Shown piece after piece: positions 1 through 64,000 of a stretch of 64,000 bases of DNA (the stretch's first letter is position 1; each line of letters opens with the position of its first letter). Under the pieces are notes generated by a model that saw only the letters and a list, made by a program, of their open reading frames with translations, did not search any database and was not told where the DNA came from. The position numbers and the translations under genes were made by a program. The stretch covers positions 1 to 64,000 of the forward strand of contig VGSG01000007.1 in NCBI GenBank assembly GCA_016875095.1. Reading direction: 5' to 3'. The DNA comes from Deltaproteobacteria bacterium (lineage in GTDB: Bacteria; Desulfobacterota; Desulfomonilia; Desulfomonilales; Desulfomonilaceae).

Positions 1-80
1 AAATACCAAAACCCAGGTCAAATGTCGCGGCGTTTCTCCATCATGCCCGAAACAAAACGTTAATCCCATTAGCGCGTATG

Positions 81-1067
81 TCAATGCAGGGGACTATAGA
101 AGGGGGGCCCGCTCTCTTTGAACAGCTCAGAAACGTCCGTTTCGTCACCATCGTAAGAGCCATGCCACCCGCTCTCGAAATCGGTACTCCAGCCCGAGGG
201 CTGAAGCCACGCGAGGAGATCCAGGGCCATTATGTCGCCAACCGGGACCGCCCACCCGACGAGCGCAAGCTGTTTATGATAATTAGCCGCTGTTAACCAG
301 GTCTCTGCGTCGATTTCCGCAATCTTTTTCGCGTCGCCCAGTGGTGCGCCGGGATTGCTAAGATCCAAGTCTTCTTTGAAATACCAGATGTGTCGCACCC
401 CTGCCGCGTCGCGGCCCTCGAACCGCATGAAAACTGAAAGTCGTAAGGTGGCTTTACCTCCTGCCTTCTTTACTACTTGAAAGTACTCACGCGCGATCAG
501 TGGCCAACCGTACCCAACGGTAACGGTTGCATTCCCTAGCCTTCCTGGTTTCGGCGGGAGTTCGTCTCGCCATGTTGGACGATGATCGACGAAGGGTACG
601 GTCACGAACAATTCGTTGTCACCAATCTCGCACGAGCCATTACACCCGACCAGCGCATCGAATCCGGTGACGTCAAACGCACCCCCCGTATTTGTTAACT
701 CGAACTTGAGTGTACCGAACCGTTCTGTGAGAAAGAGACCCAGAACGGGAATGTTGCTGATCTGTCTTGCCTGAATGGTCGTCTGGACCTGCAGCACTTT
801 CCATTGCAGGAAGAAAATCACCGTTTGGGTGATGAGAACGAGGAGAGTGCCGATTAGGATCGCCGCGGGAACTAATGTCTCAAAGAAGATCTTGTTTCGC
901 CGTAGGAACTGTCGAGCCTTCCATCGCGACCGCGTGAGAACGCGGCGCGATGCCTTGGGTCCGGAAGCTGCCTGACCTCCCGCAACGGATTGGCTGCCTT
1001 CAGCGCTAGCGCCAGATTGACTCTGAGCTCTTCCGCTCACGCCCTCCACACTGTTGGTCGTATCCAT
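81..1067 (-). CDS. Membrane-anchored protein of unknown family
   Basis: I do not recognise this 328-residue protein. The first 60 residues are Ser/Gly/Ala-rich and then basic. One strong hydrophobic helix follows at about residues 64-88, and the remaining 235 residues look like a soluble, beta-rich domain. The basic stretch before the helix suggests the N-terminus stays in the cytoplasm and the large C-terminal part is outside, which is an inference. I chose the ATG at 1067 because a purine-rich GGGAGGGTGG stretch precedes it; an in-frame GTG at 1121 would add 18 residues but has no clear ribosome site. It follows the UbiB-like gene on the same strand. Confidence 0.7.
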   Translation of the reverse strand: MDTTNSVEGVSGRAQSQSGASAEGSQSVAGGQAASGPKASRRVLTRSRWKARQFLRRNKIFFETLVPAAILIGTLLVLITQTVIFFLQWKVLQVQTTIQARQISNIPVLGLFLTERFGTLKFELTNTGGAFDVTGFDALVGCNGSCEIGDNELFVTVPFVDHRPTWRDELPPKPGRLGNATVTVGYGWPLIAREYFQVVKKAGGKATLRLSVFMRFEGRDAAGVRHIWYFKEDLDLSNPGAPLGDAKKIAEIDAETWLTAANYHKQLALVGWAVPVGDIMALDLLAWLQPSGWSTDFESGWHGSYDGDETDVSELFKESGPPFYSPLH

Positions 1068-1212
1068 CGCGGCCACCCTCCCACCTTTTAATGGCGACGA
1101 CTCCGTCTTTCGAGCTGGCACCGAGTTGCAGCCGGGAAATTCCGATGGGCTTCTGGGGCCACCATATCGAATTCCTAAATTGACTGCAATGAGGATAGGA
1201 TCTTCGGGGAAT

Positions 1213-2883
1213 CTATCTTCGATTATCTCTCAGTGTAGAAACCAGCAGCCACAGTGACAGAGTCGCGGCGATGGCGAAGCCGATGATGCCGAAGATGGGG
1301 ACACCCATGAATCGGGGCTCGGTGGAGGCTAGGACTATAACGGATGATGCGAGCACCACTGAGGACGTGACCAGACTGATGGAAACTCGCTTGGAAGCGC
1401 GGTTCATCTCTCGAACCGGCTCGCTGAAGCCACGGTGCTCGATCTGTATTCGAAGCCGGTTTTCTCGGAGACTGCGGGAGAACTCTCGCAGGTCGTACGG
1501 AAGGTCGGCCAGGAGCCTCAGCAGTTCGTGCGATGCATGAGCAAACTTCCTGCCCAGCACTTTGGGGCCGTACGTGGTCATGACCATCTGTCGAACAAAC
1601 GGCTCAGCCACGCCTACCGCGTCAAAGTCGGGGTCAAGCGTGCGTCCCACGCCTTCCAGGGTGATCAGGGCCTTTCCGATCAATAGGACGTCCGACGGAA
1701 TTCTGATGCCGAATCTGCGGATGATCTCCATGATGTCTTGAACGATGGAGGATAATCTGATCTTGCCCAAGGGAATGCGATAGTACCGCTCTACGAACAG
1801 GTTCGCTTCCCTCACGAAGCGGGGTCGTTCCAGGTCCTGAGGGAGCGTATCCATATCCGCGAGGATATTCACGAGCGTATCAATGTCCCTTCGGATAGCA
1901 GCGGAAACGAGGAGCAATAGGTTTTCCCTCAGTCGCTCATCCAAGCGCCCAACCAGGCCGCAATCGAAGAAACAGATGTTTTCTTCGCCCACCACCACAA
2001 TGTTTCCCGGGTGAGGATCGCCGTGGAAGAAACCGAATTCCAGGATCTGGCGCAACACGGCTTCGGCGAGGTTCTGTGAGACCTTGTCCGTGTTGATGCT
2101 CGCGTCCGGCGCATACTCCACGAGGGAAATTTTCACCCCGTAGATGCGTTCCATGGTGAGGACGTGTTCCGTGGTCTGATCCCAGTACACACGCGGAAAG
2201 ATCACGTGCGGATGAGGTTCGAAGTCGGCCCTGAACCGGTCAAGGTTGCGTCCTTCGCGGGTAAAGTCCAGCTCATCAGTGGCTGCTTCACGAAACTGTC
2301 TCGCAATGTTCACCGGTTGGTAGTTGCGTGATTCCGGGACGTGCTTTTCCATGACTTCAGCCAGGGCTTCCAGTATGTCGATATCCTGAAAGATGGCCTC
2401 TTTCACTCCCGGCTTGCAGACCTTTATCACCACCTCCTCGCCTTCGAGGGTCACGCCCGCGTGGACTTGAGCTATGGAACCGGTGGCGAGAGGATCGGGA
2501 TCCACAAACCGAAACCGGTTTGAGAGGGAACCGAGTTCGGCTTCCAGAGTTTGCTGGATGAGGTGGAAATCAACCGCGGCCACGTCGTCCTGAAGCGGAG
2601 TGAGTTCTTCGATCCAGCTCGTGGGGAGGATGTCCGGCCTGGTGGAAAGGAGCTGCCCGAGCTTGACGAACGCGCCCCCCAGCTCTTCCAGAGCTTCTCG
2701 GAACCGTTTGGCCGGCGTCTTCGGCTCCGGAGGCTCTCGTAGAGCTCGATCGCGCTTGGAGCGGAATCGGAGGAACCGGGCCAGGCCCATCCGTTGGACC
2801 AGATCTCCGAACCCGTGACGGAAGAAGACGGTCAGGATTTCACGGGTCCTGAAGAGGTTTTTCGCGATCCTGGTGACGGCCAT
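1213..2883 (-). CDS. UbiB/AarF/ABC1-family atypical kinase
   Basis: At 556 residues this matches the usual length of bacterial UbiB/ABC1 proteins, which are atypical kinases/ATPases acting on lipid or quinone metabolism at the inner membrane. The family KxGQ motif is at residues 74-77 (KLGQ), followed by an Ala/Gly-rich loop of the type GSIAQVH near 138, the catalytic HGDPHPGN near 290 and a DCG in place of DFG near 310. Two hydrophobic segments at about 500-550 form the expected C-terminal membrane hairpin. No ubiquinone genes lie beside it, so a role in menaquinone or general lipid homeostasis is only a guess. It is divergent from the Ser/Thr kinase gene at 2979. Confidence 0.9.
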   Translation of the reverse strand: MAVTRIAKNLFRTREILTVFFRHGFGDLVQRMGLARFLRFRSKRDRALREPPEPKTPAKRFREALEELGGAFVKLGQLLSTRPDILPTSWIEELTPLQDDVAAVDFHLIQQTLEAELGSLSNRFRFVDPDPLATGSIAQVHAGVTLEGEEVVIKVCKPGVKEAIFQDIDILEALAEVMEKHVPESRNYQPVNIARQFREAATDELDFTREGRNLDRFRADFEPHPHVIFPRVYWDQTTEHVLTMERIYGVKISLVEYAPDASINTDKVSQNLAEAVLRQILEFGFFHGDPHPGNIVVVGEENICFFDCGLVGRLDERLRENLLLLVSAAIRRDIDTLVNILADMDTLPQDLERPRFVREANLFVERYYRIPLGKIRLSSIVQDIMEIIRRFGIRIPSDVLLIGKALITLEGVGRTLDPDFDAVGVAEPFVRQMVMTTYGPKVLGRKFAHASHELLRLLADLPYDLREFSRSLRENRLRIQIEHRGFSEPVREMNRASKRVSISLVTSSVVLASSVIVLASTEPRFMGVPIFGIIGFAIAATLSLWLLVSTLRDNRR

Positions 2884-2978
2884 AGACTTGCTCGCTCGCG
2901 ATTCTTCCCTTGTATGTTCCCGATCTCGCGCGGACCTGTCAACTACGGAGCTTCCTCGCGAGCCCTAAATTGACTATA

Positions 2979-4328
2979 ATGCGTCTCATGGACCGACCCG
3001 AAGATCTTGTACAGATAATCCTGGAAGAGCCAAAGCTACAGCCGACCATAGGGAGGTACGAAATACTCGGATCCCTTGGTAGAGGGAACATGGGGGAGGT
3101 CTTCCGGGCCCGCGATCCAATGATCGGGCGCCTGGTCGCGCTCAAGACGCGGCGGTTCGACTTGATCTATGAGAAGCAGGACCTGCAATACGTGATCCGT
3201 AAGTTCTTCGAGGAAGCTCGGATCGCGGGGAACCTCGTTCACCCCAACATCGTGATCGTCTATGACGTGGGCCAGGATTCCAACTGCTGTTATATCGCTA
3301 TGGAGCTGGTGGAAGGCAAGACTCTGGCCAATTACAACACCAAAGAGACCCTCCTTCCGCCCGCCACGGTCGTGGAACTGATCAAGAAGGTCTGCCGCGC
3401 GCTCGATTTCGCGCATTCGAGAAGCGTGATTCACCGGGATATCAAACCCGCCAACCTGATGTACACCGCGGACAAGACTATCAAGATCACGGATTTCGGT
3501 ATTGCCGTAACCGCTCAGATGGAGAAGACACCCGCGCTCGACGTCATGGGCACGCCCAGCTACATGTCCCCGGAACAGACCAAGGGCCTGGAGCTTACCA
3601 AGCAGACCGATTTTTTTTCCCTAGGCGTGGTGCTCTTTGAGCTGCTGGCGGGCAGACGTCCGTTTCAGGGACGAACGCTGTATGAGCTGATGGATAATGT
3701 GCGCTACGCGCCGCCTCCACCGCTTACCAAGCTTAATCCTGAGCTACCCCCCGGCATCCAGGTGGTAATCGAACGGGCGCTGGAAAAAGAGCCTGACCTG
3801 AGGTACGCGTCCGGCGAAGAATTTGCGGAAAACCTGGATCAGGCCATGAAGGGGAAGATGATCCCGATGAGGGATTTCAAGGCTTCCCGAAAAGCCGAGT
3901 ACCTCAAATCAATCGAGTTCTTCCGGCCTTTCAGCCGCAAAGAAATTGAGGAAGTCGTCAGGCACGGCAAGTTCATCCGGTATGACAAATCGCAGGTGAT
4001 CGTCAGGCAAGGAGATGCGGATACCACGTTCTTCGTGCTCATCCACGGGACGGTCAAGGTGGTGAAGCACAAGAAGAAGATCGCTCAACTCAACACAGGC
4101 GCCTGTTTCGGAGAGATGGGCGCGTTCACGAAGACGCCTCGGACCGCCCATGTGATCGCGCGAGAACCGTGTCTCGTGCTCAAACTCGACCTGAAGGTCC
4201 TTGAGCGTGAAAGCCCTGAGCTGCGAGTGAAGTTTTACCAGGTGTTTCTGGAAACCCTTATCGCGAGGTTGGAGCGCACCACCAGCCGCCTGAGCAAAGA
4301 AAGGGGCGCAAACAGGGCCAAGCCCTGA
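2979..4328 (+). CDS. Ser/Thr protein kinase with C-terminal cyclic-nucleotide-binding domain
   Basis: This is a soluble Hanks-type kinase fused to a cNMP-binding domain. With the ATG at 2979 (449 aa) the Gly loop GRGNMGEVF starts near residue 35, the ATP lysine is K56 (VALK), the catalytic loop HRDIKPANL is at 152-160, DFG at 172-174, and an SPEQ activation-segment end follows. From about 318 to 430 a cyclic-nucleotide domain shows RQGDADTTFFVL and a phosphate-binding cassette FGEMG...PRTAHV with the key Glu and Arg kept. Control of phosphorylation by a cyclic nucleotide is therefore plausible but not shown. A TATAAT at 2975-2980 overlaps the chosen start, so the message may be leaderless from the ATG at 2988, or begin further upstream; an in-frame start at 2910 also exists. 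Confidence 0.92.
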   Translation: MRLMDRPEDLVQIILEEPKLQPTIGRYEILGSLGRGNMGEVFRARDPMIGRLVALKTRRFDLIYEKQDLQYVIRKFFEEARIAGNLVHPNIVIVYDVGQDSNCCYIAMELVEGKTLANYNTKETLLPPATVVELIKKVCRALDFAHSRSVIHRDIKPANLMYTADKTIKITDFGIAVTAQMEKTPALDVMGTPSYMSPEQTKGLELTKQTDFFSLGVVLFELLAGRRPFQGRTLYELMDNVRYAPPPPLTKLNPELPPGIQVVIERALEKEPDLRYASGEEFAENLDQAMKGKMIPMRDFKASRKAEYLKSIEFFRPFSRKEIEEVVRHGKFIRYDKSQVIVRQGDADTTFFVLIHGTVKVVKHKKKIAQLNTGACFGEMGAFTKTPRTAHVIAREPCLVLKLDLKVLERESPELRVKFYQVFLETLIARLERTTSRLSKERGANRAKP

Positions 4329-4382
4329 GAAGCGGCTTCAAAGGCTATGAGCTTTTGAAGAGCGCAGGTCGGGCATGAACTC

Positions 4383-4412
4383 TTGCCAAGAGAGCTCCGA
4401 TTAAGATATATT
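4383..4412 (+). promoter_or_regulatory. Putative sigma-70 promoter
   Basis: TTGCCA at 4383-4388, an 18-nt spacer and TATATT at 4407-4412 sit 63 bp before the small gene at 4475. The match is good but unverified. Confidence 0.4.
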
Positions 4413-4474
4413 TAAAAGTTCGGGTCGGCGCGCATCGCCCGCTCCCGTTTTAATGGCCCGGCAGAGGTAACCTC

Positions 4475-4657
4475 ATGACCATACAGCACTTCAAGACACT
4501 GCGCGAACTCAACCGATTCCTAAAGACCGCGGCAGTGGACATGCCTTCATCACGCTTGAACGAGATGCGCACCAGGGCGAAAAAGAAGAAACCGTCCGGC
4601 TTCATGGTCTGGATTAACCTGGACGGCCACGTGGTCGATCTCACCTTCGACGCCTAG
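4475..4657 (+). CDS. Small hypothetical protein, 60 aa
   Basis: A short soluble protein of unrecognised family, rich in Lys/Arg in the middle (RTRAKKKKPSG) and ending in an acidic FDA. The ATG at 4475 follows a GGCAGAGGTAAC ribosome site, a promoter-like sequence lies upstream and a stable hairpin lies just downstream of the stop, so it looks like a self-contained transcription unit. The basic core could bind nucleic acid, but nothing specific is seen. Confidence 0.6.
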   Translation: MTIQHFKTLRELNRFLKTAAVDMPSSRLNEMRTRAKKKKPSGFMVWINLDGHVVDLTFDA

Positions 4658-4693
4658 AATCGATCTCAAACCCAAGAATTTCTGAAGAACCGG

Positions 4694-4732
4694 CCGGGGA
4701 GGCCCTTTTTGCACAAAAAGAGGTTTCCCGGG
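4694..4732. terminator. Hairpin between convergent genes, probable bidirectional terminator
   Basis: An inverted repeat runs from CCGGGGA through a TTTTTG/CAAAAA apical stem to TTTCCCGG, with an internal mismatched part. It separates the + gene ending at 4657 and the - gene ending at 4748. A related palindrome sharing GGCCCTTTTTGCA lies at 61894-61926. Confidence 0.5.
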
Positions 4733-4747
4733 ATCTAAGACCTTCTC

Positions 4748-5524
4748 TTAGCCGCCCCACAATTGGATAGCCCCGGTGGGGCATTTTTTCCGGCATTCGA
4801 GGCAGGAGATACATTCTTCGGCCTTCTCGTCGTATGCGCCGAAACCGTCTTTTTCCCGTCCGGCGCCCATGGGGCAGACCTTGCCGCACGTGCCGCATTC
4901 GATGCAGTCGGTATTACGCTCCGGGAATATGGCGGCAAATCGATTCATGAGCGACAGACACGCTCCGAGGGGGCAGATCACCTTGCAGAAGAAGCGTCGG
5001 TGGGCCATCGCGGCCATGACGATTCCGAAGAGAATCGCAAGGCGGATTGAAAGGGAGACCGGATTCGTCGTCCCGCTAATGATGGCCCAAGGAATAGCGG
5101 ACTCGATGGTGGCTACAGGACAGAGCCTGCAAAAGTAGAGCTGTGACGCGGTGGAGAGGAATATCGGCACAAGCAGGACCAATGCGACAAAGACGCCATA
5201 CTTGATGAATCGGGTCCAGGACGGCATGGTGAACTTGGGAAAAGGAATCTTGTAGAGCAATTCCTGGAGAAACCCAAAAGGACAGGCCCACCCGCACAGC
5301 AATCGCCCGGCAACCAGGCCTGCCAAAGCCATCAGGCCAATAACGCTCAGCGGGACGAGACCGACTTCGGCGAACTTGCCGATGACCCCAATGGGACAGG
5401 AAAAGAGCGATATGGGACAGGAATGACAATTGAGAACAGGGAAGCACACCGAGTGCCACTGCACGAAGCCTATGTTGAACAACGCAGCGCACGCGAGCTG
5501 AACCTTGAGTCTCAGTTTCTCCAC
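4748..5524 (-). CDS. NapH/polyferredoxin-type membrane 4Fe-4S protein
   Basis: A 258-residue integral membrane iron-sulfur protein of the NapH/NosR C-terminal type. Several hydrophobic helices alternate with Cys motifs: CHSCP and CP near residues 33-44, CGWACPFGF at 77-85, CRLCP near 133 and a CxxxCPLGAC near 180. The last 50 residues carry two classic ferredoxin motifs (CIECGTCGKVCP and CISCLECRKKCP), so two 4Fe-4S clusters on the cytoplasmic side are expected. Such proteins pass electrons between the quinone pool and a periplasmic or cytoplasmic partner. The gene upstream at 5605 on the same strand encodes a small exported protein and may be the partner. Confidence 0.88.
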   Translation of the reverse strand: MEKLRLKVQLACAALFNIGFVQWHSVCFPVLNCHSCPISLFSCPIGVIGKFAEVGLVPLSVIGLMALAGLVAGRLLCGWACPFGFLQELLYKIPFPKFTMPSWTRFIKYGVFVALVLLVPIFLSTASQLYFCRLCPVATIESAIPWAIISGTTNPVSLSIRLAILFGIVMAAMAHRRFFCKVICPLGACLSLMNRFAAIFPERNTDCIECGTCGKVCPMGAGREKDGFGAYDEKAEECISCLECRKKCPTGAIQLWGG

Positions 5525-5604
5525 GGCGTCATCCCTACTTGTTTATTGATAATTCTGAGGCGCGTCTCACCTCAGGGCGCCGCTCACGGCGGCTCTTATC
5601 AGAG

Positions 5605-5922
5605 TCAGGTCGGGCAGGGGCGCCTGCCTTTGAGCATTCTCAGATCAGGATAATTCGAAATCAGGCGCCCATCCTTGTACAACCCGATTCCGTCGAATGT
5701 CATGGCGTTGACCACCTCAGGTTCCGAAAACCATTGAGACTGTACAGTCAGTTCCGGCTGTTGTTGGTCGTATCCGGGGATTTTGATCTTGATGCCGACG
5801 TTCTTGAGTTGGTCGAACTTCTCCAGGTTATCATACACCTTGAATTCCCTGAAAAAGCCACCGTATACCAGCGCTGCCAGGCTCAGCGGCATCAATATGG
5901 CGAAAAATACCTTGCGAAGCAT
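5605..5922 (-). CDS. Small exported or membrane-anchored protein
   Basis: A 105-residue protein starting at the ATG at 5922, which follows TTGAGGCGCGCTCC. A single hydrophobic segment at residues 5-22 can act as signal peptide or anchor, and the rest is a soluble domain containing GQ-poor, beta-like sequence and ending RRPCPT. The longer open frame (to 6096) lacks a signal-like start and is less likely. It lies 80 bp upstream of the NapH-like gene on the same strand, which suggests co-transcription. Function is not recognised. Confidence 0.65.
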   Translation of the reverse strand: MLRKVFFAILMPLSLAALVYGGFFREFKVYDNLEKFDQLKNVGIKIKIPGYDQQQPELTVQSQWFSEPEVVNAMTFDGIGLYKDGRLISNYPDLRMLKGRRPCPT

Positions 5923-6194
5923 GGAGCGCGCCTCAAGGTCAAAATTATCGGGGCGATTGCCCGGTCTTGATGCTGAATCTAGCAGATCGGCCGCGAAAAT
6001 CAAGGGGGGCCCTGCCTCTTCTTTCTCGTGGATTTGGCATACGCGAAGGCCAATCTTTCGGATCGAACGCCCCAACGATCCCTCAGCCGCGTGCAATATT
6101 CCACTCTAACGGTCCGTTTTCCGCTCCCCGGTGACCCGTGGCCTTGCAATGGCGCCCGCCCGATGGCAAGGTTAAGTATTATAGGAGTTTTCGG

Positions 6195-7424
6195 ATGAAG
6201 TCTGCAAAGCCAAGAGTGAATGCCCGCGAGGCCTTGATCGATATCCGCGCCGGCCTCAGCGATCAAGAGCTCATGTCCAAGTATGGCTTTTCCGCGCAGG
6301 GACTTACCAGCTTGTTCAAGAAGCTCGTTGCGGCCAATCTGTTGAGGCCGAAGGAATTAGAGGATCGAAAATCCGAGGGCGATTCCACGGTGGAAATCGA
6401 AGTGACCGGCCACCGGCTTGCCCACACCCAGGAGTTGACCCTCTATTCGTATCGTTGGCGGTTTCGCACGAACGCGTGGATTGTTTCTTCGCCGGCATTT
6501 TCCGGACGTGCGCTGTTCTTTGGCGGCTGGGATTCCCGACTCTATTGCCTTGATTGTGAGACAGGGGAGCAGCTTTGGAGCTTCCGGGCCGGAGACGTCA
6601 TTCGATCATCTCCCGCGCTGGAAAATGGACTGGTCTATTTCGGAAGCTGGGACAGTTACATGCGCGCTGTGCGGGAAGATACTGGGGCCGAGACGTGGCG
6701 ATTCAAGACCCGCGGCCCTATATGGTCTTCACCTCGTTTGGCCGGCGGGAGCATTTACATTACGAGTTCAGACGGAAGTTTACACGCTCTTGACAGCCTC
6801 ACCGGGCGCCAGAGGTGGCAGTTCAAGATAAAGGGTGCCACTCTGCACTGGGTCGAGTGCTCGCCCGTTGTGGAATCGGGAGTGGTGTTCTTGGGGAGTC
6901 CCAGAGGGATTTTTTGCGCTCTGGAGGAAGGCGCCGGTCATCCTCTCTGGGAGTACAAGGCAGGCGCGCCCATCGATTGCTCCCCGCAAATCTCGGCAGG
7001 GATCGTCTACTTCGGGAGCGGAGAGTCTACACTCCACGCAGTGGACGCCGCGACGGGGCGCCTACGATGGCGGCGCGGCACGGATAGGGCGGTCTTCACT
7101 TCGCTCGGGCTTACGGGAGATCTACTTATTTTTTCCGGACTGAAAGGCGAAGTCTATGCCCTTGATAAAGAGACGGGAGAGGACAAGTGGCGGCGCCATG
7201 GCGACGGCGGTGTGTTCACCACTCCCGTGGAATCTGATGGGGTCATCTACCTCGGCAACACGGACCACAATCTGTACGCGTTGGACGCCCGCACCGGAAC
7301 AGAGCTCTGGACTTTCGCAACCGAAGGAGCCATTCTTGCAGCCCCGCGTATTCGTCGCGGCGCCGTGTACTTCAGCAGTACAGACGGACATATGTACGCG
7401 CTTGACGTGGGACTGGGACGCTGA
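6195..7424 (+). CDS. HTH-like domain fused to PQQ-type beta-propeller
   Basis: The ATG at 6195 follows TAGGAG with good spacing, giving 409 residues. The first 65 residues look like a helix-turn-helix module (NAREALIDIRAGLSDQELM...YGFSAQGLTSLFKKL). From about residue 90 on there are seven or so repeats of the form GxxYFGSWDxxLYALDxxTGxxxWRF, the tryptophan-docking repeats of PQQ/BamB-like propellers. There is no signal peptide, so the propeller is probably cytoplasmic, unlike BamB or quinoprotein dehydrogenases. Catalytic residues of PQQ dehydrogenases are not evident. A regulatory or scaffold role is possible. Confidence 0.82.
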   Translation: MKSAKPRVNAREALIDIRAGLSDQELMSKYGFSAQGLTSLFKKLVAANLLRPKELEDRKSEGDSTVEIEVTGHRLAHTQELTLYSYRWRFRTNAWIVSSPAFSGRALFFGGWDSRLYCLDCETGEQLWSFRAGDVIRSSPALENGLVYFGSWDSYMRAVREDTGAETWRFKTRGPIWSSPRLAGGSIYITSSDGSLHALDSLTGRQRWQFKIKGATLHWVECSPVVESGVVFLGSPRGIFCALEEGAGHPLWEYKAGAPIDCSPQISAGIVYFGSGESTLHAVDAATGRLRWRRGTDRAVFTSLGLTGDLLIFSGLKGEVYALDKETGEDKWRRHGDGGVFTTPVESDGVIYLGNTDHNLYALDARTGTELWTFATEGAILAAPRIRRGAVYFSSTDGHMYALDVGLGR

Positions 7425-7667
7425 ATAGGCTCGATGAACACCGCGATGAACCGCTTGCCCAGCGGGCCGCAACGCTGAAGGATCGACGGAGTTTCGCGCC
7501 TCTCAACCTCGCCCGGCGCCCGTGACCGGAAGAAAAAGGCGATTTCAACGCATATTAGACCGCCCCAGGGAGGCTTGCCGCTTCACTTTTGCCCAAGTTT
7601 CGTCATGGAACTTCCGGAGAGGAGCGTTCAGGCAAAATCCGATTGACCGACGGATGAGTTCGGCGCC

Positions 7668-8300
7668 ATGAGATCGGAACAACTTCGCCCAAGGGTGACA
7701 CGCGCTGTGGCCTCATCGGTTCTCTTCGTAATCTCAGCGCCTTCCGGAGGCGGGAAGACGACCCTCATCGCCCGGTTGAGGGTTCTGTTTCCGGACATGG
7801 CTTATTCGGTCTCTTGCACGACCAGACGTCCGCGAGGGGGTGAAGTTGACGGAGAGGACTACTATTTTCTGGACACGGACCGCTTCCGGCGGATGATCGA
7901 CCAGGGCGAGTTTCTTGAATGGAAAGAAGTCCACGGGAACCTGTACGGAAGTCCCGCAGGCCCAGTGCGACGCTGCTTGGAGTCGGGGCGCGCGATGATC
8001 ATGGATATCGACGTTGAGGGCGCGAAAGAGGTGTTCCGGGAGATGCCCCAAGCGGTCGGTATATTCATCACCCCGCCGGATATGAATGTTTTGGAAGAGC
8101 GGCTTCGTGGAAGGGGAACGGATTCGGAAGAAGTGATAACCCGGAGGATCGAGAACGCGAAAGACGAACTCGCGGCCGCGGATCTGTTCAAATATCAAGT
8201 GGTGAACCGAGACTTGGAAGAGACCGTGGAACGCCTTGCAGCCATCATACGAAACGAGCTTACCCGCAGCAAAGACCCTATTCAGGAGCCTTTCCAATGA
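7668..8300 (+). CDS. gmk: Guanylate kinase
   Basis: Guanylate kinase phosphorylates GMP to GDP with ATP. The protein is 210 residues, a normal length. The P-loop SAPSGGGKTT is at about residues 24-33, followed by the GMP-binding segment SCTTRRPRGGEVDGEDYYF and a VDIEGAKE-like region written DIDVEGAKE near 105. The first 15 residues precede the usual start of the fold, so a start slightly downstream is possible. Its 3' end overlaps the convergent protease gene by 23 bp. The neighbours rpoZ and yicC often found with gmk are absent. Confidence 0.96.
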   Translation: MRSEQLRPRVTRAVASSVLFVISAPSGGGKTTLIARLRVLFPDMAYSVSCTTRRPRGGEVDGEDYYFLDTDRFRRMIDQGEFLEWKEVHGNLYGSPAGPVRRCLESGRAMIMDIDVEGAKEVFREMPQAVGIFITPPDMNVLEERLRGRGTDSEEVITRRIENAKDELAAADLFKYQVVNRDLEETVERLAAIIRNELTRSKDPIQEPFQ

Positions 8301-9384
8301 CCACGTCGAGCGTGTACGCCTTGCCCTGCCGCAAAACCGTCATCTTGACCAGATCCCCGGGCTTGGACGCGGCCACGATCCTGGAAAGGTGACGCCCACT
8401 ACGGATCTGTTCACTTGCCGCATCCAGGATCAGATCGCCCCGTTTGAGCCCGGCATTGTACGCGGGAGCGGCTTTGAGCACCTCGTCCACGTAGGTCCCG
8501 CGCGGTTCACTCATTCCCAGGGCTCTGGCCTGCTCGGTGGTCATATCTTCCACATAGATTCCAAGCCACCCGCGCACGGGCCGTTTCATTTTCGCGGGTT
8601 CTTCGACCAGCTCCCGGACATACTTCGCAGGGATCGAGAATCCGATCCCCTTGCCTGGTCCGATAATGGCGGTATTGACTCCTATTACCTCGCCCGCCAT
8701 GTTGAAGAGCGGCCCGCCTGAATTGCCCGGATTGATGGAGGCATCCGTCTGCAGGAAGTCATCCGCCGGCCCCAGGCCGAGAAATCGCCCTTTCGCGCTC
8801 ACGATACCCTGCGTGGCGCTCATGACCAGCCCGAAGGGATTGCCCAGCACCAAGACCCACTCACCCACCTGCACTTTCGAAGAATCTCCCAGTTGCGCTT
8901 TCCGCAAACCGTGGGGCGGCTTAATCTTGAGCAACGCCAGGTCTACTGTGGGATGCGCCGCGATAACCGTCGCGGGGCACACCTTACCGGACGTGAGCGT
9001 CACCAGGATTTTGGTGGCGCCTTCAACCACATGGGCATTGGTGACGATCAGCCCTTCCGCGTCATAAATAAAGCCGCTGCCCAGGCTATCCATTTGATAG
9101 CGCTCCCTATCGCGGGATCGATCGTCCGTCCAGCCGTAACGCGGCCGAAATAGCGGCGGAGGTTCCGAGGAACTCTGCTGGAGCATGTGTTTTTCTATGG
9201 AGATGTAGACCACAACCGGGGAAAGGTCTTTAATGAGTTCCACCAGGTCCGGCCGTCCTCCCGGGGCGGTTGTTCGCGGCCTGGATTCAGACCCGGCGGC
9301 GCCGGTGTCCCATTTGGGCGCGAGGACGGACACGGCCATCAGAACGGCCATAACAGCACAGATGCGATGGAGGCGCTCGATCAT
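8278..9384 (-). CDS. HtrA/DegP-like serine protease with one PDZ domain
   Basis: A 368-residue periplasmic S1C protease. A hydrophobic N-terminal signal (residues 8-22) precedes a trypsin-like domain with the catalytic triad His118 (TNAHVV), Asp148 (TVDLALL) and Ser222 (NPGNSGGPLFN). A single PDZ domain fills residues 265-365, so it is DegS-like in layout rather than DegP-like with two PDZ domains. It may handle misfolded envelope proteins or regulated proteolysis. It is downstream of speB on the same strand but separated by 355 bp that hold a palindromic repeat, so it is likely a separate unit. Confidence 0.93.
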   Translation of the reverse strand: MIERLHRICAVMAVLMAVSVLAPKWDTGAAGSESRPRTTAPGGRPDLVELIKDLSPVVVYISIEKHMLQQSSSEPPPLFRPRYGWTDDRSRDRERYQMDSLGSGFIYDAEGLIVTNAHVVEGATKILVTLTSGKVCPATVIAAHPTVDLALLKIKPPHGLRKAQLGDSSKVQVGEWVLVLGNPFGLVMSATQGIVSAKGRFLGLGPADDFLQTDASINPGNSGGPLFNMAGEVIGVNTAIIGPGKGIGFSIPAKYVRELVEEPAKMKRPVRGWLGIYVEDMTTEQARALGMSEPRGTYVDEVLKAAPAYNAGLKRGDLILDAASEQIRSGRHLSRIVAASKPGDLVKMTVLRQGKAYTLDVVIGKAPE

Positions 9385-9555
9385 TTCCCCGGCCTAACGA
9401 CAAGTGCGCGTGGATCTGGTCTATCAACCTGTCGCACGGCTGTCAACATGGACGAGGCTCGCGCGTAAGCCAACTGATGCAGGGGACGACGTCGCTCGGC
9501 ACATGCTTGCACTAGCCAAATGCTCATCTCAGGCAAAATAGACGGAATAGGTTTC

Positions 9556-9634
9556 GGATGGACGGGCGGGACGCCCGTCCATCCGGGCCAGAGTCTTACT
9601 CTCAAGGCATGACAGGAAGGATGCCTGTCCCACC
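9556..9634. repeat. Double-hairpin dispersed repeat in gap 9385-9739
   Basis: The first hairpin has a perfect 12-bp stem, GGATGGACGGGC and GCCCGTCCATCC (9556-9584), with loop GGGAC. A second hairpin, GACAGG...CCTGTC followed by CCACC, lies at 9611-9634. The same two-hairpin design occurs at 54459-54508, and a related single hairpin at 36316-36342. No gene is visible in the 355-bp gap. Confidence 0.7.
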
Positions 9635-9739
9635 GGAGCCTCGGTCAGCCTTAGAACTTACGTCCACGCGGTGACCCCTTGTCTTAGTCCGGGACACGAA
9701 GTCGGGCGCCTGTTTCACTGTATGAGTGCAATTGAGTAG

Positions 9740-10591
9740 TTAATGTGTCAGCCCCAAAATGAGGAGCAGTTCACGAACCACTCTGGCCGCGGTAATGGCG
9801 GAAACCCCCGAAGGATCGTACCGTGGGCTCAGTTCCACCACGTCCGCGGCCACAAGATTCATAGATGTCGCGGCCCAAAGCAGGCGTTCCAGGTCGTTAT
9901 ACGACCATCCTCCCGGCTCCGGGTTGCCCGTTCCCGGGAAGCACGCGGGATCGAGCACGTCCAAGTCCAGGCTCAGGTAAACCGGGCGGCGCTCCGTTCT
10001 TCGGAGAAGCTCCTGCTCTGCCGCAGGGCGCCACGAGAGCAAGGTAAATCGGTCTCGCATCCACCCGAACTCCTCCTTTGTCCCCGCCCTTATTCCGAGC
10101 TGGATTAACCGCTCGCGCCCCACCAACTCCACAACTCGTCGCATTACCGTAGCGTGGTTGATCGCGCTGCCTTCGTATCGGTCCCGAAGGTCGCTGTGCG
10201 CGTCCGCGTGGATGAGCACAAGGTCAGGATATGTTTCTAATGCGGCCCTAACGAGCGCCAGAGTGATGGTGTGCTCACCGCCCATGCTCAGCATAGGACA
10301 TCCGGACGACATGATCCGCTTGGCCTGATCCTCGATCCTGCCAAGTGAGTTTTCGACCGAATCATTCGAGAAATCCAAATCTCCAATATCCGCAAAAGGG
10401 TGGTCGAGTAGGTCGAGGTCGAGAAGAGGTGAATACGATTCGATGGAGTCGGACGCGGCTCTTATTGCTGCAGGCGCCTGGCCGGTTCCCGGTCGATAAG
10501 TCGCGGTCTTGTCCAGGGGTAACCCGACAAGCGCGGGAGATCCAGGCATGATCGTATCCGCGTGAGCCTCAAGAAAAAGCTGCCTACTCAC
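9740..10591 (-). CDS. speB: Agmatinase (agmatine ureohydrolase)
   Basis: Agmatinase hydrolyses agmatine to putrescine and urea. The 283-residue protein keeps the dimanganese ligands of the arginase/ureohydrolase fold: GGEH at 104-107, HADAHSDL at 128-135, and SLDLDVLDP near 212. The end ELSPRYDPSGVSAITAARV is typical of the SpeB branch. It is the third gene of a minus-strand set with arginine decarboxylase and spermidine synthase, 27 bp after speE, which strongly supports agmatine rather than arginine as substrate. Confidence 0.95.
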   Translation of the reverse strand: MSRQLFLEAHADTIMPGSPALVGLPLDKTATYRPGTGQAPAAIRAASDSIESYSPLLDLDLLDHPFADIGDLDFSNDSVENSLGRIEDQAKRIMSSGCPMLSMGGEHTITLALVRAALETYPDLVLIHADAHSDLRDRYEGSAINHATVMRRVVELVGRERLIQLGIRAGTKEEFGWMRDRFTLLSWRPAAEQELLRRTERRPVYLSLDLDVLDPACFPGTGNPEPGGWSYNDLERLLWAATSMNLVAADVVELSPRYDPSGVSAITAARVVRELLLILGLTH

Positions 10592-10618
10592 GTTTCAGCT
10601 CCAAGCTCCCGGGCTCCC

Positions 10619-11479
10619 CTATTGCCTGGAGAGCGCTCTGCGCACGAACGCGGGCGCCGCGAAAGCCGCTCGGCGAATCTCCTCCGTGTAGTATTCAAGC
10701 GTCTGTTCCAGCGCCGGCGAGAGTTCCGAGCACGGTCCTTTTATGGGATCGACCTGGTCGGAACAGAGTGTGAAGGACCAAAGCCCCCCCGGATAGCACG
10801 GAACAGTAGCGAAATAGGGATACACGCGGCTGTCCCCGAATACTCCAGCGAGCTTGCCGACCGCCTCCAGAAAGACCTCAGACATGAAGACCGGACTCTC
10901 CGTCTGGAACACCGCGGCTCCGCCGTCGCGTAAAGCCGCTTTCACAGACTGGTAAAACGACGTCTCGAACAGCGTCTTAGCCGGGCCGACCGGGTCGGTG
11001 GAATCGACCAGGATAAGGTCAAACTCGCCGGCGTGCGCCTTCACAAAGGCGGCGCCATCCTCAAACAACACCTGGACCCGCGGATCGTCGAGGCCCGCTG
11101 CAATCTGAGGAAGGAACTCTCTGCACGCATCGACTACCATCCGGTCGATCTCGCAGAGTGTGACGGATCGCACTTTGGGATACTTGACTATCTGAGTGAC
11201 CGCTCCGCCGTCACCACCGCCTATCACCAGGACGTGGCTCGGCGCGGGCAGCGCGCTCATCGCGGGATGAACGAGCATTTCATGGTAAATCGCAGCGTCG
11301 CGCTCGGTAAGCATGTAGCAGCCGTCGAGTATGAGGGCGCGGCCCATGAATTCGGTTTGGAAGATCTGCACGTTCTGGAATTGCGAAACTTCGTCAAAGA
11401 GCTTTGTCCGGTAACGCAGCGCAAACGCGGACCTGTTCTCAAAGACCTCAATGAGCCACTCTTTATCATTCAGGGACAT
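10619..11479 (-). CDS. speE: Spermidine synthase (polyamine aminopropyltransferase)
   Basis: The enzyme moves an aminopropyl group from decarboxylated S-adenosylmethionine to putrescine. The 286-residue protein shows the SpeE core: a Rossmann GGGDGG at 87-92, YHEMLVHP near 65-72 and the catalytic VDSTDPVGPA near 157-166. Its start overlaps the end of the arginine decarboxylase gene by 10 bp, indicating translational coupling. The S-adenosylmethionine decarboxylase needed for the donor is not in the window. Confidence 0.96.
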   Translation of the reverse strand: MSLNDKEWLIEVFENRSAFALRYRTKLFDEVSQFQNVQIFQTEFMGRALILDGCYMLTERDAAIYHEMLVHPAMSALPAPSHVLVIGGGDGGAVTQIVKYPKVRSVTLCEIDRMVVDACREFLPQIAAGLDDPRVQVLFEDGAAFVKAHAGEFDLILVDSTDPVGPAKTLFETSFYQSVKAALRDGGAAVFQTESPVFMSEVFLEAVGKLAGVFGDSRVYPYFATVPCYPGGLWSFTLCSDQVDPIKGPCSELSPALEQTLEYYTEEIRRAAFAAPAFVRRALSRQ

Positions 11480-11940
11480 AGCGCCACCGCAGCAAATACG
11501 GTCCCTACCCGTAGGACCCGGTGGGAGATCCCAATGCTCTTAATTTCCTTAATCTTGAGGCCCCTGAGCGCCTCCATTGATTCGCGAACCATGTCGCGTG
11601 CGCGCTTTTCGCAGGCTTCGAGCTCTCCGACGCATGAGTGCTCCATTATGACCCCAGCGGCAAGCGAGTCTTCAGGAATGCCCACGGCAACCGCCGCGGA
11701 AATCACCGTCCCCGGCTCTGAAGACGCTCGTTCCGCGTAAGCGAGCGGCACGAATGAGCCTTTGGGAAATACGCGCCGGTCCACGTGTACTGCGGCTGGT
11801 GGAAGAATGCTGCTCATCCGTATCAGATTGGTGTCTCCGATCCCGGCGTCGAGTAGAGCCGCATCGAAAGAGGTCAATTCGGTGGAAGCATCCCCCTTGC
11901 CGCACGTCAGAAAAAAGCTCCTGGGGAGGGGTCCGAACAT
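11470..11940 (-). CDS. pdaD: Pyruvoyl-dependent arginine decarboxylase
   Basis: This 156-residue proenzyme converts arginine to agmatine. In the PdaD family the chain cleaves itself between two serines and the second becomes a pyruvoyl group; here the family motif MSSILPP places them at Ser43-Ser44. A GIGDTNLIRMSSILP run and a later conserved E-rich region fit the archaeal/bacterial family. Bacteria more often use PLP enzymes (SpeA), so this is the alternative route. Together with speE and speB it completes arginine to agmatine to putrescine to spermidine. Confidence 0.93.
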   Translation of the reverse strand: MFGPLPRSFFLTCGKGDASTELTSFDAALLDAGIGDTNLIRMSSILPPAAVHVDRRVFPKGSFVPLAYAERASSEPGTVISAAVAVGIPEDSLAAGVIMEHSCVGELEACEKRARDMVRESMEALRGLKIKEIKSIGISHRVLRVGTVFAAVALCP

Positions 11941-11970
11941 GTATAGCCTCCGGCGATCAGGCGCCTGGAA

Positions 11971-12954
11971 TTACCCGGTGTCTCGGAATCTGCCTTGTGG
12001 TCGAAACCTGGTGAGGCCCACCTGCTGGGGAGGCGGCATACCTGGGCCACGGCCCCGAGAGAGGCGCACATAGGTCAAGAAAACCGTCACACTACTGAAA
12101 AGAACCGCGAGTGTCAATGCAAGGAGAGGCCCCCAATAAAACCATTTCTGGCTCTCTTCCACAGCGTGTTCCAACTTCTCCAACCGCCTGAGGGCTCGGT
12201 CATACTTGCGCTCCAAATCCTTCAGAGCTGCCGGATCTACCGTGGCGACTGCGGTCCCGGGGACTGCGGTCTTGATTGTCTCGGGCGGAGGCGCGGGGAG
12301 CGGTGGCGGTTCGGGAGCTTGGGCCGCCACCGAAAGTTGGGAAACGGTGTCATTCGCGCCGGCCGTCGTCGGGGCGTCCTCCCGGACCGGCGGCTCCGAG
12401 GACTGCCGAGACAGAGCTTCGGAGTCGCTCACTGGATTTGCCCGCGGACGGTCCAAAGCGGGCGGAGGCTGGAGCACCACCGGCTTTCCATCGAGCCATA
12501 ACTGAACGACCCTGTGCCACGGGGCTTCCCCGAAGAGATTCCTGTTCGACCGGTCTCTCAGAACAAAGGAGAGGGCTTCCGACCATCTTGCGGCAAAGGT
12601 CCCACTTTGCGGATCGAATCCTCGATGAGTCTCCATCGGCCAGCGTCTCCCCATCTCCCCCGGCGCCCTCTCCCACTGGATGGAAAGCTGACGCATAGCC
12701 CGGACCTGCCCCCCTCGCGGGATCAACAAACGCACTTTCACCTGGTCAAATTGCTCGTCACCCTTGATCTTTTTTACTTCTATGGAGGCGGGAGTCTTGC
12801 CAATGAGCAATTTGGGCACAAATTCACCGGCTTGGTCCACAATACCCGCGACGACGCTATCGGACGCCGGGGTCGGCATCTCCAGGACCACCAAAATAAG
12901 ACAAAGGGTAAACGAAACGAGGAGGGCTATTCCGCGCGGATATCTTGCCGGCAT
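11971..12954 (-). CDS. Envelope protein of unknown family, shorter tandem paralog
   Basis: A 327-residue protein with a signal peptide (residues 9-28), an N-terminal domain, a Pro-rich linker (about 165-240), a short coiled coil (LKDLERKYDRALRRLEKLEHA) and a transmembrane helix at about 275-297 with a basic tail. The N-terminal domain is homologous to that of the upstream gene: both have GxFVPK, a FDxV/IxVRL segment, an N-L-F motif and DGKPVV in the same order. It starts 28 bp inside the upstream gene, so translation is coupled. It lies 30 bp before pdaD, so the pair may belong to the polyamine operon. Family and function are not recognised. Confidence 0.72.
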   Translation of the reverse strand: MPARYPRGIALLVSFTLCLILVVLEMPTPASDSVVAGIVDQAGEFVPKLLIGKTPASIEVKKIKGDEQFDQVKVRLLIPRGGQVRAMRQLSIQWERAPGEMGRRWPMETHRGFDPQSGTFAARWSEALSFVLRDRSNRNLFGEAPWHRVVQLWLDGKPVVLQPPPALDRPRANPVSDSEALSRQSSEPPVREDAPTTAGANDTVSQLSVAAQAPEPPPLPAPPPETIKTAVPGTAVATVDPAALKDLERKYDRALRRLEKLEHAVEESQKWFYWGPLLALTLAVLFSSVTVFLTYVRLSRGRGPGMPPPQQVGLTRFRPQGRFRDTG

Positions 12955-14216
12955 TGCTGAAGGATCTCTTTTCTTATCTCATCCAGTTCTTCTCGGATCG
13001 CCTCTCGGCTCCCATGGATGAACATCTCGCTCTTGGAAAGCCGATCTTCCAATACCTGAATCCTCGGCAGAATAAAGAAGATCGCGTATCCTCCGATAAA
13101 CACGATCAAGCCCACAGCAAGAATGGGAATGATCCAGAGCCAAAGGGTCACCGAAGCGGTCTCCGGTTTTGCGCGAGCGCGAGCGTCCGTCTTGGGCGCC
13201 TGATCTTTGATCGAGGCTTGGGCCGCTTCCCCGCCTGTCACCGCCGCGCCGGCGCCGGTGGTTGACCAGGCTTCTTTCTCGTTACCGGTCTCGCCCCCCT
13301 GAATTCCCGCCTCCGCCATCCGACGGAGCTCTGGCGACACCTTCACGGGGATGTTTATGGTATCGCGAACCTGGTCACGGTCATAAACCTTGACCGAAAT
13401 CTCTTTTCCGTCGAGCGCGGCCATCTCTTTGAACTCAGGGATCAGTACGATGAATATCCCTGCGTCGGAAGCCAAGGTAAACCGGTTCCACTGATTTGGA
13501 GGAATCTTGTTCTGATCAGGCTTGCGGATCACCCCGGAATAGGACAGGCCTTTGCTGGGGGCCGATACCCCGAGGATCTGATCGCGTCCTGTCCGGTTGT
13601 CCACATTGATCATCTCGCCCTTCTTGAAATTCTCCTCAGTGAACAAGATGGAACTCTTATCCACTTTTATGGAGACGTCTCTCCCTGCGCCGAGTCGAAC
13701 GGTCCCTTCCTTTTCCTGAAAATCCTCCGAGGAGACCACGGGCTTGCCGTCTATGGCAATCGTGAACAGGTCTGCGGGATCCTTGCCTTTGAACAGATTT
13801 CTTGTCGTCTGATCCAATATTTTGAGCCCAATGGATTTCCCCATGCTGTCCTTGAAGATTTTCTCCGCGGGATCGTACCGAGGGCCGGTAAGGGGCATCG
13901 GCTTGCCCGCCTTGTCTCCGGGGCCGATCCACTGCACGTGAAGGAGCGGAACATTGCGGATCAGAGCCTGATTCTTCGTGTTCAGGCGCACCGCAATGCT
14001 GTCGAATTTGTCCTGGAGAGTGACCTTCCTGATCACGACCTCTTTGTCTTCGACAGTCACAGTGACCTTTGGCACGAACTTTCCGCTCGAGTCCTTGACT
14101 CCGTATGTCTCCGACCACCCCGGGGTCGCATGGGCAAGCAGACAAAGCGACAGAAAGATGAATAGGCGGGAGCTGCCAAGGAGACTCGCCACGGGCTGTA
14201 GGAAGCTCAGGCTCAT
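12927..14216 (-). CDS. Envelope protein of unknown family, longer tandem paralog
   Basis: Chosen start ATG 14216 follows AAGGA with 5-nt spacing and yields 429 residues; a longer frame to 14306 lacks this. A signal peptide (residues 13-35) is followed by the same domain as in the downstream gene (GKFVPK, FDSIAVRL, NLFKGKDP, DGKPVV). A second beta-rich, possibly Ig- or cupredoxin-like domain at about 165-300 is missing from the shorter paralog. A transmembrane helix near 365-390 and a charged cytoplasmic coiled coil (KSEMFIHGSREAIREELDE) end the protein. It may be a surface sensor or scaffold; that is inference. Confidence 0.75.
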   Translation of the reverse strand: MSLSFLQPVASLLGSSRLFIFLSLCLLAHATPGWSETYGVKDSSGKFVPKVTVTVEDKEVVIRKVTLQDKFDSIAVRLNTKNQALIRNVPLLHVQWIGPGDKAGKPMPLTGPRYDPAEKIFKDSMGKSIGLKILDQTTRNLFKGKDPADLFTIAIDGKPVVSSEDFQEKEGTVRLGAGRDVSIKVDKSSILFTEENFKKGEMINVDNRTGRDQILGVSAPSKGLSYSGVIRKPDQNKIPPNQWNRFTLASDAGIFIVLIPEFKEMAALDGKEISVKVYDRDQVRDTINIPVKVSPELRRMAEAGIQGGETGNEKEAWSTTGAGAAVTGGEAAQASIKDQAPKTDARARAKPETASVTLWLWIIPILAVGLIVFIGGYAIFFILPRIQVLEDRLSKSEMFIHGSREAIREELDEIRKEILQQCRQDIRAE

Positions 14217-14277
14217 GTCGGTCCTTGCGAAGAAAGCCAATGCCGTGAAAGCACAGGCGTTTCTTATAGTTGCGTCC

Positions 14278-14306
14278 AGTTTAGCAGGGAGCTTACGGAA
14301 AATCAA
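14278..14306 (-). promoter_or_regulatory. Putative promoter for the envelope/polyamine gene set
   Basis: On the minus strand TTGATT (14301-14306), a 17-nt spacer and TAAACT (14278-14283) precede the gene starting at 14216. It overlaps the space used by the divergent promoter at 14316-14345. Confidence 0.42.
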
Positions 14307-14315
14307 TTAATAAGT

Positions 14316-14345
14316 TTGAAGCAACAAGAGTCTTTTACTTATAAT
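14316..14345 (+). promoter_or_regulatory. Putative sigma-70 promoter
   Basis: TTGAAG (14316-14321), an 18-nt spacer and a perfect TATAAT (14340-14345). Transcription from about 14352 would exclude the upstream in-frame start at 14316 and supports the ATG at 14385. Confidence 0.6.
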
Positions 14346-14384
14346 AGGCCCGCATTTTTTGAGAAAAGCCCGTGGAGCCCATAC

Positions 14385-15557
14385 ATGCGTCGTCAAGGTG
14401 ATTCTGTAACAATATCCGTCAGATCCCAGGAGATACCCCCTTTTCTCGTCATGGACGTCCTGGAAGCCGCCATGGATAAGGCAAGGGTTGGACAGGATAT
14501 TATTCACCTGGAAGTGGGTGAGCCGGACTTCGATACGCCCCCGAATGTTGTGGAAGCGGGAATTGCGGCCATGCGGGCCGGCAAGACTCATTATACCGCG
14601 AGCGTGGGTATCCCCGAACTCCGCCAGGCTATCGCCACCCACTATCACGAGACCTATGGCGTCGGAGTGAATCCGGATTCCGTGGTCATCACTTCCGGTT
14701 CATCGCCGGCCATTCTGCTGGTCCTCGCTGCGCTGTTGGATCCCGGGTCGGAGGTTATTCTTTCCGACCCCCATTATGCGTGTTATCCGAATTTCATCCG
14801 CTTCCTGGGCGGATCGCCGGTTTTCGTTCCCGTTCCCGCGGAGAACGGCTTTCAGATGGACCCGGAACAGGTGAGAAAGGCTATCTCCGATCGCACCAGG
14901 GCTATTCTGATCAATTCGCCGTCCAATCCGACCGGCGCGGTCATGGAACCGGATAGGATGAAGGCCCTTGCCGACCTGGGCATCCCCATCATATCGGACG
15001 AGATCTACCACGGCCTGGTCTACGAGGGCCGGGAGCATTCGATTATGGAATTTACGCGCAATGCCTTTGTGGTGAACGGCTTTTCCAAGCTTTACGCCAT
15101 GACGGGCTGGAGGCTTGGGTATCTCATCGCAGAGCCTGACTGGATAAGACCTTTGCAGAAAATGAGCCAGAATTTCTTCATCAGCGCGGCGGACTTCGTG
15201 CAATACGCGGGGATTGAAGCGCTCAAGAACACATCCGCCGAAACCCGCGCAATGAGGGAAGCCTTCAATGCCAGACGAAAGATCATGATTGCTCGGTTAC
15301 GGGAAATCGGGTTCGGGATTCAAGTTGATCCTACGGCAGCCTTTTACGTGCTCGCGGACGCGCGTGCCTTCTCACAAGATTCTTACAGGTTCGCGTTCGA
15401 CATTCTCGAAGGGGCCGGCGTCGGCGTGGCTCCCGGGATAGATTTCGGCGAAGCGGCGGAAGGGTTCATCCGCTTCTCATACACCAACAGCCTCGAAAAC
15501 ATCTTGGAGGGACTGAACCGCATCGAAGGTTTTCTGAAACGCTGCCACGTCGGGTAG
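14385..15557 (+). CDS. Class I/II PLP-dependent aminotransferase
   Basis: A 390-residue fold-type I aminotransferase of the aspartate/aromatic type. The PLP lysine lies in GFSKLYAMTGWRLGY near residue 225-240. The N-terminal EVGEPDFDTP, the NSPSNPTG segment near 188-196 and SDEIYHGL near 205-212 are the usual substrate and PLP-contact blocks, and FIRFSYT near the end carries the substrate carboxylate Arg. The exact amino donor cannot be told; aspartate, alanine or aromatic activity are all possible. The ATG at 14385 follows GGAG and agrees with the upstream promoter. rsmE follows 33 bp downstream. Confidence 0.92.
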   Translation: MRRQGDSVTISVRSQEIPPFLVMDVLEAAMDKARVGQDIIHLEVGEPDFDTPPNVVEAGIAAMRAGKTHYTASVGIPELRQAIATHYHETYGVGVNPDSVVITSGSSPAILLVLAALLDPGSEVILSDPHYACYPNFIRFLGGSPVFVPVPAENGFQMDPEQVRKAISDRTRAILINSPSNPTGAVMEPDRMKALADLGIPIISDEIYHGLVYEGREHSIMEFTRNAFVVNGFSKLYAMTGWRLGYLIAEPDWIRPLQKMSQNFFISAADFVQYAGIEALKNTSAETRAMREAFNARRKIMIARLREIGFGIQVDPTAAFYVLADARAFSQDSYRFAFDILEGAGVGVAPGIDFGEAAEGFIRFSYTNSLENILEGLNRIEGFLKRCHVG

Positions 15558-15590
15558 GGCCGCCTGACCGTGACGCCGGGAGTCATCCAG

Positions 15591-16367
15591 TTGAAACTTC
15601 CTCGGATATATGTGCCTCTGAGCGAGTTGACCTCGGACCGCGTCTCCTTCCCTCCTGGGGCTGCGCGGTACCTCCGCGACGTGCTTCGGCTCAAAGCGGG
15701 GGACGATGTGGAGGTTTTCGACGGTGGAACCAAGCATCTGGTCCGTCTTGCCCGGTGCGAGAGGCGTGAGGTGTCGGGAACCATTCTCGCGTCCCGAGAG
15801 GAGGAAGTGAGGCCCGAACCGGAAATCACACTTGCCTTCGGCTGCGTGAGGCCGGGACCTTTCCAAGAGATACTGAGGCATGGAACCGAGTTGGGGGTCA
15901 GCCGTTTCATTCCCTTGATTACCGGACGCACCACACGCCGCGGGGACGCCATGAAAGCACGTTGGAACTTGATCGTGGCGTCCGCCGCCGCACAATCGGG
16001 GCGCAGCCGGGCGCCCCTCGTGGAGCAGCCCGTCAGCCTGGCCCGGTTCCTGGACCGTCATTGGGACGCTGACTTGAAGCTGGCGCTGTCTGTGAACACT
16101 GCGGCCCAGCCGCTCCTGGCGGCGCTCTCGGCAGGGATCTCTCGTGTCGTGCTTCTGGTGGGCCCGGAAGGGGGCTTGGAGCCTTTGGAGGAGAAGGAGG
16201 CTGAGGCCGCGGGATTCCTGACGGTAAGCGTCGGCGCGGGGGTGCTGCGCACAGAGACTGCGGCTTTGGCCTCGGTTGCGGTTATTGTGAACTGGTATAC
16301 CGTAAACCGCGGGGAGAGAGGCCCAACGGGAACCACTCATCCGGTGAATCACCCGCGTCGGGTATGA
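15591..16367 (+). CDS. rsmE: 16S rRNA m3U1498 methyltransferase
   Basis: RsmE methylates N3 of U1498 in 16S rRNA. The protein has the N-terminal PUA-like domain beginning LPRIYVP and the SPOUT knot at the C-terminus with LLVGPEGGLEPLEEKEA and VGAGVLRTETAALA, both diagnostic. I prefer a TTG start at 15591 (258 aa) because GGGAG lies 8 nt before it and the family usually begins a few residues before PRxYV; a GTG at 15570 would add seven residues. It follows the aminotransferase closely and is probably co-transcribed. Confidence 0.93.
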   Translation: MKLPRIYVPLSELTSDRVSFPPGAARYLRDVLRLKAGDDVEVFDGGTKHLVRLARCERREVSGTILASREEEVRPEPEITLAFGCVRPGPFQEILRHGTELGVSRFIPLITGRTTRRGDAMKARWNLIVASAAAQSGRSRAPLVEQPVSLARFLDRHWDADLKLALSVNTAAQPLLAALSAGISRVVLLVGPEGGLEPLEEKEAEAAGFLTVSVGAGVLRTETAALASVAVIVNWYTVNRGERGPTGTTHPVNHPRRV

Positions 16368-16463
16368 ATGGGGGAGCTACGACGCCGACGGATCGGTAGA
16401 TTGACGACCCCGGAGCTTCATGGTATTGGTTGAACAAAGACTGAGAAGCGACGAAAGCCCCTA

Positions 16464-16515
16464 AATCTCCAGCAAGGTCTTCACGGTGGTCCGTGTGGCG
16501 AGGCCGCTGGAGATT
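16464..16515. other. Nested inverted repeat upstream of the TPR gene
   Basis: AATCTCCAGC (16464-16473) pairs with GCTGGAGATT (16506-16515), a perfect 10-bp stem. Inside it, CACGG (16482-16486) pairs with CCGTG (16491-16495) around TGGT. It lies in the 240-bp gap between rsmE and the TPR gene and could be a terminator without U-run or a leader structure. Confidence 0.5.
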
Positions 16516-16607
16516 GGTGAGGCGCCTCACCGAACCGAGTGCGCTCCAATCCGGCGCCTAGGCCGCATTTCAACCAGTCTCGCCGCGTGCGTAAGTTGAG
16601 GATACTT

Positions 16608-17957
16608 ATGGCGAATCGCATCTGGTATGACGAATCTCCCTGGGAAGAAAACGACGTATCCTCTCACCTTGAAAGCTTTTTGCCCCCCTTCCCTTCTCAA
16701 GGACAGATTCGCGACATGATCGGCGCGGCGCCGAGAGCCGGCATGGACCTGGGAAAGCCGGATTTTGCCCACTGGGTTGAGTTCACGCTGGAGAATCCGG
16801 ATGAGGTCTGGGAGAATGACGGCTTGATCGACACCCGGTACTACCACTACATAGGCTTCTTCAATCAAGAATCGAAGGTCCCGGCGTTTGTGGTGGAAGC
16901 GATTTGGGCGGATGATGTGATGGAAGTAAACAACTATGCCCTGATCGTTCACGAGACACACCTGGAACAGGTGCGATCCGGCGCTCTTGTATACAGTCTT
17001 GCAAAGGAGTGGCAGCGGGAAAGTCTTATCAGAGCCCTGAACGAGCAAGCGTTGGAAAAGTATGACCAGGACTGCCTGGATCGAGCAAAGGAAACGATCG
17101 ACCGTGCAATCCAGTTGAGCGGTGGTAACTATTCCTATCTCTTCAATAACCGTGGTCTCATCTGCTGGAAGATGGGCCTCACCGACCTGGCGAAGGAAAA
17201 CTTTCTGGAAGCCGTTAAACTGGAGGAAGCCAACGGCGACGCTTACTTCAATTTGGGGCTGCTATATTTTGACGAATTGAACTATATTCAGGCGTTGCGC
17301 TACCTGGGAAAAGCCGTCGAACTCCATCCCAATGACAGCCAGTTTCTCACGGAGCTGGGGCACCTCCATCTGGAAATGGAACATGAACAGGAAGCTCTTG
17401 TCCTCTTCAAACGGGCCTTCCAAAACAATCCGGACGACCCTCAGGTGGACTTTCACCTTGGTTACTACTTCCTGTACAAGAAGAATCGGCCCCGCGACGC
17501 GGTGAAGCATTACCACAGGGGCCTCATAAAGGACCCCGACGATCAGTTCGCTCTGGCAGACCTGGCGGTCGCGCACTTTTCGGTGGGAAACAAGCGGAAA
17601 GCGCTGCGCATCAGAAGGATTTTGCAGGAAAATCCCAGGCTCATGCCGTACACCGTCAGCCGGTTGGTTTATTTGAGCGCCAAGATGGGTGACTACGAGA
17701 ATGCCCTAAAATACTATCGCCGCGCTCTTTCGCTGTCGGATCCCTACGAGCCTGAGTGGTTGCATTATTACGCCGCGGTGGTTTACGCCAACACAGGCCA
17801 GCCCGAAAAAGCTCTGGACATACTAAAACTTGCCGTGGGGGTGGGAGGATCCGAAGTGATCAAGCGCGCGATGTCGGAAGAAGCCTTACAGCCTCTCAAA
17901 CAAACGTCCGGGTTCAAAATGCTCAGGAAAATGCCGGGAAGACGAGGGGGCAGGTAG
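16608..17957 (+). CDS. Tetratricopeptide-repeat protein
   Basis: A 449-residue soluble protein. After an N-terminal 140-residue part of unknown fold with many Trp/Tyr/Asp residues, TPR units run from about residue 145 to 440, with helices such as NRGLICWKMGLTDLAKENF and AYFNLGLLYFDELNYIQALR. TPRs usually dock partner proteins. The ATG at 16608 has GAGGATACTT before it; an upstream in-frame start at 16539 is less likely. The neighbouring large kinase on the same strand might be a partner, but that is only a positional hint. Confidence 0.85.
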   Translation: MANRIWYDESPWEENDVSSHLESFLPPFPSQGQIRDMIGAAPRAGMDLGKPDFAHWVEFTLENPDEVWENDGLIDTRYYHYIGFFNQESKVPAFVVEAIWADDVMEVNNYALIVHETHLEQVRSGALVYSLAKEWQRESLIRALNEQALEKYDQDCLDRAKETIDRAIQLSGGNYSYLFNNRGLICWKMGLTDLAKENFLEAVKLEEANGDAYFNLGLLYFDELNYIQALRYLGKAVELHPNDSQFLTELGHLHLEMEHEQEALVLFKRAFQNNPDDPQVDFHLGYYFLYKKNRPRDAVKHYHRGLIKDPDDQFALADLAVAHFSVGNKRKALRIRRILQENPRLMPYTVSRLVYLSAKMGDYENALKYYRRALSLSDPYEPEWLHYYAAVVYANTGQPEKALDILKLAVGVGGSEVIKRAMSEEALQPLKQTSGFKMLRKMPGRRGGR

Positions 17958-18127
17958 CGTAGTCCCACTCTAGGGCGCCGGCATCCCTTGATACGTGAGC
18001 GGCCTCTTGCTGGGCGGCTCAAAGGAGTCCGCGGGCGCGTGATGTTTCACCGAGTGTTGTGCCCGGCGCCGCGGCCTTCCGGAAAGCGCGAAAAAGATCC
18101 GGACAGGATGGTAAAGGCCCTCTGATC

Positions 18128-20302
18128 ATGGAACAAGATGCTCAGTCGCTCCGCGAAGAGCTCTATGGAGTGATCAGCCATTACGCTGAGCTGGCCGATA
18201 TGGCCAGCAAAGGCGACGTGGATCCCATCGGCCAGATCGGCCGAATCATAAAGAAGAGATTTCCCTATCTATTGTGGGTCATACGAGACCTCCTCCCGTT
18301 GCTTGAGCGAGGTGTGATGACCTATTACGATCTGCTCTTCAATCTCATCAGGGCGGCTCAACAATTCCCTGACCTTGCAACCCTCGCGGACAGTCGAAAA
18401 GAGATAGAAAAGATCGAGCAAGACTCCAAGGCTCTCATATACGCGGTGAAGTGGCTTGATTCCAAGAGCAACGTCAGGCCCACCGTCCAGGACCTGGAAC
18501 AGATTCACAACACCTTATCCAGACTCAACACCAAGTATAGGGTCAAATACGCTCCGGACGCGAGTCCTGATACGACCATTATTCCCTTTCTCGTACGCGG
18601 AGAACAACCGCTCTCCGAGCAAGCGGACGTGGCCAGGACAGCCGAGCAGGTTCGCCGCGCGGTCATCGAACTGCACCATCTTATGCTCCAGGAGGCGCCG
18701 TCCCGTTCCTTGTTCTTTTTTCGGAAAGATGGGAAAGACGAGATGGAGCGCGAGCTTGCTGAGCTGGCGCGGTTCCTCTTTCGGTGCGGTTTTTCCGTGG
18801 ACCGGATCGCCGGAGGATATCACAAGGGCAAGCTCACGGATTTCCTCAATGGTCATATACTCGATAATCTGATTAATGGAGCGGACTTCGTTCGGGGCTT
18901 GCAGGGTCTCTCCTTTCATCTCGCGCAGATCTCTCTGGTGGATTTTGCCGCCTTCTTCGAAATCCAGGCCGACTATTGCAGCTTGGAAGACCCCAATGAG
19001 GTGCTCGCCCGCATAAAGCTCATGAAGAAAAAAGGTCGCCGCGGAGCTGACCTCCTGGAGAAAATCCTCACGCTCTATAAACGCTATGGGACGACTCAGC
19101 AGGGGAGGCTGGCCCAGAGATTTCTTGCTTACCGTTACAGTTCGTCCTTCGGCGACTACTACGGAGACCGTCGCCAACACGAGCCGAGGCTGGATCAAAC
19201 GATTGAGCTGTACAAGCCTCTGGTGGAACGTTCCGCGATGGACAAGCAGGTCATGGAGGATCTGGACCAAAATGCGCAGGTCTACAGCTCCAAGACCAGG
19301 GAACAGATGGCCGAGCTCATCAGGCTCATCGCCGACTCCTTGGAGCGCCCGGATTCGGTCCGCGGCATCAAGGTCAAAGTGCTCGGCGAGATCTCTTCCG
19401 GGGCAATGGGTCAGGTCTGCCTCGGGATTTTTCGAAAGAGAATAGTGGCGCTCAAGACAGTGAAGTCGCAGATTGCCGGCGGGTTTGCCGAACCGGTGGA
19501 GCTGCTGAAATACGAGGCCGCGATGCATGCTGCGGTGCAGACTCCGGAGCAGCACCCCAATGTGGTGGAGTACTACGGACTGGTCGACCAGCAAGGCGAA
19601 ACGATCATGATAGGCGGATACTATCCGAGTGACAGCCTCACCCACTTTGTGGAGCAGGTCTGGACCGAGAAGCACAAGCCGCCATTCGCCGTTCACAGCA
19701 GATTGAACCTCGCCATCGTCGAGACGATGGTCAACCAGCTCCTGGAGTGCTTGAGGCACATGCGCGGCAAAGGCGTTATCCACCGGGATCTCAAGACCGA
19801 CAACGTCCTTTATCTGGTCGATCGTGACGGCAAGCCGAGCCGTCTCAAACTCATAGACTTCGGCGTCGCGCTCTCTGTGGGCCCCGGAGCGGTGGCCGAT
19901 CTCTTCAAAGGTAAGGTGGTCGGAACGTTCTCCTACATGGCCCCGGAGCAGGCCAAAGGCAAGAGCGTTTTTCAATCGGACCTGTTCAGCGTTGGGGTGA
20001 TTTTCGTCGTGCTCCTGACCGGCAAACTACCCATGGTCTTCCACAAGGCTCGATCCCGGCAGGAACTTGTTCAGCAGCTCGTCAGAATAGAGCGAGAGCC
20101 AAGGCCGTCGGCGGCGCGACTAAACCCGTGGCTCAAAAGAAATTCCGCGCTGGAGTACATTGCGGCCACGGTAGATCGGATGCTCGACCTGGATCCTCAC
20201 AGTCGGCCGGAAATAGAAGAAGTGCAGAACAATTTTCGTGACGTGTTCGAGCAACTGGGCCAGGAGAAATACAACATCAGCATCTTTTATCACAAGGACT
20301 GA
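18128..20302 (+). CDS. Large protein kinase with long uncharacterised N-terminal region
   Basis: From the ATG at 18128 the protein has 724 residues. The first 420 are mostly helical and not recognised. From about residue 420 a Ser/Thr-type kinase domain begins: a Gly loop EISSGAMGQV, VALKTVK, the catalytic HRDLKTDNV near 554-562, DFG near 579 and APEQ near 605, so the active-site residues are all kept. No membrane helix is evident. An alternative GTG start at 18059 adds 23 residues. Its last 13 bp overlap the convergent ABC-F gene. Together with the kinase at 2979 this indicates substantial Ser/Thr signalling. Confidence 0.87.
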   Translation: MEQDAQSLREELYGVISHYAELADMASKGDVDPIGQIGRIIKKRFPYLLWVIRDLLPLLERGVMTYYDLLFNLIRAAQQFPDLATLADSRKEIEKIEQDSKALIYAVKWLDSKSNVRPTVQDLEQIHNTLSRLNTKYRVKYAPDASPDTTIIPFLVRGEQPLSEQADVARTAEQVRRAVIELHHLMLQEAPSRSLFFFRKDGKDEMERELAELARFLFRCGFSVDRIAGGYHKGKLTDFLNGHILDNLINGADFVRGLQGLSFHLAQISLVDFAAFFEIQADYCSLEDPNEVLARIKLMKKKGRRGADLLEKILTLYKRYGTTQQGRLAQRFLAYRYSSSFGDYYGDRRQHEPRLDQTIELYKPLVERSAMDKQVMEDLDQNAQVYSSKTREQMAELIRLIADSLERPDSVRGIKVKVLGEISSGAMGQVCLGIFRKRIVALKTVKSQIAGGFAEPVELLKYEAAMHAAVQTPEQHPNVVEYYGLVDQQGETIMIGGYYPSDSLTHFVEQVWTEKHKPPFAVHSRLNLAIVETMVNQLLECLRHMRGKGVIHRDLKTDNVLYLVDRDGKPSRLKLIDFGVALSVGPGAVADLFKGKVVGTFSYMAPEQAKGKSVFQSDLFSVGVIFVVLLTGKLPMVFHKARSRQELVQQLVRIEREPRPSAARLNPWLKRNSALEYIAATVDRMLDLDPHSRPEIEEVQNNFRDVFEQLGQEKYNISIFYHKD

Positions 20303-22260
20303 CTTTCCAACTCTTCCACCCTGACCTGAAGTTCTTCCCAGCGCGCTTCCAGAGCCTTGATTTCCCGAGCCAGCGCAGGTTCCTCTTCCATGAGGGGTAG
20401 GACCAGTTCTTTGTTTTCGTAATTCCCGGGATCCGCCAGTATGTGGTGGATCTCGCTTCGGCGGCTCTGTTTGGCTTCCAGTTCGCCTTCCACCTGTCGC
20501 AATTCCTCCACCAGCGGCGCCTTTTTTCGAGTCAGAGCGCCCCTTGCCTCAGCTTCCTTGCGCTTTCGCTCTTTGCGGGAATTCCGTTCTTTGGACACCC
20601 TCGCTTTAGGAGAAGTAGGAAGCGTGGGAATCGATTCCCGCCGGCCTTCTTTGGCGTCCAGATTCTTCTTGTACTGGTAATCGTCGTAATTGCCCAAGTA
20701 GTGCTCGGTCTTTCCTCCCTCGATCTCCAATATGCCTGTGCAGATCCTGTTCATGAGCCGACGGTCGTGCGTGATGAGCATGATTGTGCCCTCAAAGTCC
20801 TGGAGCGCCTTTTCAAGCACCTCGCACGACGTGATATCCAGGTGGTTCGTGGGCTCGTCCATGAGGAGCAAATTCGGGGGCGCGAGGAGCAGCTTGGTGA
20901 GCGAAAGCCGACTCTTTTCGCCTCCCGAGAGCACCTTCACCTTCTTTTGCACATCATCGCCGCTGAAGAGGAACGCTCCCAGGAGGTTCCTCAGTTCCTG
21001 CTCGGACGCGCGCGGAGCCGCGGAAGCCGCCTCTTCGAGCACGGTCCGATCCAAGGCGAGGCTTTCAGCCTGATGTTGGGCAAAATAACCGGGCTTGACC
21101 TGGTGGCCGTACCGCAAGGTTCCACCCTCGAAGGGGAGCACGTCTGCGATGATTTTGAGTAGGGTGGATTTCCCCGCGCCGTTGGGCCCCACCAGGCCTA
21201 CCTTTTCTCCACGATCCAGGCTGAAATCAAACCCATCGTAGATGGTTCGCCGGCCGAACCGTTTCACCAAGCCTTGTATTTCGAGCGCCCTCCGGCCCGA
21301 CGACGGCGGCTGCGGAAACGTGAACTTGACCGTCTTGGCCCTGCGGGGCGGCTCCACGCGGTCGAGCTTCTCCATCATCTTGATCCTGCTCTGAACGCGG
21401 CTGGCAGTCCTGGCCTTCACCCTATTCTGATCGATGAATTTCTGAATCCGCTGAATCTTCTCCTGCTGGCTCTTGTACGCGGCGAGCTGAATCTCGTCCT
21501 GCATTTCCCTGTTCTTCTCGTATTCGTCGAAGTTGCCGGTGTACGAAGTCACCTTGCTCCGATCCACCTCGATGATCTTGTCCACCAAACGGTTGAGGAA
21601 CGCCCGGTCGTGCGAAACCAGCGCAATCGCGCCTTTGAAGGTCGCCAGGTATTCCTCGACCCACAGGAGACTTTCCAAGTCCAGATGGTTGGTCGGCTCA
21701 TCCAGCAACAACCCGTCCGGCTCAGCGAGCAGGATCTTTGCCAGCGCGACCCGCATACGCCACCCGCCGGAGAACTCCTTCCAGCGCCGTCCCGCGTCCT
21801 CGTTTGTGAAGCCGAGGCCGTGGAGCACCTTGCGAGCACGCGCTTCCAGCGTGTACCCGTCAAATGCCTCAAAGAGATGGTGGAGGCGCCCATGCTCTGC
21901 CAGGAGCGCCTCGGCTTTTTCATCGAACTCGACCAGGTTGTTCAGTTCTTGTTCCAGACGCGAAAGCTGTTCTCTAACGTTCCGCACCTCATCGGAAACA
22001 TTCATCACCTCTTCAAGGATATGGCCTTCTGTGCCCTCGATCAGCTCCTGGCGCAAAACTCCCAACCGAATCCGCTTCTCGATGGATACCTCGCCCTCAT
22101 CGGGTGTCACCACGCCTTCCATCATGCTCAGAAGCGTGGATTTGCCCGCGCCGTTCGGCCCCACAATGCCGATACGGTCACCGCGGTGGACGCTGACGTT
22201 CACGCCCTGAAAAAGGGGCTTCCCGTTGTAAAACTTGGCAACATTCTGCAAAAAGATCAA
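20290..22260 (-). CDS. ABC-F family ATPase
   Basis: A 656-residue soluble protein with two ABC ATPase domains and no membrane part, the ABC-F arrangement (EttA/Uup/YheS group) that acts on the ribosome. Walker A motifs are GPNGAGKST near 36 and again near 350; signatures are FSGGWRMRVALA and LSGGEKSRLSLT; Walker B blocks end LLLDEPTNHLD and LLMDEPTNHLD. The linker between the domains is basic. A C-terminal coiled coil (about 560-650, rich in Glu/Lys/Arg) points to the Uup/YheS subgroup. A role in rescuing or tuning translation is the family norm. Confidence 0.94.
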   Translation of the reverse strand: MIFLQNVAKFYNGKPLFQGVNVSVHRGDRIGIVGPNGAGKSTLLSMMEGVVTPDEGEVSIEKRIRLGVLRQELIEGTEGHILEEVMNVSDEVRNVREQLSRLEQELNNLVEFDEKAEALLAEHGRLHHLFEAFDGYTLEARARKVLHGLGFTNEDAGRRWKEFSGGWRMRVALAKILLAEPDGLLLDEPTNHLDLESLLWVEEYLATFKGAIALVSHDRAFLNRLVDKIIEVDRSKVTSYTGNFDEYEKNREMQDEIQLAAYKSQQEKIQRIQKFIDQNRVKARTASRVQSRIKMMEKLDRVEPPRRAKTVKFTFPQPPSSGRRALEIQGLVKRFGRRTIYDGFDFSLDRGEKVGLVGPNGAGKSTLLKIIADVLPFEGGTLRYGHQVKPGYFAQHQAESLALDRTVLEEAASAAPRASEQELRNLLGAFLFSGDDVQKKVKVLSGGEKSRLSLTKLLLAPPNLLLMDEPTNHLDITSCEVLEKALQDFEGTIMLITHDRRLMNRICTGILEIEGGKTEHYLGNYDDYQYKKNLDAKEGRRESIPTLPTSPKARVSKERNSRKERKRKEAEARGALTRKKAPLVEELRQVEGELEAKQSRRSEIHHILADPGNYENKELVLPLMEEEPALAREIKALEARWEELQVRVEELESQSL

Positions 22261-22414
22261 AAATCTGCTCCTTGTCTCATAATCGTGGGCCTAGCCTAAG
22301 TGTAATCCTCAATCATAACTGATTCACTGCTAGGAAATATCAAAGGATTTATTCAGGCAACTGAGGAAAGGCATTGTGGACGGCGAGATCTCTTGGATCG
22401 TGTCGTCAGGGACC

Positions 22415-22578
22415 TTATAACTTCGTCTCTTCCATCATCAGTTGATACGCGTCACGGATGTTCTCTTCAAGCTCTTCCAGAGACTCTCCCTGGCTGAACA
22501 CCCCGGGCGCTTCCTTGAGCTTCCCCACATGCCAACCGTCGTCCAGCCAATATTCCAATGTGAATTGGCGTTCCATGT
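22415..22578 (-). pseudogene. HicB-like antitoxin gene broken by a 2-nt insertion
   Basis: The ATG at 22578 follows GAGG with 7-nt spacing and reads MERQFT, then leaves the conserved frame. Two bases further the frame gives LEYWLDDGWHVGKLKEAPG and SLEELEENIRDAYQLM, ending in TAA at 22415. The spliced product would be a typical 53-residue HicB/UPF0150-type protein. The whole span is 164 nt, exactly 2 more than 54 codons, and a duplicated CA (TTCACACATTGG) marks the likely slip. No hicA partner is seen in the 150 bp downstream. Sequencing error cannot be excluded. Confidence 0.72.
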
Positions 22579-22613
22579 CAAAACCTCAATAATGTTTCAT
22601 TCGCGTCATCAGC

Positions 22614-22820
22614 TCAGGGCAGGTTTAATTCTTCGAGCAGCTCCACTTCCTTTTTCACGAGCTGATTCACCACGTCGCTGAGGTCTTTGCCCTGCTTCTC
22701 GGCAATCCGCAAAACGCGGCTCTGGAGCTTCGCATCGAGGTATACGGGCAAGCGCAACTCTGCCCCCTTGCGGTGGAACTTGCCCCTTTCGGCCATCGAG
22801 AAGTCATACTCGTGTTTCAT
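22614..22820 (-). CDS. BrnA-like antitoxin (BrnT partner)
   Basis: A 68-residue protein with a basic, mixed N-terminus (FSMAERGKFHRKGAELRLPV) and a helical, Glu-rich C-terminus ending ELLEELNLP. The RLPVYLDAKLQSRVLRIA stretch looks like a ribbon-helix-helix DNA-binding unit, the usual antitoxin fold that also represses its own operon. It starts 3 bp after the BrnT-like gene, the standard toxin-first order of BrnTA systems. Confidence 0.82.
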   Translation of the reverse strand: MKHEYDFSMAERGKFHRKGAELRLPVYLDAKLQSRVLRIAEKQGKDLSDVVNQLVKKEVELLEELNLP

Positions 22821-22823
22821 TGT

Positions 22824-23129
22824 CTATTTCCTTAGGTATTGCTGGGCTTCACTTCTGGATGCCTTCCGCGCGGAAATCAGTCTTATGCGCGCCATAGCTT
22901 GCTTCTCTACCCCATATGTGTGACAGACTACGAGCAAGATCCCTGTCTGATCCACGCCAAGGGTGATCCATCGATCCTCGTCGAGACCATGTTCTTCATC
23001 AAACATAGATAGCGCTTGCGGATCAAGCAAGACCGTTGCCGCGCGCTCGAAAGTGATCCCGTGCTCTCTGACATTGCGCCGAGCTTTGACGGGGTCCCAC
23101 TCGAAATGGTACCGGAACGGTTTGCCCAC
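22824..23129 (-). CDS. BrnT-family ribonuclease toxin
   Basis: A 101-residue BrnT-type toxin, an RNase related in fold to RelE. The diagnostic blocks are FEWDPVKARRNVREHGITFE at residues 9-28, a DEEHGLDEDRWITLG stretch in the middle and the C-terminal RIRLISARKASRSEAQQY that carries the catalytic Arg and Glu region. The antitoxin gene follows immediately. Brn systems typically stop translation under stress and help keep mobile DNA. The adjacent broken hicB-like gene makes this a small toxin-antitoxin island. Confidence 0.92.
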   Translation of the reverse strand: MGKPFRYHFEWDPVKARRNVREHGITFERAATVLLDPQALSMFDEEHGLDEDRWITLGVDQTGILLVVCHTYGVEKQAMARIRLISARKASRSEAQQYLRK

Positions 23130-23395
23130 GTGCGTATTATCCCACGAAACGCATCGTCGGAAAAGAGGCTCTGACGAAACCTATGGTAGGCCGCGTTGCG
23201 ATTTGCTTCTTTGAATGGTGCTGAGCGTCCCCTCACCCTGCCCTCTCCCGTCCCGCGGGACGCGGGAAGAGGGTTCTGCATCCCTTCCTTTCATGGGAGC
23301 GTAATCTTTGACACAACCTTCGACTCCGATCGCTCCAGCGTGGGCCGGCATCCTTTCCGTGGGAATCGTCCGCCGCGTCATATGCGAAGCAACCC
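23130..23395. other. Gap upstream of ttcA with a palindromic repeat
   Basis: No gene is visible. A REP-like stretch at 23228-23283 (CCCTCACCCTGCCCTCTCCC then CGCGGGAAGAGGGTTC) contains the perfect 12-bp palindrome GTCCCGCGGGAC at 23250-23261. It is probably a dispersed intergenic repeat between divergent genes. Confidence 0.5.
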
Positions 23396-23425
23396 TTGGA
23401 CATCATCACGTCAACCCATTATAAA
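23396..23425 (+). promoter_or_regulatory. Putative promoter for ttcA
   Basis: TTGGAC (23396-23401), an 18-nt spacer and TATAAA (23420-23425). Transcription near 23432 fits the ATG at 23461. Confidence 0.45.
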
Positions 23426-23460
23426 TAGGATTGCATGTGTGGAGCCAGGACGCTTTGATC

Positions 23461-24264
23461 ATGAAGAACACTCCTTTCAGAAAAGTAATTCGCCTGGTCG
23501 GCAAGGCCATCGGCGATTTTGGTCTTATTGAGGATGGAGACCGCGTTCAGGTGGCGCTTTCCGGAGGCAAGGACTCGTGGAGCCTCTTGTACGCTCTGCG
23601 GGAACTGCAACGAAAAGCGCCGGTGCGATTCGAGCTCGCGGCCGTAACCATCAATCCGGGCAAGTCCGTGTTCGAGACCGATCCGCTCGTCGCGCGTCTT
23701 GCTCATGACCGCGTCGGCTGTCACGTTATTCAGGGGAACATCGTGCAGGTGGTGGATCAATACCTCACCGAAGGAACCAATCCGTGTGCGTTCTGTGCGC
23801 GGCTTCGTCGCGGTATGTTGTACACGTATGCAGCCCGCGAGGGTTGGAATAAGATCGCGCTGGGGCATCATTTGGATGACTTTGTCGAGACGCTGCTGCT
23901 GAACATGCTGTTCAACGGGACCATCAAGGGCATGAGCCCCCTCATGAAAGCCGACGATCAAAGGAACATTATCATCCGTCCTCTTGTCTTCGTCACGGAA
24001 GAGACCACTCGCGCGTGCGCGCGAGAGCTTGACGCGCCCATTGTGGAATGCTCATGTTCTTTTGATGAGTCGAGAATTCATCGGCGGGTATGGGTGAAGT
24101 CGATGCTGGCGAGGATCGAAGCCGAAGTTCCCGGAGCGAAATCAAACCTGTTGGCTGCCATGGGTCGAGTTCACCATAGACACCTGCTCACCGCCTGGGC
24201 CCGGGATTTGCCGTCGGAACAACCGGAGCGCGGCGAGCAAGTCCGTGGGATCACGCATCGTTGA
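23461..24264 (+). CDS. ttcA: TtcA-like tRNA 2-thiocytidine synthetase
   Basis: TtcA makes 2-thiocytidine at position 32 of some tRNAs. With the ATG at 23461 the protein has 267 residues. The ATP-pyrophosphatase P-loop is SGGKDSW near 35-41, and the pair of cysteines CAFC near 112-115 plus a later Cys (ECSCSF) would hold the iron-sulfur cluster. GHHLDDFVETLLLNMLFNG near 138-156 is typical of the family. It lies 40 bp before ribE on the same strand, though it is not functionally linked to riboflavin synthesis. Confidence 0.9.
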   Translation: MKNTPFRKVIRLVGKAIGDFGLIEDGDRVQVALSGGKDSWSLLYALRELQRKAPVRFELAAVTINPGKSVFETDPLVARLAHDRVGCHVIQGNIVQVVDQYLTEGTNPCAFCARLRRGMLYTYAAREGWNKIALGHHLDDFVETLLLNMLFNGTIKGMSPLMKADDQRNIIIRPLVFVTEETTRACARELDAPIVECSCSFDESRIHRRVWVKSMLARIEAEVPGAKSNLLAAMGRVHHRHLLTAWARDLPSEQPERGEQVRGITHR

Positions 24265-24303
24265 TGGGCGCCAAAAGCACTGTTGGGTTTAATGGGGGCG
24301 GGG

Positions 24304-24945
24304 ATGTTCACCGGGATCGTTGAGGCGAGGGGAAAAATTAGGGCTATGGAGCCCGTGGGTGGATTTCTCAGGCTTAGCTTGGCCACGGAAATGGACCTGT
24401 CCAACGTGAAGGTTGGGGACTCCATATCGGTGGACGGCGCTTGCCTCACCGTGATCGAGGTGGACCGTGACGGCCGCGGGTTCGGCGCGGACGTTTCCCC
24501 GGAAACCATGCGGGTGACCACGCTGCGGGGGATGAGGCCGGGTGACGATGTCAATCTGGAACTGGCCATGCGTTTGGATGCGAGGCTGGGCGGGCATTTG
24601 GTCCTCGGCCATGTGGACTGCGTGGGCCGAGTAGTCGATAATCGTCGGTCGGGCAACGGGCGCCTCATGGGTTTCCAGGTCGATTCGGGTCGATACCTGA
24701 TCGAGAAAGGGAGCGTCGCCGTAGACGGCGTAAGCCTCACCGTCAATGAAGTCCGAGAGAATCGATTCTGGGTCATGATTATCCCGCATACCGGGATGGT
24801 GACGGGGTTGATTGGCAAAAAGATCGGTGACCCGGTAAACATTGAATATGATATGATTGGAAAGTACGTCGAAAAATTCCTACTTATGCGTGACACAGGG
24901 TCGGGTGTCACCAAAAAGACTCTGCGAGAGCACGGATTCATGTGA
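24304..24945 (+). CDS. ribE: Riboflavin synthase alpha chain
   Basis: The enzyme dismutates two 6,7-dimethyl-8-ribityllumazine molecules into riboflavin and a pyrimidine. The 213-residue protein has the internal duplication of the family: MFTGIVE at the start, and two copies of the block containing SVDGACLTV (residues ~43-51) and AVDGVSLTV (near 140). The ATG at 24304 is preceded by a G-rich ribosome site and is where the family always begins; the in-frame start at 24283 is not used. ribBA follows 16 bp later. Confidence 0.96.
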
Positions 24946-24961
24946 AATAGTGGAGGGGAGC

Positions 24962-26179
24962 ATGGGCGTTCTGGTTGGCACCGAAGAGGCAATTGAGGAA
25001 ATACGTCGGGGGCGAATAGTAATTCTGGTCGATGACGAAGACCGCGAGAATGAAGGTGACCTGACGATAGCCGCGGAGAAAGTGACTCCGGAAACGATCA
25101 ATTTCATGACCAAGCATGGTCGGGGACTTGTGTGTCTATCATTGACCCCGGAAAAAATCGACGCGCTGGATTTGCAGTTGATGGCGCCCAACAACAAGAC
25201 CAAGTTCCAGACGGCGTTCACGGTCTCCATTGAAGCCGCTCGGGGGGTGACCACAGGTATTTCGGCTCAGGATCGGGCAGTGACCATATTGACGGCCGCG
25301 GATGAGGATGCGGAGCCGGGAGATCTGATTTCCCCCGGCCATGTCTTCCCTCTCCGAGCGCGAGGCGGGGGCGTCCTGGTGAGAGCCGGCCAAACCGAAG
25401 GAAGTGTCGATCTGGCGCGCTTGGCGGGACTGACGCCCGCAGGCGTCATCTGCGAGGTGATGAAAGAAGACGGCACGATGGCCAGGATGAATGATCTCAC
25501 GGGATTTGCGGAACAACATCAGTTGAAGATCTGCACCATTAAAGACCTGATTCGCTATCGCATGCGCACCGAGCGGCTGGTCCGGCGGGGCGCGGAGACG
25601 GTGATCCCTACCGAAAATTCCGGCGATTTCCGCGCCATTGCGTATCGGAATGACGTGGATAAACTGGAGCATATCGCATTGATTAAAGGGGACCTTAACC
25701 CTGAAGAACCGATCTTGGTTCGGGTCCATTCCGAGTGCCTTACCGGTGATGTGTTCGGTTCGAGACGCTGCGATTGCGGCCCCCAGTTGGAAAAGGCCAT
25801 GCGCATGGTCTCGGAAGAAGGCCGGGGCGTAATCCTCTATATGCGACAAGAAGGCCGCGGAATCGGTCTCTTTAATAAAATTAAGGCATACGCGCTCCAG
25901 GATGAGGGATGCGACACCGTGGAGGCAAATGTGCGCCTAGGGTTCAAGCCGGACCTGCGAGACTATGGAATAGGCGCCCAGATACTCGCGGATCTTGGAG
26001 TGCGCAAAATGCGGCTGATGACGAACAACCCCAAGAAGATCGTTGGGTTGGAAGGATACGGCCTGGAGGTGGTGGAGCAGGTCCCGATCGTAGTCGATCC
26101 CTGTGAAACGAATCTGCGCTACTTGATCACCAAGAAGGAAAAAATGGGCCATATGCTTGAGATCAAGGAGAACTGCTGA
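24962..26179 (+). CDS. ribBA: Bifunctional DHBP synthase / GTP cyclohydrolase II
   Basis: This 405-residue fusion catalyses two entry steps of riboflavin synthesis: ribulose 5-phosphate to dihydroxybutanone phosphate, and GTP to the first pyrimidine intermediate. The RibB part (1-200) shows [20 protein letters not shown] and a [16 protein letters not shown] block. The RibA part (205-405) keeps the zinc Cys set [17 protein letters not shown] and [10 protein letters not shown]. The ATG at 24962 has GGAGGGGAGC in front of it; a longer frame overlapping ribE lacks support. Confidence 0.97.
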
Positions 26180-26239
26180 TCGGACGTCCCACGCCATCGG
26201 CTGTTGATTTTAGCGGCGAGCTATCGTACGGGAGGAGCC

Positions 26240-26704
26240 ATGACGAACGCCATCGAGGGAAAGCTGGATGCTACCGGCTTGAAAGCCGCGCTGGTAGCCA
26301 GCCGTTTCAATGATTTCATCGTGTCTCGATTGGTATCGGGCGCGATTGACGCGCTGGTCAGGCATGGCGCGGCCCAGGAGGACATCACTGTGGTCCGAGT
26401 GCCAGGGGCCTTTGAGATTCCCCAGGCGGTCGCGAATGTGGCCAAGTCGGGCAAGTACAGCCTGGTGATAGCTTTGGGCGCGGTGATTCGAGGTTCCACG
26501 CCTCACTTTGAGTATATTGCGGCGGAAGTGGCCAAGGGTGTGGCCCAGACGGCCCTCGAATCGAAGATTCCGGTCAGCTTTGGCGTGTTGACCACCGACA
26601 CCATCGAGCAGGCAATCGAAAGGGCCGGATCCAAGGCTGGGAATAAGGGCGCGGAAGCCGCCATGGCGGCTATCGAAATGGCCGATCTGCTCAAGCAGCT
26701 CTGA
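26240..26704 (+). CDS. ribH: 6,7-dimethyl-8-ribityllumazine synthase
   Basis: RibH joins the pyrimidine and dihydroxybutanone phosphate to give the lumazine. The 154-residue chain has the normal length and motifs: ASRFND near 22, VPGAFEIP near 54-61, [14 protein letters not shown] near 76-89 and [11 protein letters not shown] near 112. The ATG at 26240 follows GGAGGAG. It completes ribE-ribBA-ribH; the RibD deaminase/reductase is not in the window. No FMN riboswitch was seen upstream of the cluster. Confidence 0.97.
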
Positions 26705-26783
26705 TTCAGGAGATTTCGAAACGTAATCGGCTTGCGGCCACGAGGCGGGAAGCTCCAAAGCCGACTCAAACAAAGGCTCCTCC

Positions 26784-26810
26784 GTCATTTTCGCGCAAGC
26801 GGGAATCCGG
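26784..26810. repeat. Dispersed GTCATT...GCGGGAATCCGG repeat
   Basis: A short imperfect hairpin unit that matches the repeat at 49304-49405. It lies in the 190-bp gap between ribH and nusB. Units of this kind are common intergenic repeats in proteobacteria. Confidence 0.5.
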
Positions 26811-26894
26811 AAGCCGAAGAGCACTTTATTGGCAGACTATCTTTTTCGTTCACAAAACCGGATTTTACGACTCGTTCTAAACCGCTAAGTTCCC

Positions 26895-27389
26895 GTGCCA
26901 TCCAGACGCAAAACCCGCGAATTCGTGCTGCAAGTCCTTTTCGCGGCGGACGCCCAAGAACAGGACCCTGCCGCCATCCTCCCCTTCCTTGCGGACCATT
27001 TCGGCATGGACGATGAGCGTGTGATCCGCATGGATCGAATCATGCAAGAGTTTGCCCGTGAGTTACTCGCAGCGGTCTCCCGAGATAAGGAGGCCATCGA
27101 CGACCTCATCGCTCGACTCTCCCATCACTGGAAACTCCACCGAATGAACCGTGTCGACCGAAACATCCTGAGAATGGCCATCGCAGAGATACTCACCTTT
27201 GCGGACATACCCCTTGCCGTGACCCTGAACGAAGCGATCGATCTGGGCAAGAAGTACGGGGCGGAGAATTCGTCGGCCTTCATCAACGGCATCCTCGACC
27301 GCATGAAATCTGCGAAATCCCCAGGTTTGGAACTGGCTGGTTTCCGGGAATCTCTCGGATTACTTGACGAGCCGACCACAACAGACTAA
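26895..27389 (+). CDS. nusB: Transcription antitermination protein NusB
   Basis: NusB binds boxA RNA with S10 to allow antitermination in rRNA operons. The 164-residue protein begins PSRRKTREFVLQVLFAAD and has the family's C-terminal RVDRNILRMAIAEIL...AVTLNEAIDLGKKYG...FINGILDR. The start is a GTG at 26895. The ribH-nusB order is conserved in many bacteria, which supports both calls. Confidence 0.96.
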   Translation: MPSRRKTREFVLQVLFAADAQEQDPAAILPFLADHFGMDDERVIRMDRIMQEFARELLAAVSRDKEAIDDLIARLSHHWKLHRMNRVDRNILRMAIAEILTFADIPLAVTLNEAIDLGKKYGAENSSAFINGILDRMKSAKSPGLELAGFRESLGLLDEPTTTD

Positions 27390-27392
27390 AAT
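27364..27392 (+). promoter_or_regulatory. Putative promoter inside the 3' end of nusB
   Basis: TTGACG (27364-27369), a 17-nt spacer and TAAAAT (27387-27392), the -10 overlapping the nusB stop. It would serve the proline-rich protein gene downstream. Confidence 0.5.
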
Positions 27393-27491
27393 TATAACGT
27401 AATCATAATTTTGGTCTGGTGGGGCTCTCCGGTGAGATGGACCCCGACAAACTCCGCTCTTTCCATACGGCCGGCCCGAGTCGGTGCGGTG

Positions 27492-28697
27492 ATGCGTGCG
27501 CTCTTCACCATGTGCTTATGCTGCCTTCCGGCTATTGTTTCGTCTCCGCAAGTTATGGCCCAGGCTCCTTCCCAGGAAGAGGCGGGCCCCCCGGCCCGGC
27601 CGGGATCGGACCAGCCTGCGGTCACCGAAGTGGGAAGCTCAGGTTTCAAGGTGGTCATACCTGAAGTGAAGATGAAGCAGATTCTCCGCGCCAGGCCCGC
27701 GCCTCGACCGGAAGAGCCGCGACCCGAGGGGTTTGACGAACGGGCGCCGGAGCCGAAGAAAGAGGAACCAATCCCCACGGCGACCCACACCCCCGAACGC
27801 GAATCGGCGCAGACAAAAGAACGTCTTGAGGTTGATGCAAAGCCTCCGACGACGCAGGAAGCCCCGTCCAAGCCCCGGGGCGTCTTCCCCTTCCCCACGC
27901 CCAAAGCGCCCGAAGACCTTATTGAGATAAGGCCGCTGCGAAAGGAAGTCCTCAGAGAAGGCCCACGCCCGAGCCAAGCCCCTGAGCTGGCCGAAGTCCA
28001 GCCCTCCAAAGCAGCTATCCCCCCGGCGTCGCTGGAAGCGGCCAAGGCGCCTGACGCCGCGGAGGCGAGCACGGTAATCCCGTTTGCCCACCGGCGAGAA
28101 ATGGCCATCATCCCCGGACCTCCGCCTACTCCTGCGCAGAGGACCGTGCGCGCACGCGAAGAGATACCCGACCGCAGGCCCTCCTCTGAGCCCGGGCCGG
28201 TCGAAGAGAGACCGACCCCTGAGGCGCAGGCGCCGGAGCCCGCGCAGATTCCTGAGCGACCCGCCCCATTGGAGAAGGCGCCCTCACCCCTGGATATAGC
28301 CGCCCGCGATCAACCCGAGGCCAAGGAATATCTGCAAGCCACGGCGCCTATTTTGGAAGAGCTGTCTCTCCTCATCACCAGGGTCCCCAGCCTGAAGATC
28401 GAAGATTATGACCCGAGCGAAGCAGGCAGCGGGGTAGTGCCCAAGGACATCCTGCTGAAAATGGATTCAGTCAAGAGGGACTTGCAGATCCTCGATTCGA
28501 AGACCTTCGCGATCATACCGCCCCCACAATACTCTCTGTTCCACTCCATGATCCGTGAGTCAATCACCCATACTCACCACGCGTGCAACGATATCATGGC
28601 CTTTTTCAACGACGCGGAGCCGGAATCGCTCACGGCTGTGCAAGGTCATCTCCTCAAGGCCAAGGAACTCATCCAGCGGGCGCGCCAGACCGGATGA
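27492..28697 (+). CDS. Secreted proline-rich protein, unknown family
   Basis: From the ATG at 27492 the protein has 401 residues. A signal peptide (MRALFTMCLCCLPAIV, then AQA) is followed by about 240 residues dominated by Pro, Glu, Arg and Ala, a low-complexity region that could span the periplasm. The last 130 residues (from about PLDIAARDQPEAKEYLQA) look like a folded four-helix domain with a conserved-looking HTHHACNDIMAFF. That His/Cys run could bind metal, which is speculative. An alternative start at 27411 would lack a signal peptide at the terminus. Confidence 0.72.
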   Translation: MRALFTMCLCCLPAIVSSPQVMAQAPSQEEAGPPARPGSDQPAVTEVGSSGFKVVIPEVKMKQILRARPAPRPEEPRPEGFDERAPEPKKEEPIPTATHTPERESAQTKERLEVDAKPPTTQEAPSKPRGVFPFPTPKAPEDLIEIRPLRKEVLREGPRPSQAPELAEVQPSKAAIPPASLEAAKAPDAAEASTVIPFAHRREMAIIPGPPPTPAQRTVRAREEIPDRRPSSEPGPVEERPTPEAQAPEPAQIPERPAPLEKAPSPLDIAARDQPEAKEYLQATAPILEELSLLITRVPSLKIEDYDPSEAGSGVVPKDILLKMDSVKRDLQILDSKTFAIIPPPQYSLFHSMIRESITHTHHACNDIMAFFNDAEPESLTAVQGHLLKAKELIQRARQTG

Positions 28698-28718
28698 CGG
28701 CGCCGACCGCCGGCACGG

Positions 28719-28896
28719 GAAAGCTACGACGATTCATGAAGTTTCCCGGGTTTGGCGAGCGCTCCCGGGCCTCGCTTTGGCGATCGGACGCGCGTTGTCG
28801 CGCACTGTTTTGGAGCGGGACTCATTTCCTCTCCTAACCGCCCCATATGCAGATCCGCCAAGGGCGCGTCATGCCGACAGCTTTCGTAGGCAGCCC
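28719..28896. repeat. Long dispersed repeat, copy A (gap 28698-29015)
   Basis: About 180 bp that align with 40321-40506. Shared blocks include GGCGAGCGCTCC, a GGAG...CTCA...CTCC hairpin (28812-28834), CCCCATA and CATGCCGAC. No intact gene is visible: reading frames of copy B are broken here. It fills most of the gap before cooT. Confidence 0.7.
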
Positions 28897-29015
28897 CCGC
28901 CATGTGTTATCCGTCGCGAAATACGATAGAATAGGCCAAGGGGGAAAGGGAGAGGCGAGAGTTATCCTCGCCGCGAAGGACCATATGTCGGGAACGAACC
29001 ACGCGAGGCGATCGA

Positions 29016-29207
29016 ATGTGCGAGTCAAACGCATACATAATCAATAAAGACGGCAAGGAAGAACTCCTCATGGAGAATGTGGACTACGTGAAACTCAATG
29101 GGGGGACGATTCTCCTCCGGACACTCTTTGGAGAAGAGAAGACTATCTCGGGGACGATCCGCGAGATGAACCTGAGCGGTCATCGAATCGTCCTGGAGCG
29201 TTCGTGA
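29016..29207 (+). CDS. cooT: CooT-family nickel-binding protein
   Basis: A 63-residue protein matching the CooT family, small SH3-like dimers that bind one Ni(II) through the conserved Cys2 after the initial Met (MCESNAY) and were first described with CO dehydrogenase maturation. Other family features are EELLMENVDYVKLNGG and the ending MNLSGHRIVLE. The ATG follows GAGGCGATC. No CO dehydrogenase is in the window, so it may serve another nickel enzyme such as a hydrogenase. A hairpin terminator follows. Confidence 0.87.
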   Translation: MCESNAYIINKDGKEELLMENVDYVKLNGGTILLRTLFGEEKTISGTIREMNLSGHRIVLERS

Positions 29208-29239
29208 GGATCTGCGGGGGGCCCTCTTGGCGGCTCGCT

Positions 29240-29264
29240 CAACCCCAAAGAGAGGGGTTGCTTT
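29240..29264 (+). terminator. Probable terminator after cooT
   Basis: CAACCCC (29240-29246) pairs with GGGGTTG (29254-29260) around AAAGAGA and is followed by CTTTGTGCTT. Confidence 0.5.
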
Positions 29265-29268
29265 GTGC

Positions 29269-29297
29269 TTGACACCGGCAGGACACCCCTGTAAAAG
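29269..29297 (+). promoter_or_regulatory. Putative promoter for the HNH gene
   Basis: A perfect TTGACA (29269-29274), a 17-nt spacer and TAAAAG (29292-29297), immediately after the cooT terminator. Confidence 0.55.
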
Positions 29298-29354
29298 AAT
29301 GAACATATCGGTGACATAGCCGAATCATCTCTAAGAGAAAAGGCTTGCGCATTG

Positions 29355-29867
29355 ATGTCAATGGACTCGGTCATCGTCTTGAACGCCACGTACGAGTTCC
29401 TTGGCCTCATACCGTGGAAACGGGCCATGGTCCTGCTCTTCAGTGGCAAAGTGGAAGTGGTAAAGGAGTCGGAAAGGGTGGTGAATACGGTCTCCGACAG
29501 CTTCCGGGTGCCGGCGATCGTCCGACTGCTTAAGTTCATCCGTCAGATCTACCGGAGAGAGGTCCCCTTTTCCCGTCGGAACATTTTGGTTCGGGACGGG
29601 TACGTGTGCCAGTACTGCGGCCGCGAATTCTCTTCGTGCGATCTGACCGTCGATCACATCATCCCCAGGGCTCGTGACGGCACCAACGAGTGGAATAACG
29701 TGGTAGCGTCTTGTCGCGGGTGCAACATGAGAAAAGGGGATCAGACTCCTCGAGAGGCGGGGATGCGCCTGCTACGCCGACCTTTCAAGCCTACCATCGC
29801 TGAATTTTTCACGCTCTACCTCAAACGAAAATTCGGCGTAGATCTTGCGGAACTTCTCAGCCTGTGA
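29355..29867 (+). CDS. HNH endonuclease family protein
   Basis: A 170-residue protein with an 80-residue N-terminal part typical of stand-alone HNH proteins (SVIVLNATYEFLGLIPWKRA) and a C-terminal HNH nuclease domain. The zinc-binding CQYCG pairs with CRGCN, and the active-site core is DLTVDHIIPRARDG...NEWNNVVASC. These cellular HNH proteins are common and their targets are mostly unknown. Starts at 29355 and 29361 (both ATG) are equally possible. No phage or restriction genes are beside it. Confidence 0.9.
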   Translation: MSMDSVIVLNATYEFLGLIPWKRAMVLLFSGKVEVVKESERVVNTVSDSFRVPAIVRLLKFIRQIYRREVPFSRRNILVRDGYVCQYCGREFSSCDLTVDHIIPRARDGTNEWNNVVASCRGCNMRKGDQTPREAGMRLLRRPFKPTIAEFFTLYLKRKFGVDLAELLSL

Positions 29868-30031
29868 GGCTGAGTCTACCCGCGTGTGCCCCGAGACAGA
29901 TATCCGACATCGCGCGTCGCTGAACGATCGTGTCAGCCCGAGGAGGCAGGTTGGTTCTCACTTTTCCCGCCGATTTGCCGCGGTGTAAACTTTTTCTTGG
30001 AAGGGCGCAGGAATCGTGATATGAGGGGGGC

Positions 30032-30104
30032 GCTTCTCAACATACTTTTCCATCCCAGTGGAACACACGAAACGGCCATTTAGATGCCGTTTTCGTGTTT
30101 TTAG
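30032..30104 (+). ncRNA. Candidate small RNA
   Basis: A promoter-like TTGGAA (29998-30003), 17-nt spacer and TATGAG (30021-30026) would start a transcript near 30032, ending about 75 nt later in the terminator at 30064-30104. No reading frame of note is inside. Type unknown; the promoter match is only moderate. Confidence 0.35.
30064..30104 (+). terminator. Strong rho-independent terminator
   Basis: CACGAAACGGC pairs with GCCGTTTTCGTG with one bulged base, loop CATTTAGAT, followed by TTTTT. No gene ends just upstream: the HNH stop is about 200 bp away. Confidence 0.7.
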
Positions 30105-30614
30105 AGGCCGAATAGAAGCGCCCGCCCCTGTTGCAGTTAGGAATACGTTTTTTGATTTGCCATTTCGGCTAGTTAAGTGCTTTGTCTCGCCAATGGTGAT
30201 CGAGACACCATCAACCTCTCGGTTTGCTTTAAATATTTTTCGTTCGTATTTGTCAACCTCTTTTTTTTAATTTTCCTGCATGTTGGCGTTTTTTCCGAGA
30301 AAATAAATTATGTGCCTGGGCCAGGGCGACTCAACCCCAGCGCGCTCCCCCAAAGACCTCGCACTCTAAGCATGTCGGAGCACACGCCCTGATGTCTCCG
30401 AAGGCCCGATCAAAGCCGTACTCAGCGCGCATCGGCAGCCAAGAGTCTTCTTCATTGGTTACGGGCGTGGCGCCGGATTTCTACTCGGAGGCCCAACGAC
30501 ATGTGGCCTGCGCCACGTGCTTGGTCCTCACTCAAGAGGCGTTACGCGCCGGAGGATTTCCTTTAGGGAAAATTCGGACATCATTTTCCGCCATTCGGTA
30601 TAGAATGCGCGCTT

Positions 30615-32288
30615 ATGCGACGCCTGGAACACCAATCTGGAGTTTCGCCCGCGGCAGGTCTGAGCAATCTCTCCTCGGTCGAGATGCCAGCGCCCACCTG
30701 GGGCGCGGGGGCGGTCCTCTCGCCGTTTCGCGACCTCGGCGACCTGCTCCAGGGCCTGCCAACGCGCAAAGTTGGAATCGCCTTGACCGCGTGCGTTATT
30801 GCGCAGTTTCTGCTCATCATAAACGGATCGTGGACCGCGACACCTGACAGCGCGCTCTACCTTTCCCTCGCCCGATCGTTGGCCTCGGGCCGGGGGTACA
30901 TGTTTAATGGAGAGCCTCACACGCTGGTTCCTCCTGGTTTTGCGGCGGTGTTGGCAGGAGCTTCAGCCCTGTTCGGGGAGAGTTTCCTCACGTACCGCTG
31001 CCTTATGGCGGCATTGGGATTCCTTACGGCATTTGCGGGCTATCTGCTCGTCCGCCGGCTGTGCGGGAAGTCAGCCGCTCTGCTCGTCGGGGGCGCTTTT
31101 GCCCTGAACCATGCGCTCCTGGAAAATTCCGCGCTCACGCTCTCGGATGTTCCATTTGCCCTGAGCTGCCTTATGGGCCTGCATGTCGCGCTTTGGGCCG
31201 CGGATACTTCCCCGTGCTTGCCCGCGGCGCTCATAGCGGGTCTTGTCTTGGGAGTTTCTCCGCTGCTGCGGATTAATGGGCTTGCGGTTCCCATCGCGGC
31301 TGTGTTCTTTCTCTGGAGCGCATGGAAAGGTTTGAGCCTGTCGCGGCGAATATTCCTGAGTGTAGCGGTCCTGGTGTGCGCGTACGCTCCGTGGATTATG
31401 TGGGAGTGGTGGAAGTCGGCCTTTCCCGCGTCGTTCGGTGAGGGAACGTACTACGGCGCGGTTGCGGGTCGGAACCTGGGGACTCAGATTTCCGTAATAC
31501 TCATGGCGTTGTGGGGCTACGCTCCCGAGACTTTCTATGCCGTGACCGGCGTGACGATGAGGACCGGCTTTGTGGAGCTGATCGTGCCCGCGGTGATTCT
31601 CCTGGGGCTGGTGGAAGCTTTCCGCAGGGGGGATCGTCTACTCACACCATTTGTGGCCTTGCAGTACGCGGGTCTCTCATTGTCGTCGGCAGGAAGCCGA
31701 TACCTGATCATGGCCATACCGGCCCTGTATATTCTGCTCGCCCTGGGCATCGTCAGGATAATTCGCGGGCTGAACAGCCGAGGCCTGACCGGCGTAAGCG
31801 CCCGACCGGTTCTGGTTGTAGTTTTCTCAGCGCTGATACTGCTGAATGTGGGACATAATTTTGTGACTGTATACCACGTGCGCGCGGCATTGGAATTTGG
31901 CGGCCCTGAATCTCAACGCAGTCTCCCGTTCTTCTCAGCCGCGCGATGGCTCAAAGAGAACGCTCCCAATGCGCCGGTTTTGAGCACCCATCCGCGAATC
32001 ATTCATTACCTCTCGGGGAATCGCACGATCCCGCTTTCGAGGGCCGGTGTCCCGGAAACACTCACCTGGGTCCAATCCGGGGACGACATCCGCCATCTGA
32101 TCACGGAACGCCAGCCGGGATTCGTCTTTGCGGACACAAAGAACCCGCATCTGTATCCGCATGCCGTCAAAGGCCTCGGCGATCTGAGTCTGCAACTGCA
32201 AGAGATCCAAGGCATAGACCCATCGGCTCGTTACCGCCTCTTTAGAATCATTTACCCGGCCGATAGTCGAAAGGGGGAGGCCAAGTGA
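30615..32288 (+). CDS. GT39-like membrane glycosyltransferase
   Basis: A 557-residue polytopic protein of the ArnT/PMT (GT39) kind, which moves sugars from polyprenyl phosphate donors. After a 60-residue soluble start there are about 10-12 hydrophobic helices. The first external loop has the family Asp-containing WTATPDSALYLSLARSLASG, with GYMFNGEPHTLVPPGFA after it. A soluble C-terminal part (about 430-557) contains WLKENAPNAPVLSTHPRI. TATAGAAT just before the ATG at 30615 suggests a very short leader, or a start at Met24 (30684). The PfkB gene overlaps its stop by 4 bp. Confidence 0.8.
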   Translation: MRRLEHQSGVSPAAGLSNLSSVEMPAPTWGAGAVLSPFRDLGDLLQGLPTRKVGIALTACVIAQFLLIINGSWTATPDSALYLSLARSLASGRGYMFNGEPHTLVPPGFAAVLAGASALFGESFLTYRCLMAALGFLTAFAGYLLVRRLCGKSAALLVGGAFALNHALLENSALTLSDVPFALSCLMGLHVALWAADTSPCLPAALIAGLVLGVSPLLRINGLAVPIAAVFFLWSAWKGLSLSRRIFLSVAVLVCAYAPWIMWEWWKSAFPASFGEGTYYGAVAGRNLGTQISVILMALWGYAPETFYAVTGVTMRTGFVELIVPAVILLGLVEAFRRGDRLLTPFVALQYAGLSLSSAGSRYLIMAIPALYILLALGIVRIIRGLNSRGLTGVSARPVLVVVFSALILLNVGHNFVTVYHVRAALEFGGPESQRSLPFFSAARWLKENAPNAPVLSTHPRIIHYLSGNRTIPLSRAGVPETLTWVQSGDDIRHLITERQPGFVFADTKNPHLYPHAVKGLGDLSLQLQEIQGIDPSARYRLFRIIYPADSRKGEAK

Positions 32289-33292
32289 CCTTGGATGTCA
32301 TAGGTTTTGGATCTCTCAACCTGGATGAATTCTGGGAGGCGCCCCAGGACTTTCTCCGCGCCTATGGGCTGGAGCCCGGTAGGGAATATGTCCGGGACGT
32401 CGCATGGTTCGCAAAAGTATATCCTGAATTGCAAAGTCGCGGGAAGCTCAAGGGCCGCGATCCGGGGGGGTCCGCGGCCAACATGATTGCCGCGCTGGCT
32501 CGGATGGGTTTCCGCACGGGGTTTTGGGGGTCTACGGGCAAAGATGACGCGCCTCTCATGAGGTTGGAGGAATTGGGCCGACCGGATGATCTTCGCGTGG
32601 GCCTCCGTGAACTGCCCGCAGGCCGCTGCCTGGCCCTCATCGCGGATGCGGATCGACAGAGGGACCGAGCGCTGGTCATTCTGCCCAATGCAAACGATCT
32701 TGCCGGATCGGACGATTTGGAGTTGGGGTACTTCGCTCAGGCCGGCTGGGCGCACCTTACGTCCTTTGTGGCGGATGGTCCGCTGAGCGCGCAGATCTCT
32801 CTGGTGGAACTCCTCCCGGCTCATGTGAACGTGAGTTTCGATCCCGGCGCGGTCTACGCGCCAAGGGGATTGGCGCAACTCGCGCCTTTGCTCCGAAGGA
32901 CCAATGTGCTCTTTGTCGCGGAAGAAGAGCTTGTGGAGCTCACGGGCTTGCCTGACAGGGAGCGAGCCGTCACAGAGTTCCTGGGCATGGACGTGGCAAC
33001 GGTGGTTGTCAAGCTGGGTGAGCGAGGAATCATGGCATTTGAAAAGCGCGCCTCTTATTTTCAGCCCGCGGTGATCCCCGCGATTATCAAAGATCGCACC
33101 GGCGCGGGCGATGTGGCCGCCGCGGGTTTTATGGCCGGGTTAATCCGAGGCTTCAACCTGCCGGAGTGTCTGGAAATTGCCGCCGCTGCCGCGTCCAGGA
33201 GTTTGGAGGGATTCGGTCGATCCGCGTACCCGGACGAACGCTTTTTCCGTGAGATGGCTTCCCGCGTGAAGAGCCGCATTTCAACCGCTTAG
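32285..33292 (+). CDS. PfkB-family carbohydrate or nucleoside kinase
   Basis: A 335-residue ribokinase-fold kinase. The N-terminal GFGSLNLDEFWE and PGGSAANMIAALARMG hold the first family signature, and DRTGAGDVAAAGFMAGLIRG near 263-282 holds the second with the catalytic Asp. The substrate is not evident; an unusual 40-residue insertion after the first strand (residues 15-55) may shape it. The GTG start at 32285 overlaps the glycosyltransferase stop, and the HAD gene follows 22 bp later, so the three form one operon. Confidence 0.88.
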   Translation: MTLDVIGFGSLNLDEFWEAPQDFLRAYGLEPGREYVRDVAWFAKVYPELQSRGKLKGRDPGGSAANMIAALARMGFRTGFWGSTGKDDAPLMRLEELGRPDDLRVGLRELPAGRCLALIADADRQRDRALVILPNANDLAGSDDLELGYFAQAGWAHLTSFVADGPLSAQISLVELLPAHVNVSFDPGAVYAPRGLAQLAPLLRRTNVLFVAEEELVELTGLPDRERAVTEFLGMDVATVVVKLGERGIMAFEKRASYFQPAVIPAIIKDRTGAGDVAAAGFMAGLIRGFNLPECLEIAAAAASRSLEGFGRSAYPDERFFREMASRVKSRISTA

Positions 33293-33314
33293 AACCGTCT
33301 ATGAAGGGGTAATC

Positions 33315-34316
33315 ATGCCAAGCGACAGCAAGAACGTCTTCGTCACGGATTGCGAAGGGCCCATCACCAGGAACGACAACGCGGCGGAGCTTGCGGAAGC
33401 CTTCATCCCACGCGGAGATGAGTTCTTCCGACGCATCAGCCTGTATGACGACTATTTGGCGGAGATCGTGCGAAAACCGGGTTACAAGGCGGGAGATACT
33501 CTGAGGCTCATTCTGCCATTCTTCAAGGCGTTCGGGCTGGATCAGAGGGCCATGACGGACTACTCCCGGCGAAACATAGAGATTATCCCTGAAGCGGATA
33601 CCGTTCTCAGGGAGATACTCAGTTTCGCTCCCGCATATATTGTGAGCACGAGCTATTCGCCGTACGTGCTGGCGGTGTGCGACGCAATTGAGTTTCCATT
33701 CGGCAATGCTTTTTGCACGGCAGTCAATCTGGACGAGTACGACCTGCCGACGTCCGAAGAACGCGAGTTGCGCCGCATCCACAATCTGATCCTGGACCTC
33801 CCTGGTTTTTCCTTACCGGCGGACGCCCGAAGGCCCGAAGACCTCCGAGAAAAGGATATTGCAGCGCTTGCGGAATATGACCGAATATTCTGGGATCAGC
33901 TTCCGAAGATGCAAATCAACAGGATTATCCAAGAGGTGAATCCCATCGGCGGACGGGAAAAAGCCAATGCGGTTCGGGTCATCGCGGAAGCCCGGGGGGT
34001 ACCGCTCAGCAACGTCATGTATGTGGGTGACAGCATCACGGACGTGGATGCGTTCCGCCTCGTGGGGGCGGCGGAGGGGATCACGGTATCTTTCAACGGC
34101 AACCATTGGGCTGTGCGAGAGGCCTCGTTCGCGGTGACTGCGCGTAACGCCCGCCCCTTGAGCTGGCTCGCAAGGCTTTTCATGGACCGCGGCCGCGAAG
34201 CGTTCCAGGATCTGACAATGAGCGAAATAACCTCGCAAAATGTCCAACAGATTTCAACATACAGCAGTCGCGTGCGCAAAGAGGTCCGAAGCGAAAAAAT
34301 AGGCCGCCTGGGGTAA
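33315..34316 (+). CDS. HAD-superfamily hydrolase, COG4030/EhaR-like
   Basis: A 333-residue HAD phosphatase-like protein. Motif I is FVTDCEGPITRND, with D-x-E where most HAD phosphatases have D-x-D; a conserved STSYSP carries motif II, and GDSITDVDAFR near 239-249 carries motif IV. A CEGP-type motif I is, as I recall, typical of an archaeal-type family (COG4030, related to EhaR), but I could not check. The ATG follows GAAGGGGTAATC. Its place after a PfkB kinase suggests a sugar-phosphate cycle. Confidence 0.78.
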   Translation: MPSDSKNVFVTDCEGPITRNDNAAELAEAFIPRGDEFFRRISLYDDYLAEIVRKPGYKAGDTLRLILPFFKAFGLDQRAMTDYSRRNIEIIPEADTVLREILSFAPAYIVSTSYSPYVLAVCDAIEFPFGNAFCTAVNLDEYDLPTSEERELRRIHNLILDLPGFSLPADARRPEDLREKDIAALAEYDRIFWDQLPKMQINRIIQEVNPIGGREKANAVRVIAEARGVPLSNVMYVGDSITDVDAFRLVGAAEGITVSFNGNHWAVREASFAVTARNARPLSWLARLFMDRGREAFQDLTMSEITSQNVQQISTYSSRVRKEVRSEKIGRLG

Positions 34317-34350
34317 GACGATTCCACAGCCTAAGAGCCTTTGAAGGAGT

Positions 34351-35685
34351 CTAATGGATGTAGGGGATAAAGCGCCAGGCTCGTTTGCGGTATTCTTCGT
34401 ATTCAGGGAATTTCTCGAGCAGGATCGCTTCTTCCTTAACTCCCTTGAGCACATACAGGATCGCGACCGCGGCCCAAATCGGTATAAAGAAGTGACTCCC
34501 GAAGCAGAGCACGTATCCGGCCAGGCCCAGCGCTACTCCGGAATACATCGGATGCCGTATGTGCGCATACACGCCGGTCTGAATGAGCGTGCCGCTTCGT
34601 CTGGGAGCCGCGTACACCCGGAAATTCCTGCCCAACGCCAACAAGCTGAGGATACCGAGGGTGAGACCAGTCAACCCCAGCACGGAACCGATCCCCAGTT
34701 GGGCCGCTGAGGCGCTCCTGTCAAAGAGAGTCCCCTCCAGGGGCGCGCCGACGAGCGTCAGGAGGATCAGGATGACATAACCATGAGTGATAGTCCGGAG
34801 ATCCTCTCCTCGTCGGGACGGGTCCCTATGGGCTCGAGTAAGCGAGAAGGGGCCTTCATGTTTTCGGCCTCGTTCCAGCAGCATCAGATACAGTATCCCC
34901 CAGCTCAGGTTGTAAACCGTCTGAAAACCCATGCGACGCAGCATCACGGCAATGGCGGGAGAGCGATGACCGGAGAAGCACGCTACAAGGACCGGCCTAT
35001 CTTTCGGCTTATGCTGAGCCGCTTCTGCCAAGCCCTTTCCCCAAGGGTAGTTTTCCGCCCCTTGAAGTCGATTCCAGTGGAATTCCGACTTGGTGCGCAC
35101 ATCCACGATCCACGTGTCCTCAGGGAGGGATCTGAGTCGCCACGGCAGGAGGGGCTTCGCGCGGCCGGCTAAGGTAATCAGGTCGCCCCCGAGCATCACG
35201 TGACCCAAAAGGAATGAGATCCGGCGCCCGCGCTCTCCCACTCCGTTGAGCAGCTCCTCACTTCGGAGTCTGGCCACGAGCAAAGCGGTTTGGGCGAGAT
35301 ACACGAGTAAGAGAAGAGCCCAGGACAGCCATACCTCAGTGGTTCCCGTTTCTATGCACACCGCGAGCAGCCCGAGAACTATCGAGGTGGTGACGGGATG
35401 GAGCAAATGCGTGGCATGAATTTGGGTAAAGAGATGGGAATTACGGCTCAGCGAGGGCAGGAACAAGAAATAACTCAGCAGGCCGGCCAAGGAAAAGATA
35501 AAGAGAAGCGCGGCCGGAAGCGCCACGAGGATGGCGATAACCGATCGGATCGCACGAACCTGGCTCTCTGAAACTCCCGGCGCCCATACTCCGACGACCG
35601 CCACAACAGCGGCGGTCACGTAGGCCACGATGGTGAGCACGTGGCGCTCGATTATCCATTCAGCCCATGACTCTCTTGGTTGCAC
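34351..35685 (-). CDS. Membrane fusion: rhodanese domain plus isoprenylcysteine-type methyltransferase
   Basis: A 444-residue protein with three recognisable parts. Residues 15-165 hold four hydrophobic helices. Residues about 190-290 are a rhodanese domain with WIVDVRTKSEFH and an active-site cysteine in VACFSGHRSPA. The last 150 residues contain helices and the ICMT/PEMT-like end HIRHPMYSGVALG...FPEYEEYRKR. The methyltransferase part would bind SAM and act on a lipid-exposed substrate; the rhodanese would move sulfur. The combination is unusual. No partner gene is evident; it is convergent with the HAD operon. Confidence 0.85.
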   Translation of the reverse strand: MQPRESWAEWIIERHVLTIVAYVTAAVVAVVGVWAPGVSESQVRAIRSVIAILVALPAALLFIFSLAGLLSYFLFLPSLSRNSHLFTQIHATHLLHPVTTSIVLGLLAVCIETGTTEVWLSWALLLLVYLAQTALLVARLRSEELLNGVGERGRRISFLLGHVMLGGDLITLAGRAKPLLPWRLRSLPEDTWIVDVRTKSEFHWNRLQGAENYPWGKGLAEAAQHKPKDRPVLVACFSGHRSPAIAVMLRRMGFQTVYNLSWGILYLMLLERGRKHEGPFSLTRAHRDPSRRGEDLRTITHGYVILILLTLVGAPLEGTLFDRSASAAQLGIGSVLGLTGLTLGILSLLALGRNFRVYAAPRRSGTLIQTGVYAHIRHPMYSGVALGLAGYVLCFGSHFFIPIWAAVAILYVLKGVKEEAILLEKFPEYEEYRKRAWRFIPYIH

Positions 35686-35827
35686 CGCGCTGCCGGAAAT
35701 CGTCTCGCCCTCCTTAAGATCATGCTCGTAGGGGGTGATGTGCCCATACCGCGAAAGGAGAGCTCATTCAACATGAATCATCGCCCGCGGTTCAATCAAC
35801 CGGCGGCGCGGGGCTCATTCCGCAGCG

Positions 35828-36028
35828 CTATTTCCGTTGCATTCGTCTGAGCTTTTTGAGGAGCCGTTTTCGAGCGGCCATCGCCTTTCTTTTTCGCTTC
35901 ACGCTCGGTTTTTCGTATGCGCGTCGCTTCTTGGTCTCCGTGAGCACCCCTGATTTCTGCACTTGCTTCTTAAAGCGACGCAACGCGTTTTCAAACGGTT
36001 CGTCTTCCCTGACGTAGACTCCGGGCAT
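35828..36028 (-). CDS. rpsU: 30S ribosomal protein S21
   Basis: A 66-residue S21: [20 protein letters not shown] at the start, then [18 protein letters not shown] and a very basic tail, all standard. The ATG at 36028 follows AAAAGGAGAGG. S21 is needed for initiation of many messages. It stands alone, not next to dnaG or rpoD. Confidence 0.97.
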
Positions 36029-36431
36029 TCAGATCCTCTCCTTTTGAGAACTTGTTGGTTATGCGCGCATCATCCAAACGCGTGCGGCGGCAGGGACCTT
36101 CCACGTTTTGGTCCGTGTCGCGGCTTCCCCGCCTGTCACGAATTGTGGACTTGCTGGTATGTCGGCGCCAAAAGCCGGAAACACTCTCGCCTGATGAGGG
36201 AGAGCGTCCGTGGCGCCTATGCCTGACTTGCTGGCCCCGGCTGGAGTATCAAATCCCTTCTATTACGCGACTGATTACGTCGCGCCCCGAATAAGATTCG
36301 GAGAGAGAGTCCGACAGTGGCGCGGGCAGGGCGCCCGCCACTTCATCTTTTCAACATAGACAGAAAAGCTCTGATCGTCAAGCCCAAATCCCGCGCTTGC
36401 GCAAACATCCCGTCAAGAACGGTAAGGCGCC
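36029..36431. other. 403-bp gap with palindromes
   Basis: No gene is seen. A hairpin AGTGGCG...CGCCACT-type sits at 36316-36342 and is related to the double-hairpin repeats at 9556 and 54459. A perfect 9-bp stem GGTAAGGCG/CGCCTTACC spans the pyrE-like stop (36421-36447). Confidence 0.5.
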
Positions 36432-37184
36432 CTATGGTCGCCTTACCAAGCCGCACGCCTCTCTTTGGGCCTCTTCGCTCTGAAACGCGGTCGGGTCCTC
36501 CAGGTACCGCCTCAGGACATCCCATTCCGCGGGGTTCATCACGGTCTTGAGCAGTGGTAGGCCCACGCTCTTGAACGGAACGAGGCTGAGCAGGTCGAGC
36601 CCTGCGTGCGACGCAGCCTCTGCAGCGCCTTGCTCTCTGTCGAGCACAACCGCAACGGTGCGGCATTGGACATGTTCCAGCCCCCGTTTGGCAACTTCGT
36701 GCTTCACCTGTTCCAACGCTATCAATTTGCTGTCGAATCGCGTGACCAGATCGTCAACCAGCGCGACTCGATCGCCGGACACCAGGTCGCCTTCAAGTAA
36801 TGAGTGCTCGCCGTATGCTCCGATCAGCGTCTTGAGCGCTTCTACAGACTTCACCCCTTCCATCTTTCGCGTGAACCCGGCGGGCAAACTGCCACACAGG
36901 GCAATGCCCGCCGCGATAGGCGCCCCGGCCATGGCTATGCCGATTACCCTGTTGACGTCGCCCGCTTCTTCCCGGATCATTCGCGCCATTGCGCGACAGA
37001 CCTTCTCAAAGACCGTAGGATATGAAGCCAGCGGCCTCAGTTGGATATAGAGAGGGCTGTACAAGCCCGATACAAGGGTCCACCCTTCGGGCCGATCTCG
37101 ATAGAAGGTCCGAATCATCCTGTTTTCATAGAGCATGATCACAATTTCTTTGGCCAGGAGTTCCTTTTCTTCCTTCCAGGACAT
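36432..37184 (-). CDS. Orotate phosphoribosyltransferase-like protein
   Basis: From the ATG at 37184, preceded by GGAGGAGAGCC, the protein has 250 residues. It has the PRTase fold: an N-terminal hood with GLYSPLYIQLRPLASYP like PyrE, GIAMAGAPIAAGIAL near 100, and the PRPP-binding VALVDDLVT. A C-terminal extension of about 60 residues is longer than in ordinary PyrE (about 210 aa). It could be PyrE or a close PRTase paralog. A longer frame to 37313 lacks support. Confidence 0.78.
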   Translation of the reverse strand: MSWKEEKELLAKEIVIMLYENRMIRTFYRDRPEGWTLVSGLYSPLYIQLRPLASYPTVFEKVCRAMARMIREEAGDVNRVIGIAMAGAPIAAGIALCGSLPAGFTRKMEGVKSVEALKTLIGAYGEHSLLEGDLVSGDRVALVDDLVTRFDSKLIALEQVKHEVAKRGLEHVQCRTVAVVLDREQGAAEAASHAGLDLLSLVPFKSVGLPLLKTVMNPAEWDVLRRYLEDPTAFQSEEAQREACGLVRRP

Positions 37185-37351
37185 GGGCTCTCCTCCGGGA
37201 CATCCGGACAGAATCGGTTCGATCCCCGCCGGGTATTCGGACTTTACAGGAAGCCGTCCGAGGCCCCGGAGAGGACTACCGAGACAGCATTGGCAAACGG
37301 GATGCTTTGTCAAGGAAATAATCGACGAGGAGCCGCGGCGCGGATCATTGG

Positions 37352-37379
37352 TTGACCTAAGGCATTCCCCAAGTATAAT
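37352..37379 (+). promoter_or_regulatory. Strong putative promoter
   Basis: TTGACC (37352-37357), a 16-nt spacer and a perfect TATAAT (37374-37379), about 50 bp before the fusion gene start at 37429. Confidence 0.6.
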
Positions 37380-37428
37380 TTGGTAGCGTAAGCTTTATGG
37401 GCATCGTTTGCAGGAATTGGGACACCAC

Positions 37429-39015
37429 ATGCTTGAAGGAAAGGATATCCTCATTATTGGCGCACGATCCGGCGGCTACGGAGAAGGGATAGCCCGGGCC
37501 GCGATTCGGGCGGGCGCACGCGTTTTCGGCACATCCCTCGCGCCGGACGATCCGAGAGAGAAGGAATTTTTTCAAGGCCTGGGAGCGGTTCTTATCGATG
37601 TCCCTCTCAAATACTCCTTCGATCACCGGGACCGCGTTCGCGACGAATTGCGCGGAATTGCGGATCGCCTTCGAGAAAAGGGTGTGAACCGCCTTCATGG
37701 TATGATTCACACGGTAGCCGGCGGGTTCCCGCGGCATCCTGCGGTCATGAAAGCCGTGGGGGACATACTCAAAGGCAAGCTGACATTCTCGGACCTTGCC
37801 ACTGCGGTCAAACGCGATGTGTACTACGTCAACGCGGGCTCGTTCGACGACACCGTCCGCGGACTCGCAGAACTCATTGACGATCGGACCCATCTGGCCG
37901 CGCTCACTTATCGGGGAGAGCTGCCCTATTTCATTTCGCGCTCCAAGCGCTATTTGGAAAAGCTTGCAAGTCGGCTTGCAAAGCAAGGCAAAAGGACCAT
38001 CGTCGCCGCGCTCCCCGAGGCATGGACCCAATCTTCGCAGTTCTTTACCGGGATCGAAATTGCGGTGATGCATAACTATTTGACGGAACTGCGCGGCGCG
38101 GAAAATGTCTCTGAAGAGCTTCGACCGGCCTTTGACGCCATGGAGCAATCATTGGCGGGCTTGGAGGGCTTCCAAACCGTCATGGAAGAGCTCCGGATGT
38201 TCTTCAGAAATCAGTGGACCGGCATCAACTCGGACTCAGACCTTGGTGACGTCCACCGCGTCGTTCACGAGCTGTTAGGCCGGCTGCGAGCGGAGGGCCG
38301 CTTCTCCATACTGCGGAGAGCGGTTGAAGTGGTCTCCGAGTTCGTGAGGGACGCGAGCGGCGAAATTGTTGTCAGGGAATTCATCGACGCTGGACGGTAC
38401 GAACCCGGCGACGTGCGCCAGGTCTACTACCGCGATTTGACCGGCCTGACTCGGATCCACGTCGCGAAACCTCGGGAGGAACCGCCTCGCCCGCCGGCGC
38501 GGATTCGCGAGTGGGTCGTTTTCGAAAAAGAGGAGATCCGCCGAACCCTGAACATGTATGGCGACAATTTCCTCTTTCTGGATCGGGTTGTCATGGAAGC
38601 GGGTGAATTCCATGACGGCGCGGTGGGATTCTGCACCTTTGTAGTGCCAACGCCCGACGAAAACCCCATCATGAAAGATCACTTCGTGGGGATGCCGCTC
38701 TTCGGCGGCCATCTTCAGATGGAGGCCGTGGCGCAATTCGGCACGTTCATGGTGCTGAAGTATCTTAAAGACAAGAAGCTTGTGCCTATCCTCACCGGGA
38801 CGGAATTTCCGGATCTGAACACCATGGCCCCGCCCGGAGAAAAGCTCACCATCATGGGAACGATCCATGTGCCCGAACGCCGCCACCTGGCGTTCGAGGC
38901 GTGGATAGAGAATCGATACGCCAGGTCGAAAGGCACAATTCGCGGCATGGTCATCAGCGAACGAATCATCAAGAAGATGATGGCTTCGTTCGCAGACGCC
39001 GACGCTGAAGAGTAG
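37429..39015 (+). CDS. Fusion of FabI-like Rossmann domain and FabA/FabZ-like hotdog dehydratase
   Basis: A 528-residue protein from the ATG at 37429 (an in-frame TTG at 37408 is possible). The first 255 residues resemble enoyl-ACP reductase/SDR folds: IGARSGGYGEGIARAAIRAG, GMIHTVAGG, and ALTYRGELPYFISRSKRYLEKL in the place of FabI's active-site Tyr and Lys, though the spacing is not identical. A helical linker follows (255-380). The last 140 residues are a hotdog of the 3-hydroxyacyl-ACP dehydratase type: KDHFVGMPLFGG with the catalytic His, then LQMEAVAQFG with the Glu. Dehydration and reduction of an acyl chain on one polypeptide is inferred. Confidence 0.8.
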   Translation: MLEGKDILIIGARSGGYGEGIARAAIRAGARVFGTSLAPDDPREKEFFQGLGAVLIDVPLKYSFDHRDRVRDELRGIADRLREKGVNRLHGMIHTVAGGFPRHPAVMKAVGDILKGKLTFSDLATAVKRDVYYVNAGSFDDTVRGLAELIDDRTHLAALTYRGELPYFISRSKRYLEKLASRLAKQGKRTIVAALPEAWTQSSQFFTGIEIAVMHNYLTELRGAENVSEELRPAFDAMEQSLAGLEGFQTVMEELRMFFRNQWTGINSDSDLGDVHRVVHELLGRLRAEGRFSILRRAVEVVSEFVRDASGEIVVREFIDAGRYEPGDVRQVYYRDLTGLTRIHVAKPREEPPRPPARIREWVVFEKEEIRRTLNMYGDNFLFLDRVVMEAGEFHDGAVGFCTFVVPTPDENPIMKDHFVGMPLFGGHLQMEAVAQFGTFMVLKYLKDKKLVPILTGTEFPDLNTMAPPGEKLTIMGTIHVPERRHLAFEAWIENRYARSKGTIRGMVISERIIKKMMASFADADAEE

Positions 39016-39122
39016 AGGCGTTTTCAGGGCCCAAGAACTTTTGTAAGGGCTTCCAAGGAGTGTTTTTTTCTGAACCCCTTTGAATAAACTCCGCTTTTCT
39101 GACAACACAGGTCTCGGATCGA

Positions 39123-40238
39123 ATGCCGCCTTCACCTGATGGCAACAGACCCATGGCGCCAAATCAGTGGGACTTGACCAAATCCGAAGGCAAGCTCGAA
39201 GAGCTGGAACGCGTGATCTCAGGCGCGCAAAAGCGTCCGATCCTGTTGCTGACCCATAACAACCCCGATCCGGACACCATCGCGAGCGCCGTGGGCCTGA
39301 GTTTTCTTTTCAAGAAGAGATCTCGCGTCAGGACCGTGATCGGGTACGGCGGGGTCGTCACTCGCGCTGAGAACAAGGCTATGGTCCAGAGGCTCCGGAT
39401 CAAGATGAGGCAGCTCAACAGCTTGATCCGCGCAACGTACTACGGGATCGCGCTTGTTGATGCCCAGCCCTGGACCGGGAACAATCTCTATCAAGACCGC
39501 GACGAGCCGCCCCTGATCGTCATCGATCACCACCCGATGCGAAAAGGCTCGCTGAAAGCGGAATTTCGAGACATCCGACCGAACGTGGGGGCCACTTCCA
39601 CCATCGTCACCGAGTATATTCTTTCCGCAGGACTCACCCCCACTCGCTCTCTGGCCAACGCGCTCTTGTACGGGATCAAGACGGATACCAATTCCTTGGC
39701 AAGAGGCGCTTCGGATAGAGACTTCTACGCGTTCAATTACCTTTTCCCGCTCTGTAACCCGCGCGTGGTGGCGCTCATCGAGAATCCGTCCCTCTCGCAA
39801 GAGCACTTCATGGATTTTTACCGAGGCCTTTCCGCCGCAACCGTGTATCGGGACGTGGTCATTGCCGATCTGGGAAAGGTTTATTCCGAAGATATCATCC
39901 CTCAATTGGCGGACCTGCTGCTTCGTCTCCAGGGAGTGAGTTGGTCGCTTGTGATGGGACGCACGGCCCAATTTCTCATCCTTTCCCTCAGGTCCACCTC
40001 GCGCACCCATCGGGCAGGCGCCGTCATTAGCCGTCTCGTGAGCAGACTGGGTTCGGCAGGCGGGCATATGGGAATGGCGGCCGGACAAGTCCCCTTGGAT
40101 AGCATGTCGGAAGATAAGCGGAGCGAGCTGTCCGAGACCCTGACCCACAAATTCCTCAAGATCCTGGACCGGCAAGGCTGCCAAGCCAGACCTCTTGCCG
40201 GCGCCTTGCCTGTTGAATTGAAGTCACAAGAAAAGTAA
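39123..40238 (+). CDS. DHH/DHHA1 family phosphoesterase, NrnA-like
   Basis: A 371-residue DHH-family protein, the group that degrades nanoRNA, pAp or cyclic dinucleotides. The manganese-binding motifs are THNNPDPDTIASAVGLSF (residues 43-60) in place of the usual H-x-D-x-D block, and VIDHHPMRKG near 134. The C-terminal DHHA1-like part has RAGAVISRLVSRLGSAGGHMGMAAG with a GGGH-like GGHMGMAAG. An ATG at 39153 is an alternative start. No regulator is beside it. Confidence 0.87.
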   Translation: MPPSPDGNRPMAPNQWDLTKSEGKLEELERVISGAQKRPILLLTHNNPDPDTIASAVGLSFLFKKRSRVRTVIGYGGVVTRAENKAMVQRLRIKMRQLNSLIRATYYGIALVDAQPWTGNNLYQDRDEPPLIVIDHHPMRKGSLKAEFRDIRPNVGATSTIVTEYILSAGLTPTRSLANALLYGIKTDTNSLARGASDRDFYAFNYLFPLCNPRVVALIENPSLSQEHFMDFYRGLSAATVYRDVVIADLGKVYSEDIIPQLADLLLRLQGVSWSLVMGRTAQFLILSLRSTSRTHRAGAVISRLVSRLGSAGGHMGMAAGQVPLDSMSEDKRSELSETLTHKFLKILDRQGCQARPLAGALPVELKSQEK

Positions 40239-40320
40239 AGACCCATGCGGAGCTTCTCTCCAGGGAAAGGCCGTCACCCTGCGATGGACGCCTCCATCTT
40301 TTCAACCAACCGCCATAGCT

Positions 40321-40506
40321 AGAGAGCTACAACGAATCATGAAAGTCCTGGGCTTCGGCGAGCGCTCCGTGGCTTCGCCTAGGAGGCCGGCGGCAGGAGC
40401 GCATCGTTGCGCAATAATTTGGAGGGGAGACTCATCTCCCCTCCAAACCACCCCATACGTAAATCCGAACAGGGTGCTTCATGCCGACGACTTTCACAGA
40501 AAGTTC
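40321..40506. repeat. Long dispersed repeat, copy B
   Basis: About 185 bp aligning with 28719-28896. A perfect 10-bp hairpin GGAGGGGAGA/TCTCCCCTCC with loop CTCA lies at 40421-40444 and is present in weaker form in copy A. Its right end supplies the last few codons and stop of the dehydrogenase gene at 40494. It fills the gap 40239-40493. Confidence 0.72.
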
Positions 40507-41477
40507 GCCGCGGCTCTTCGGGCTAACGCCTCCGTGTTGACGCAGAACCGGAGTGGACGGCCTTCTCGCAGCGCGTTGATGTTATCAGCCACGATCAGGC
40601 TCGTTATTTCGTAGTTTTGTCTGGTGACGCCGGCCACATGGGGCGTGGCAAAGACGTTCTTCATGGAAAGGAGCGGGCTGCGCGGATCCAGCGGCTCTTG
40701 CGAGAACACGTCCAAGCCCGCGCCGGCTATTGCGCCTCCATAAAGGGCTTCCAGCATAGCTTCCTCGTCAATTACCGGGCCGCGGGACGCATTGATCACA
40801 AAAGAAGTCGGCTTCATACGCCGAAAGAGCTCACGATTGAACAGACCACGGGTCTCATTGGTAAGCGCCACCGTGGAGACCACGAAATCAGCTTCAGCCG
40901 CAAATTCGTAGAGGTCCTCATGGCCGCCGATCTTGTCCGCTTCCGTTCCCACGTCTGTTCCGCCGCTCGGATTCCTGCGAATCGCCAAGACACGCATTCC
41001 CAAGCCCCGCAACTTGCGCGCGAGCGCTCTGCCGACGCGGCCGAATCCCACGATCAGCGCTGTTTGGCCGAACAAGGCATCCCCCATCGGCCCACCCCAC
41101 ACGCCGGATTGAAATGCGGCAAAGCATTCGTGGATTCTTCGGGCCACCCCAAGCATGAGAAAGACCGCGTGCTCCGCGGTGGATTCAGCGTTAACGCTCG
41201 CGTCGGAGGGCACATTGCAGACCATGATCCCTCGCTCGGTCGCCAAAGGCACATCCACAACTTCCAGCCCTACGCCAAATTGCTGGATCAGGCCGGCCCT
41301 TGTTGTGGCTATAAGCTCCGGCTCCAGACGGTGCACCAGGGGTATGAGCACGTCAGCGTCCACGCCGACACGGACCACCTCGTGGGCCGGGCAGCGCACG
41401 ATCTCATCGTGCGGCATGAGCTCGCGTAGCCTCCCCACTGCCATAGGAAACGACTTTCCACAGAGAATCACACGCAT
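40494..41477 (-). CDS. D-isomer-specific 2-hydroxyacid dehydrogenase
   Basis: A 327-residue NAD-dependent dehydrogenase of the SerA/VanH/glyoxylate reductase class. The nucleotide-binding GFGRVGRALARKLRG is near 150-164, and the catalytic residues are Arg in NASRGPVID, Glu in DVFSQEPLDP and His in TPHVAGVTRQN. The substrate is unknown. I chose the ATG at 41477 (RVILCGK start) as the frame upstream to 41579 is not family-like. The final residues ANFL and the stop come from the repeat at 40321-40506. Confidence 0.9.
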   Translation of the reverse strand: MRVILCGKSFPMAVGRLRELMPHDEIVRCPAHEVVRVGVDADVLIPLVHRLEPELIATTRAGLIQQFGVGLEVVDVPLATERGIMVCNVPSDASVNAESTAEHAVFLMLGVARRIHECFAAFQSGVWGGPMGDALFGQTALIVGFGRVGRALARKLRGLGMRVLAIRRNPSGGTDVGTEADKIGGHEDLYEFAAEADFVVSTVALTNETRGLFNRELFRRMKPTSFVINASRGPVIDEEAMLEALYGGAIAGAGLDVFSQEPLDPRSPLLSMKNVFATPHVAGVTRQNYEITSLIVADNINALREGRPLRFCVNTEALARRAAANFL

Positions 41478-41653
41478 GACGACACACCATTCAAAAACGG
41501 AACAATTGGTTTGAGCGCCGACACCGGAATCTGTCGGCTCTTTGGACGGGAAATTCTCCGGCGCACTCTTTACTGACAACGGATCTCGGTCACGCTTCGC
41601 AATTACCGGCCTCGGACGGACAGCTCTTATACAGAGCGTTTGTCGCGCAAAAC

Positions 41654-42094
41654 TCAGCGCTCCTCTGTATCATAATGATCCACCAACGCTGCAAGGACTC
41701 TACCGCGTCCGTCCACCGGGCAGACATTCGCTTCCAGGTACGCCGTGACGGGGAAGAGCGCACAGGTGTTCCCCGGGATCAAGAATTTGGGCAGATCAAT
41801 GCCCAGCACTTTTGACCTTGCCGTGCCGAAAGGCCGCGCCACAAGGGGCTCCCCCTGTACCGGGAGGCGAGGGTCCAGGGGAACCTTCACGCTCCGGACC
41901 TCGCCGGAACGTTCGCAGACCACGATCACCTGCTGCACGTTTCTGGCCTCGTCCGCAGGAGTGGATCCCTGCACGAAGCGTTGCCTGAACCCGCAATCAG
42001 GGCAGAACAGCTCGATCAGCTCGGCCTGAGGCCATGCCGGGAAAGGCGCCAAGAGCACTGCGGAGATGATGATAAGAAAGACCCGAGCGGCCAT
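41654..42094 (-). CDS. Small exported protein with zinc-ribbon-like cysteines
   Basis: A 146-residue protein with a signal peptide (MAARVFLIIISAVLLAPF, then PAWPQ). The mature part starts with a CPDCG motif, has single cysteines near VVCERSG and GNTCALF, and ends with NVCPVDGRGR. The cysteines could form disulfides or bind metal. No family is recognised. A promoter-like sequence inside the AT-rich element upstream (42167-42195) faces this gene. Confidence 0.68.
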   Translation of the reverse strand: MAARVFLIIISAVLLAPFPAWPQAELIELFCPDCGFRQRFVQGSTPADEARNVQQVIVVCERSGEVRSVKVPLDPRLPVQGEPLVARPFGTARSKVLGIDLPKFLIPGNTCALFPVTAYLEANVCPVDGRGRVLAALVDHYDTEER

Positions 42095-42131
42095 GTCACG
42101 GACCTCCGGTCGCTAATCAGGAATGGCTAAG

Positions 42132-42238
42132 CCAGGGGCCTTAATCGGTTGAAACGAATAAGTCAAGTAATATGTTCACTAATTTACATAATCAACTAAA
42201 TTAACAGATCTTTTTGTTTCATCAATTAAGGCCCCTGG
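42132..42238. repeat. 107-bp AT-rich element with 14-bp perfect inverted ends (gap 42095-42463)
   Basis: CCAGGGGCCTTAAT (42132-42145) and its exact complement ATTAAGGCCCCTGG (42225-42238) bracket an AT-rich core. The inner TGAAAC/GTTTCA extends the arms imperfectly to about 26 bp. The core holds divergent promoter-like pairs: TTGAAA/TATGTT (42149-42176, plus) and TTGATT/TATTAC (42167-42195, minus), facing the genes on both sides. MITE or regulatory element. Confidence 0.62.
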
Positions 42239-42463
42239 TCCCCTCAAGCTCCAAAATCACGGGCGCCATCATCCTCAGGGCAAGCGGCCTCTATTCCTAT
42301 GGTTCCCAATATAGCCGGCGCCAAGGCGGTTTGCAAGATCGCGCTGCAAGAAGTCAATATACTCTCCCCGCCCCAGTCCCCTTCATCGTTTTCTTCCGGG
42401 ATTTGACAACCCATTCTTCCGGTAACACTCTCATGATAGACCTGCACGGAAGGGGTGAGCGCT

Positions 42464-42826
42464 ATGATTGAGATTCTTGCGCAGAGTGAAGGCAGTGCGC
42501 TGGGGATTAAAGGAAGCGGAAAGCTTACGGACGAGGATTACAAGAACAACCTTATTCCGCGTCTTGAGGCGATCCTGAAAGAGCACCCGAAAGCCAATTT
42601 GCTCTTCTTGATGGACCATGACTTCAAGGGCTGGAAGTTGGGCGCGGCGCTGGATTATGCCAAATTCGGCGTCCACAACCGACACCGCTTCGACAAGGTC
42701 GCGGCTGTCTGCGGCCCGAACTGGGTTCACCTTGGGATGAAGCTGACATCCTACGTGACTGATGGAAAGATCCGCAGCTTCTCCTGCGATCAATTGAACG
42801 AAGCATGGGATTGGATCAAGTCCTGA
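42464..42826 (+). CDS. SpoIIAA-like (STAS-related) protein
   Basis: A 120-residue protein of the SpoIIAA-like group (PF11964 type), small cytoplasmic proteins with a STAS-like alpha/beta fold. Typical features are GKLTDEDYKNNLIPRLEAI and the FDKVAAVCGPNWVHLGMKL block followed by IRSFSCDQLNEAWDWI. A conserved Ser/Thr switch site is not obvious. The ATG at 42464 follows AAGGGGTGAG. It lies convergent to dxr, where many relatives carry rseP, but is unrelated to it. Confidence 0.83.
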   Translation: MIEILAQSEGSALGIKGSGKLTDEDYKNNLIPRLEAILKEHPKANLLFLMDHDFKGWKLGAALDYAKFGVHNRHRFDKVAAVCGPNWVHLGMKLTSYVTDGKIRSFSCDQLNEAWDWIKS

Positions 42827-42836
42827 ATTTGACAAC

Positions 42837-42886
42837 AAGGCCCGGCCCGAGAACAGTCAAGCCTGGCCGACAATGTCCTGGGCCTT
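42837..42886. terminator. Inverted repeat between convergent genes
   Basis: AAGGCCC (42837-42843) and GGGCCTT (42880-42886) bracket a GC-rich loop between the SpoIIAA-like gene and dxr. A U-run is absent, so the terminator role is tentative. Confidence 0.35.
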
Positions 42887-42920
42887 CCCTCAGGTTTAGG
42901 GCGAAATATAGGAAGCAGCC

Positions 42921-44081
42921 CTAGGCAACCGCATTTCGCTGCACGCGGGTAACTACGTCCGAATGGAACTGCTTGATTTCCTCCAGGTTGGTTACTCTGG
43001 CCGGTGGGACACTGTTCAGCGCATCCAACACGATTCGAGGAATGTCCATAAAGCCGATCCTGCGCGACAGGAACAGCTCCACGGCCACTTCATCAGCGGC
43101 ATTGAGTATGATCGAGGAGGCCCCTGTTTCATCATCGAGCGCGGAGTATGCGGCCCTCAGCAACGGGAATCGGTCCCAGTCAGGTTTCCGGAAGGTGAGC
43201 GATCCCAGGTGAGCAAAGTCTATCGCAGCCACGCCTGAATCTATGCGTTCGGGATAAGCCAGGGCATAGCTGATGGGAATACGCATGTCCGTGGCCCCGA
43301 GCTGAGCCAGTATCGACCCGTCCTCAAATTCCACCATTGAATGGCAGATGCTCTGCGGGTGAATCACCACCTCGATTCGCGAAGCCGACACGTCGAACAG
43401 CCATCGCGCCTCAATCACTTCAAATCCTTTATTCATCAGGGTTGCGGAATCGACCGTTACCTTGGGGCCCATCTTCCAGCGGGGATGCTCGAGCGTGCGC
43501 TCGACCGTGACTTGAGCCATTTCTTCGGGGGCCATCTCTCGAAACGGGCCCCCCGACGCGGTTAATATCAATCTGCGGATCGCCGCGTGTTGATTCCCCT
43601 CCAGACACTGAAAGATCGCGGACTGCTCCGAATCCACCGGGAGTAGCTTGACTCCCTTGCGGCGGACCGTCTCCATGAAAAGCGATCCGGCCATGACGAG
43701 CACTTCCTTGGTCGCAAGCGCAACGTCTTTGCCCGCGTTGACCGCAGCAAAGGTCGGGAGCAGTCCGGCGCTGCCCGGCAGGCCGCCTACCACAAGAGAT
43801 ACGATCGGGAGCGTCGCGGCCCGCTCCAACCCTTCCGCGGAATGCCCGATCCACAGTGAGGGCGAATGGTCCGCGAGGCGCTGTTTCAGCTCCCGCGCAA
43901 TCGCCTCATCAGCCACGGAGACAACGGAGGGCTGAAATTCCCGCACCTGCCCTTCCAGCAAGTCAAGCCGTGAACCCGCGGCCAGAGCTTCCACTCGAAA
44001 CAGGTCTGGATTGCGCCGGACCACATCGAGCGTCTGCACGCCGATTGATCCGGTCGATCCAAGTATTGCGATACGTTTCAT
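42921..44081 (-). CDS. dxr: 1-deoxy-D-xylulose 5-phosphate reductoisomerase
   Basis: Dxr makes 2-C-methyl-D-erythritol 4-phosphate in the non-mevalonate isoprenoid pathway. The 386-residue protein has the NADPH-binding GSTGSIGVQTLDV at 8-20, ALATKEVLVMAG, PVDSEQSAIFQCLEG with the metal-binding DSE, and VHPQSICHSMVEFEDGS. It is the last gene of the rpsB-to-dxr cluster and overlaps cdsA by 4 bp. rseP, often next, is missing. Confidence 0.97.
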   Translation of the reverse strand: MKRIAILGSTGSIGVQTLDVVRRNPDLFRVEALAAGSRLDLLEGQVREFQPSVVSVADEAIARELKQRLADHSPSLWIGHSAEGLERAATLPIVSLVVGGLPGSAGLLPTFAAVNAGKDVALATKEVLVMAGSLFMETVRRKGVKLLPVDSEQSAIFQCLEGNQHAAIRRLILTASGGPFREMAPEEMAQVTVERTLEHPRWKMGPKVTVDSATLMNKGFEVIEARWLFDVSASRIEVVIHPQSICHSMVEFEDGSILAQLGATDMRIPISYALAYPERIDSGVAAIDFAHLGSLTFRKPDWDRFPLLRAAYSALDDETGASSIILNAADEVAVELFLSRRIGFMDIPRIVLDALNSVPPARVTNLEEIKQFHSDVVTRVQRNAVA

Positions 44082-44890
44082 CTGAGAGTTGCGGTGCCGG
44101 TCAGCACGAGGAAGTAGTATGTGATTGGAAAAGAGAAGATGAGGCTGTCAGCTCGATCCATCAAACCGCCGTGACCCGGTATGCTGGAACCGAAGTCCTT
44201 CACCTGCGCTTTTCGTTTTATCGCGGATGCGCACAGATCGCCCACCGGGCCGGAAAGGGCCAGCAAGAGCGTGAGGACGACAAGGAGGCCGACCGACGCC
44301 AATTCGGGGACAACCAGCTTCATAGCCAGCATCCCCACGAAGTTTGCCGCAAGGCTTCCTAGCAGGCCCTCGATGGTCTTGGAAGGGCTCACCGACGATG
44401 CGAAATGGCGCTTTCCGAACGCTCGGCCCGCAAAATAAGCGCCCGCGTCACCCAGGCAGGTGATCACCAGCACGAAAAAAACCCATGCCACGCCAAGATC
44501 CACGCGTCGAAGCAAAATCGCGTGGCCGAGCGGGATCGCTACGTACGCGGCTGCCAAGATCATCTGAGAGGTGGATTCTATGGTTTTCTCTATACGATGG
44601 TAGAGCGCAAGGTGCACGAGGAGCACGAAGAGAGGCATCCAGACCGGCACCGCCAATACCGCGGCCGGAGGAGCTATGTACAATGCGGCTGCGATCAACG
44701 GCCCCAAGACTACCGTAATCTGCTTCTGGGGGAACACCCTCAGTTCGGGGAGCACCCGGGCCATTTCCCACAAACCGACCGCGGACAGGAAACCCACCAC
44801 GATCGTTATGCCTTCGACTCGGCCCCACAGAATCACGGGAACCAGAATGACTATGAGCACGGCGGCGGCTATCACCCGATGCAGCAGCAT
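44078..44890 (-). CDS. cdsA: Phosphatidate cytidylyltransferase
   Basis: CdsA makes CDP-diacylglycerol for phospholipid synthesis. A 270-residue integral membrane protein with about eight helices and the CdsA signature near its end, KDFGSSIPGHGGLMDRADSL, plus the metal-binding CLGDAGAYFAGRAFGK and SVSPSKTIEG. Its start meets the uppS stop and its stop overlaps the dxr start, so the three are translationally coupled. Confidence 0.96.
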   Translation of the reverse strand: MLLHRVIAAAVLIVILVPVILWGRVEGITIVVGFLSAVGLWEMARVLPELRVFPQKQITVVLGPLIAAALYIAPPAAVLAVPVWMPLFVLLVHLALYHRIEKTIESTSQMILAAAYVAIPLGHAILLRRVDLGVAWVFFVLVITCLGDAGAYFAGRAFGKRHFASSVSPSKTIEGLLGSLAANFVGMLAMKLVVPELASVGLLVVLTLLLALSGPVGDLCASAIKRKAQVKDFGSSIPGHGGLMDRADSLIFSFPITYYFLVLTGTATLR

Positions 44891-45645
44891 TACACAACCC
44901 CCTCTCCTGCTTCGATCTGTTCGGAGATCATTCCGAACCGCCGCTGGCGCTCCTGATATGCCTGCAGGGCTTCGGTAAAGGCGTTGTCGTCAAAGTCCGG
45001 CCAGAGCAGCGGAGTGAAGTAAAGCTCCGCGTATGCGCACTGCCAAAGCAAGAAGTTACTGATCCGCATTTCCCCTCCGGTCCGTATCAGCAGGTCGGGA
45101 TCGGGCAAGTCGCGGGTGGCGAGGAATTGTGAAAAGACTTCCTCGGTGACGGAATCCGCGTCCATGCGATCGGCCTTCACCGCTTTGGCCACTTGCGCCG
45201 CCGCGTTGACGATATCCTGTCGTCCTCCGTATGAGAGGGCTATGTTGAGGGTCATGGTCTTATTCTGAGCAGTCTTTTCCCGGGCTGCGCGCACTTTTTC
45301 ACCGAGCCTCTTGGGCAGACGCGTCATGTCCCCGATGGCGCAGAGCCGGATATCGTTGGCATGGAGCTCGTCCAACTCGGAATCCAAGTACTGGGAAAGA
45401 AGGCTCATCAGGCCGGAGACTTCGCTCTTGGGGCGCTGCCAGTTCTCAGTGGAAAACGCGTACAGGGTGAGCACCCGAATTCCTGTGCGACGACAAAACT
45501 CCACCGCGCGGCGCACCGCCTTGGCTCCCTGCCGATGCCCTTCAAGCCGGGGCAAGTGTCGTCGCCGAGCCCAACGGCCGTTGCCATCCATGATGATCGC
45601 AACGTGACGCGGTAGGTTCGAGGATACGGCCGAATCTGGTTTCAT
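44890..45645 (-). CDS. uppS: Isoprenyl transferase (undecaprenyl diphosphate synthase)
   Basis: UppS builds the C55 lipid carrier for cell-wall synthesis. The 251-residue cis-prenyltransferase shows IIMDGNGRWARRR with catalytic Asp at about residue 20, GHRQGAKAVR, AFSTENW, and the C-terminal DPDLLIRTGGEMRISNFLLWQ. Together with dxr and cdsA it links isoprenoid and lipid synthesis. Confidence 0.97.
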   Translation of the reverse strand: MKPDSAVSSNLPRHVAIIMDGNGRWARRRHLPRLEGHRQGAKAVRRAVEFCRRTGIRVLTLYAFSTENWQRPKSEVSGLMSLLSQYLDSELDELHANDIRLCAIGDMTRLPKRLGEKVRAAREKTAQNKTMTLNIALSYGGRQDIVNAAAQVAKAVKADRMDADSVTEEVFSQFLATRDLPDPDLLIRTGGEMRISNFLLWQCAYAELYFTPLLWPDFDDNAFTEALQAYQERQRRFGMISEQIEAGEGVV

Positions 45646-45689
45646 GGTTTCTTGCAGGTAATGACTTGAGGGAAGCGACGATGGAAAGA

Positions 45690-46247
45690 TCAGATTTCCA
45701 TGATCTCTTTTTCTTTCTCCGCCACGATCTCGTCCACTTTGGCAATATAGTCGTCTGTGGTCTTCTGGACCTTATCCTGGCCTTTGCGCAGGTCGTCTTC
45801 AGTGATCTCCTTTTCCTTTTTCAGGTCCTTGAGCATCTCGTTCGCGTCGCGCCGGTGATTCCGAACCTGGACTTTGAACTCTTCGGCCATCTTCTTCACG
45901 ACCTTGACCAGTTCCCTGCGTCGCTCCTCGGTTAGCGGCGGCAGAGAGATACGAACGATCTTGCCGTCGTTCATAGGGTTCAGTCCAAGTTCCGACTTCA
46001 GGATCGCCTTTTCGATGTCGGGCAGGGCCTGAGAATCCCACGGCTGAATCACGATTTGTCTCGCTTCCGGAACCGACAGGGTTGCGAGCTGATTGATGGG
46101 CGTGGGGCTTCCGTAGTAATCGACCATGATACCGTCCAGGAGCGCAGGGGACGCGCGGCCTGTGCGGATCCGCTTGAGGTCACGTCTCAGTATCTCGATG
46201 GACTTTGTCATACCCTCCATCATATCCTTGTGTATGTCATCGATCAT
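45690..46247 (-). CDS. frr: Ribosome recycling factor
   Basis: RRF splits post-termination ribosomes with EF-G. The 185-residue protein has the normal length and blocks: [29 protein letters not shown]-like [21 protein letters not shown] and [35 protein letters not shown] site precedes the ATG at 46247. Confidence 0.98.
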
Positions 46248-46306
46248 GGATTGCTCCCCTTGCCGTCATCATCCGATAGGGTTCGCATGCGCGCGCTGCC
46301 CGATAA

Positions 46307-47017
46307 TCAGCCTATCACAGTTCCCACATCTTCTCCCGCAAGGGCTGCCCCGAGGTTTCCCGCCTCGTGGATATTCAGGACTATGACCGGGATGCCGTGT
46401 CTGCTCATTATGTCCACGCAGGCCGCATCGATTACGCCCAGGCGACCGCCCAGAACCTCGGAAGCGCTGATCCGCTCGAAACGCCGAGCGTCAGGGTAAG
46501 TTCGGGGGTCCTTGTCGTAGACTCCGGAAACCTGTGTCCCCTTGATCATCACCTGCGCGCCGATTTCCACCGCCCGGAGCGCGGCGGCCGAGTCCGTGGT
46601 AAAACACGGATTGCCGGTCCCCCCCGCGAAGATGGTCACGTATCCCCTGTCCAGATAGTCCAGGGTCTTCTGTCGATCGAAGACTTCGATGAATCGTCCC
46701 ACCGGAAATGCGCACATGGCCGCGGCCGCGATTCCTGAGTCTTGCAGCGCGGCCTTCAAGGTCATCGCGTTCAGGACGGTCGCGACCATGCCCATCTCAT
46801 CCGCGACCAGGCGAGGGACCCCAAGAGACGCGGCGTTCGCGCCTCTCAAGATGTTCCCACCCCCGATTACTATCCCCACTTGCCTTTCCGCTCTCGCGGC
46901 CAGTGCGATCTCTGAGGCGAGCCAGGCTGTCTTGTCGCGGTCGATCCCGCGCCCCGCGTCTGCGGCCAGAGCCTCACCGGAGATCTTGACGAGCGCGCGG
47001 CGATAACCGGCAGCCAT
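46307..47017 (-). CDS. pyrH: UMP kinase
   Basis: PyrH converts UMP to UDP. The 236-residue protein has the amino-acid-kinase fold with VKISGEALAADAGRGID at the start, IVIGGGNILRG near 50, the UMP-contact GNPCFTTDSAAALRA and a GVYDKDPRTYPDA block. It lies 9 bp after tsf and 59 bp before frr, the usual order. Confidence 0.98.
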   Translation of the reverse strand: MAAGYRRALVKISGEALAADAGRGIDRDKTAWLASEIALAARAERQVGIVIGGGNILRGANAASLGVPRLVADEMGMVATVLNAMTLKAALQDSGIAAAAMCAFPVGRFIEVFDRQKTLDYLDRGYVTIFAGGTGNPCFTTDSAAALRAVEIGAQVMIKGTQVSGVYDKDPRTYPDARRFERISASEVLGGRLGVIDAACVDIMSRHGIPVIVLNIHEAGNLGAALAGEDVGTVIG

Positions 47018-47026
47018 GCGAGCACA

Positions 47027-47626
47027 CTACGACGTCTGACCGACTTGAAAACGAACGAATCGGCCGACGGTTATATTTTCACCGAGTTTGCCGATCTTCT
47101 CCTGGATCACTTGTTCTATGGTCTTGTCCGTCTCTTTCACAAAGGCCTGATTGAGCAGACAGACATCGGAATAAAACTTCTTCAGTTTCCCTTCCGCGAT
47201 CTTCTCGAGCATTTTGTCGGGCTTGCCGGCCTGTTGGGCCTGGCTCATGTAGATCTCTTTCTCCTTCGCGATCACATCGTCAGGCACATCCTCCGCGGAA
47301 ACCCACAAAGGAGCGGCCGCGGCCACCTGCATGCAGAGATCTTTGGCAAGTTCGGCAAAATCTTCCGTTTTGGCGACGAAATCGCTTTCGCAATTCAATT
47401 CCAACAGCACGCCGATCTTCCCCGTCATGTGAATATAAGAAGCGATGCGCCCTTCCGAGGTAGCGCGCCCACCCCGCTTCGCAGCCTTGAGCGCGCCGGT
47501 CTTGCGAAGATATTCGACAGCTTTCTCCATGTCGCCTTTGGACTCGGTCAGCGCTTTCTTGCAGTCCATCATACCGAGGCCGGTCTTTTCCCTGAGTTCC
47601 TTTACCATCTGAGCGGTTATCTCCAT
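47027..47626 (-). CDS. tsf: Elongation factor Ts
   Basis: EF-Ts reloads EF-Tu with GTP. From the ATG at 47626, which follows GGAGGAGAGAG, it has 199 residues, the short form known in many deltaproteobacteria and cyanobacteria (E. coli has 283). The UBA-like start MVKELREKTGLGMMDCKKAL and the TDF-like LNCESDFVAKTEDFAELAKDL are present. A longer frame to 47668 is not needed. Confidence 0.97.
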   Translation of the reverse strand: MEITAQMVKELREKTGLGMMDCKKALTESKGDMEKAVEYLRKTGALKAAKRGGRATSEGRIASYIHMTGKIGVLLELNCESDFVAKTEDFAELAKDLCMQVAAAAPLWVSAEDVPDDVIAKEKEIYMSQAQQAGKPDKMLEKIAEGKLKKFYSDVCLLNQAFVKETDKTIEQVIQEKIGKLGENITVGRFVRFQVGQTS

Positions 47627-47793
47627 CAGGCTCTCTCCTCCTGGTCTGTTCGGCATTGTCGGGGGCATCCCATCCGCGTGCCTTGAAGCGCCCCCGAGAA
47701 ATCCATCGGAACGGATTGTGGGATGATGTTGTCAGCCCCAGCGGCACGCGCGTGCGAAAACCAAACTGTCCCGTGATAGAACCCCGCCGCCTA

Positions 47794-48696
47794 TCATACG
47801 CGGGCAGGCTTCTTTCTGTCGGTCTCTTCTTCCTCTTCGGATTCCTCGTCAGGCTCGGCCGCTTCCGATTCCTCAGCGGCTTCCTCCTCGGCTTTGGCCG
47901 CTGACCCCTCGGCCAGCTCTCTCGCCTCTTCAGTCATGGCAGCTCCGGATATCCCGGCCAAGGCCGCCGCGGTAACCTCGGCTTCGCCCTTATCTTCCTT
48001 GAGGGAAGCCTCGTATATCGCCTTGCCCTCGATGCACGCATCCGCCATTTTGGAAGCAAAGAGGCGGATCGCGCGGATTGCGTCATCGTTGCCAGGGATC
48101 ACGTAGTCGATTTCGTCCGGATCGCAGTTGGAATCGACGATAGCCGCAATAGGAATTCCAAGTTTTCGCGCTTCCCGGATCGCGATGTTCTCCTTCTTGG
48201 GATCCACGATAAAAAGCGCGCCGGGCGGTCGGCGCATTTCCCTGATACCGGCCAGGTTCTTGGTGAGCTTTTCCGCCTGGCGGTTGAGGCTGACCAGCTC
48301 TTTTTTGGTATAGTTGGTCTGGTCCGAGTTCTCGAGGATCGCGCTGATTTCATTGAGTCGTTCGATGCTCTTCTTGATGGTGGAGAAATTGGTGAGCATG
48401 CCGCCGAGCCAGCGTTGATTCACGTAGTACTGGCCGCAGCGGCCGGCCTCTTCCTGGATCGCGTCTTGGGCTTGTTTTTTGGTGCCGACGAAGAGCACAT
48501 GCTCGCCCTTGGCGACAGTGTCCCGGATGAACGCGTACGCCTGCCTGAAGAGCCTCACGGTCTTCTGCAGGTCAATGATGTAGATGCCGTTGCGAGCCCC
48601 GAAGAGGTAGGGCTTCATCTTGGGGTTCCAGCGCCGAGTTTGATGGCCGAAATGAACCCCGGCTTCCAAAAGTTGCTTCATGGTGACGGTCGACAC
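47794..48696 (-). CDS. rpsB: 30S ribosomal protein S2
   Basis: From the GTG at 48696, with AAGGAG in front, the protein has 300 residues. The core is normal: [20 protein letters not shown] at the start and [16 protein letters not shown] and a [10 protein letters not shown] region. The final 30 residues form an acidic tail ([17 protein letters not shown]-like) ending DRKKPARV, longer than in E. coli S2. A GC-rich hairpin CGCGCCG/CGGCGCG at 48737-48755 lies in its leader. Confidence 0.97.
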
Positions 48697-48790
48697 AGTA
48701 AAGACTCCTTTTCGGGTTTTGCCTCCATCCCCGTGGCGCGCCGTCACGCGGCGCGACCCGACGAGAAGGGATGTGTGAGTTAACCGCTAA

Positions 48791-48818
48791 TTTTTACAAA
48801 ATTGGCGTCCCAGCGCAA
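48791..48818 (-). promoter_or_regulatory. Putative promoter for rpsB cluster
   Basis: On the minus strand TTGCGC (48813-48818), a 16-nt spacer and TAAAAA (48791-48796). Weak -35; position is appropriate for the seven-gene run. Confidence 0.35.
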
Positions 48819-48837
48819 GGGGAAAAAATCAGATCGG

Positions 48838-48995
48838 GTTAGCATTCAGTTACGCTGGGCGAAAGAAGAGCGCCGCTGGGTTTTATCGCTTCGAAAATCC
48901 CCCCGTTTCCCCCTTTAGAAAAGGGGGAAAGCGCTACCTATCTCCCCGTTTCCTAAACGCGGGCAGGGGGATTGTCCCACGGATAACTGAAGCGT
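48838..48995. mobile_element. IS66-related MITE-like remnant
   Basis: The right end GGATAACTGAAGCGTTAC (48980-48997) matches the right end of the insertion sequence at 60209-60226 in 17 of 18 bases. The left end GTTAGCATTCAGTTAC (48838-48853) resembles the other end of that element. Between them lies a perfect 11-bp hairpin TTTCCCCCTTT/AAAGGGGGAAA. No transposase is inside, so it looks like a 158-bp non-autonomous copy. Confidence 0.5.
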
Positions 48996-49017
48996 TACGA
49001 GCCCTTGCACTTCCCTA

Positions 49018-49046
49018 TTGACACGAACACCGTTTTTCATTTAAAT
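49018..49046 (+). promoter_or_regulatory. Strong promoter for the microprotein
   Basis: Perfect TTGACA (49018-49023), 17-nt spacer, TTAAAT (49041-49046). Confidence 0.6.
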
Positions 49047-49074
49047 GGTCTCGATTCTTGGAGGTGAGGGAAAT

Positions 49075-49161
49075 ATGGAGATTCTTTTCTTCATATCTAT
49101 AGGGGTAGCGGTTCTCTGGCTCGCGTTCGGCGACAAGCGAGACTGGAAAGGCATCAAGTAG
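49075..49161 (+). CDS. 28-residue membrane microprotein
   Basis: ATG at 49075 follows an excellent ribosome site (GGAGGTGAGGG). The product begins MEILFFISIGVAVLWLAFGD and ends KRDWKGIK: one hydrophobic helix (residues 3-18) followed by a short charged tail, the layout of small single-span membrane proteins that adjust larger complexes. It has its own promoter and is not obviously an overlapping fragment. Family unknown; its small size means homologs would often be missed in annotation. Confidence 0.6.
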   Translation: MEILFFISIGVAVLWLAFGDKRDWKGIK

Positions 49162-49303
49162 TTCTCCCACAATCGGCGCGACAGCTCGGACCGGAAGTCC
49201 TTCATCGGAAGCCTTCCGGTTTCTGTTTTTGTACCGTCTGCAATGGGAAATTCCGGTAATAGTGATTGCCGAAGTTCTTGTCCGATTTGCGGCGGGTGCG
49301 CCC

Positions 49304-49405
49304 GTCATTCCTGCGAAAGCAGGAATCCAGTCTCGTGGGCATGGTACAAGGCTTTCCGCTATCCGCTTGTTGGCCTTCCGGATTCCCGCGTACGCGGGAG
49401 TGACG
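49304..49405. repeat. Composite palindromic repeat
   Basis: Two hairpins, CCTGC/GCAGG (49304-49328) and CCCGC/GCGGG (49382-49404), are bounded by inverted GTCATTCC and GGAGTGAC. Related to 26784-26810. It fills much of the gap 49162-49433. Confidence 0.6.
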
Positions 49406-49433
49406 AAAAAGAGCTAACCGGCAACGAATACCG

Positions 49434-49883
49434 CTAATCCGGGCTGGATGCCACGAACAGGTGAGGGCCCTGTTTCGTCATAGTTACCTGATGGGCATAG
49501 ATAAAGCGCTTGCAGTCCGCGAAGAGCAATTCCTTCCGGCGGATCAAGTCCTTGATGATAAACTTGGCCTCGTCCGGCAGGTCGTAAGGAGACCTTTCGA
49601 TCATGTCGCTGACTTCTTGCTTCATCCCGCGTTCAAGGAGCAGGGTGGCGTTCCAAGCTGCCGTCGCGACCAAATAGAGCATCTTCCAATCCTCTTCATC
49701 TCTCGCAAATCCTGAATAGGGCGCGGCAAAATCGATCAAAACTTGAGACATCTTCACCCTGGGGAACCGCGCGGGCCCAAGCTCAATACTGGATCGGGCT
49801 GCCCGCGCTTGCGCCCGATTCGAACGCGCACGCGCTTTTTTTGCCTTCTTGTTTTTTCCCCTCTTAGCTTTGTCTCGCTCCAT
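49434..49883 (-). CDS. Hypothetical protein with basic N-terminus
   Basis: A 149-residue soluble protein of unrecognised family. The first 40 residues are Lys/Arg/Ala-rich, suited to RNA or DNA contact. The remaining part is helical with a Trp-Lys-Met core (DEEDWKMLYLVATAAWNATLLL), an acidic ERSPYDLPDEAKFIIKDL and a basic C-terminal segment. No cofactor motif is seen. It stands between the repeats and fdhA, on the same strand as fdhA but 230 bp away, so a shared message is possible but unproven. Confidence 0.7.
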   Translation of the reverse strand: MERDKAKRGKNKKAKKARARSNRAQARAARSSIELGPARFPRVKMSQVLIDFAAPYSGFARDEEDWKMLYLVATAAWNATLLLERGMKQEVSDMIERSPYDLPDEAKFIIKDLIRRKELLFADCKRFIYAHQVTMTKQGPHLFVASSPD

Positions 49884-50112
49884 GACGCTGTGCTCCCTCG
49901 ATCTCGATGCTAAGCGCGGTGGCCTGTCGAGTATCGCGAGACCTGGCGCCAGTCAAGAAGAAAATCCGTTGCAGGCGCAACTGATGTGGGCTGACGATTG
50001 AAGGCAAGCGTGGGAAAAGGGATGCGAAGCCTTGGTGAGGGGAGAATTGTGACATCAAGGTCCGGGAACCCACTTCTCACGAAAAGCGGGTTCCGGGAAC
50101 CTTTTGTCGCCC

Positions 50113-52176
50113 TTATTCTTGCGCGACAGCGGCCTCCGGTTCTTTGAGCTTCTCGACTCGCACAGCGCACACTTTCAATTCAGGGATTTTGCATATGGGG
50201 TCAAGCGCCGGGTTGGTCAGCACGTTCGCGTTTGCTTCCATGAAGTGGAAGCTCATGAAGATCGTGCCTTTTTCCACCAGGTCGGTAAGCAGCGCCTTGC
50301 TGACCACTTCGCCCCGTCTTGAAACTATCTTAGCCCGATCGTTGTTCTTGAGCCCCAGCTCACGCGCGTCGTCCGGATGGAGCTCCACGTAGCCCTCGGG
50401 CATTTCTCGATCGAGCGTGGGGGAGTTCCTGGTCATGGTGCCGGTGTGGTAATGCGGGAAGAACCTGCCTGTGGTCAGTTGGAAGGGGTATTCCGCATCG
50501 ACGAGTTCATCCGGCGGCCTGTACTCAATGGCGTGGAACAGACCTTTGCCGCGAGTGAATCGGTCTTTGTGCAGGATAGGCGTGCCCGGATGGTCCGCTG
50601 ACGGGCACGGCCACGGGATGCCGCCTTTCTCCAGACGTTCATAGCTCAGGCCCGCGTAGCTGGGCGTGACCTTCGCTATCTCTTGGAAGATCTCCTCGGG
50701 CGATCCATAGCTCATGGGGAGCCCGAACCGCGTGGAAAGGTCGCAGATGATCCGCCAGTCGGGTTTGGCCTCGCCTGGCGGATCGACTGCCTTGCGCACT
50801 CGGAGGACGTTCCGCTCCGTATTGCTGAAGGTTCCATCCTTCTCCGCAAAACAAGCCCCCGGGAGCGCTACGTGAGCCAGTTCCGCGGTGTCGGTCAGGA
50901 AGATGTCCATGACGACCAGAAATTCAGCCGATTGGAGCGCGTGACGGACGTGGTTGGTATCCGGGTCGCTACCGACAGGGTTCTCTCCCATGATGACCAT
51001 GCCCTTGACCGAACCGTCCTCAAGGCCGTGCATCATTTCCATAATGGTGTAGCCCACCTTTTGAGAAAGCGGGGCTTGCCAAGCGTCCTCGAATTTCTTT
51101 TTCACGCCCTCGTCGATCACGGGCTGATATGCCGGATACACGTTGGGCAGGCCACCCATGTCGCACGCGCCCTGCACATTATTCTGGCCGCGCAAAGGGT
51201 TAACGCCCGTGGACGGACGGCCGATCTGACCGGTAAGCATGGCAAGATTCGCGAGGCATTTCACATTATCCACGCCGTGAGAATGCTGGGTAATACCCAT
51301 TGCGTAGAGAATGGTCGATCTCTCGGATCTCGCGTAGAGTTCCGCGGCCTTGACAATATCTTCCGGCGGGACGCCGCAGATCTCGGAGACTTTTTCGGGC
51401 GAGTAGTCCTTGAGCAGCTCTTCCAGTTTATCAAAGCCTTCCGTGCGTTCTTCCACAAAAGCCTTATTGTGCCAGTTGTTCGCCAGGATCACGCTCATCA
51501 TGCCGTTGAGCAGAGCCACGTCGGAGCCCAGCTTCTGTTGCATATAGAGGTCCGCAACAAGAGTCATATGAATTCGGCGCGGATCCGCCACAATCAGTTT
51601 TGCGCCCTTTGCTTTCGCCTGATACACCCGGTGCGCGACTAACGGATGCGCAACCGTCGTGTTTGACCCGATCACGAAGATGCAGTCCGCATCTTCGATT
51701 TCGGCGATGGAGTTGGTCATTGCGCCGCTTCCGAATGCGGTGGCAAGACCTGCCACCGTGGAGGAGTGTCAAAGACGGGCGCAGTGGTCGATATTGTTGG
51801 TCCCGAATCCGACCCGGCAGAACTTCTGGAGCAGATAATTCTCTTCGTTGGTGCACTTGGCGGACGTCAGGAAGGCCAGGCTGTCACCGCCGTGCGCTTC
51901 CTTGATCTCTCTGAGGCGAGAAGCCGTAAACTCCAGCGCCTCGTCCCATGAAGCTTCCCGAAGCTTCCCGTCCTTTCGTATCATGGGGCTGGTCAAGCGT
52001 TTCGGGCTGTGCACGAATTCGTGGACATTCCAACCCTTAATGCAGAGCTTTCCCTGATTCATCGGGTTTGTCTTGGAAGGCACGGTTCCGATGGCCTTAC
52101 CATCCAGGACTTGTAAGAGCATTTCGCAGCCGCAACCGCAATAAGGGCATATTGTACGGACGAATTTCACATCCAT
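50113..52176 (-). CDS. fdhA: Selenocysteine-containing formate dehydrogenase catalytic subunit
   Basis: A 687-residue molybdopterin formate dehydrogenase (FdhF type). The ORF looks split by a TGA at 51769-51771, but the protein context HCARL-U-HSSTVAGLATAFG is exactly the active-site selenocysteine site of this family, and a SECIS hairpin follows at once. Sec is residue 136. A 4Fe-4S cluster is held by Cys10, 13, 17 and 45 (CPYCGCGCEM...C). There is no Tat signal, so it is cytoplasmic. No beta or gamma subunit gene is beside it, so its electron partner lies elsewhere. Confidence 0.95.
51738..51771 (-). promoter_or_regulatory. Bacterial SECIS element and UGA-Sec codon
   Basis: The UGA (51769-51771) is followed after 10 nt by a hairpin with stem CGGUGGCA/UGCCACCG and loop GGUCU (51738-51758). 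The GGUCU loop is the SelB-binding signature known from E. coli fdhF. Confidence 0.93.
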
Positions 52177-52313
52177 GAGCTACTCCTGAGCCGAAAAAGA
52201 ACCCTTAGGCGTGGGATCTAAGGAGGGTTTTGATAACAAAAATCTAGCACCAACAGAGTCCGGAATCAAGACCCGCGGGGTTGCGGAAAGCGTCTGAGCG
52301 CAACTCGCGCCAA

Positions 52314-53102
52314 TCATGGACCAATGCGCACGCCCCATCCACCTCTGGGACCCACTCTGACCCCGACCGGGCCCGCGTTCACCGCGACTCCGCCTCGAGG
52401 CCCTACATAGACTCCCGGGCCGGCGCCGCGGTATCGGTAGTACGGTCCATAGCCGCTCCTGTAATAATAGGGCCGCGAGGTTCCGTAATATCGGGTCACA
52501 GGAGCAGGTGTCCGGGAATAGATCAACGGAGGCGCCACATATGTTCGCTCCCGCGCGACCGCCGTGCTTTCCGGGTACGGCGGTTTCAGATTCGATTCAA
52601 TCTGCCCGGCGTAAACCCATCCCTGCGCGGGGCTCCGGACTTCAGCCCAGTTGTTTTCACTCCACACACCCGTGAGTCTGAGCTGGGCGCCGCGGCGCGC
52701 ACAACCCACTTGTGAGCTTCCTCCTGATGGTCCGCTCCTGATTCTAAGGCAGTTGTCCGGTTGATCAACCGCGACGACCACAGCCTTCCCGCCGCGAGCC
52801 TGAAGATTGTCCACACGGACCCAGCCGCCGTCGTAAGGCCGCTTCAATCTCATCCAGCCATTTTGGAATCGGGCGTATCCTTGCACGTGAGCGCCCGCGG
52901 GGAGGTATCCGCGCGCTCCACTCGACGCGGAAGGCTCGTAACGCGCAGTAAGACCGCCACGCGAGTCGGCGCTCTTGACCGTCGCGGAAACCGGGCCGAC
53001 TGTTTCGCCCCATGCCGCGGACGCGGGGGCCTCATTGAAGATTCCGAATGCCGGCACAAAACCCAGCGCCGCGACTATTCCAAAGCGGGTCAGGGGTTTC
53101 AT
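52314..53102 (-). CDS. Exported SH3-domain protein with Gly/Tyr/Arg-rich tail
   Basis: From the ATG at 53102 (AAGGAGG ahead) the protein has 262 residues. A signal peptide (MKPLTRFGIVAALGFVPAFG, then SAA) leads to two bacterial SH3-like repeats, about residues 40-90 and 100-160, the second with RIRSGPSGGSSQVG and an ENNWAEVRSPAQGWVYAGQI end. The last 90 residues are low complexity, Tyr/Arg/Gly/Pro-rich with YGPYYRYRG and GPRGG repeats. Such proteins often bind cell-wall peptides, but this one's ligand is unknown. Confidence 0.8.
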   Translation of the reverse strand: MKPLTRFGIVAALGFVPAFGIFNEAPASAAWGETVGPVSATVKSADSRGGLTARYEPSASSGARGYLPAGAHVQGYARFQNGWMRLKRPYDGGWVRVDNLQARGGKAVVVAVDQPDNCLRIRSGPSGGSSQVGCARRGAQLRLTGVWSENNWAEVRSPAQGWVYAGQIESNLKPPYPESTAVARERTYVAPPLIYSRTPAPVTRYYGTSRPYYYRSGYGPYYRYRGAGPGVYVGPRGGVAVNAGPVGVRVGPRGGWGVRIGP

Positions 53103-53351
53103 CTTGAGCCTCCTTCGAGTATGCGGTTGATTCGGTAAGGCATGGGCCCCATTATGGGTTCGCTGAGCCGAAGTGGACAAACGCCTCGTGAGAATATGTT
53201 CGGCGCCTCAAAGTCTCCATTATCAGTGGACGAGATTATCGCAGAAAAGTTAAAGCGTTTGCGCGAGATTTTCTTCTCACGCCTCGCCGGTGTCAAGCCG
53301 GCGCTATACGCGGGAATTGGAACCGCTTTCGGGGGACTCAATAATGGGCTT

Positions 53352-54353
53352 CTAGTCCTGAAACGCGCGCCAAGCCGCGCCAAGCAAGGCAGCCTCGTCA
53401 TTGAGGATTACGCGCACAGGCATGCCCCGCAGCATCTCTCGGAATCGCCCTTTGGCGGCAAATGCGTCCAGGAAGACGCCGTCTCTCAGTTTGGAAATGA
53501 TCTTGGGGGCAATGCCGCCGCCGAGGTATAAGCCTCCTGTGGTCAATCCCGTCAACGCGAGATTACCGGAGATCGCGCCGATTATGGAAACGAAGATATC
53601 CAGAGCTTCCGAGCAGAGAGGGTCGTTCTCGCCAAGAGCGGCTTCGGAGATCGCCTTCGCGGGGTCTTGATGGAGCAGCCGTTCCATGAGCCAGCCCGGC
53701 GCCTGGTAGCGTCGGTATTCCTTGAGCCATGAAAAGATTGTGAAGAGCCCGGGCCCGGAAGCAACGCGCTCAACACTTACGTGATCCATCTTTTCCAAGA
53801 GATGTCTGAGTAGATCGATCTCCGTTTGATTTCGAGGGGAGAAGTCCACATGTCCCCCTTCTGAAGGAATGACGTGCGGTCTTCCGCCGGCGAAAACGAG
53901 GAGCGCGATACCCAAACCTGTTCCTGGGGCCACCAATCCTATGGTGGCGTTCGATTCGGGACTCTGCGGATTTAACGCTTCGAAGTCAGATTCCGGAAGG
54001 ATCGGGATTGCGGTCGCTGTGGCCGCAAGGTCGTTCATCAAGGTCACGCGCTCGATTCGGCACTCCTCGCTGATGCCCTGCTCTGTTACGGTCCACGGCA
54101 GATTGGTGGTTCGGCAGGCCCCGTCTTGCACAGGACCGGCGATTCCGAAGCAAGCCCGAACAACACGTTCGGCATGGCGCTCACGAAACCGGCGGATCAC
54201 GTCTACAAGGCTGGAATGGTCGGAACTTGGGTAAGATTTCACCGCGACGGCCACGGGACGGTTACCTTCGAGCGCAAAAAGCCCGAGATTGGTCTTGGTT
54301 GCTCCCACGTCGCCGGCCAAAACGTATTGAATTGAAGCAGCTTGTCCTGGCAT
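53352..54353 (-). CDS. glk: Glucokinase
   Basis: A 333-residue ROK-unrelated glucokinase of the Glk family. The ATP loop is LAGDVGATKTNLGLF near 12-26, with CFGIAGPVQDG near 70, MNDLAATA near 107 for sugar binding and APGTGLGIALL near 145. A SEGGHVDFSPRNQTE block is typical of Glk. It phosphorylates glucose to glucose 6-phosphate with ATP. No sugar transporter is next to it. The gene is single on the minus strand. Confidence 0.93.
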   Translation of the reverse strand: MPGQAASIQYVLAGDVGATKTNLGLFALEGNRPVAVAVKSYPSSDHSSLVDVIRRFRERHAERVVRACFGIAGPVQDGACRTTNLPWTVTEQGISEECRIERVTLMNDLAATATAIPILPESDFEALNPQSPESNATIGLVAPGTGLGIALLVFAGGRPHVIPSEGGHVDFSPRNQTEIDLLRHLLEKMDHVSVERVASGPGLFTIFSWLKEYRRYQAPGWLMERLLHQDPAKAISEAALGENDPLCSEALDIFVSIIGAISGNLALTGLTTGGLYLGGGIAPKIISKLRDGVFLDAFAAKGRFREMLRGMPVRVILNDEAALLGAAWRAFQD

Positions 54354-54458
54354 GAGTCATGTCCCTGGGACATAGCGTTTCGATAGGGGAAGTTAAGCCC
54401 CCCCGTCTAATAAGTTCCGCGCCATATTTGGACAGAAAGCGTGGACCAGCTTTGGTGC

Positions 54459-54508
54459 GACAGGCGTCCCGCCTGTCTGGAAATGATGGGCAAGATGCCC
54501 GTCCCACC
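54459..54508. repeat. Double-hairpin dispersed repeat
   Basis: GACAGGCG/CGCCTGTC with loop TCC (54459-54477) then GATGGGC/GCCCGTC (54485-54503) and CCCACC. Same design as 9556-9634, in the 232-bp gap between glk and the molybdoprotein gene. Confidence 0.65.
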
Positions 54509-54585
54509 AAGACTGTGGGCAGGAATGGGCACATTTGATGAACTCGAGGTTTTCGCCACTGTTGCAAGCAACCTGGTGGTAGATT

Positions 54586-55248
54586 CTATGCGCTCACCTG
54601 CTCTACGGTCACCTTGTCCACGTACTTGACCCAGTCATAACCGTAATACCCCTCGGCCACCAAACGCAAGGGAAAGCCGTGCTTGCGAGGCAGGTCCGCG
54701 CCGTTCACCGCGTAAGCCGGAAAGACTCGATCAGCGAGAACATCCGCCACCGGGACACGCAAAGTCTTTTCATAGGCGCCGGAAGGTCCTCGGAATGTGA
54801 CGTATCCCGCGCCTCGCTTCGCCTGAGCTCGCTCAAGCAGTTCCTTTGCGGAAATGCCTTTCCAAACGCCGTGGTTGGCAAAGAATCCCGGGCAAATGAG
54901 CAGAACCTTCCGCTCTATTGATGGGAGCTGAAGCAGTTCCTGATAGGACAGCGAGAAGGGCTTTTCCACATGCCCATCAACGAGGAGACGCCAGGAGACG
55001 AGATCGACCTCATGATCGTCCAGACCCATCGCGCCGAACTCCGGGAGTGGAGTCACATCGAGATCGGAGGTGTCCAGGTCTTGCGGATTGCGGGTTCGTA
55101 GGTCAGTCCACGGCGTGCCTTTGGGCACAAGGGTCTTGCTTGCGGCAGCCATTGCTCTCCCGATCGTCGAGAATACCGGGTCAAGAAGCCATGCCAGGCC
55201 GAATAGCCCGGCCAGGGCTCTCCTCACAAAGCTTCGTCTCGTATCCAT
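54586..55248 (-). CDS. Tat-exported molybdopterin oxidoreductase, sulfite-oxidase/YedY-like
   Basis: A 220-residue protein of the sulfite oxidase superfamily. A twin-arginine signal MDTRRSFVRRALAGLFGLAW starts it. The mature domain keeps a Cys at 119 (VLLICPGFFANHGVWKG) which would bind molybdenum, followed by the family's VWKGISAKELL and DLPRKHGFPLRLVA. It is smaller than YedY (MsrP). The gene stands alone; no YedZ-like heme subunit is in the window. Its substrate is unknown. Confidence 0.88.
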   Translation of the reverse strand: MDTRRSFVRRALAGLFGLAWLLDPVFSTIGRAMAAASKTLVPKGTPWTDLRTRNPQDLDTSDLDVTPLPEFGAMGLDDHEVDLVSWRLLVDGHVEKPFSLSYQELLQLPSIERKVLLICPGFFANHGVWKGISAKELLERAQAKRGAGYVTFRGPSGAYEKTLRVPVADVLADRVFPAYAVNGADLPRKHGFPLRLVAEGYYGYDWVKYVDKVTVEQVSA

Positions 55249-55308
55249 TCTATTGGCCTCTGGAGGATCAATTCGAGATCTTCAACTCATCGAAGGCCGC
55301 GAAGGGGT

Positions 55309-56220
55309 TCAGCAACCTTTCTCGTGACGCTCCAGGAAATAATTCCACTGCTCGTCGGCAAATGACTGGAGTCGGTCTATCTGCTCCGCGGTAATCTTTC
55401 GGAAGCGCGTCTGGCCCTTGACGTAGTCGGCAACGGTCTTCTTGCGTCCTTTGGATGCGAGCTTCAACGACCAGGAGGTAAGGCCGAACTTTCCCTCCCT
55501 GATCTCAAAGAGGACGTGCAAGCCTGTCTCCACCGCGAGCTTGCCCATCTTGATCAGGTCCTTGTTTGGGAAACCCCATCCGGGAGGGCAGGGCGCGTGA
55601 GCTTCTATATATCGGGGACCCCGGATCTCTTTGGCTGTGCGCACCTTGTCGTACAGGTCCAGAGGAAACGAGGGCGACGCGGTGGCTATGTAGGGAATGC
55701 GATGAGCCTCCACGATGGCAATCATGTCCTTCTTCTGCTGCAATTTCGAAAGGATAGGCGTGGTTGTGGTTATCGCGCCCGCAGGGCTGGCGCTTGATCG
55801 TTGAGTGCCCGTATTCATGTAACCTTCGTTGTCGTAGCAGATATAGATGAAGTCCGTGCCGCGTTCCAGCGCTCCTGAAAGCGCCTGAATGCCTATATCG
55901 TACGTGCCGCCGTCTCCTGCAAAGGCCACAACGGTGTAGCCTTTCTTGCCGGTTGCTTTGAGCCCCGCCACGATCCCTGACGCGGACGCGCCGGTGGCCG
56001 CGAACGTGTTATTGATACAGACCACTTTCACCGGAGTGATGGGGTAAACTCCGTGGAGGACCGTCATGCAGCTCGCGGGCACGGTTACAATCACCTTGCC
56101 TGGATAGAGGGCCTTCAGCGCGTGACGATAAGTCAGCATCAATCCGCAGGCCGCGCACGATCGGCTTCCCGGCAGAATGTGTTCTTCGCGAGGCAGTTCT
56201 TTAGCTGCTTTTGTGGCCAT
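55309..56220 (-). CDS. porB: 2-oxoacid:ferredoxin oxidoreductase, beta (TPP) subunit
   Basis: The 303-residue beta subunit binds thiamine diphosphate. The N-terminal SRSCAACG carries a cluster Cys pair, FAGDGGTYDIG with its Asp at about 102 and the YDNEGYMNTGTQRS block bind TPP-Mg2+, and SCMTV-like VTVPASCMT is family-typical. It is the last gene in the gamma-delta-alpha-beta order. Pyruvate is the likely substrate, but branched-chain oxoacids cannot be ruled out. Confidence 0.94.
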   Translation of the reverse strand: MATKAAKELPREEHILPGSRSCAACGLMLTYRHALKALYPGKVIVTVPASCMTVLHGVYPITPVKVVCINNTFAATGASASGIVAGLKATGKKGYTVVAFAGDGGTYDIGIQALSGALERGTDFIYICYDNEGYMNTGTQRSSASPAGAITTTTPILSKLQQKKDMIAIVEAHRIPYIATASPSFPLDLYDKVRTAKEIRGPRYIEAHAPCPPGWGFPNKDLIKMGKLAVETGLHVLFEIREGKFGLTSWSLKLASKGRKKTVADYVKGQTRFRKITAEQIDRLQSFADEQWNYFLERHEKGC

Positions 56221-56246
56221 AATCCTGTCCTGTTACGTTCGTAGAT

Positions 56247-57443
56247 CTAAGTACTTGAACCACGCACATCTACCCAGCCGTAACGGGGCTCATTGAGTAT
56301 CGCGTCGGTTGCGGCCTGGACGATCTGGCCCGCGGCCACGTCTCGACCTCCCAGCCCCGCGACAAAGCCGGAGAATTTCACGCTGACGCCGGCGTCGAAG
56401 AGCGCGGCTTTCAAATCCGTGGCAAGCGCGCCCGCGTACCCGTAGCTCACGTCTTTTTCAAACACGGTAACCGTCTTGACCGCAGCGAGAGCCTGAACAA
56501 GCGCGCTTGCAGGAAAAGGCCTGTACGCGCGCACGCCGATGACTCCGGTCCTGAGGCCCTGAACTCTCAACGAATCCGCCGCTCTGGTGGCTTCCAGCGC
56601 AAGCGAGCCCATGCTGACCAGCGCGTGCTCCGCGTCATCCATCCGATAACGCCACACGAGTCCGCCCCAGCTTCGGCCGAAGATCTCTTGGAATTCTTCG
56701 TCCGTGTGGTGGATCACGGCGAGAGAAGCCAAAACGTCTTCATGGAGGCGATGTCGTAGCTCCATATATCCGGGCATCAGGTTCCCCTGCGCGTCCGGTC
56801 GGGGCTCGCTGAGAATAAGCGGGTTGAGATTCACGAATCGCCCGGACTCGAGCAGCCCCTGGCCTTGCCATGGCGGCAGAAAGCGGTCCACCTCGTCCTG
56901 AGACGGGACTTCTACCGGCATATTCGTGTGTGAAAGCACGAAACCGTCATAGCAAACCATGACGGGAATCAGGGTCTGCTCCGCAATGCGGTACGCCTGA
57001 ATGATGGTGTCCAGGACCTCCTGGTTGTTGCGACAATAGAGCTGAATCCAACCGGTGTCCCGCTGGGAGATCGAATCCTGCTGATCGTTGAGGATTGTCC
57101 AGGGCGCGCCGACCCCGCGATTCACGCACGCCAGCACAACCGGCAAGCGACTTCCCGCTGCCCAGTGCAGCATTTCATGCATGTACAGGAGCCCGTTTGC
57201 GCTCGACGCGGTAAAGACCCTCGCGCCGACCTGAGAGGCCCCCACTATGGAAGCCATAGCCGAATGCTCGCTCTCAACGGTGAGGTACTCGGCTTTGAGG
57301 TCTCCGCGCTCTACCATCGCCGCCAGCTCTTCGGTCACAGGCGTCTGCGGAGTTATGGGGTACGCGGCTATCACCTGAACTCTGCACAGAGCCGCGGCCT
57401 CTGCCGCAGCTTCGTTTGCGGTTATGATCTTTACCTCACTCAT
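56247..57443 (-). CDS. porA: 2-oxoacid:ferredoxin oxidoreductase, alpha subunit
   Basis: A 398-residue alpha subunit with IAAYPITPQTPVTEELA at 25-41, the ESEHSAMASIVGASQVGARVFTASSANGL core and NRGVGAPW. It holds the substrate side of the complex, which oxidises 2-oxoacid plus CoA to acyl-CoA, CO2 and reduced ferredoxin, or works in reverse. The ATG follows AAGGAG. Beta lies 26 bp downstream; delta lies 99 bp upstream. Confidence 0.95.
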   Translation of the reverse strand: MSEVKIITANEAAAEAAALCRVQVIAAYPITPQTPVTEELAAMVERGDLKAEYLTVESEHSAMASIVGASQVGARVFTASSANGLLYMHEMLHWAAGSRLPVVLACVNRGVGAPWTILNDQQDSISQRDTGWIQLYCRNNQEVLDTIIQAYRIAEQTLIPVMVCYDGFVLSHTNMPVEVPSQDEVDRFLPPWQGQGLLESGRFVNLNPLILSEPRPDAQGNLMPGYMELRHRLHEDVLASLAVIHHTDEEFQEIFGRSWGGLVWRYRMDDAEHALVSMGSLALEATRAADSLRVQGLRTGVIGVRAYRPFPASALVQALAAVKTVTVFEKDVSYGYAGALATDLKAALFDAGVSVKFSGFVAGLGGRDVAAGQIVQAATDAILNEPRYGWVDVRGSST

Positions 57444-57542
57444 TATGGTCTCCTTGAGACGCCCCTTTGCGACAAAAGCCTCTCCGGCCGTTCAGCGAAA
57501 AGTCGTCCGGATTACGCGGCCGCTACGCCTACGCACCCTGCT

Positions 57543-57842
57543 TCAAGAACGTTTCGGGGGCGCCGGCGTCTTACGCCCTTCGATCATGGTAATGGCTTCT
57601 CGAGGGCATTCTTCTGCGCAGACTCCGCAGCCTTTGCAGTATTCCACGTCGATCTCCAACGGAAAATCGGGAGTAATCACTCCGTCGGGGCAGTAGAGCC
57701 AACACAACAAGCATGTATCCTTCCCGGAGCATTTCTCATGATCGATCACGGGAGTATGGGAGCGCCAATCTCCGGTGCGGCCCGCCTCACCAGGGGCGGG
57801 CCCCGATCGCGCAAACAGAGGACCTTTCGTCGTTTCGGCCAT
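57543..57842 (-). CDS. porD: 2-oxoacid:ferredoxin oxidoreductase, delta (ferredoxin) subunit
   Basis: From the ATG at 57842 it has 99 residues. Two ferredoxin-like clusters are visible: CSGKDTCLLCWLYCPDG (first Cys spaced by five residues) and CKGCGVCAEECPREA. It passes electrons from TPP chemistry to external ferredoxin. It lies between gamma and alpha. Confidence 0.95.
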   Translation of the reverse strand: MAETTKGPLFARSGPAPGEAGRTGDWRSHTPVIDHEKCSGKDTCLLCWLYCPDGVITPDFPLEIDVEYCKGCGVCAEECPREAITMIEGRKTPAPPKRS

Positions 57843-57928
57843 AGCGCCTCTCAAGTTGTTGCGAAATACCACGCGGCCCTTCGTACGAGGGACCCGCGAT
57901 TCGCCGGTCCAAATCCCGGAGTGGGCCG

Positions 57929-58534
57929 CTAGCGAGCGCTTGCAGACACCGCGTCGGCAGGCTTGCGCCGAAATACCCGGGTAGCCTCGAAAGCCAATTT
58001 CAGAGCTTTCAAATTCCGGTCCTTCGCCTTACCGGCAAATTTGCCCGCCACGGCCCGCTGAATATTCTCGAGACTCACCAGGTGCGAAGCCGCGGCCAGT
58101 GGACCCAGAATGGAAGTGGAAATGAGCACGTTGCCCTCCACTATAAGCTCCGCGGCTTCAGACGCATGAAACGCGTCCGCCAGAGCTATCGTGAAGGGGC
58201 CGGAAAGCCCCAGATCCTGAGGAGTCAGAGAGGAATTCACCACCAGGAGGCCGCCCTCTCTCAGGTTCGCCGTGACATTGACCATTTCCAGGAGGTTGTC
58301 ATCCAACACCACCGCCATGTCCGGCGTTGTCACATTGGAATACGTGCGAATCGGCTCCGACGAAATCCTGGTGTGAACACTCACCGGCGCGCCGCGGCGC
58401 TCGGAAAAGTACGTGGGTTTCGCGCTCACGCCTTTGAACCCCTGATAATAGGCCGCCTCGGTGTAGAGCTTTGCCGCGGTTACCGCTCCCTGGCCGCCTC
58501 TCCCATGCCATACGATCTCATACAATTCGCTCAT
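57929..58534 (-). CDS. porG: 2-oxoacid:ferredoxin oxidoreductase, gamma subunit
   Basis: A 201-residue gamma subunit with WHGRGGQGAVTAAKLYTEAA at the start and AKPTYFSERRGAPVSVH and a VLDDNLLEMV region. I chose the ATG at 58534; a TTG at 58546 would add four residues. The left end of the insertion element is only 83 bp upstream, so the operon's promoter could have been altered by the insertion. Confidence 0.94.
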   Translation of the reverse strand: MSELYEIVWHGRGGQGAVTAAKLYTEAAYYQGFKGVSAKPTYFSERRGAPVSVHTRISSEPIRTYSNVTTPDMAVVLDDNLLEMVNVTANLREGGLLVVNSSLTPQDLGLSGPFTIALADAFHASEAAELIVEGNVLISTSILGPLAAASHLVSLENIQRAVAGKFAGKAKDRNLKALKLAFEATRVFRRKPADAVSASAR

Positions 58535-58616
58535 CGTGCCAAACAACCTCTTCTACGGCGAGTCATCTCAATCTAATGCACTCATTCCGGCTCGTCAACA
58601 GAACACCCTCGTCGAT

Positions 58617-60227
58617 TGTAACCCTTCAGTTACTCGTGGGGGATCATGGGAGGGGTTTGTCCGATTTTTTTCTCGCGAAAGGTGCTTGATTGCGCTATGG
58701 CTCTTGTCGGCTGATTCCGACAAGGTTTTGAGTTCCATGGGCGTCAACAGCTGTCCCTTGTGCTTGGAGAAACAGCGTCAGATCGACGATTTGAAGGATA
58801 AGAACCGGCGTCTGAAGGAGGCTTTGCGCCGAAGGGAGCGCAGAGAGGAAGAGGGCTTTTTGGGCTCGTCAACCCCTTCGTCCAAGAAACCGATCAAAGG
58901 AAATACGGAAAAGAAAGACATCAAGGCCAAGGGGGCGCGTCCTGGACACAAGGGCCATGACCGGAAGGGCCATAGCGAAATCTCACCGGATCGGATCTTG
59001 GACGTTGAAGAACAATGGGAGCGCTGTCCTGAATGCGGTGGTGCGCTGGAAAATAAGGGCTGGGAAGAAAGAAGCGTGATCGATTCCCCGCCCCAGAGGG
59101 CCGAACCGGTTCTGTATCGATTGGGTAAGCGGTATTGCCCCCGGTGCAGACGAGGCTTCACTGCCCAGGCGCCGGGTGTGCTTCCGAAAAGCCTCTACGG
59201 TAACCAACTCATAGCCAATGTTATCGTGATGCACTATCTGTACGGTCTTTTGCTGGGGCGGGTTTCCGAATATTCCGGGGTCGGAGCGGGCAGTCTCATG
59301 ACCATATTTCATCGATGCGCCGGCCTGTTTGAAGGGGCGCCACACCAGCTCATTGAGGAATATCGACAAGCGCCGGTAAAACATGCGGACGAAACCGGTT
59401 GGCGCACTGATGGGAAGAACGGATATGTGTGGCTCTTTGCTACCACGCGATTGAGCATCTTTCAATTTGGCAAGAATCGGTCGGCGAAGATTCCGCAGGC
59501 GGTGTTTGGGGCCGAGCCGTTGCCTGGGGTGCTTGTGGTAGATCGATACAATGGTTACAACAAGATTCGCTGCGAGATCCAGTATTGTTATGCCCGTCTT
59601 TTGCGGGATGTCCAAGATTTGGAAAAGGAATTCCCTGATAGCGCCGAAGTCTCCACATTCGTTGCGGTGGTGGCGCCGCTTATGGCGCTGGCCATGGGAT
59701 TGCGCAGCCAGCCTCTGAGCGATGACCAATTTTTCTCTGAGGCTTCCAGGGTCCGTTCAGAACTGAAGGCCGCTATGGACCGGCCGGCCAGGCATCAGGG
59801 AATTCGTCGGGTTCAGGACATCTTCCGGGAAAACCAGGGGAGGCTGTATCATTGGGCCGAGATAAGGCTGTGCCGGCAGACAACAACCTGGCCGAGCGAG
59901 ACCTCAGACCCTCTGTCATTGCCCGGAAGGTCAGCTTTGGATCGGTAACTGATGCCGGAGCCAAGGTGCGCAGCACCCTGACCACCATCGTGACTACGCT
60001 GAAAAAACAGGGCCTGGATGCCGCACAGAGAATCAAAGAAACCCTCGACACCCTGGCAACAGACCCTCATCAAGATGCTTACAGTCTCTTATTCTCAAGA
60101 GCTGGGCCGAAATGAATACTTATTCCCGGTCAGATTCACCCGTCAACCTCCACCGCAACCCTGAAACCCCAGGACTCCGTGCCCCCCTGTCCTGACTCCA
60201 CAGACCGCGGATAACTGAAGGGTTACA
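58617..60227 (+). mobile_element. IS66-family insertion sequence
   Basis: A 16-bp perfect terminal inverted repeat, TGTAACCCTTCAGTTA (58617-58632) and TAACTGAAGGGTTACA (60212-60227), brackets an IS66-type transposase gene. The insertion splits a run of minus-strand genes (livG to porB) but its transposase is on the plus strand. No matching 8-bp target duplication was seen at the ends. Only one transposase ORF of the usual three (TnpA, TnpB, TnpC) is present, as in shorter IS66-like elements. Confidence 0.88.
58737..60115 (+). pseudogene. IS66-family transposase, frameshifted
   Basis: The DDE transposase starts at the ATG 58737 (SCPLCLEKQ zinc motif, charged helix, RCPECGG). Catalytic Asp residues are in KHADETGWRT and VVDRYNGYN. 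Near 59862 the frame breaks: YHWAE is followed by a different frame reading DKAVPADNNLAERDLRPS, which carries the catalytic Glu and the family C-terminus. Deletion of one G (GAGGATAAG to GAGATAAG) explains it. The enzyme should be inactive unless frameshifting rescues it. Confidence 0.88.
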
Positions 60228-60253
60228 AAGGCTCGCAGAACTGCCAAAAGCTC

Positions 60254-61816
60254 TTAAACTTTTCGTTCCCGATCTTGCCAGTATCGGCCGCGTATCTCTC
60301 GCTTGAGCACCTTGCCGTAGTTGTTCTTGGGGAGCGCGTCGACGAAATCTATTGATTTCGGCTTCTTGTATCCGGCGATATGATCCCTGCAAAAGTCGAT
60401 AATCTCCTGTTCGGATACGGCATGCCCCTCCTTGAGCACACAGACTGCCTTGATCGCCTCTCCCCACTTGGGATCGGGCACGCCGACCACAGCCACCTCG
60501 CTAATGCTTGGGTGTCGGATGATGACCTCTTCCACTTCCCGTGGATAGACGTTTTCTCCCCCGGTAATGATCATGTCCTTTGATCGGTCCATGATGAACA
60601 CGTACCCCGCGTCATCCATGTATCCCAGGTCCCCGGTATGCACCCAGCCGTTTCGCAGAGTCTCCGCGGTGGCTTGAGGATTGCGCCAGTAGCCTTTCAT
60701 GGCGAGGTCGGACCGGGTGACGATTTCTCCCATTTGGCCGCGTGGCGCCTCATTGTCGTTCTCGTCAAATATCTTAACTTCCACATCGGTCCGGGCGAAC
60801 CCGGCTGAAGCAAGCCGCCTCATCCGTTCCGGCGGGCCGTCGAGCACGTGGTCCCGGTGAGGCAGGTAGGTGATGGTCATTGGCGATTCAGCCTGCCCGT
60901 AGAGTTGCACCAGGCAGGGGCCAAGTTTTCGCAAGGCTTCTTTGGAGTCCTCGACCAACATGGGGCCGCCGCCGTACACCAGAGACTTGAGGGAGCTGTG
61001 GTCGTATCGGCCAACAGAGGGACTGTCCACCAAGAGCTTCACCATGGTCGGGGCCGCGAACATATTGGTGATTCGGTATTCTTGGATGGTCCTGAAGACC
61101 AGCTCCGCATCAAAGGATTTGGACTCCAGGATAATGTTGGCGGCCGCCTTGCCCACGTTGGGCAGAGCGTAACAGCCGCTCCCATGAGAGAGCGGCGCGG
61201 CGTGCAGGATCGCATCCTGGGGGCCGCAACCCGGGCAAATATCCGCATAGAAGTTCATGCTCATAGCCAGAAGGTTCCGATGAGTAAGCATGGCGCCTTT
61301 TGGCAAGCCCGTGGTGCCGGACGTGTAAAACAGCCACGCAAGACCATCCGGCTGTACGGCCGCGTCATCCCAGGCGTCCGAAGCCGGAGCGAGCAGGTCC
61401 TCGTACAAGATCATCTCTTGTTCGGGATCGGCCAATGTTATCAGGCGCTTAGCCCCTGGAATCTTCTCCCGGACGCTGAGGATCCCTTGGTTGAATTCGG
61501 AAGAAAAGATGACGGCCTTCGACTCCGAATGATCGATGATGAAGGCGTATTCTTCCGGGTGGAGCCTAAAATTGATCGGCGCCGCGCCGCAGCCCGCCTT
61601 GAAACAGCCGAACATCGATTCGAGCATCTCGGGGTAGTTGTACTGCAGCAGGGCTACGTTGTCGCCCTGTTGAACGCCCAAACCCCTGAGCGCATTCGCC
61701 AGTCTGTTTGCTCGAGCATTGAATTGCGCGTACGTGTAACGACGTTTGCCGTGCGCAATCGCAAGGTTATCCGGAAAAGTTTGAGCTGACTTGGTCAACA
61801 ACGTCCCTATGTTCAT
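60254..61816 (-). CDS. Acyl-CoA ligase (AMP-forming)
   Basis: A 520-residue ANL enzyme from the ATG at 61816. The P-loop-like motif YTSGTTGLPKGAML is near 160-173, with LYGQAESPMTITYLP near 295 and GYMDDAGYVFIMDRSKDMIITGGENVYPREVEE near 385-420. The C-terminal domain ends with PKNNYGKVLKREIRGRYW, carrying the catalytic Lys. Activates an organic acid to its CoA ester; the substrate (fatty or aromatic) is not visible. It belongs to the run with SDR and livGF. Confidence 0.93.
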   Translation of the reverse strand: MNIGTLLTKSAQTFPDNLAIAHGKRRYTYAQFNARANRLANALRGLGVQQGDNVALLQYNYPEMLESMFGCFKAGCGAAPINFRLHPEEYAFIIDHSESKAVIFSSEFNQGILSVREKIPGAKRLITLADPEQEMILYEDLLAPASDAWDDAAVQPDGLAWLFYTSGTTGLPKGAMLTHRNLLAMSMNFYADICPGCGPQDAILHAAPLSHGSGCYALPNVGKAAANIILESKSFDAELVFRTIQEYRITNMFAAPTMVKLLVDSPSVGRYDHSSLKSLVYGGGPMLVEDSKEALRKLGPCLVQLYGQAESPMTITYLPHRDHVLDGPPERMRRLASAGFARTDVEVKIFDENDNEAPRGQMGEIVTRSDLAMKGYWRNPQATAETLRNGWVHTGDLGYMDDAGYVFIMDRSKDMIITGGENVYPREVEEVIIRHPSISEVAVVGVPDPKWGEAIKAVCVLKEGHAVSEQEIIDFCRDHIAGYKKPKSIDFVDALPKNNYGKVLKREIRGRYWQDRERKV

Positions 61817-61893
61817 GGACACCTCTTGCTCAGCTCGATTTCGTCAATGAAGTTCGCCGGCGCCGGTGGTGGCTGCAAAGGATAGGGGTTTTT

Positions 61894-61926
61894 GGGGGGG
61901 CCCTTTTTGCAAGAAGGGCCCTCCCC
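61894..61926. terminator. GC-rich hairpin between ligase and SDR genes
   Basis: GGGGGGGCCCTT and AAGGGCCCTCCCC around TTTGCAAG. It shares GGCCCTTTTTGCA with the hairpin at 4694-4732, so it may be a dispersed palindrome. Confidence 0.45.
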
Positions 61927-61965
61927 GGCTACTCTCCCAAATGCCCCTCGGCTCTGAAACGGTCT

Positions 61966-62745
61966 CTACGCCATGACCCAGCCGCCGTCGACGTTAAGGA
62001 TTTGACCGGTGATATAGTCTGATGCGCACGACGCCAGGAAGAGGATTGCTTCCGCCATATCGTACGGGCTTCCCATTCTGGCTATGGGAAGCGCCTTGAC
62101 ACCGTAGTCGTAGCCGCGGGTCATGTCGGTCTCGCATGCGCCTGGGGCGATGCTGTTCACGTAAATGCCGTCTTTTGCCACGTCCTTGGCGATCCAGCGA
62201 GTCAGGGCGATCACTCCGCCTTTTGCGGCCGCGTAGGCCGGACCTGACCGTCCCTTCACCTTATCCGGGTCGTCTTCAGGCTTTGAGACCGCTCCTCCAA
62301 TGATGCCGGAGATGGAACTCACATTGACGATCTTGCCGTACCCGCGCTCCTTCATGTGTGGATACACGGCCTGAATGCAGAGGAAGGTCCCTTTCAGGTC
62401 GATTGACATGACGCGATCCCAGATCTCTTCACTCGTGGTCGTAAGCCCTTCCCTGTGCACGATCCCCGCGTTGTTCACGAGGATGTCTATGCGCCCCAGC
62501 TTGTCTATGGCCTCGGCAACCATTCTCTTCACGTCCGCGGCGTTGGAAACGTCAACCTTTATCTGCACGGCCTTGCGTCCGAGCGCTTCCACTTCTCGTG
62601 CGGTTTCATCGGCCGGCATGAGATCCGCCAGGGCCACATCGGCCCCTTCCCTTGCTAGAACCAGGGCTGCTGCGGCTCCGATGCCTCGGCTTGAGCCTGT
62701 AACGATAGCTTTGCGGCCGCTTAGATCGATTGGCTTGCTGACCAT
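61966..62745 (-). CDS. Short-chain dehydrogenase/reductase, FabG-like
   Basis: A 259-residue SDR. The ATG at 62745 follows GGAGAAGCC. Motifs: cofactor TGSSRGIGAAAAL (NAD(P) loop), NNAGIV, catalytic Ser in VNVSSISG, YAAAKGG with YxxxK, and the C-terminal GQILNVDGGW. It may oxidise or reduce a 3-hydroxyacyl-CoA made from the product of the neighbouring ligase; substrate unknown. Confidence 0.93.
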   Translation of the reverse strand: MVSKPIDLSGRKAIVTGSSRGIGAAAALVLAREGADVALADLMPADETAREVEALGRKAVQIKVDVSNAADVKRMVAEAIDKLGRIDILVNNAGIVHREGLTTTSEEIWDRVMSIDLKGTFLCIQAVYPHMKERGYGKIVNVSSISGIIGGAVSKPEDDPDKVKGRSGPAYAAAKGGVIALTRWIAKDVAKDGIYVNSIAPGACETDMTRGYDYGVKALPIARMGSPYDMAEAILFLASCASDYITGQILNVDGGWVMA

Positions 62746-62964
62746 TGGCTTCTCCGTATCGGTTAGGTGAGTCAAGAGCGCTGCGCGATCTTCACCGCGA
62801 AAACGCTTCTAAGTCCGACATATCATTACGGTTGAGCGCAGGGATTCATGCGACGGGGATTATGTGTCCGTGTTCCTTCCGCTCCCCGTCTGGAGCAGGC
62901 GAAGACAGATTTGCAGACTCCCTGAGGGATCTCCTCGAAGACCTCTCAGGCTTAGCGAGCGATT

Positions 62965-63669
62965 CTAGACGGCGAGGTATCGTTTTTTCACTTCGTCGTC
63001 TTTTTCGAGATCCTCGATGCTCCCCTGATACTTGATATGTCCGCTGTCCACGATGTATGCCCGATCCGCATGTTTCAGTGAGAATTTGACGTTCTGCTCG
63101 GAGAGGAGGATCGTGATGCCTTCTTTTTTCATCACTTCAATGAAATTGCCCAGGTCTCGCACGATAATGGGCGCCAGACCTTCGGACGGCTCGTCCAGAA
63201 GCAGGAAGGTCGGGTCGCCCATGAGGGTCCTGGCAATGGTGAGCATCTGTTGCTCGCCTCCGCTCAGGTGTCCGCCTCGCCGGTTCGCCAGCTCCTTGAG
63301 CCTGGGAAAATGCATATATATGCGTTCGTACGTCCACTTCACGCTCTTGTCGTTTCCGCGGGTGCGACCCACATCGAGATTGGCTTTTACGGTCAGATCC
63401 GGAAAGATGCGCCGATCTTCAGGGACAAACCCCAAACCGAGCCGCGCTACCTTGAATGGGACCATGCCCGTGATGTCCCACCCCTGGAACTTGACGGTCC
63501 CGGTCTTGGGAGGCGTTAGCCCCATGATGCTGCGCAAGGTGGTGGTCTTTCCCGCGCCGTTCCTACCCAGCAGCACCACAGCCTGCCCTTTGTCCACCTC
63601 TAGTGAAACGTCAAACAGGATATGGCTCAATCCGTAGAACGTGTTGATTGCCTGGACTTCAAGCTGCAT
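62965..63669 (-). CDS. livF: Branched-chain amino-acid-type ABC transporter ATPase LivF
   Basis: A 234-residue ATPase with Walker A LGRNGAGKTTTLRS, signature LSGGEQQMLTIAR, Walker B LLLDEPSEGLAP, and H-loop-like LLSEQNVKFS. LivF-type importers carry branched-chain amino acids, and in anaerobes also aromatic or organic acids. The ATG at 63669 lies 2 bp after the livG stop. Confidence 0.93.
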   Translation of the reverse strand: MQLEVQAINTFYGLSHILFDVSLEVDKGQAVVLLGRNGAGKTTTLRSIMGLTPPKTGTVKFQGWDITGMVPFKVARLGLGFVPEDRRIFPDLTVKANLDVGRTRGNDKSVKWTYERIYMHFPRLKELANRRGGHLSGGEQQMLTIARTLMGDPTFLLLDEPSEGLAPIIVRDLGNFIEVMKKEGITILLSEQNVKFSLKHADRAYIVDSGHIKYQGSIEDLEKDDEVKKRYLAV

Positions 63670-63671
63670 GG

Positions 63672-64000
63672 TCAAACCTCTTCGCCGAGGTATGCTTCGA
63701 TGACTTGCTCGTTGGATGAGATCTCTTCCGGCGTGCCTTCGGCCAGCAACGTTCGGTAGCAGAGGACCCGCACTTTCTGGGAAATCTTGAATACGATGTC
63801 CATGTCATGTTCGATAAAGAGCATGGTGATTTTTAGATTTTCCCACAATTGTTGAACCAGCTCGACGGTCTGCCACCTTTCCTCCGGGCTCATCCCTGCG
63901 GTGGGCTCATCCAACAGGAGGAGTTGCGGTTCCAATGCCAGGGCTACGGCAATATCGAGTCGTTTCTGGTTCCCGTGGGCCAGGGTGCCGCTTTGTCGAT
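63672..64000 (-). CDS. livG: LivG-type ABC transporter ATPase, truncated by window edge
   Basis: The C-terminal 108 residues only; the start lies beyond base 64000. The signature-like LAHGNQKRLDIAVALA reads into the edge, then Walker B LLLLDEPTAGMSP, a switch His in LFIEHDMD and a LAEGTPEEISSNEQVIEAYLGEEV tail are typical of LivG. Permease genes livHM would lie outside. Confidence 0.9.
   Translation of the reverse strand, partial: RQSGTLAHGNQKRLDIAVALALEPQLLLLDEPTAGMSPEERWQTVELVQQLWENLKITMLFIEHDMDIVFKISQKVRVLCYRTLLAEGTPEEISSNEQVIEAYLGEEV

Follow-up and report, generated by a model that had tools for sequence, protein, structure and literature searches.

EnvA, a core protein of the family of Desulfomonile predicted to span the membrane once, and its position beside polyamine genes

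Proteins of the BatD type, which are encoded in the Bat aerotolerance operon, combine a signal peptide, beta domains, a single transmembrane segment and a cytoplasmic tail. The same general layout is seen in EnvA, the product of one of two adjacent minus-strand genes, envA and envB, in a 64,000-nucleotide stretch of contig (the window) from a member of the family of Desulfomonile. This likeness is one of layout only. EnvA gives no Pfam or NCBIfam match and no MoxR or BatA/B genes were recognised in its block.

The envA gene (429 aa; 12927-14216) and the envB gene (327 aa; 11971-12954) overlap by 28 bp (12927-12954), the 3′ end of envA running into the start of envB, and both open reading frames are present where the initial annotation had placed them. 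Since the genes overlap, EnvB is probably translated with EnvA in the two genera that carry both. They lead directly into three polyamine genes on the same strand whose identities, as first named, are confirmed by Pfam and NCBIfam. A gap of 30 bp separates envB from pdaD (pyruvoyl-dependent arginine decarboxylase; 11470-11940), which overlaps speE (spermidine synthase; 10619-11479) by 10 bp, and speB (agmatinase; 9740-10591) follows after a further 27 bp. For envA we favour a start at 14216 over a TTG at 14306, because a conserved −10 box (14283-14278) falls within the longer reading frame from 14306.

By hydropathy each protein has two hydrophobic segments, one near either terminus. In EnvA, an approximate signal peptide (residues 1-35; 14112-14216), recognised by hydropathy in a part of the protein that is variable in the alignment, is followed by domain 1 (residues 36-168; 13713-14111), which is common to EnvB, by domain 2 (residues 177-294; 13335-13688), by a linker, and by a transmembrane segment (residues 358-384; 13065-13145) with a helix directly behind it (residues 385-415; 12972-13064). 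The AlphaFold check that had been proposed, run for EnvA with a 17-sequence alignment, returned two beta domains at pLDDT of about 90, a disordered linker (306-353) and a helix (354-426), with a mean pLDDT of 76 and a pTM of 0.37 for the full length. Both domains are confidently predicted to be beta-sandwiches. EnvB consists of a signal peptide, a homologue of domain 1 (12460-12864; pLDDT 91, pTM 0.85 in the AlphaFold model), a linker, a short coiled-coil-like stretch preceding the membrane segment, and a basic tail; it has no second beta domain. Hydropathy for both proteins and AlphaFold for EnvA thus agree with the initial annotation on a shared signal peptide, linker and C-terminal transmembrane helix, and the extra beta-rich domain assigned to the longer protein is the second beta domain of the EnvA model. 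The charged C-terminal tail that had been given to both proteins holds for EnvA, where it is long and helical, but not for EnvB, where the tail is short and basic and the coil lies before the membrane segment. The post-membrane helix is the most conserved region of EnvA, with a mean pairwise identity of 71.5% and 8 of 31 columns invariant; the two beta domains reach 51.5% and 60.8%, and the linker 18%. From the signal peptide, hydropathy and the AlphaFold model we infer that EnvA is bitopic, with its beta domains predicted to be periplasmic and its helix cytoplasmic.

EnvA and EnvB are homologous in their first domains, which BLASTP aligns over 150 aa with 28% of residues identical (E=4e-16); together with the AlphaFold models, this upholds the earlier view of the two as paralogous envelope proteins with a common domain. 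When the 4.7 Mb assembly was searched with either protein, the sole match above chance was the other, and EnvB gave one further match at chance level (E=0.54). In a tree of domain 1 the two EnvB sequences, on a long branch, lie outside all EnvA with 100% support, and EnvB is therefore no recent copy of the neighbouring gene. Neither protein matched a known family in Pfam or NCBIfam at the curated cut-offs or in PADLOC at significance, no solved structure was found when the EnvA profile was run against PDB sequences, and no relatives were found in plasmids and viral contigs.

By fold, domain 2 appears to resemble the Ig-like domains of the ASH, PapD and MSP type. When the full-length EnvA model was run against the PDB with Foldseek, the matches were Ig-like proteins of several domains and, in alignments of about 114-130 columns, domains of the ASH and PapD type. 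We assign the latter to domain 2 from the length of the alignments and by elimination, the query being full-length and the output carrying no residue ranges. The third ASH domain of Spd-2 was matched with a probability of 1.00 and a TM-score, by target length, of 0.61; the OCRL ASH domain and the Caf1M chaperone were matched as well, and EnvA domain 2 is predicted to be a beta-sandwich of the same general fold. Identity to these domains is at most 14%, they belong to other proteins and contexts, and the likeness is structural only. Separately, an ankyrin-repeat protein of one genome (G014) ends in a sequence relative of domain 2 (L043:10003-10344; 28% identity, E=5e-12), and the domain has therefore moved between proteins.

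EnvA was found in all 18 genomes, and all 11 genera, of the family (two of the loci, L024 and G001:C198, are apparently one and the same 31,761-bp contig). A 17-sequence profile gave no match at a meaningful E-value in 24 genomes of the sister family of the same class, one hit at E=0.28 containing stops, and none in the non-family genomes of a 395-genome sample of the phylum. For EnvB the searches yielded just two genomes, the window genome and G015 (locus L040), from 2 of the 11 genera. By these searches EnvA is a core, family-specific protein and EnvB an accessory paralogue.

Upstream of envA we find a conserved promoter-like site on the minus strand, with a −35 box TTGATT (14306-14301), a 17-bp spacer and a −10 box TAAACT (14283-14278). 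Of 17 genomes, 16 have a TTGATT-N17-TANNNT site at a distance of 76-109 bp upstream of the envA start, and the remaining one (L032) has this site too, farther upstream of the chosen start. Across the family the promoter can be summarised as TTGATT-N17-TARRAT. The −35 box is embedded in a 20-bp element, AAACTTATTAATTGATTTTC (14298-14317, minus strand), which is conserved in the family and has a single copy in the window genome. Allowing up to two mismatches, this pattern occurs once each, always at envA, in 15 of the 18 genomes, and the sole extra match, in G005, carries two mismatches. The element persists at a locus (L039) in which the aminotransferase gene that otherwise flanks envA has given way to a transposase gene and other sequence. 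This DDE_5 transposase gene (L039:2-1159) lies upstream of envA, in the position that the aminotransferase gene has in the relatives. The promoter calls, here and below, are consensus matches backed by conservation rather than mapped transcription starts; on this basis envA is predicted to start at its own conserved, single-copy promoter.

The class I/II aminotransferase reading frame is divergent from envA, on the plus strand, and starts at or after 14316; it has a promoter-like site of its own (TTGAAG-18-TATAAT; 14316-14345, plus strand). The two sites stand back to back in 14278-14345, a distance of about 10 bp separating the −35 boxes, and much of this short divergent region is conserved across the family. 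The envA leader (14217-14277) carries a conserved AAGAAAAGCC-like stretch directly after the promoter. A leader hairpin suggested by single folds was rejected: RNAalifold gave no consensus structure, and covariation of the helix in question was not clearly above that of shuffled alignments. Rfam gave no match on the window and five loci.

The initial annotation had linked EnvA and EnvB to polyamines. In this reading the two would sense polyamines in the periplasm or stabilise the surface jointly with them, and would be co-expressed with pdaD, speE and speB. The check for co-occurrence in other genomes bears out the adjacency itself, as envA lies beside pdaD in 17 of 17 testable contigs from 11 genera of the one bacterial family, and envA without pdaD was found in none of the 18 family genomes. 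However, the order gmk-degP-speB-speE-pdaD-envA-aminotransferase-rsmE-TPR is conserved family-wide, and other pairs are kept about equally (speE-pdaD 17/17, aminotransferase-rsmE 15/15, gmk-degP 11/11, envA-aminotransferase 15/16); the envA-pdaD adjacency is therefore real but unspecific to that pair. A large protein with a Ser/Thr-kinase domain is encoded at 18059-20302 next to a TPR gene, an adjacency kept in only 5 of 10 testable contigs. Most genomes have 105-360 bp between envA and pdaD. This gap reaches 1233 bp at one locus (L026:5670-6902), where it contains inverted repeats, possibly of a small mobile or repeat element; an envB remnant was considered for this gap and rejected, with no tblastn match to envB and no long reading frame. 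Promoter-like signals that would allow separate transcription also weigh against a polyamine role, since in addition to the envA promoter there is a TTGCGC-N17-TAAATT-like site directly before pdaD in six genomes of the best-sampled genus (g4), and a TTGACT-N17-TATATT site before pdaD in another locus (L038). In the two envB genera, by contrast, the envB-pdaD gap is only 30-31 bp and no promoter match was found in it, which is a point in favour of co-expression; because of this short gap, read-through from envA into the polyamine genes is likely in the window genome and G015. Outside the family, 13 sister-family genomes have pdaD beside speE and/or speB and all are without envA, and an envA-pdaD link outside the conserved block or in other lineages was not found in the 24 sister-family genomes or in the non-family part of the 395-genome phylum sample. 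One such sister-family cluster (L091:5715-11666) holds genes for a solute-binding protein and a cupin/HTH regulator, then speD, pdaD, speE, speB and a phosphorylase-family gene. In the window genome speD, which is required for spermidine, is outside the cluster on a different contig, and no polyamine-binding family was recognised by Pfam or NCBIfam. We therefore consider a dedicated polyamine role unlikely. Since envA has its own conserved promoter, the link is probably positional, reflecting inherited gene order with separate transcription and no shared job.

Two further readings start from the envelope itself. Domain 1 could be a carbohydrate- or wall-binding jelly roll, making EnvA and EnvB receptors for wall or surface polysaccharides. 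Its best Foldseek neighbours, weak ones obtained with the EnvB model, recurrently include many CBM32 and CBM51 folds, APC10/DOC1 and related galactose-binding-like folds, but no match reached E≤1e-3, the best E-value being 2.5e-3, and TM-scores were below 0.5 among the matches listed. Such values do not amount to family membership and no sequence family was matched, so that we regard this proposal as improbable. Lower still do we place a structural role in an envelope feature special to the family, in which the cytoplasmic helix would serve for anchoring. A collar-like wall invagination is described as setting the genus Desulfomonile apart (PMC7773648), and a protein that is universal in the family and restricted to it would suit a part of this kind; yet the collar has been documented in a single genus rather than across the family, and none of the genes in the block was recognised as one for cell division or the wall.

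We favour, at roughly even odds (about 0.5), the reading of EnvA as a single-pass envelope adaptor with its own promoter that is not dedicated to polyamines, with EnvB as an accessory paralogue. EnvA would be exported, a disordered stalk carrying its two beta-sandwich domains in the periplasm, while the strongly conserved amphipathic helix would be located in the cytoplasm, so that an envelope partner or ligand could be coupled to a cytoplasmic partner. It would be expressed from its own promoter, the polyamine genes being neighbours in an inherited block, and EnvB would be an old accessory paralogue that retained domain 1 only. The anatomy, homology, distribution, promoter conservation and synteny behind this scheme were computed; the adaptor role and the independence from polyamines we infer, and the envA-pdaD junction, unbroken in 17 of 17 testable contigs, argues against that independence. 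A bolder version is doubtful, though conceivable: that EnvA founds a signature family of transmembrane adaptors, with a domain-1 fold that has no close solved relative, a uniquely conserved single-copy promoter and a lineage-specific envelope function. EnvA does represent an uncharacterised, lineage-restricted family, and one whose general kind is ordinary.

Adjacency to pdaD alone would have led the annotation of this locus astray, towards polyamines. Found in 18 of 18 genomes within the family of Desulfomonile and in none beyond it among those searched, EnvA offers a clean signature gene for that family, and its conserved, predicted cytoplasmic helix is a concrete bait for partner searches.
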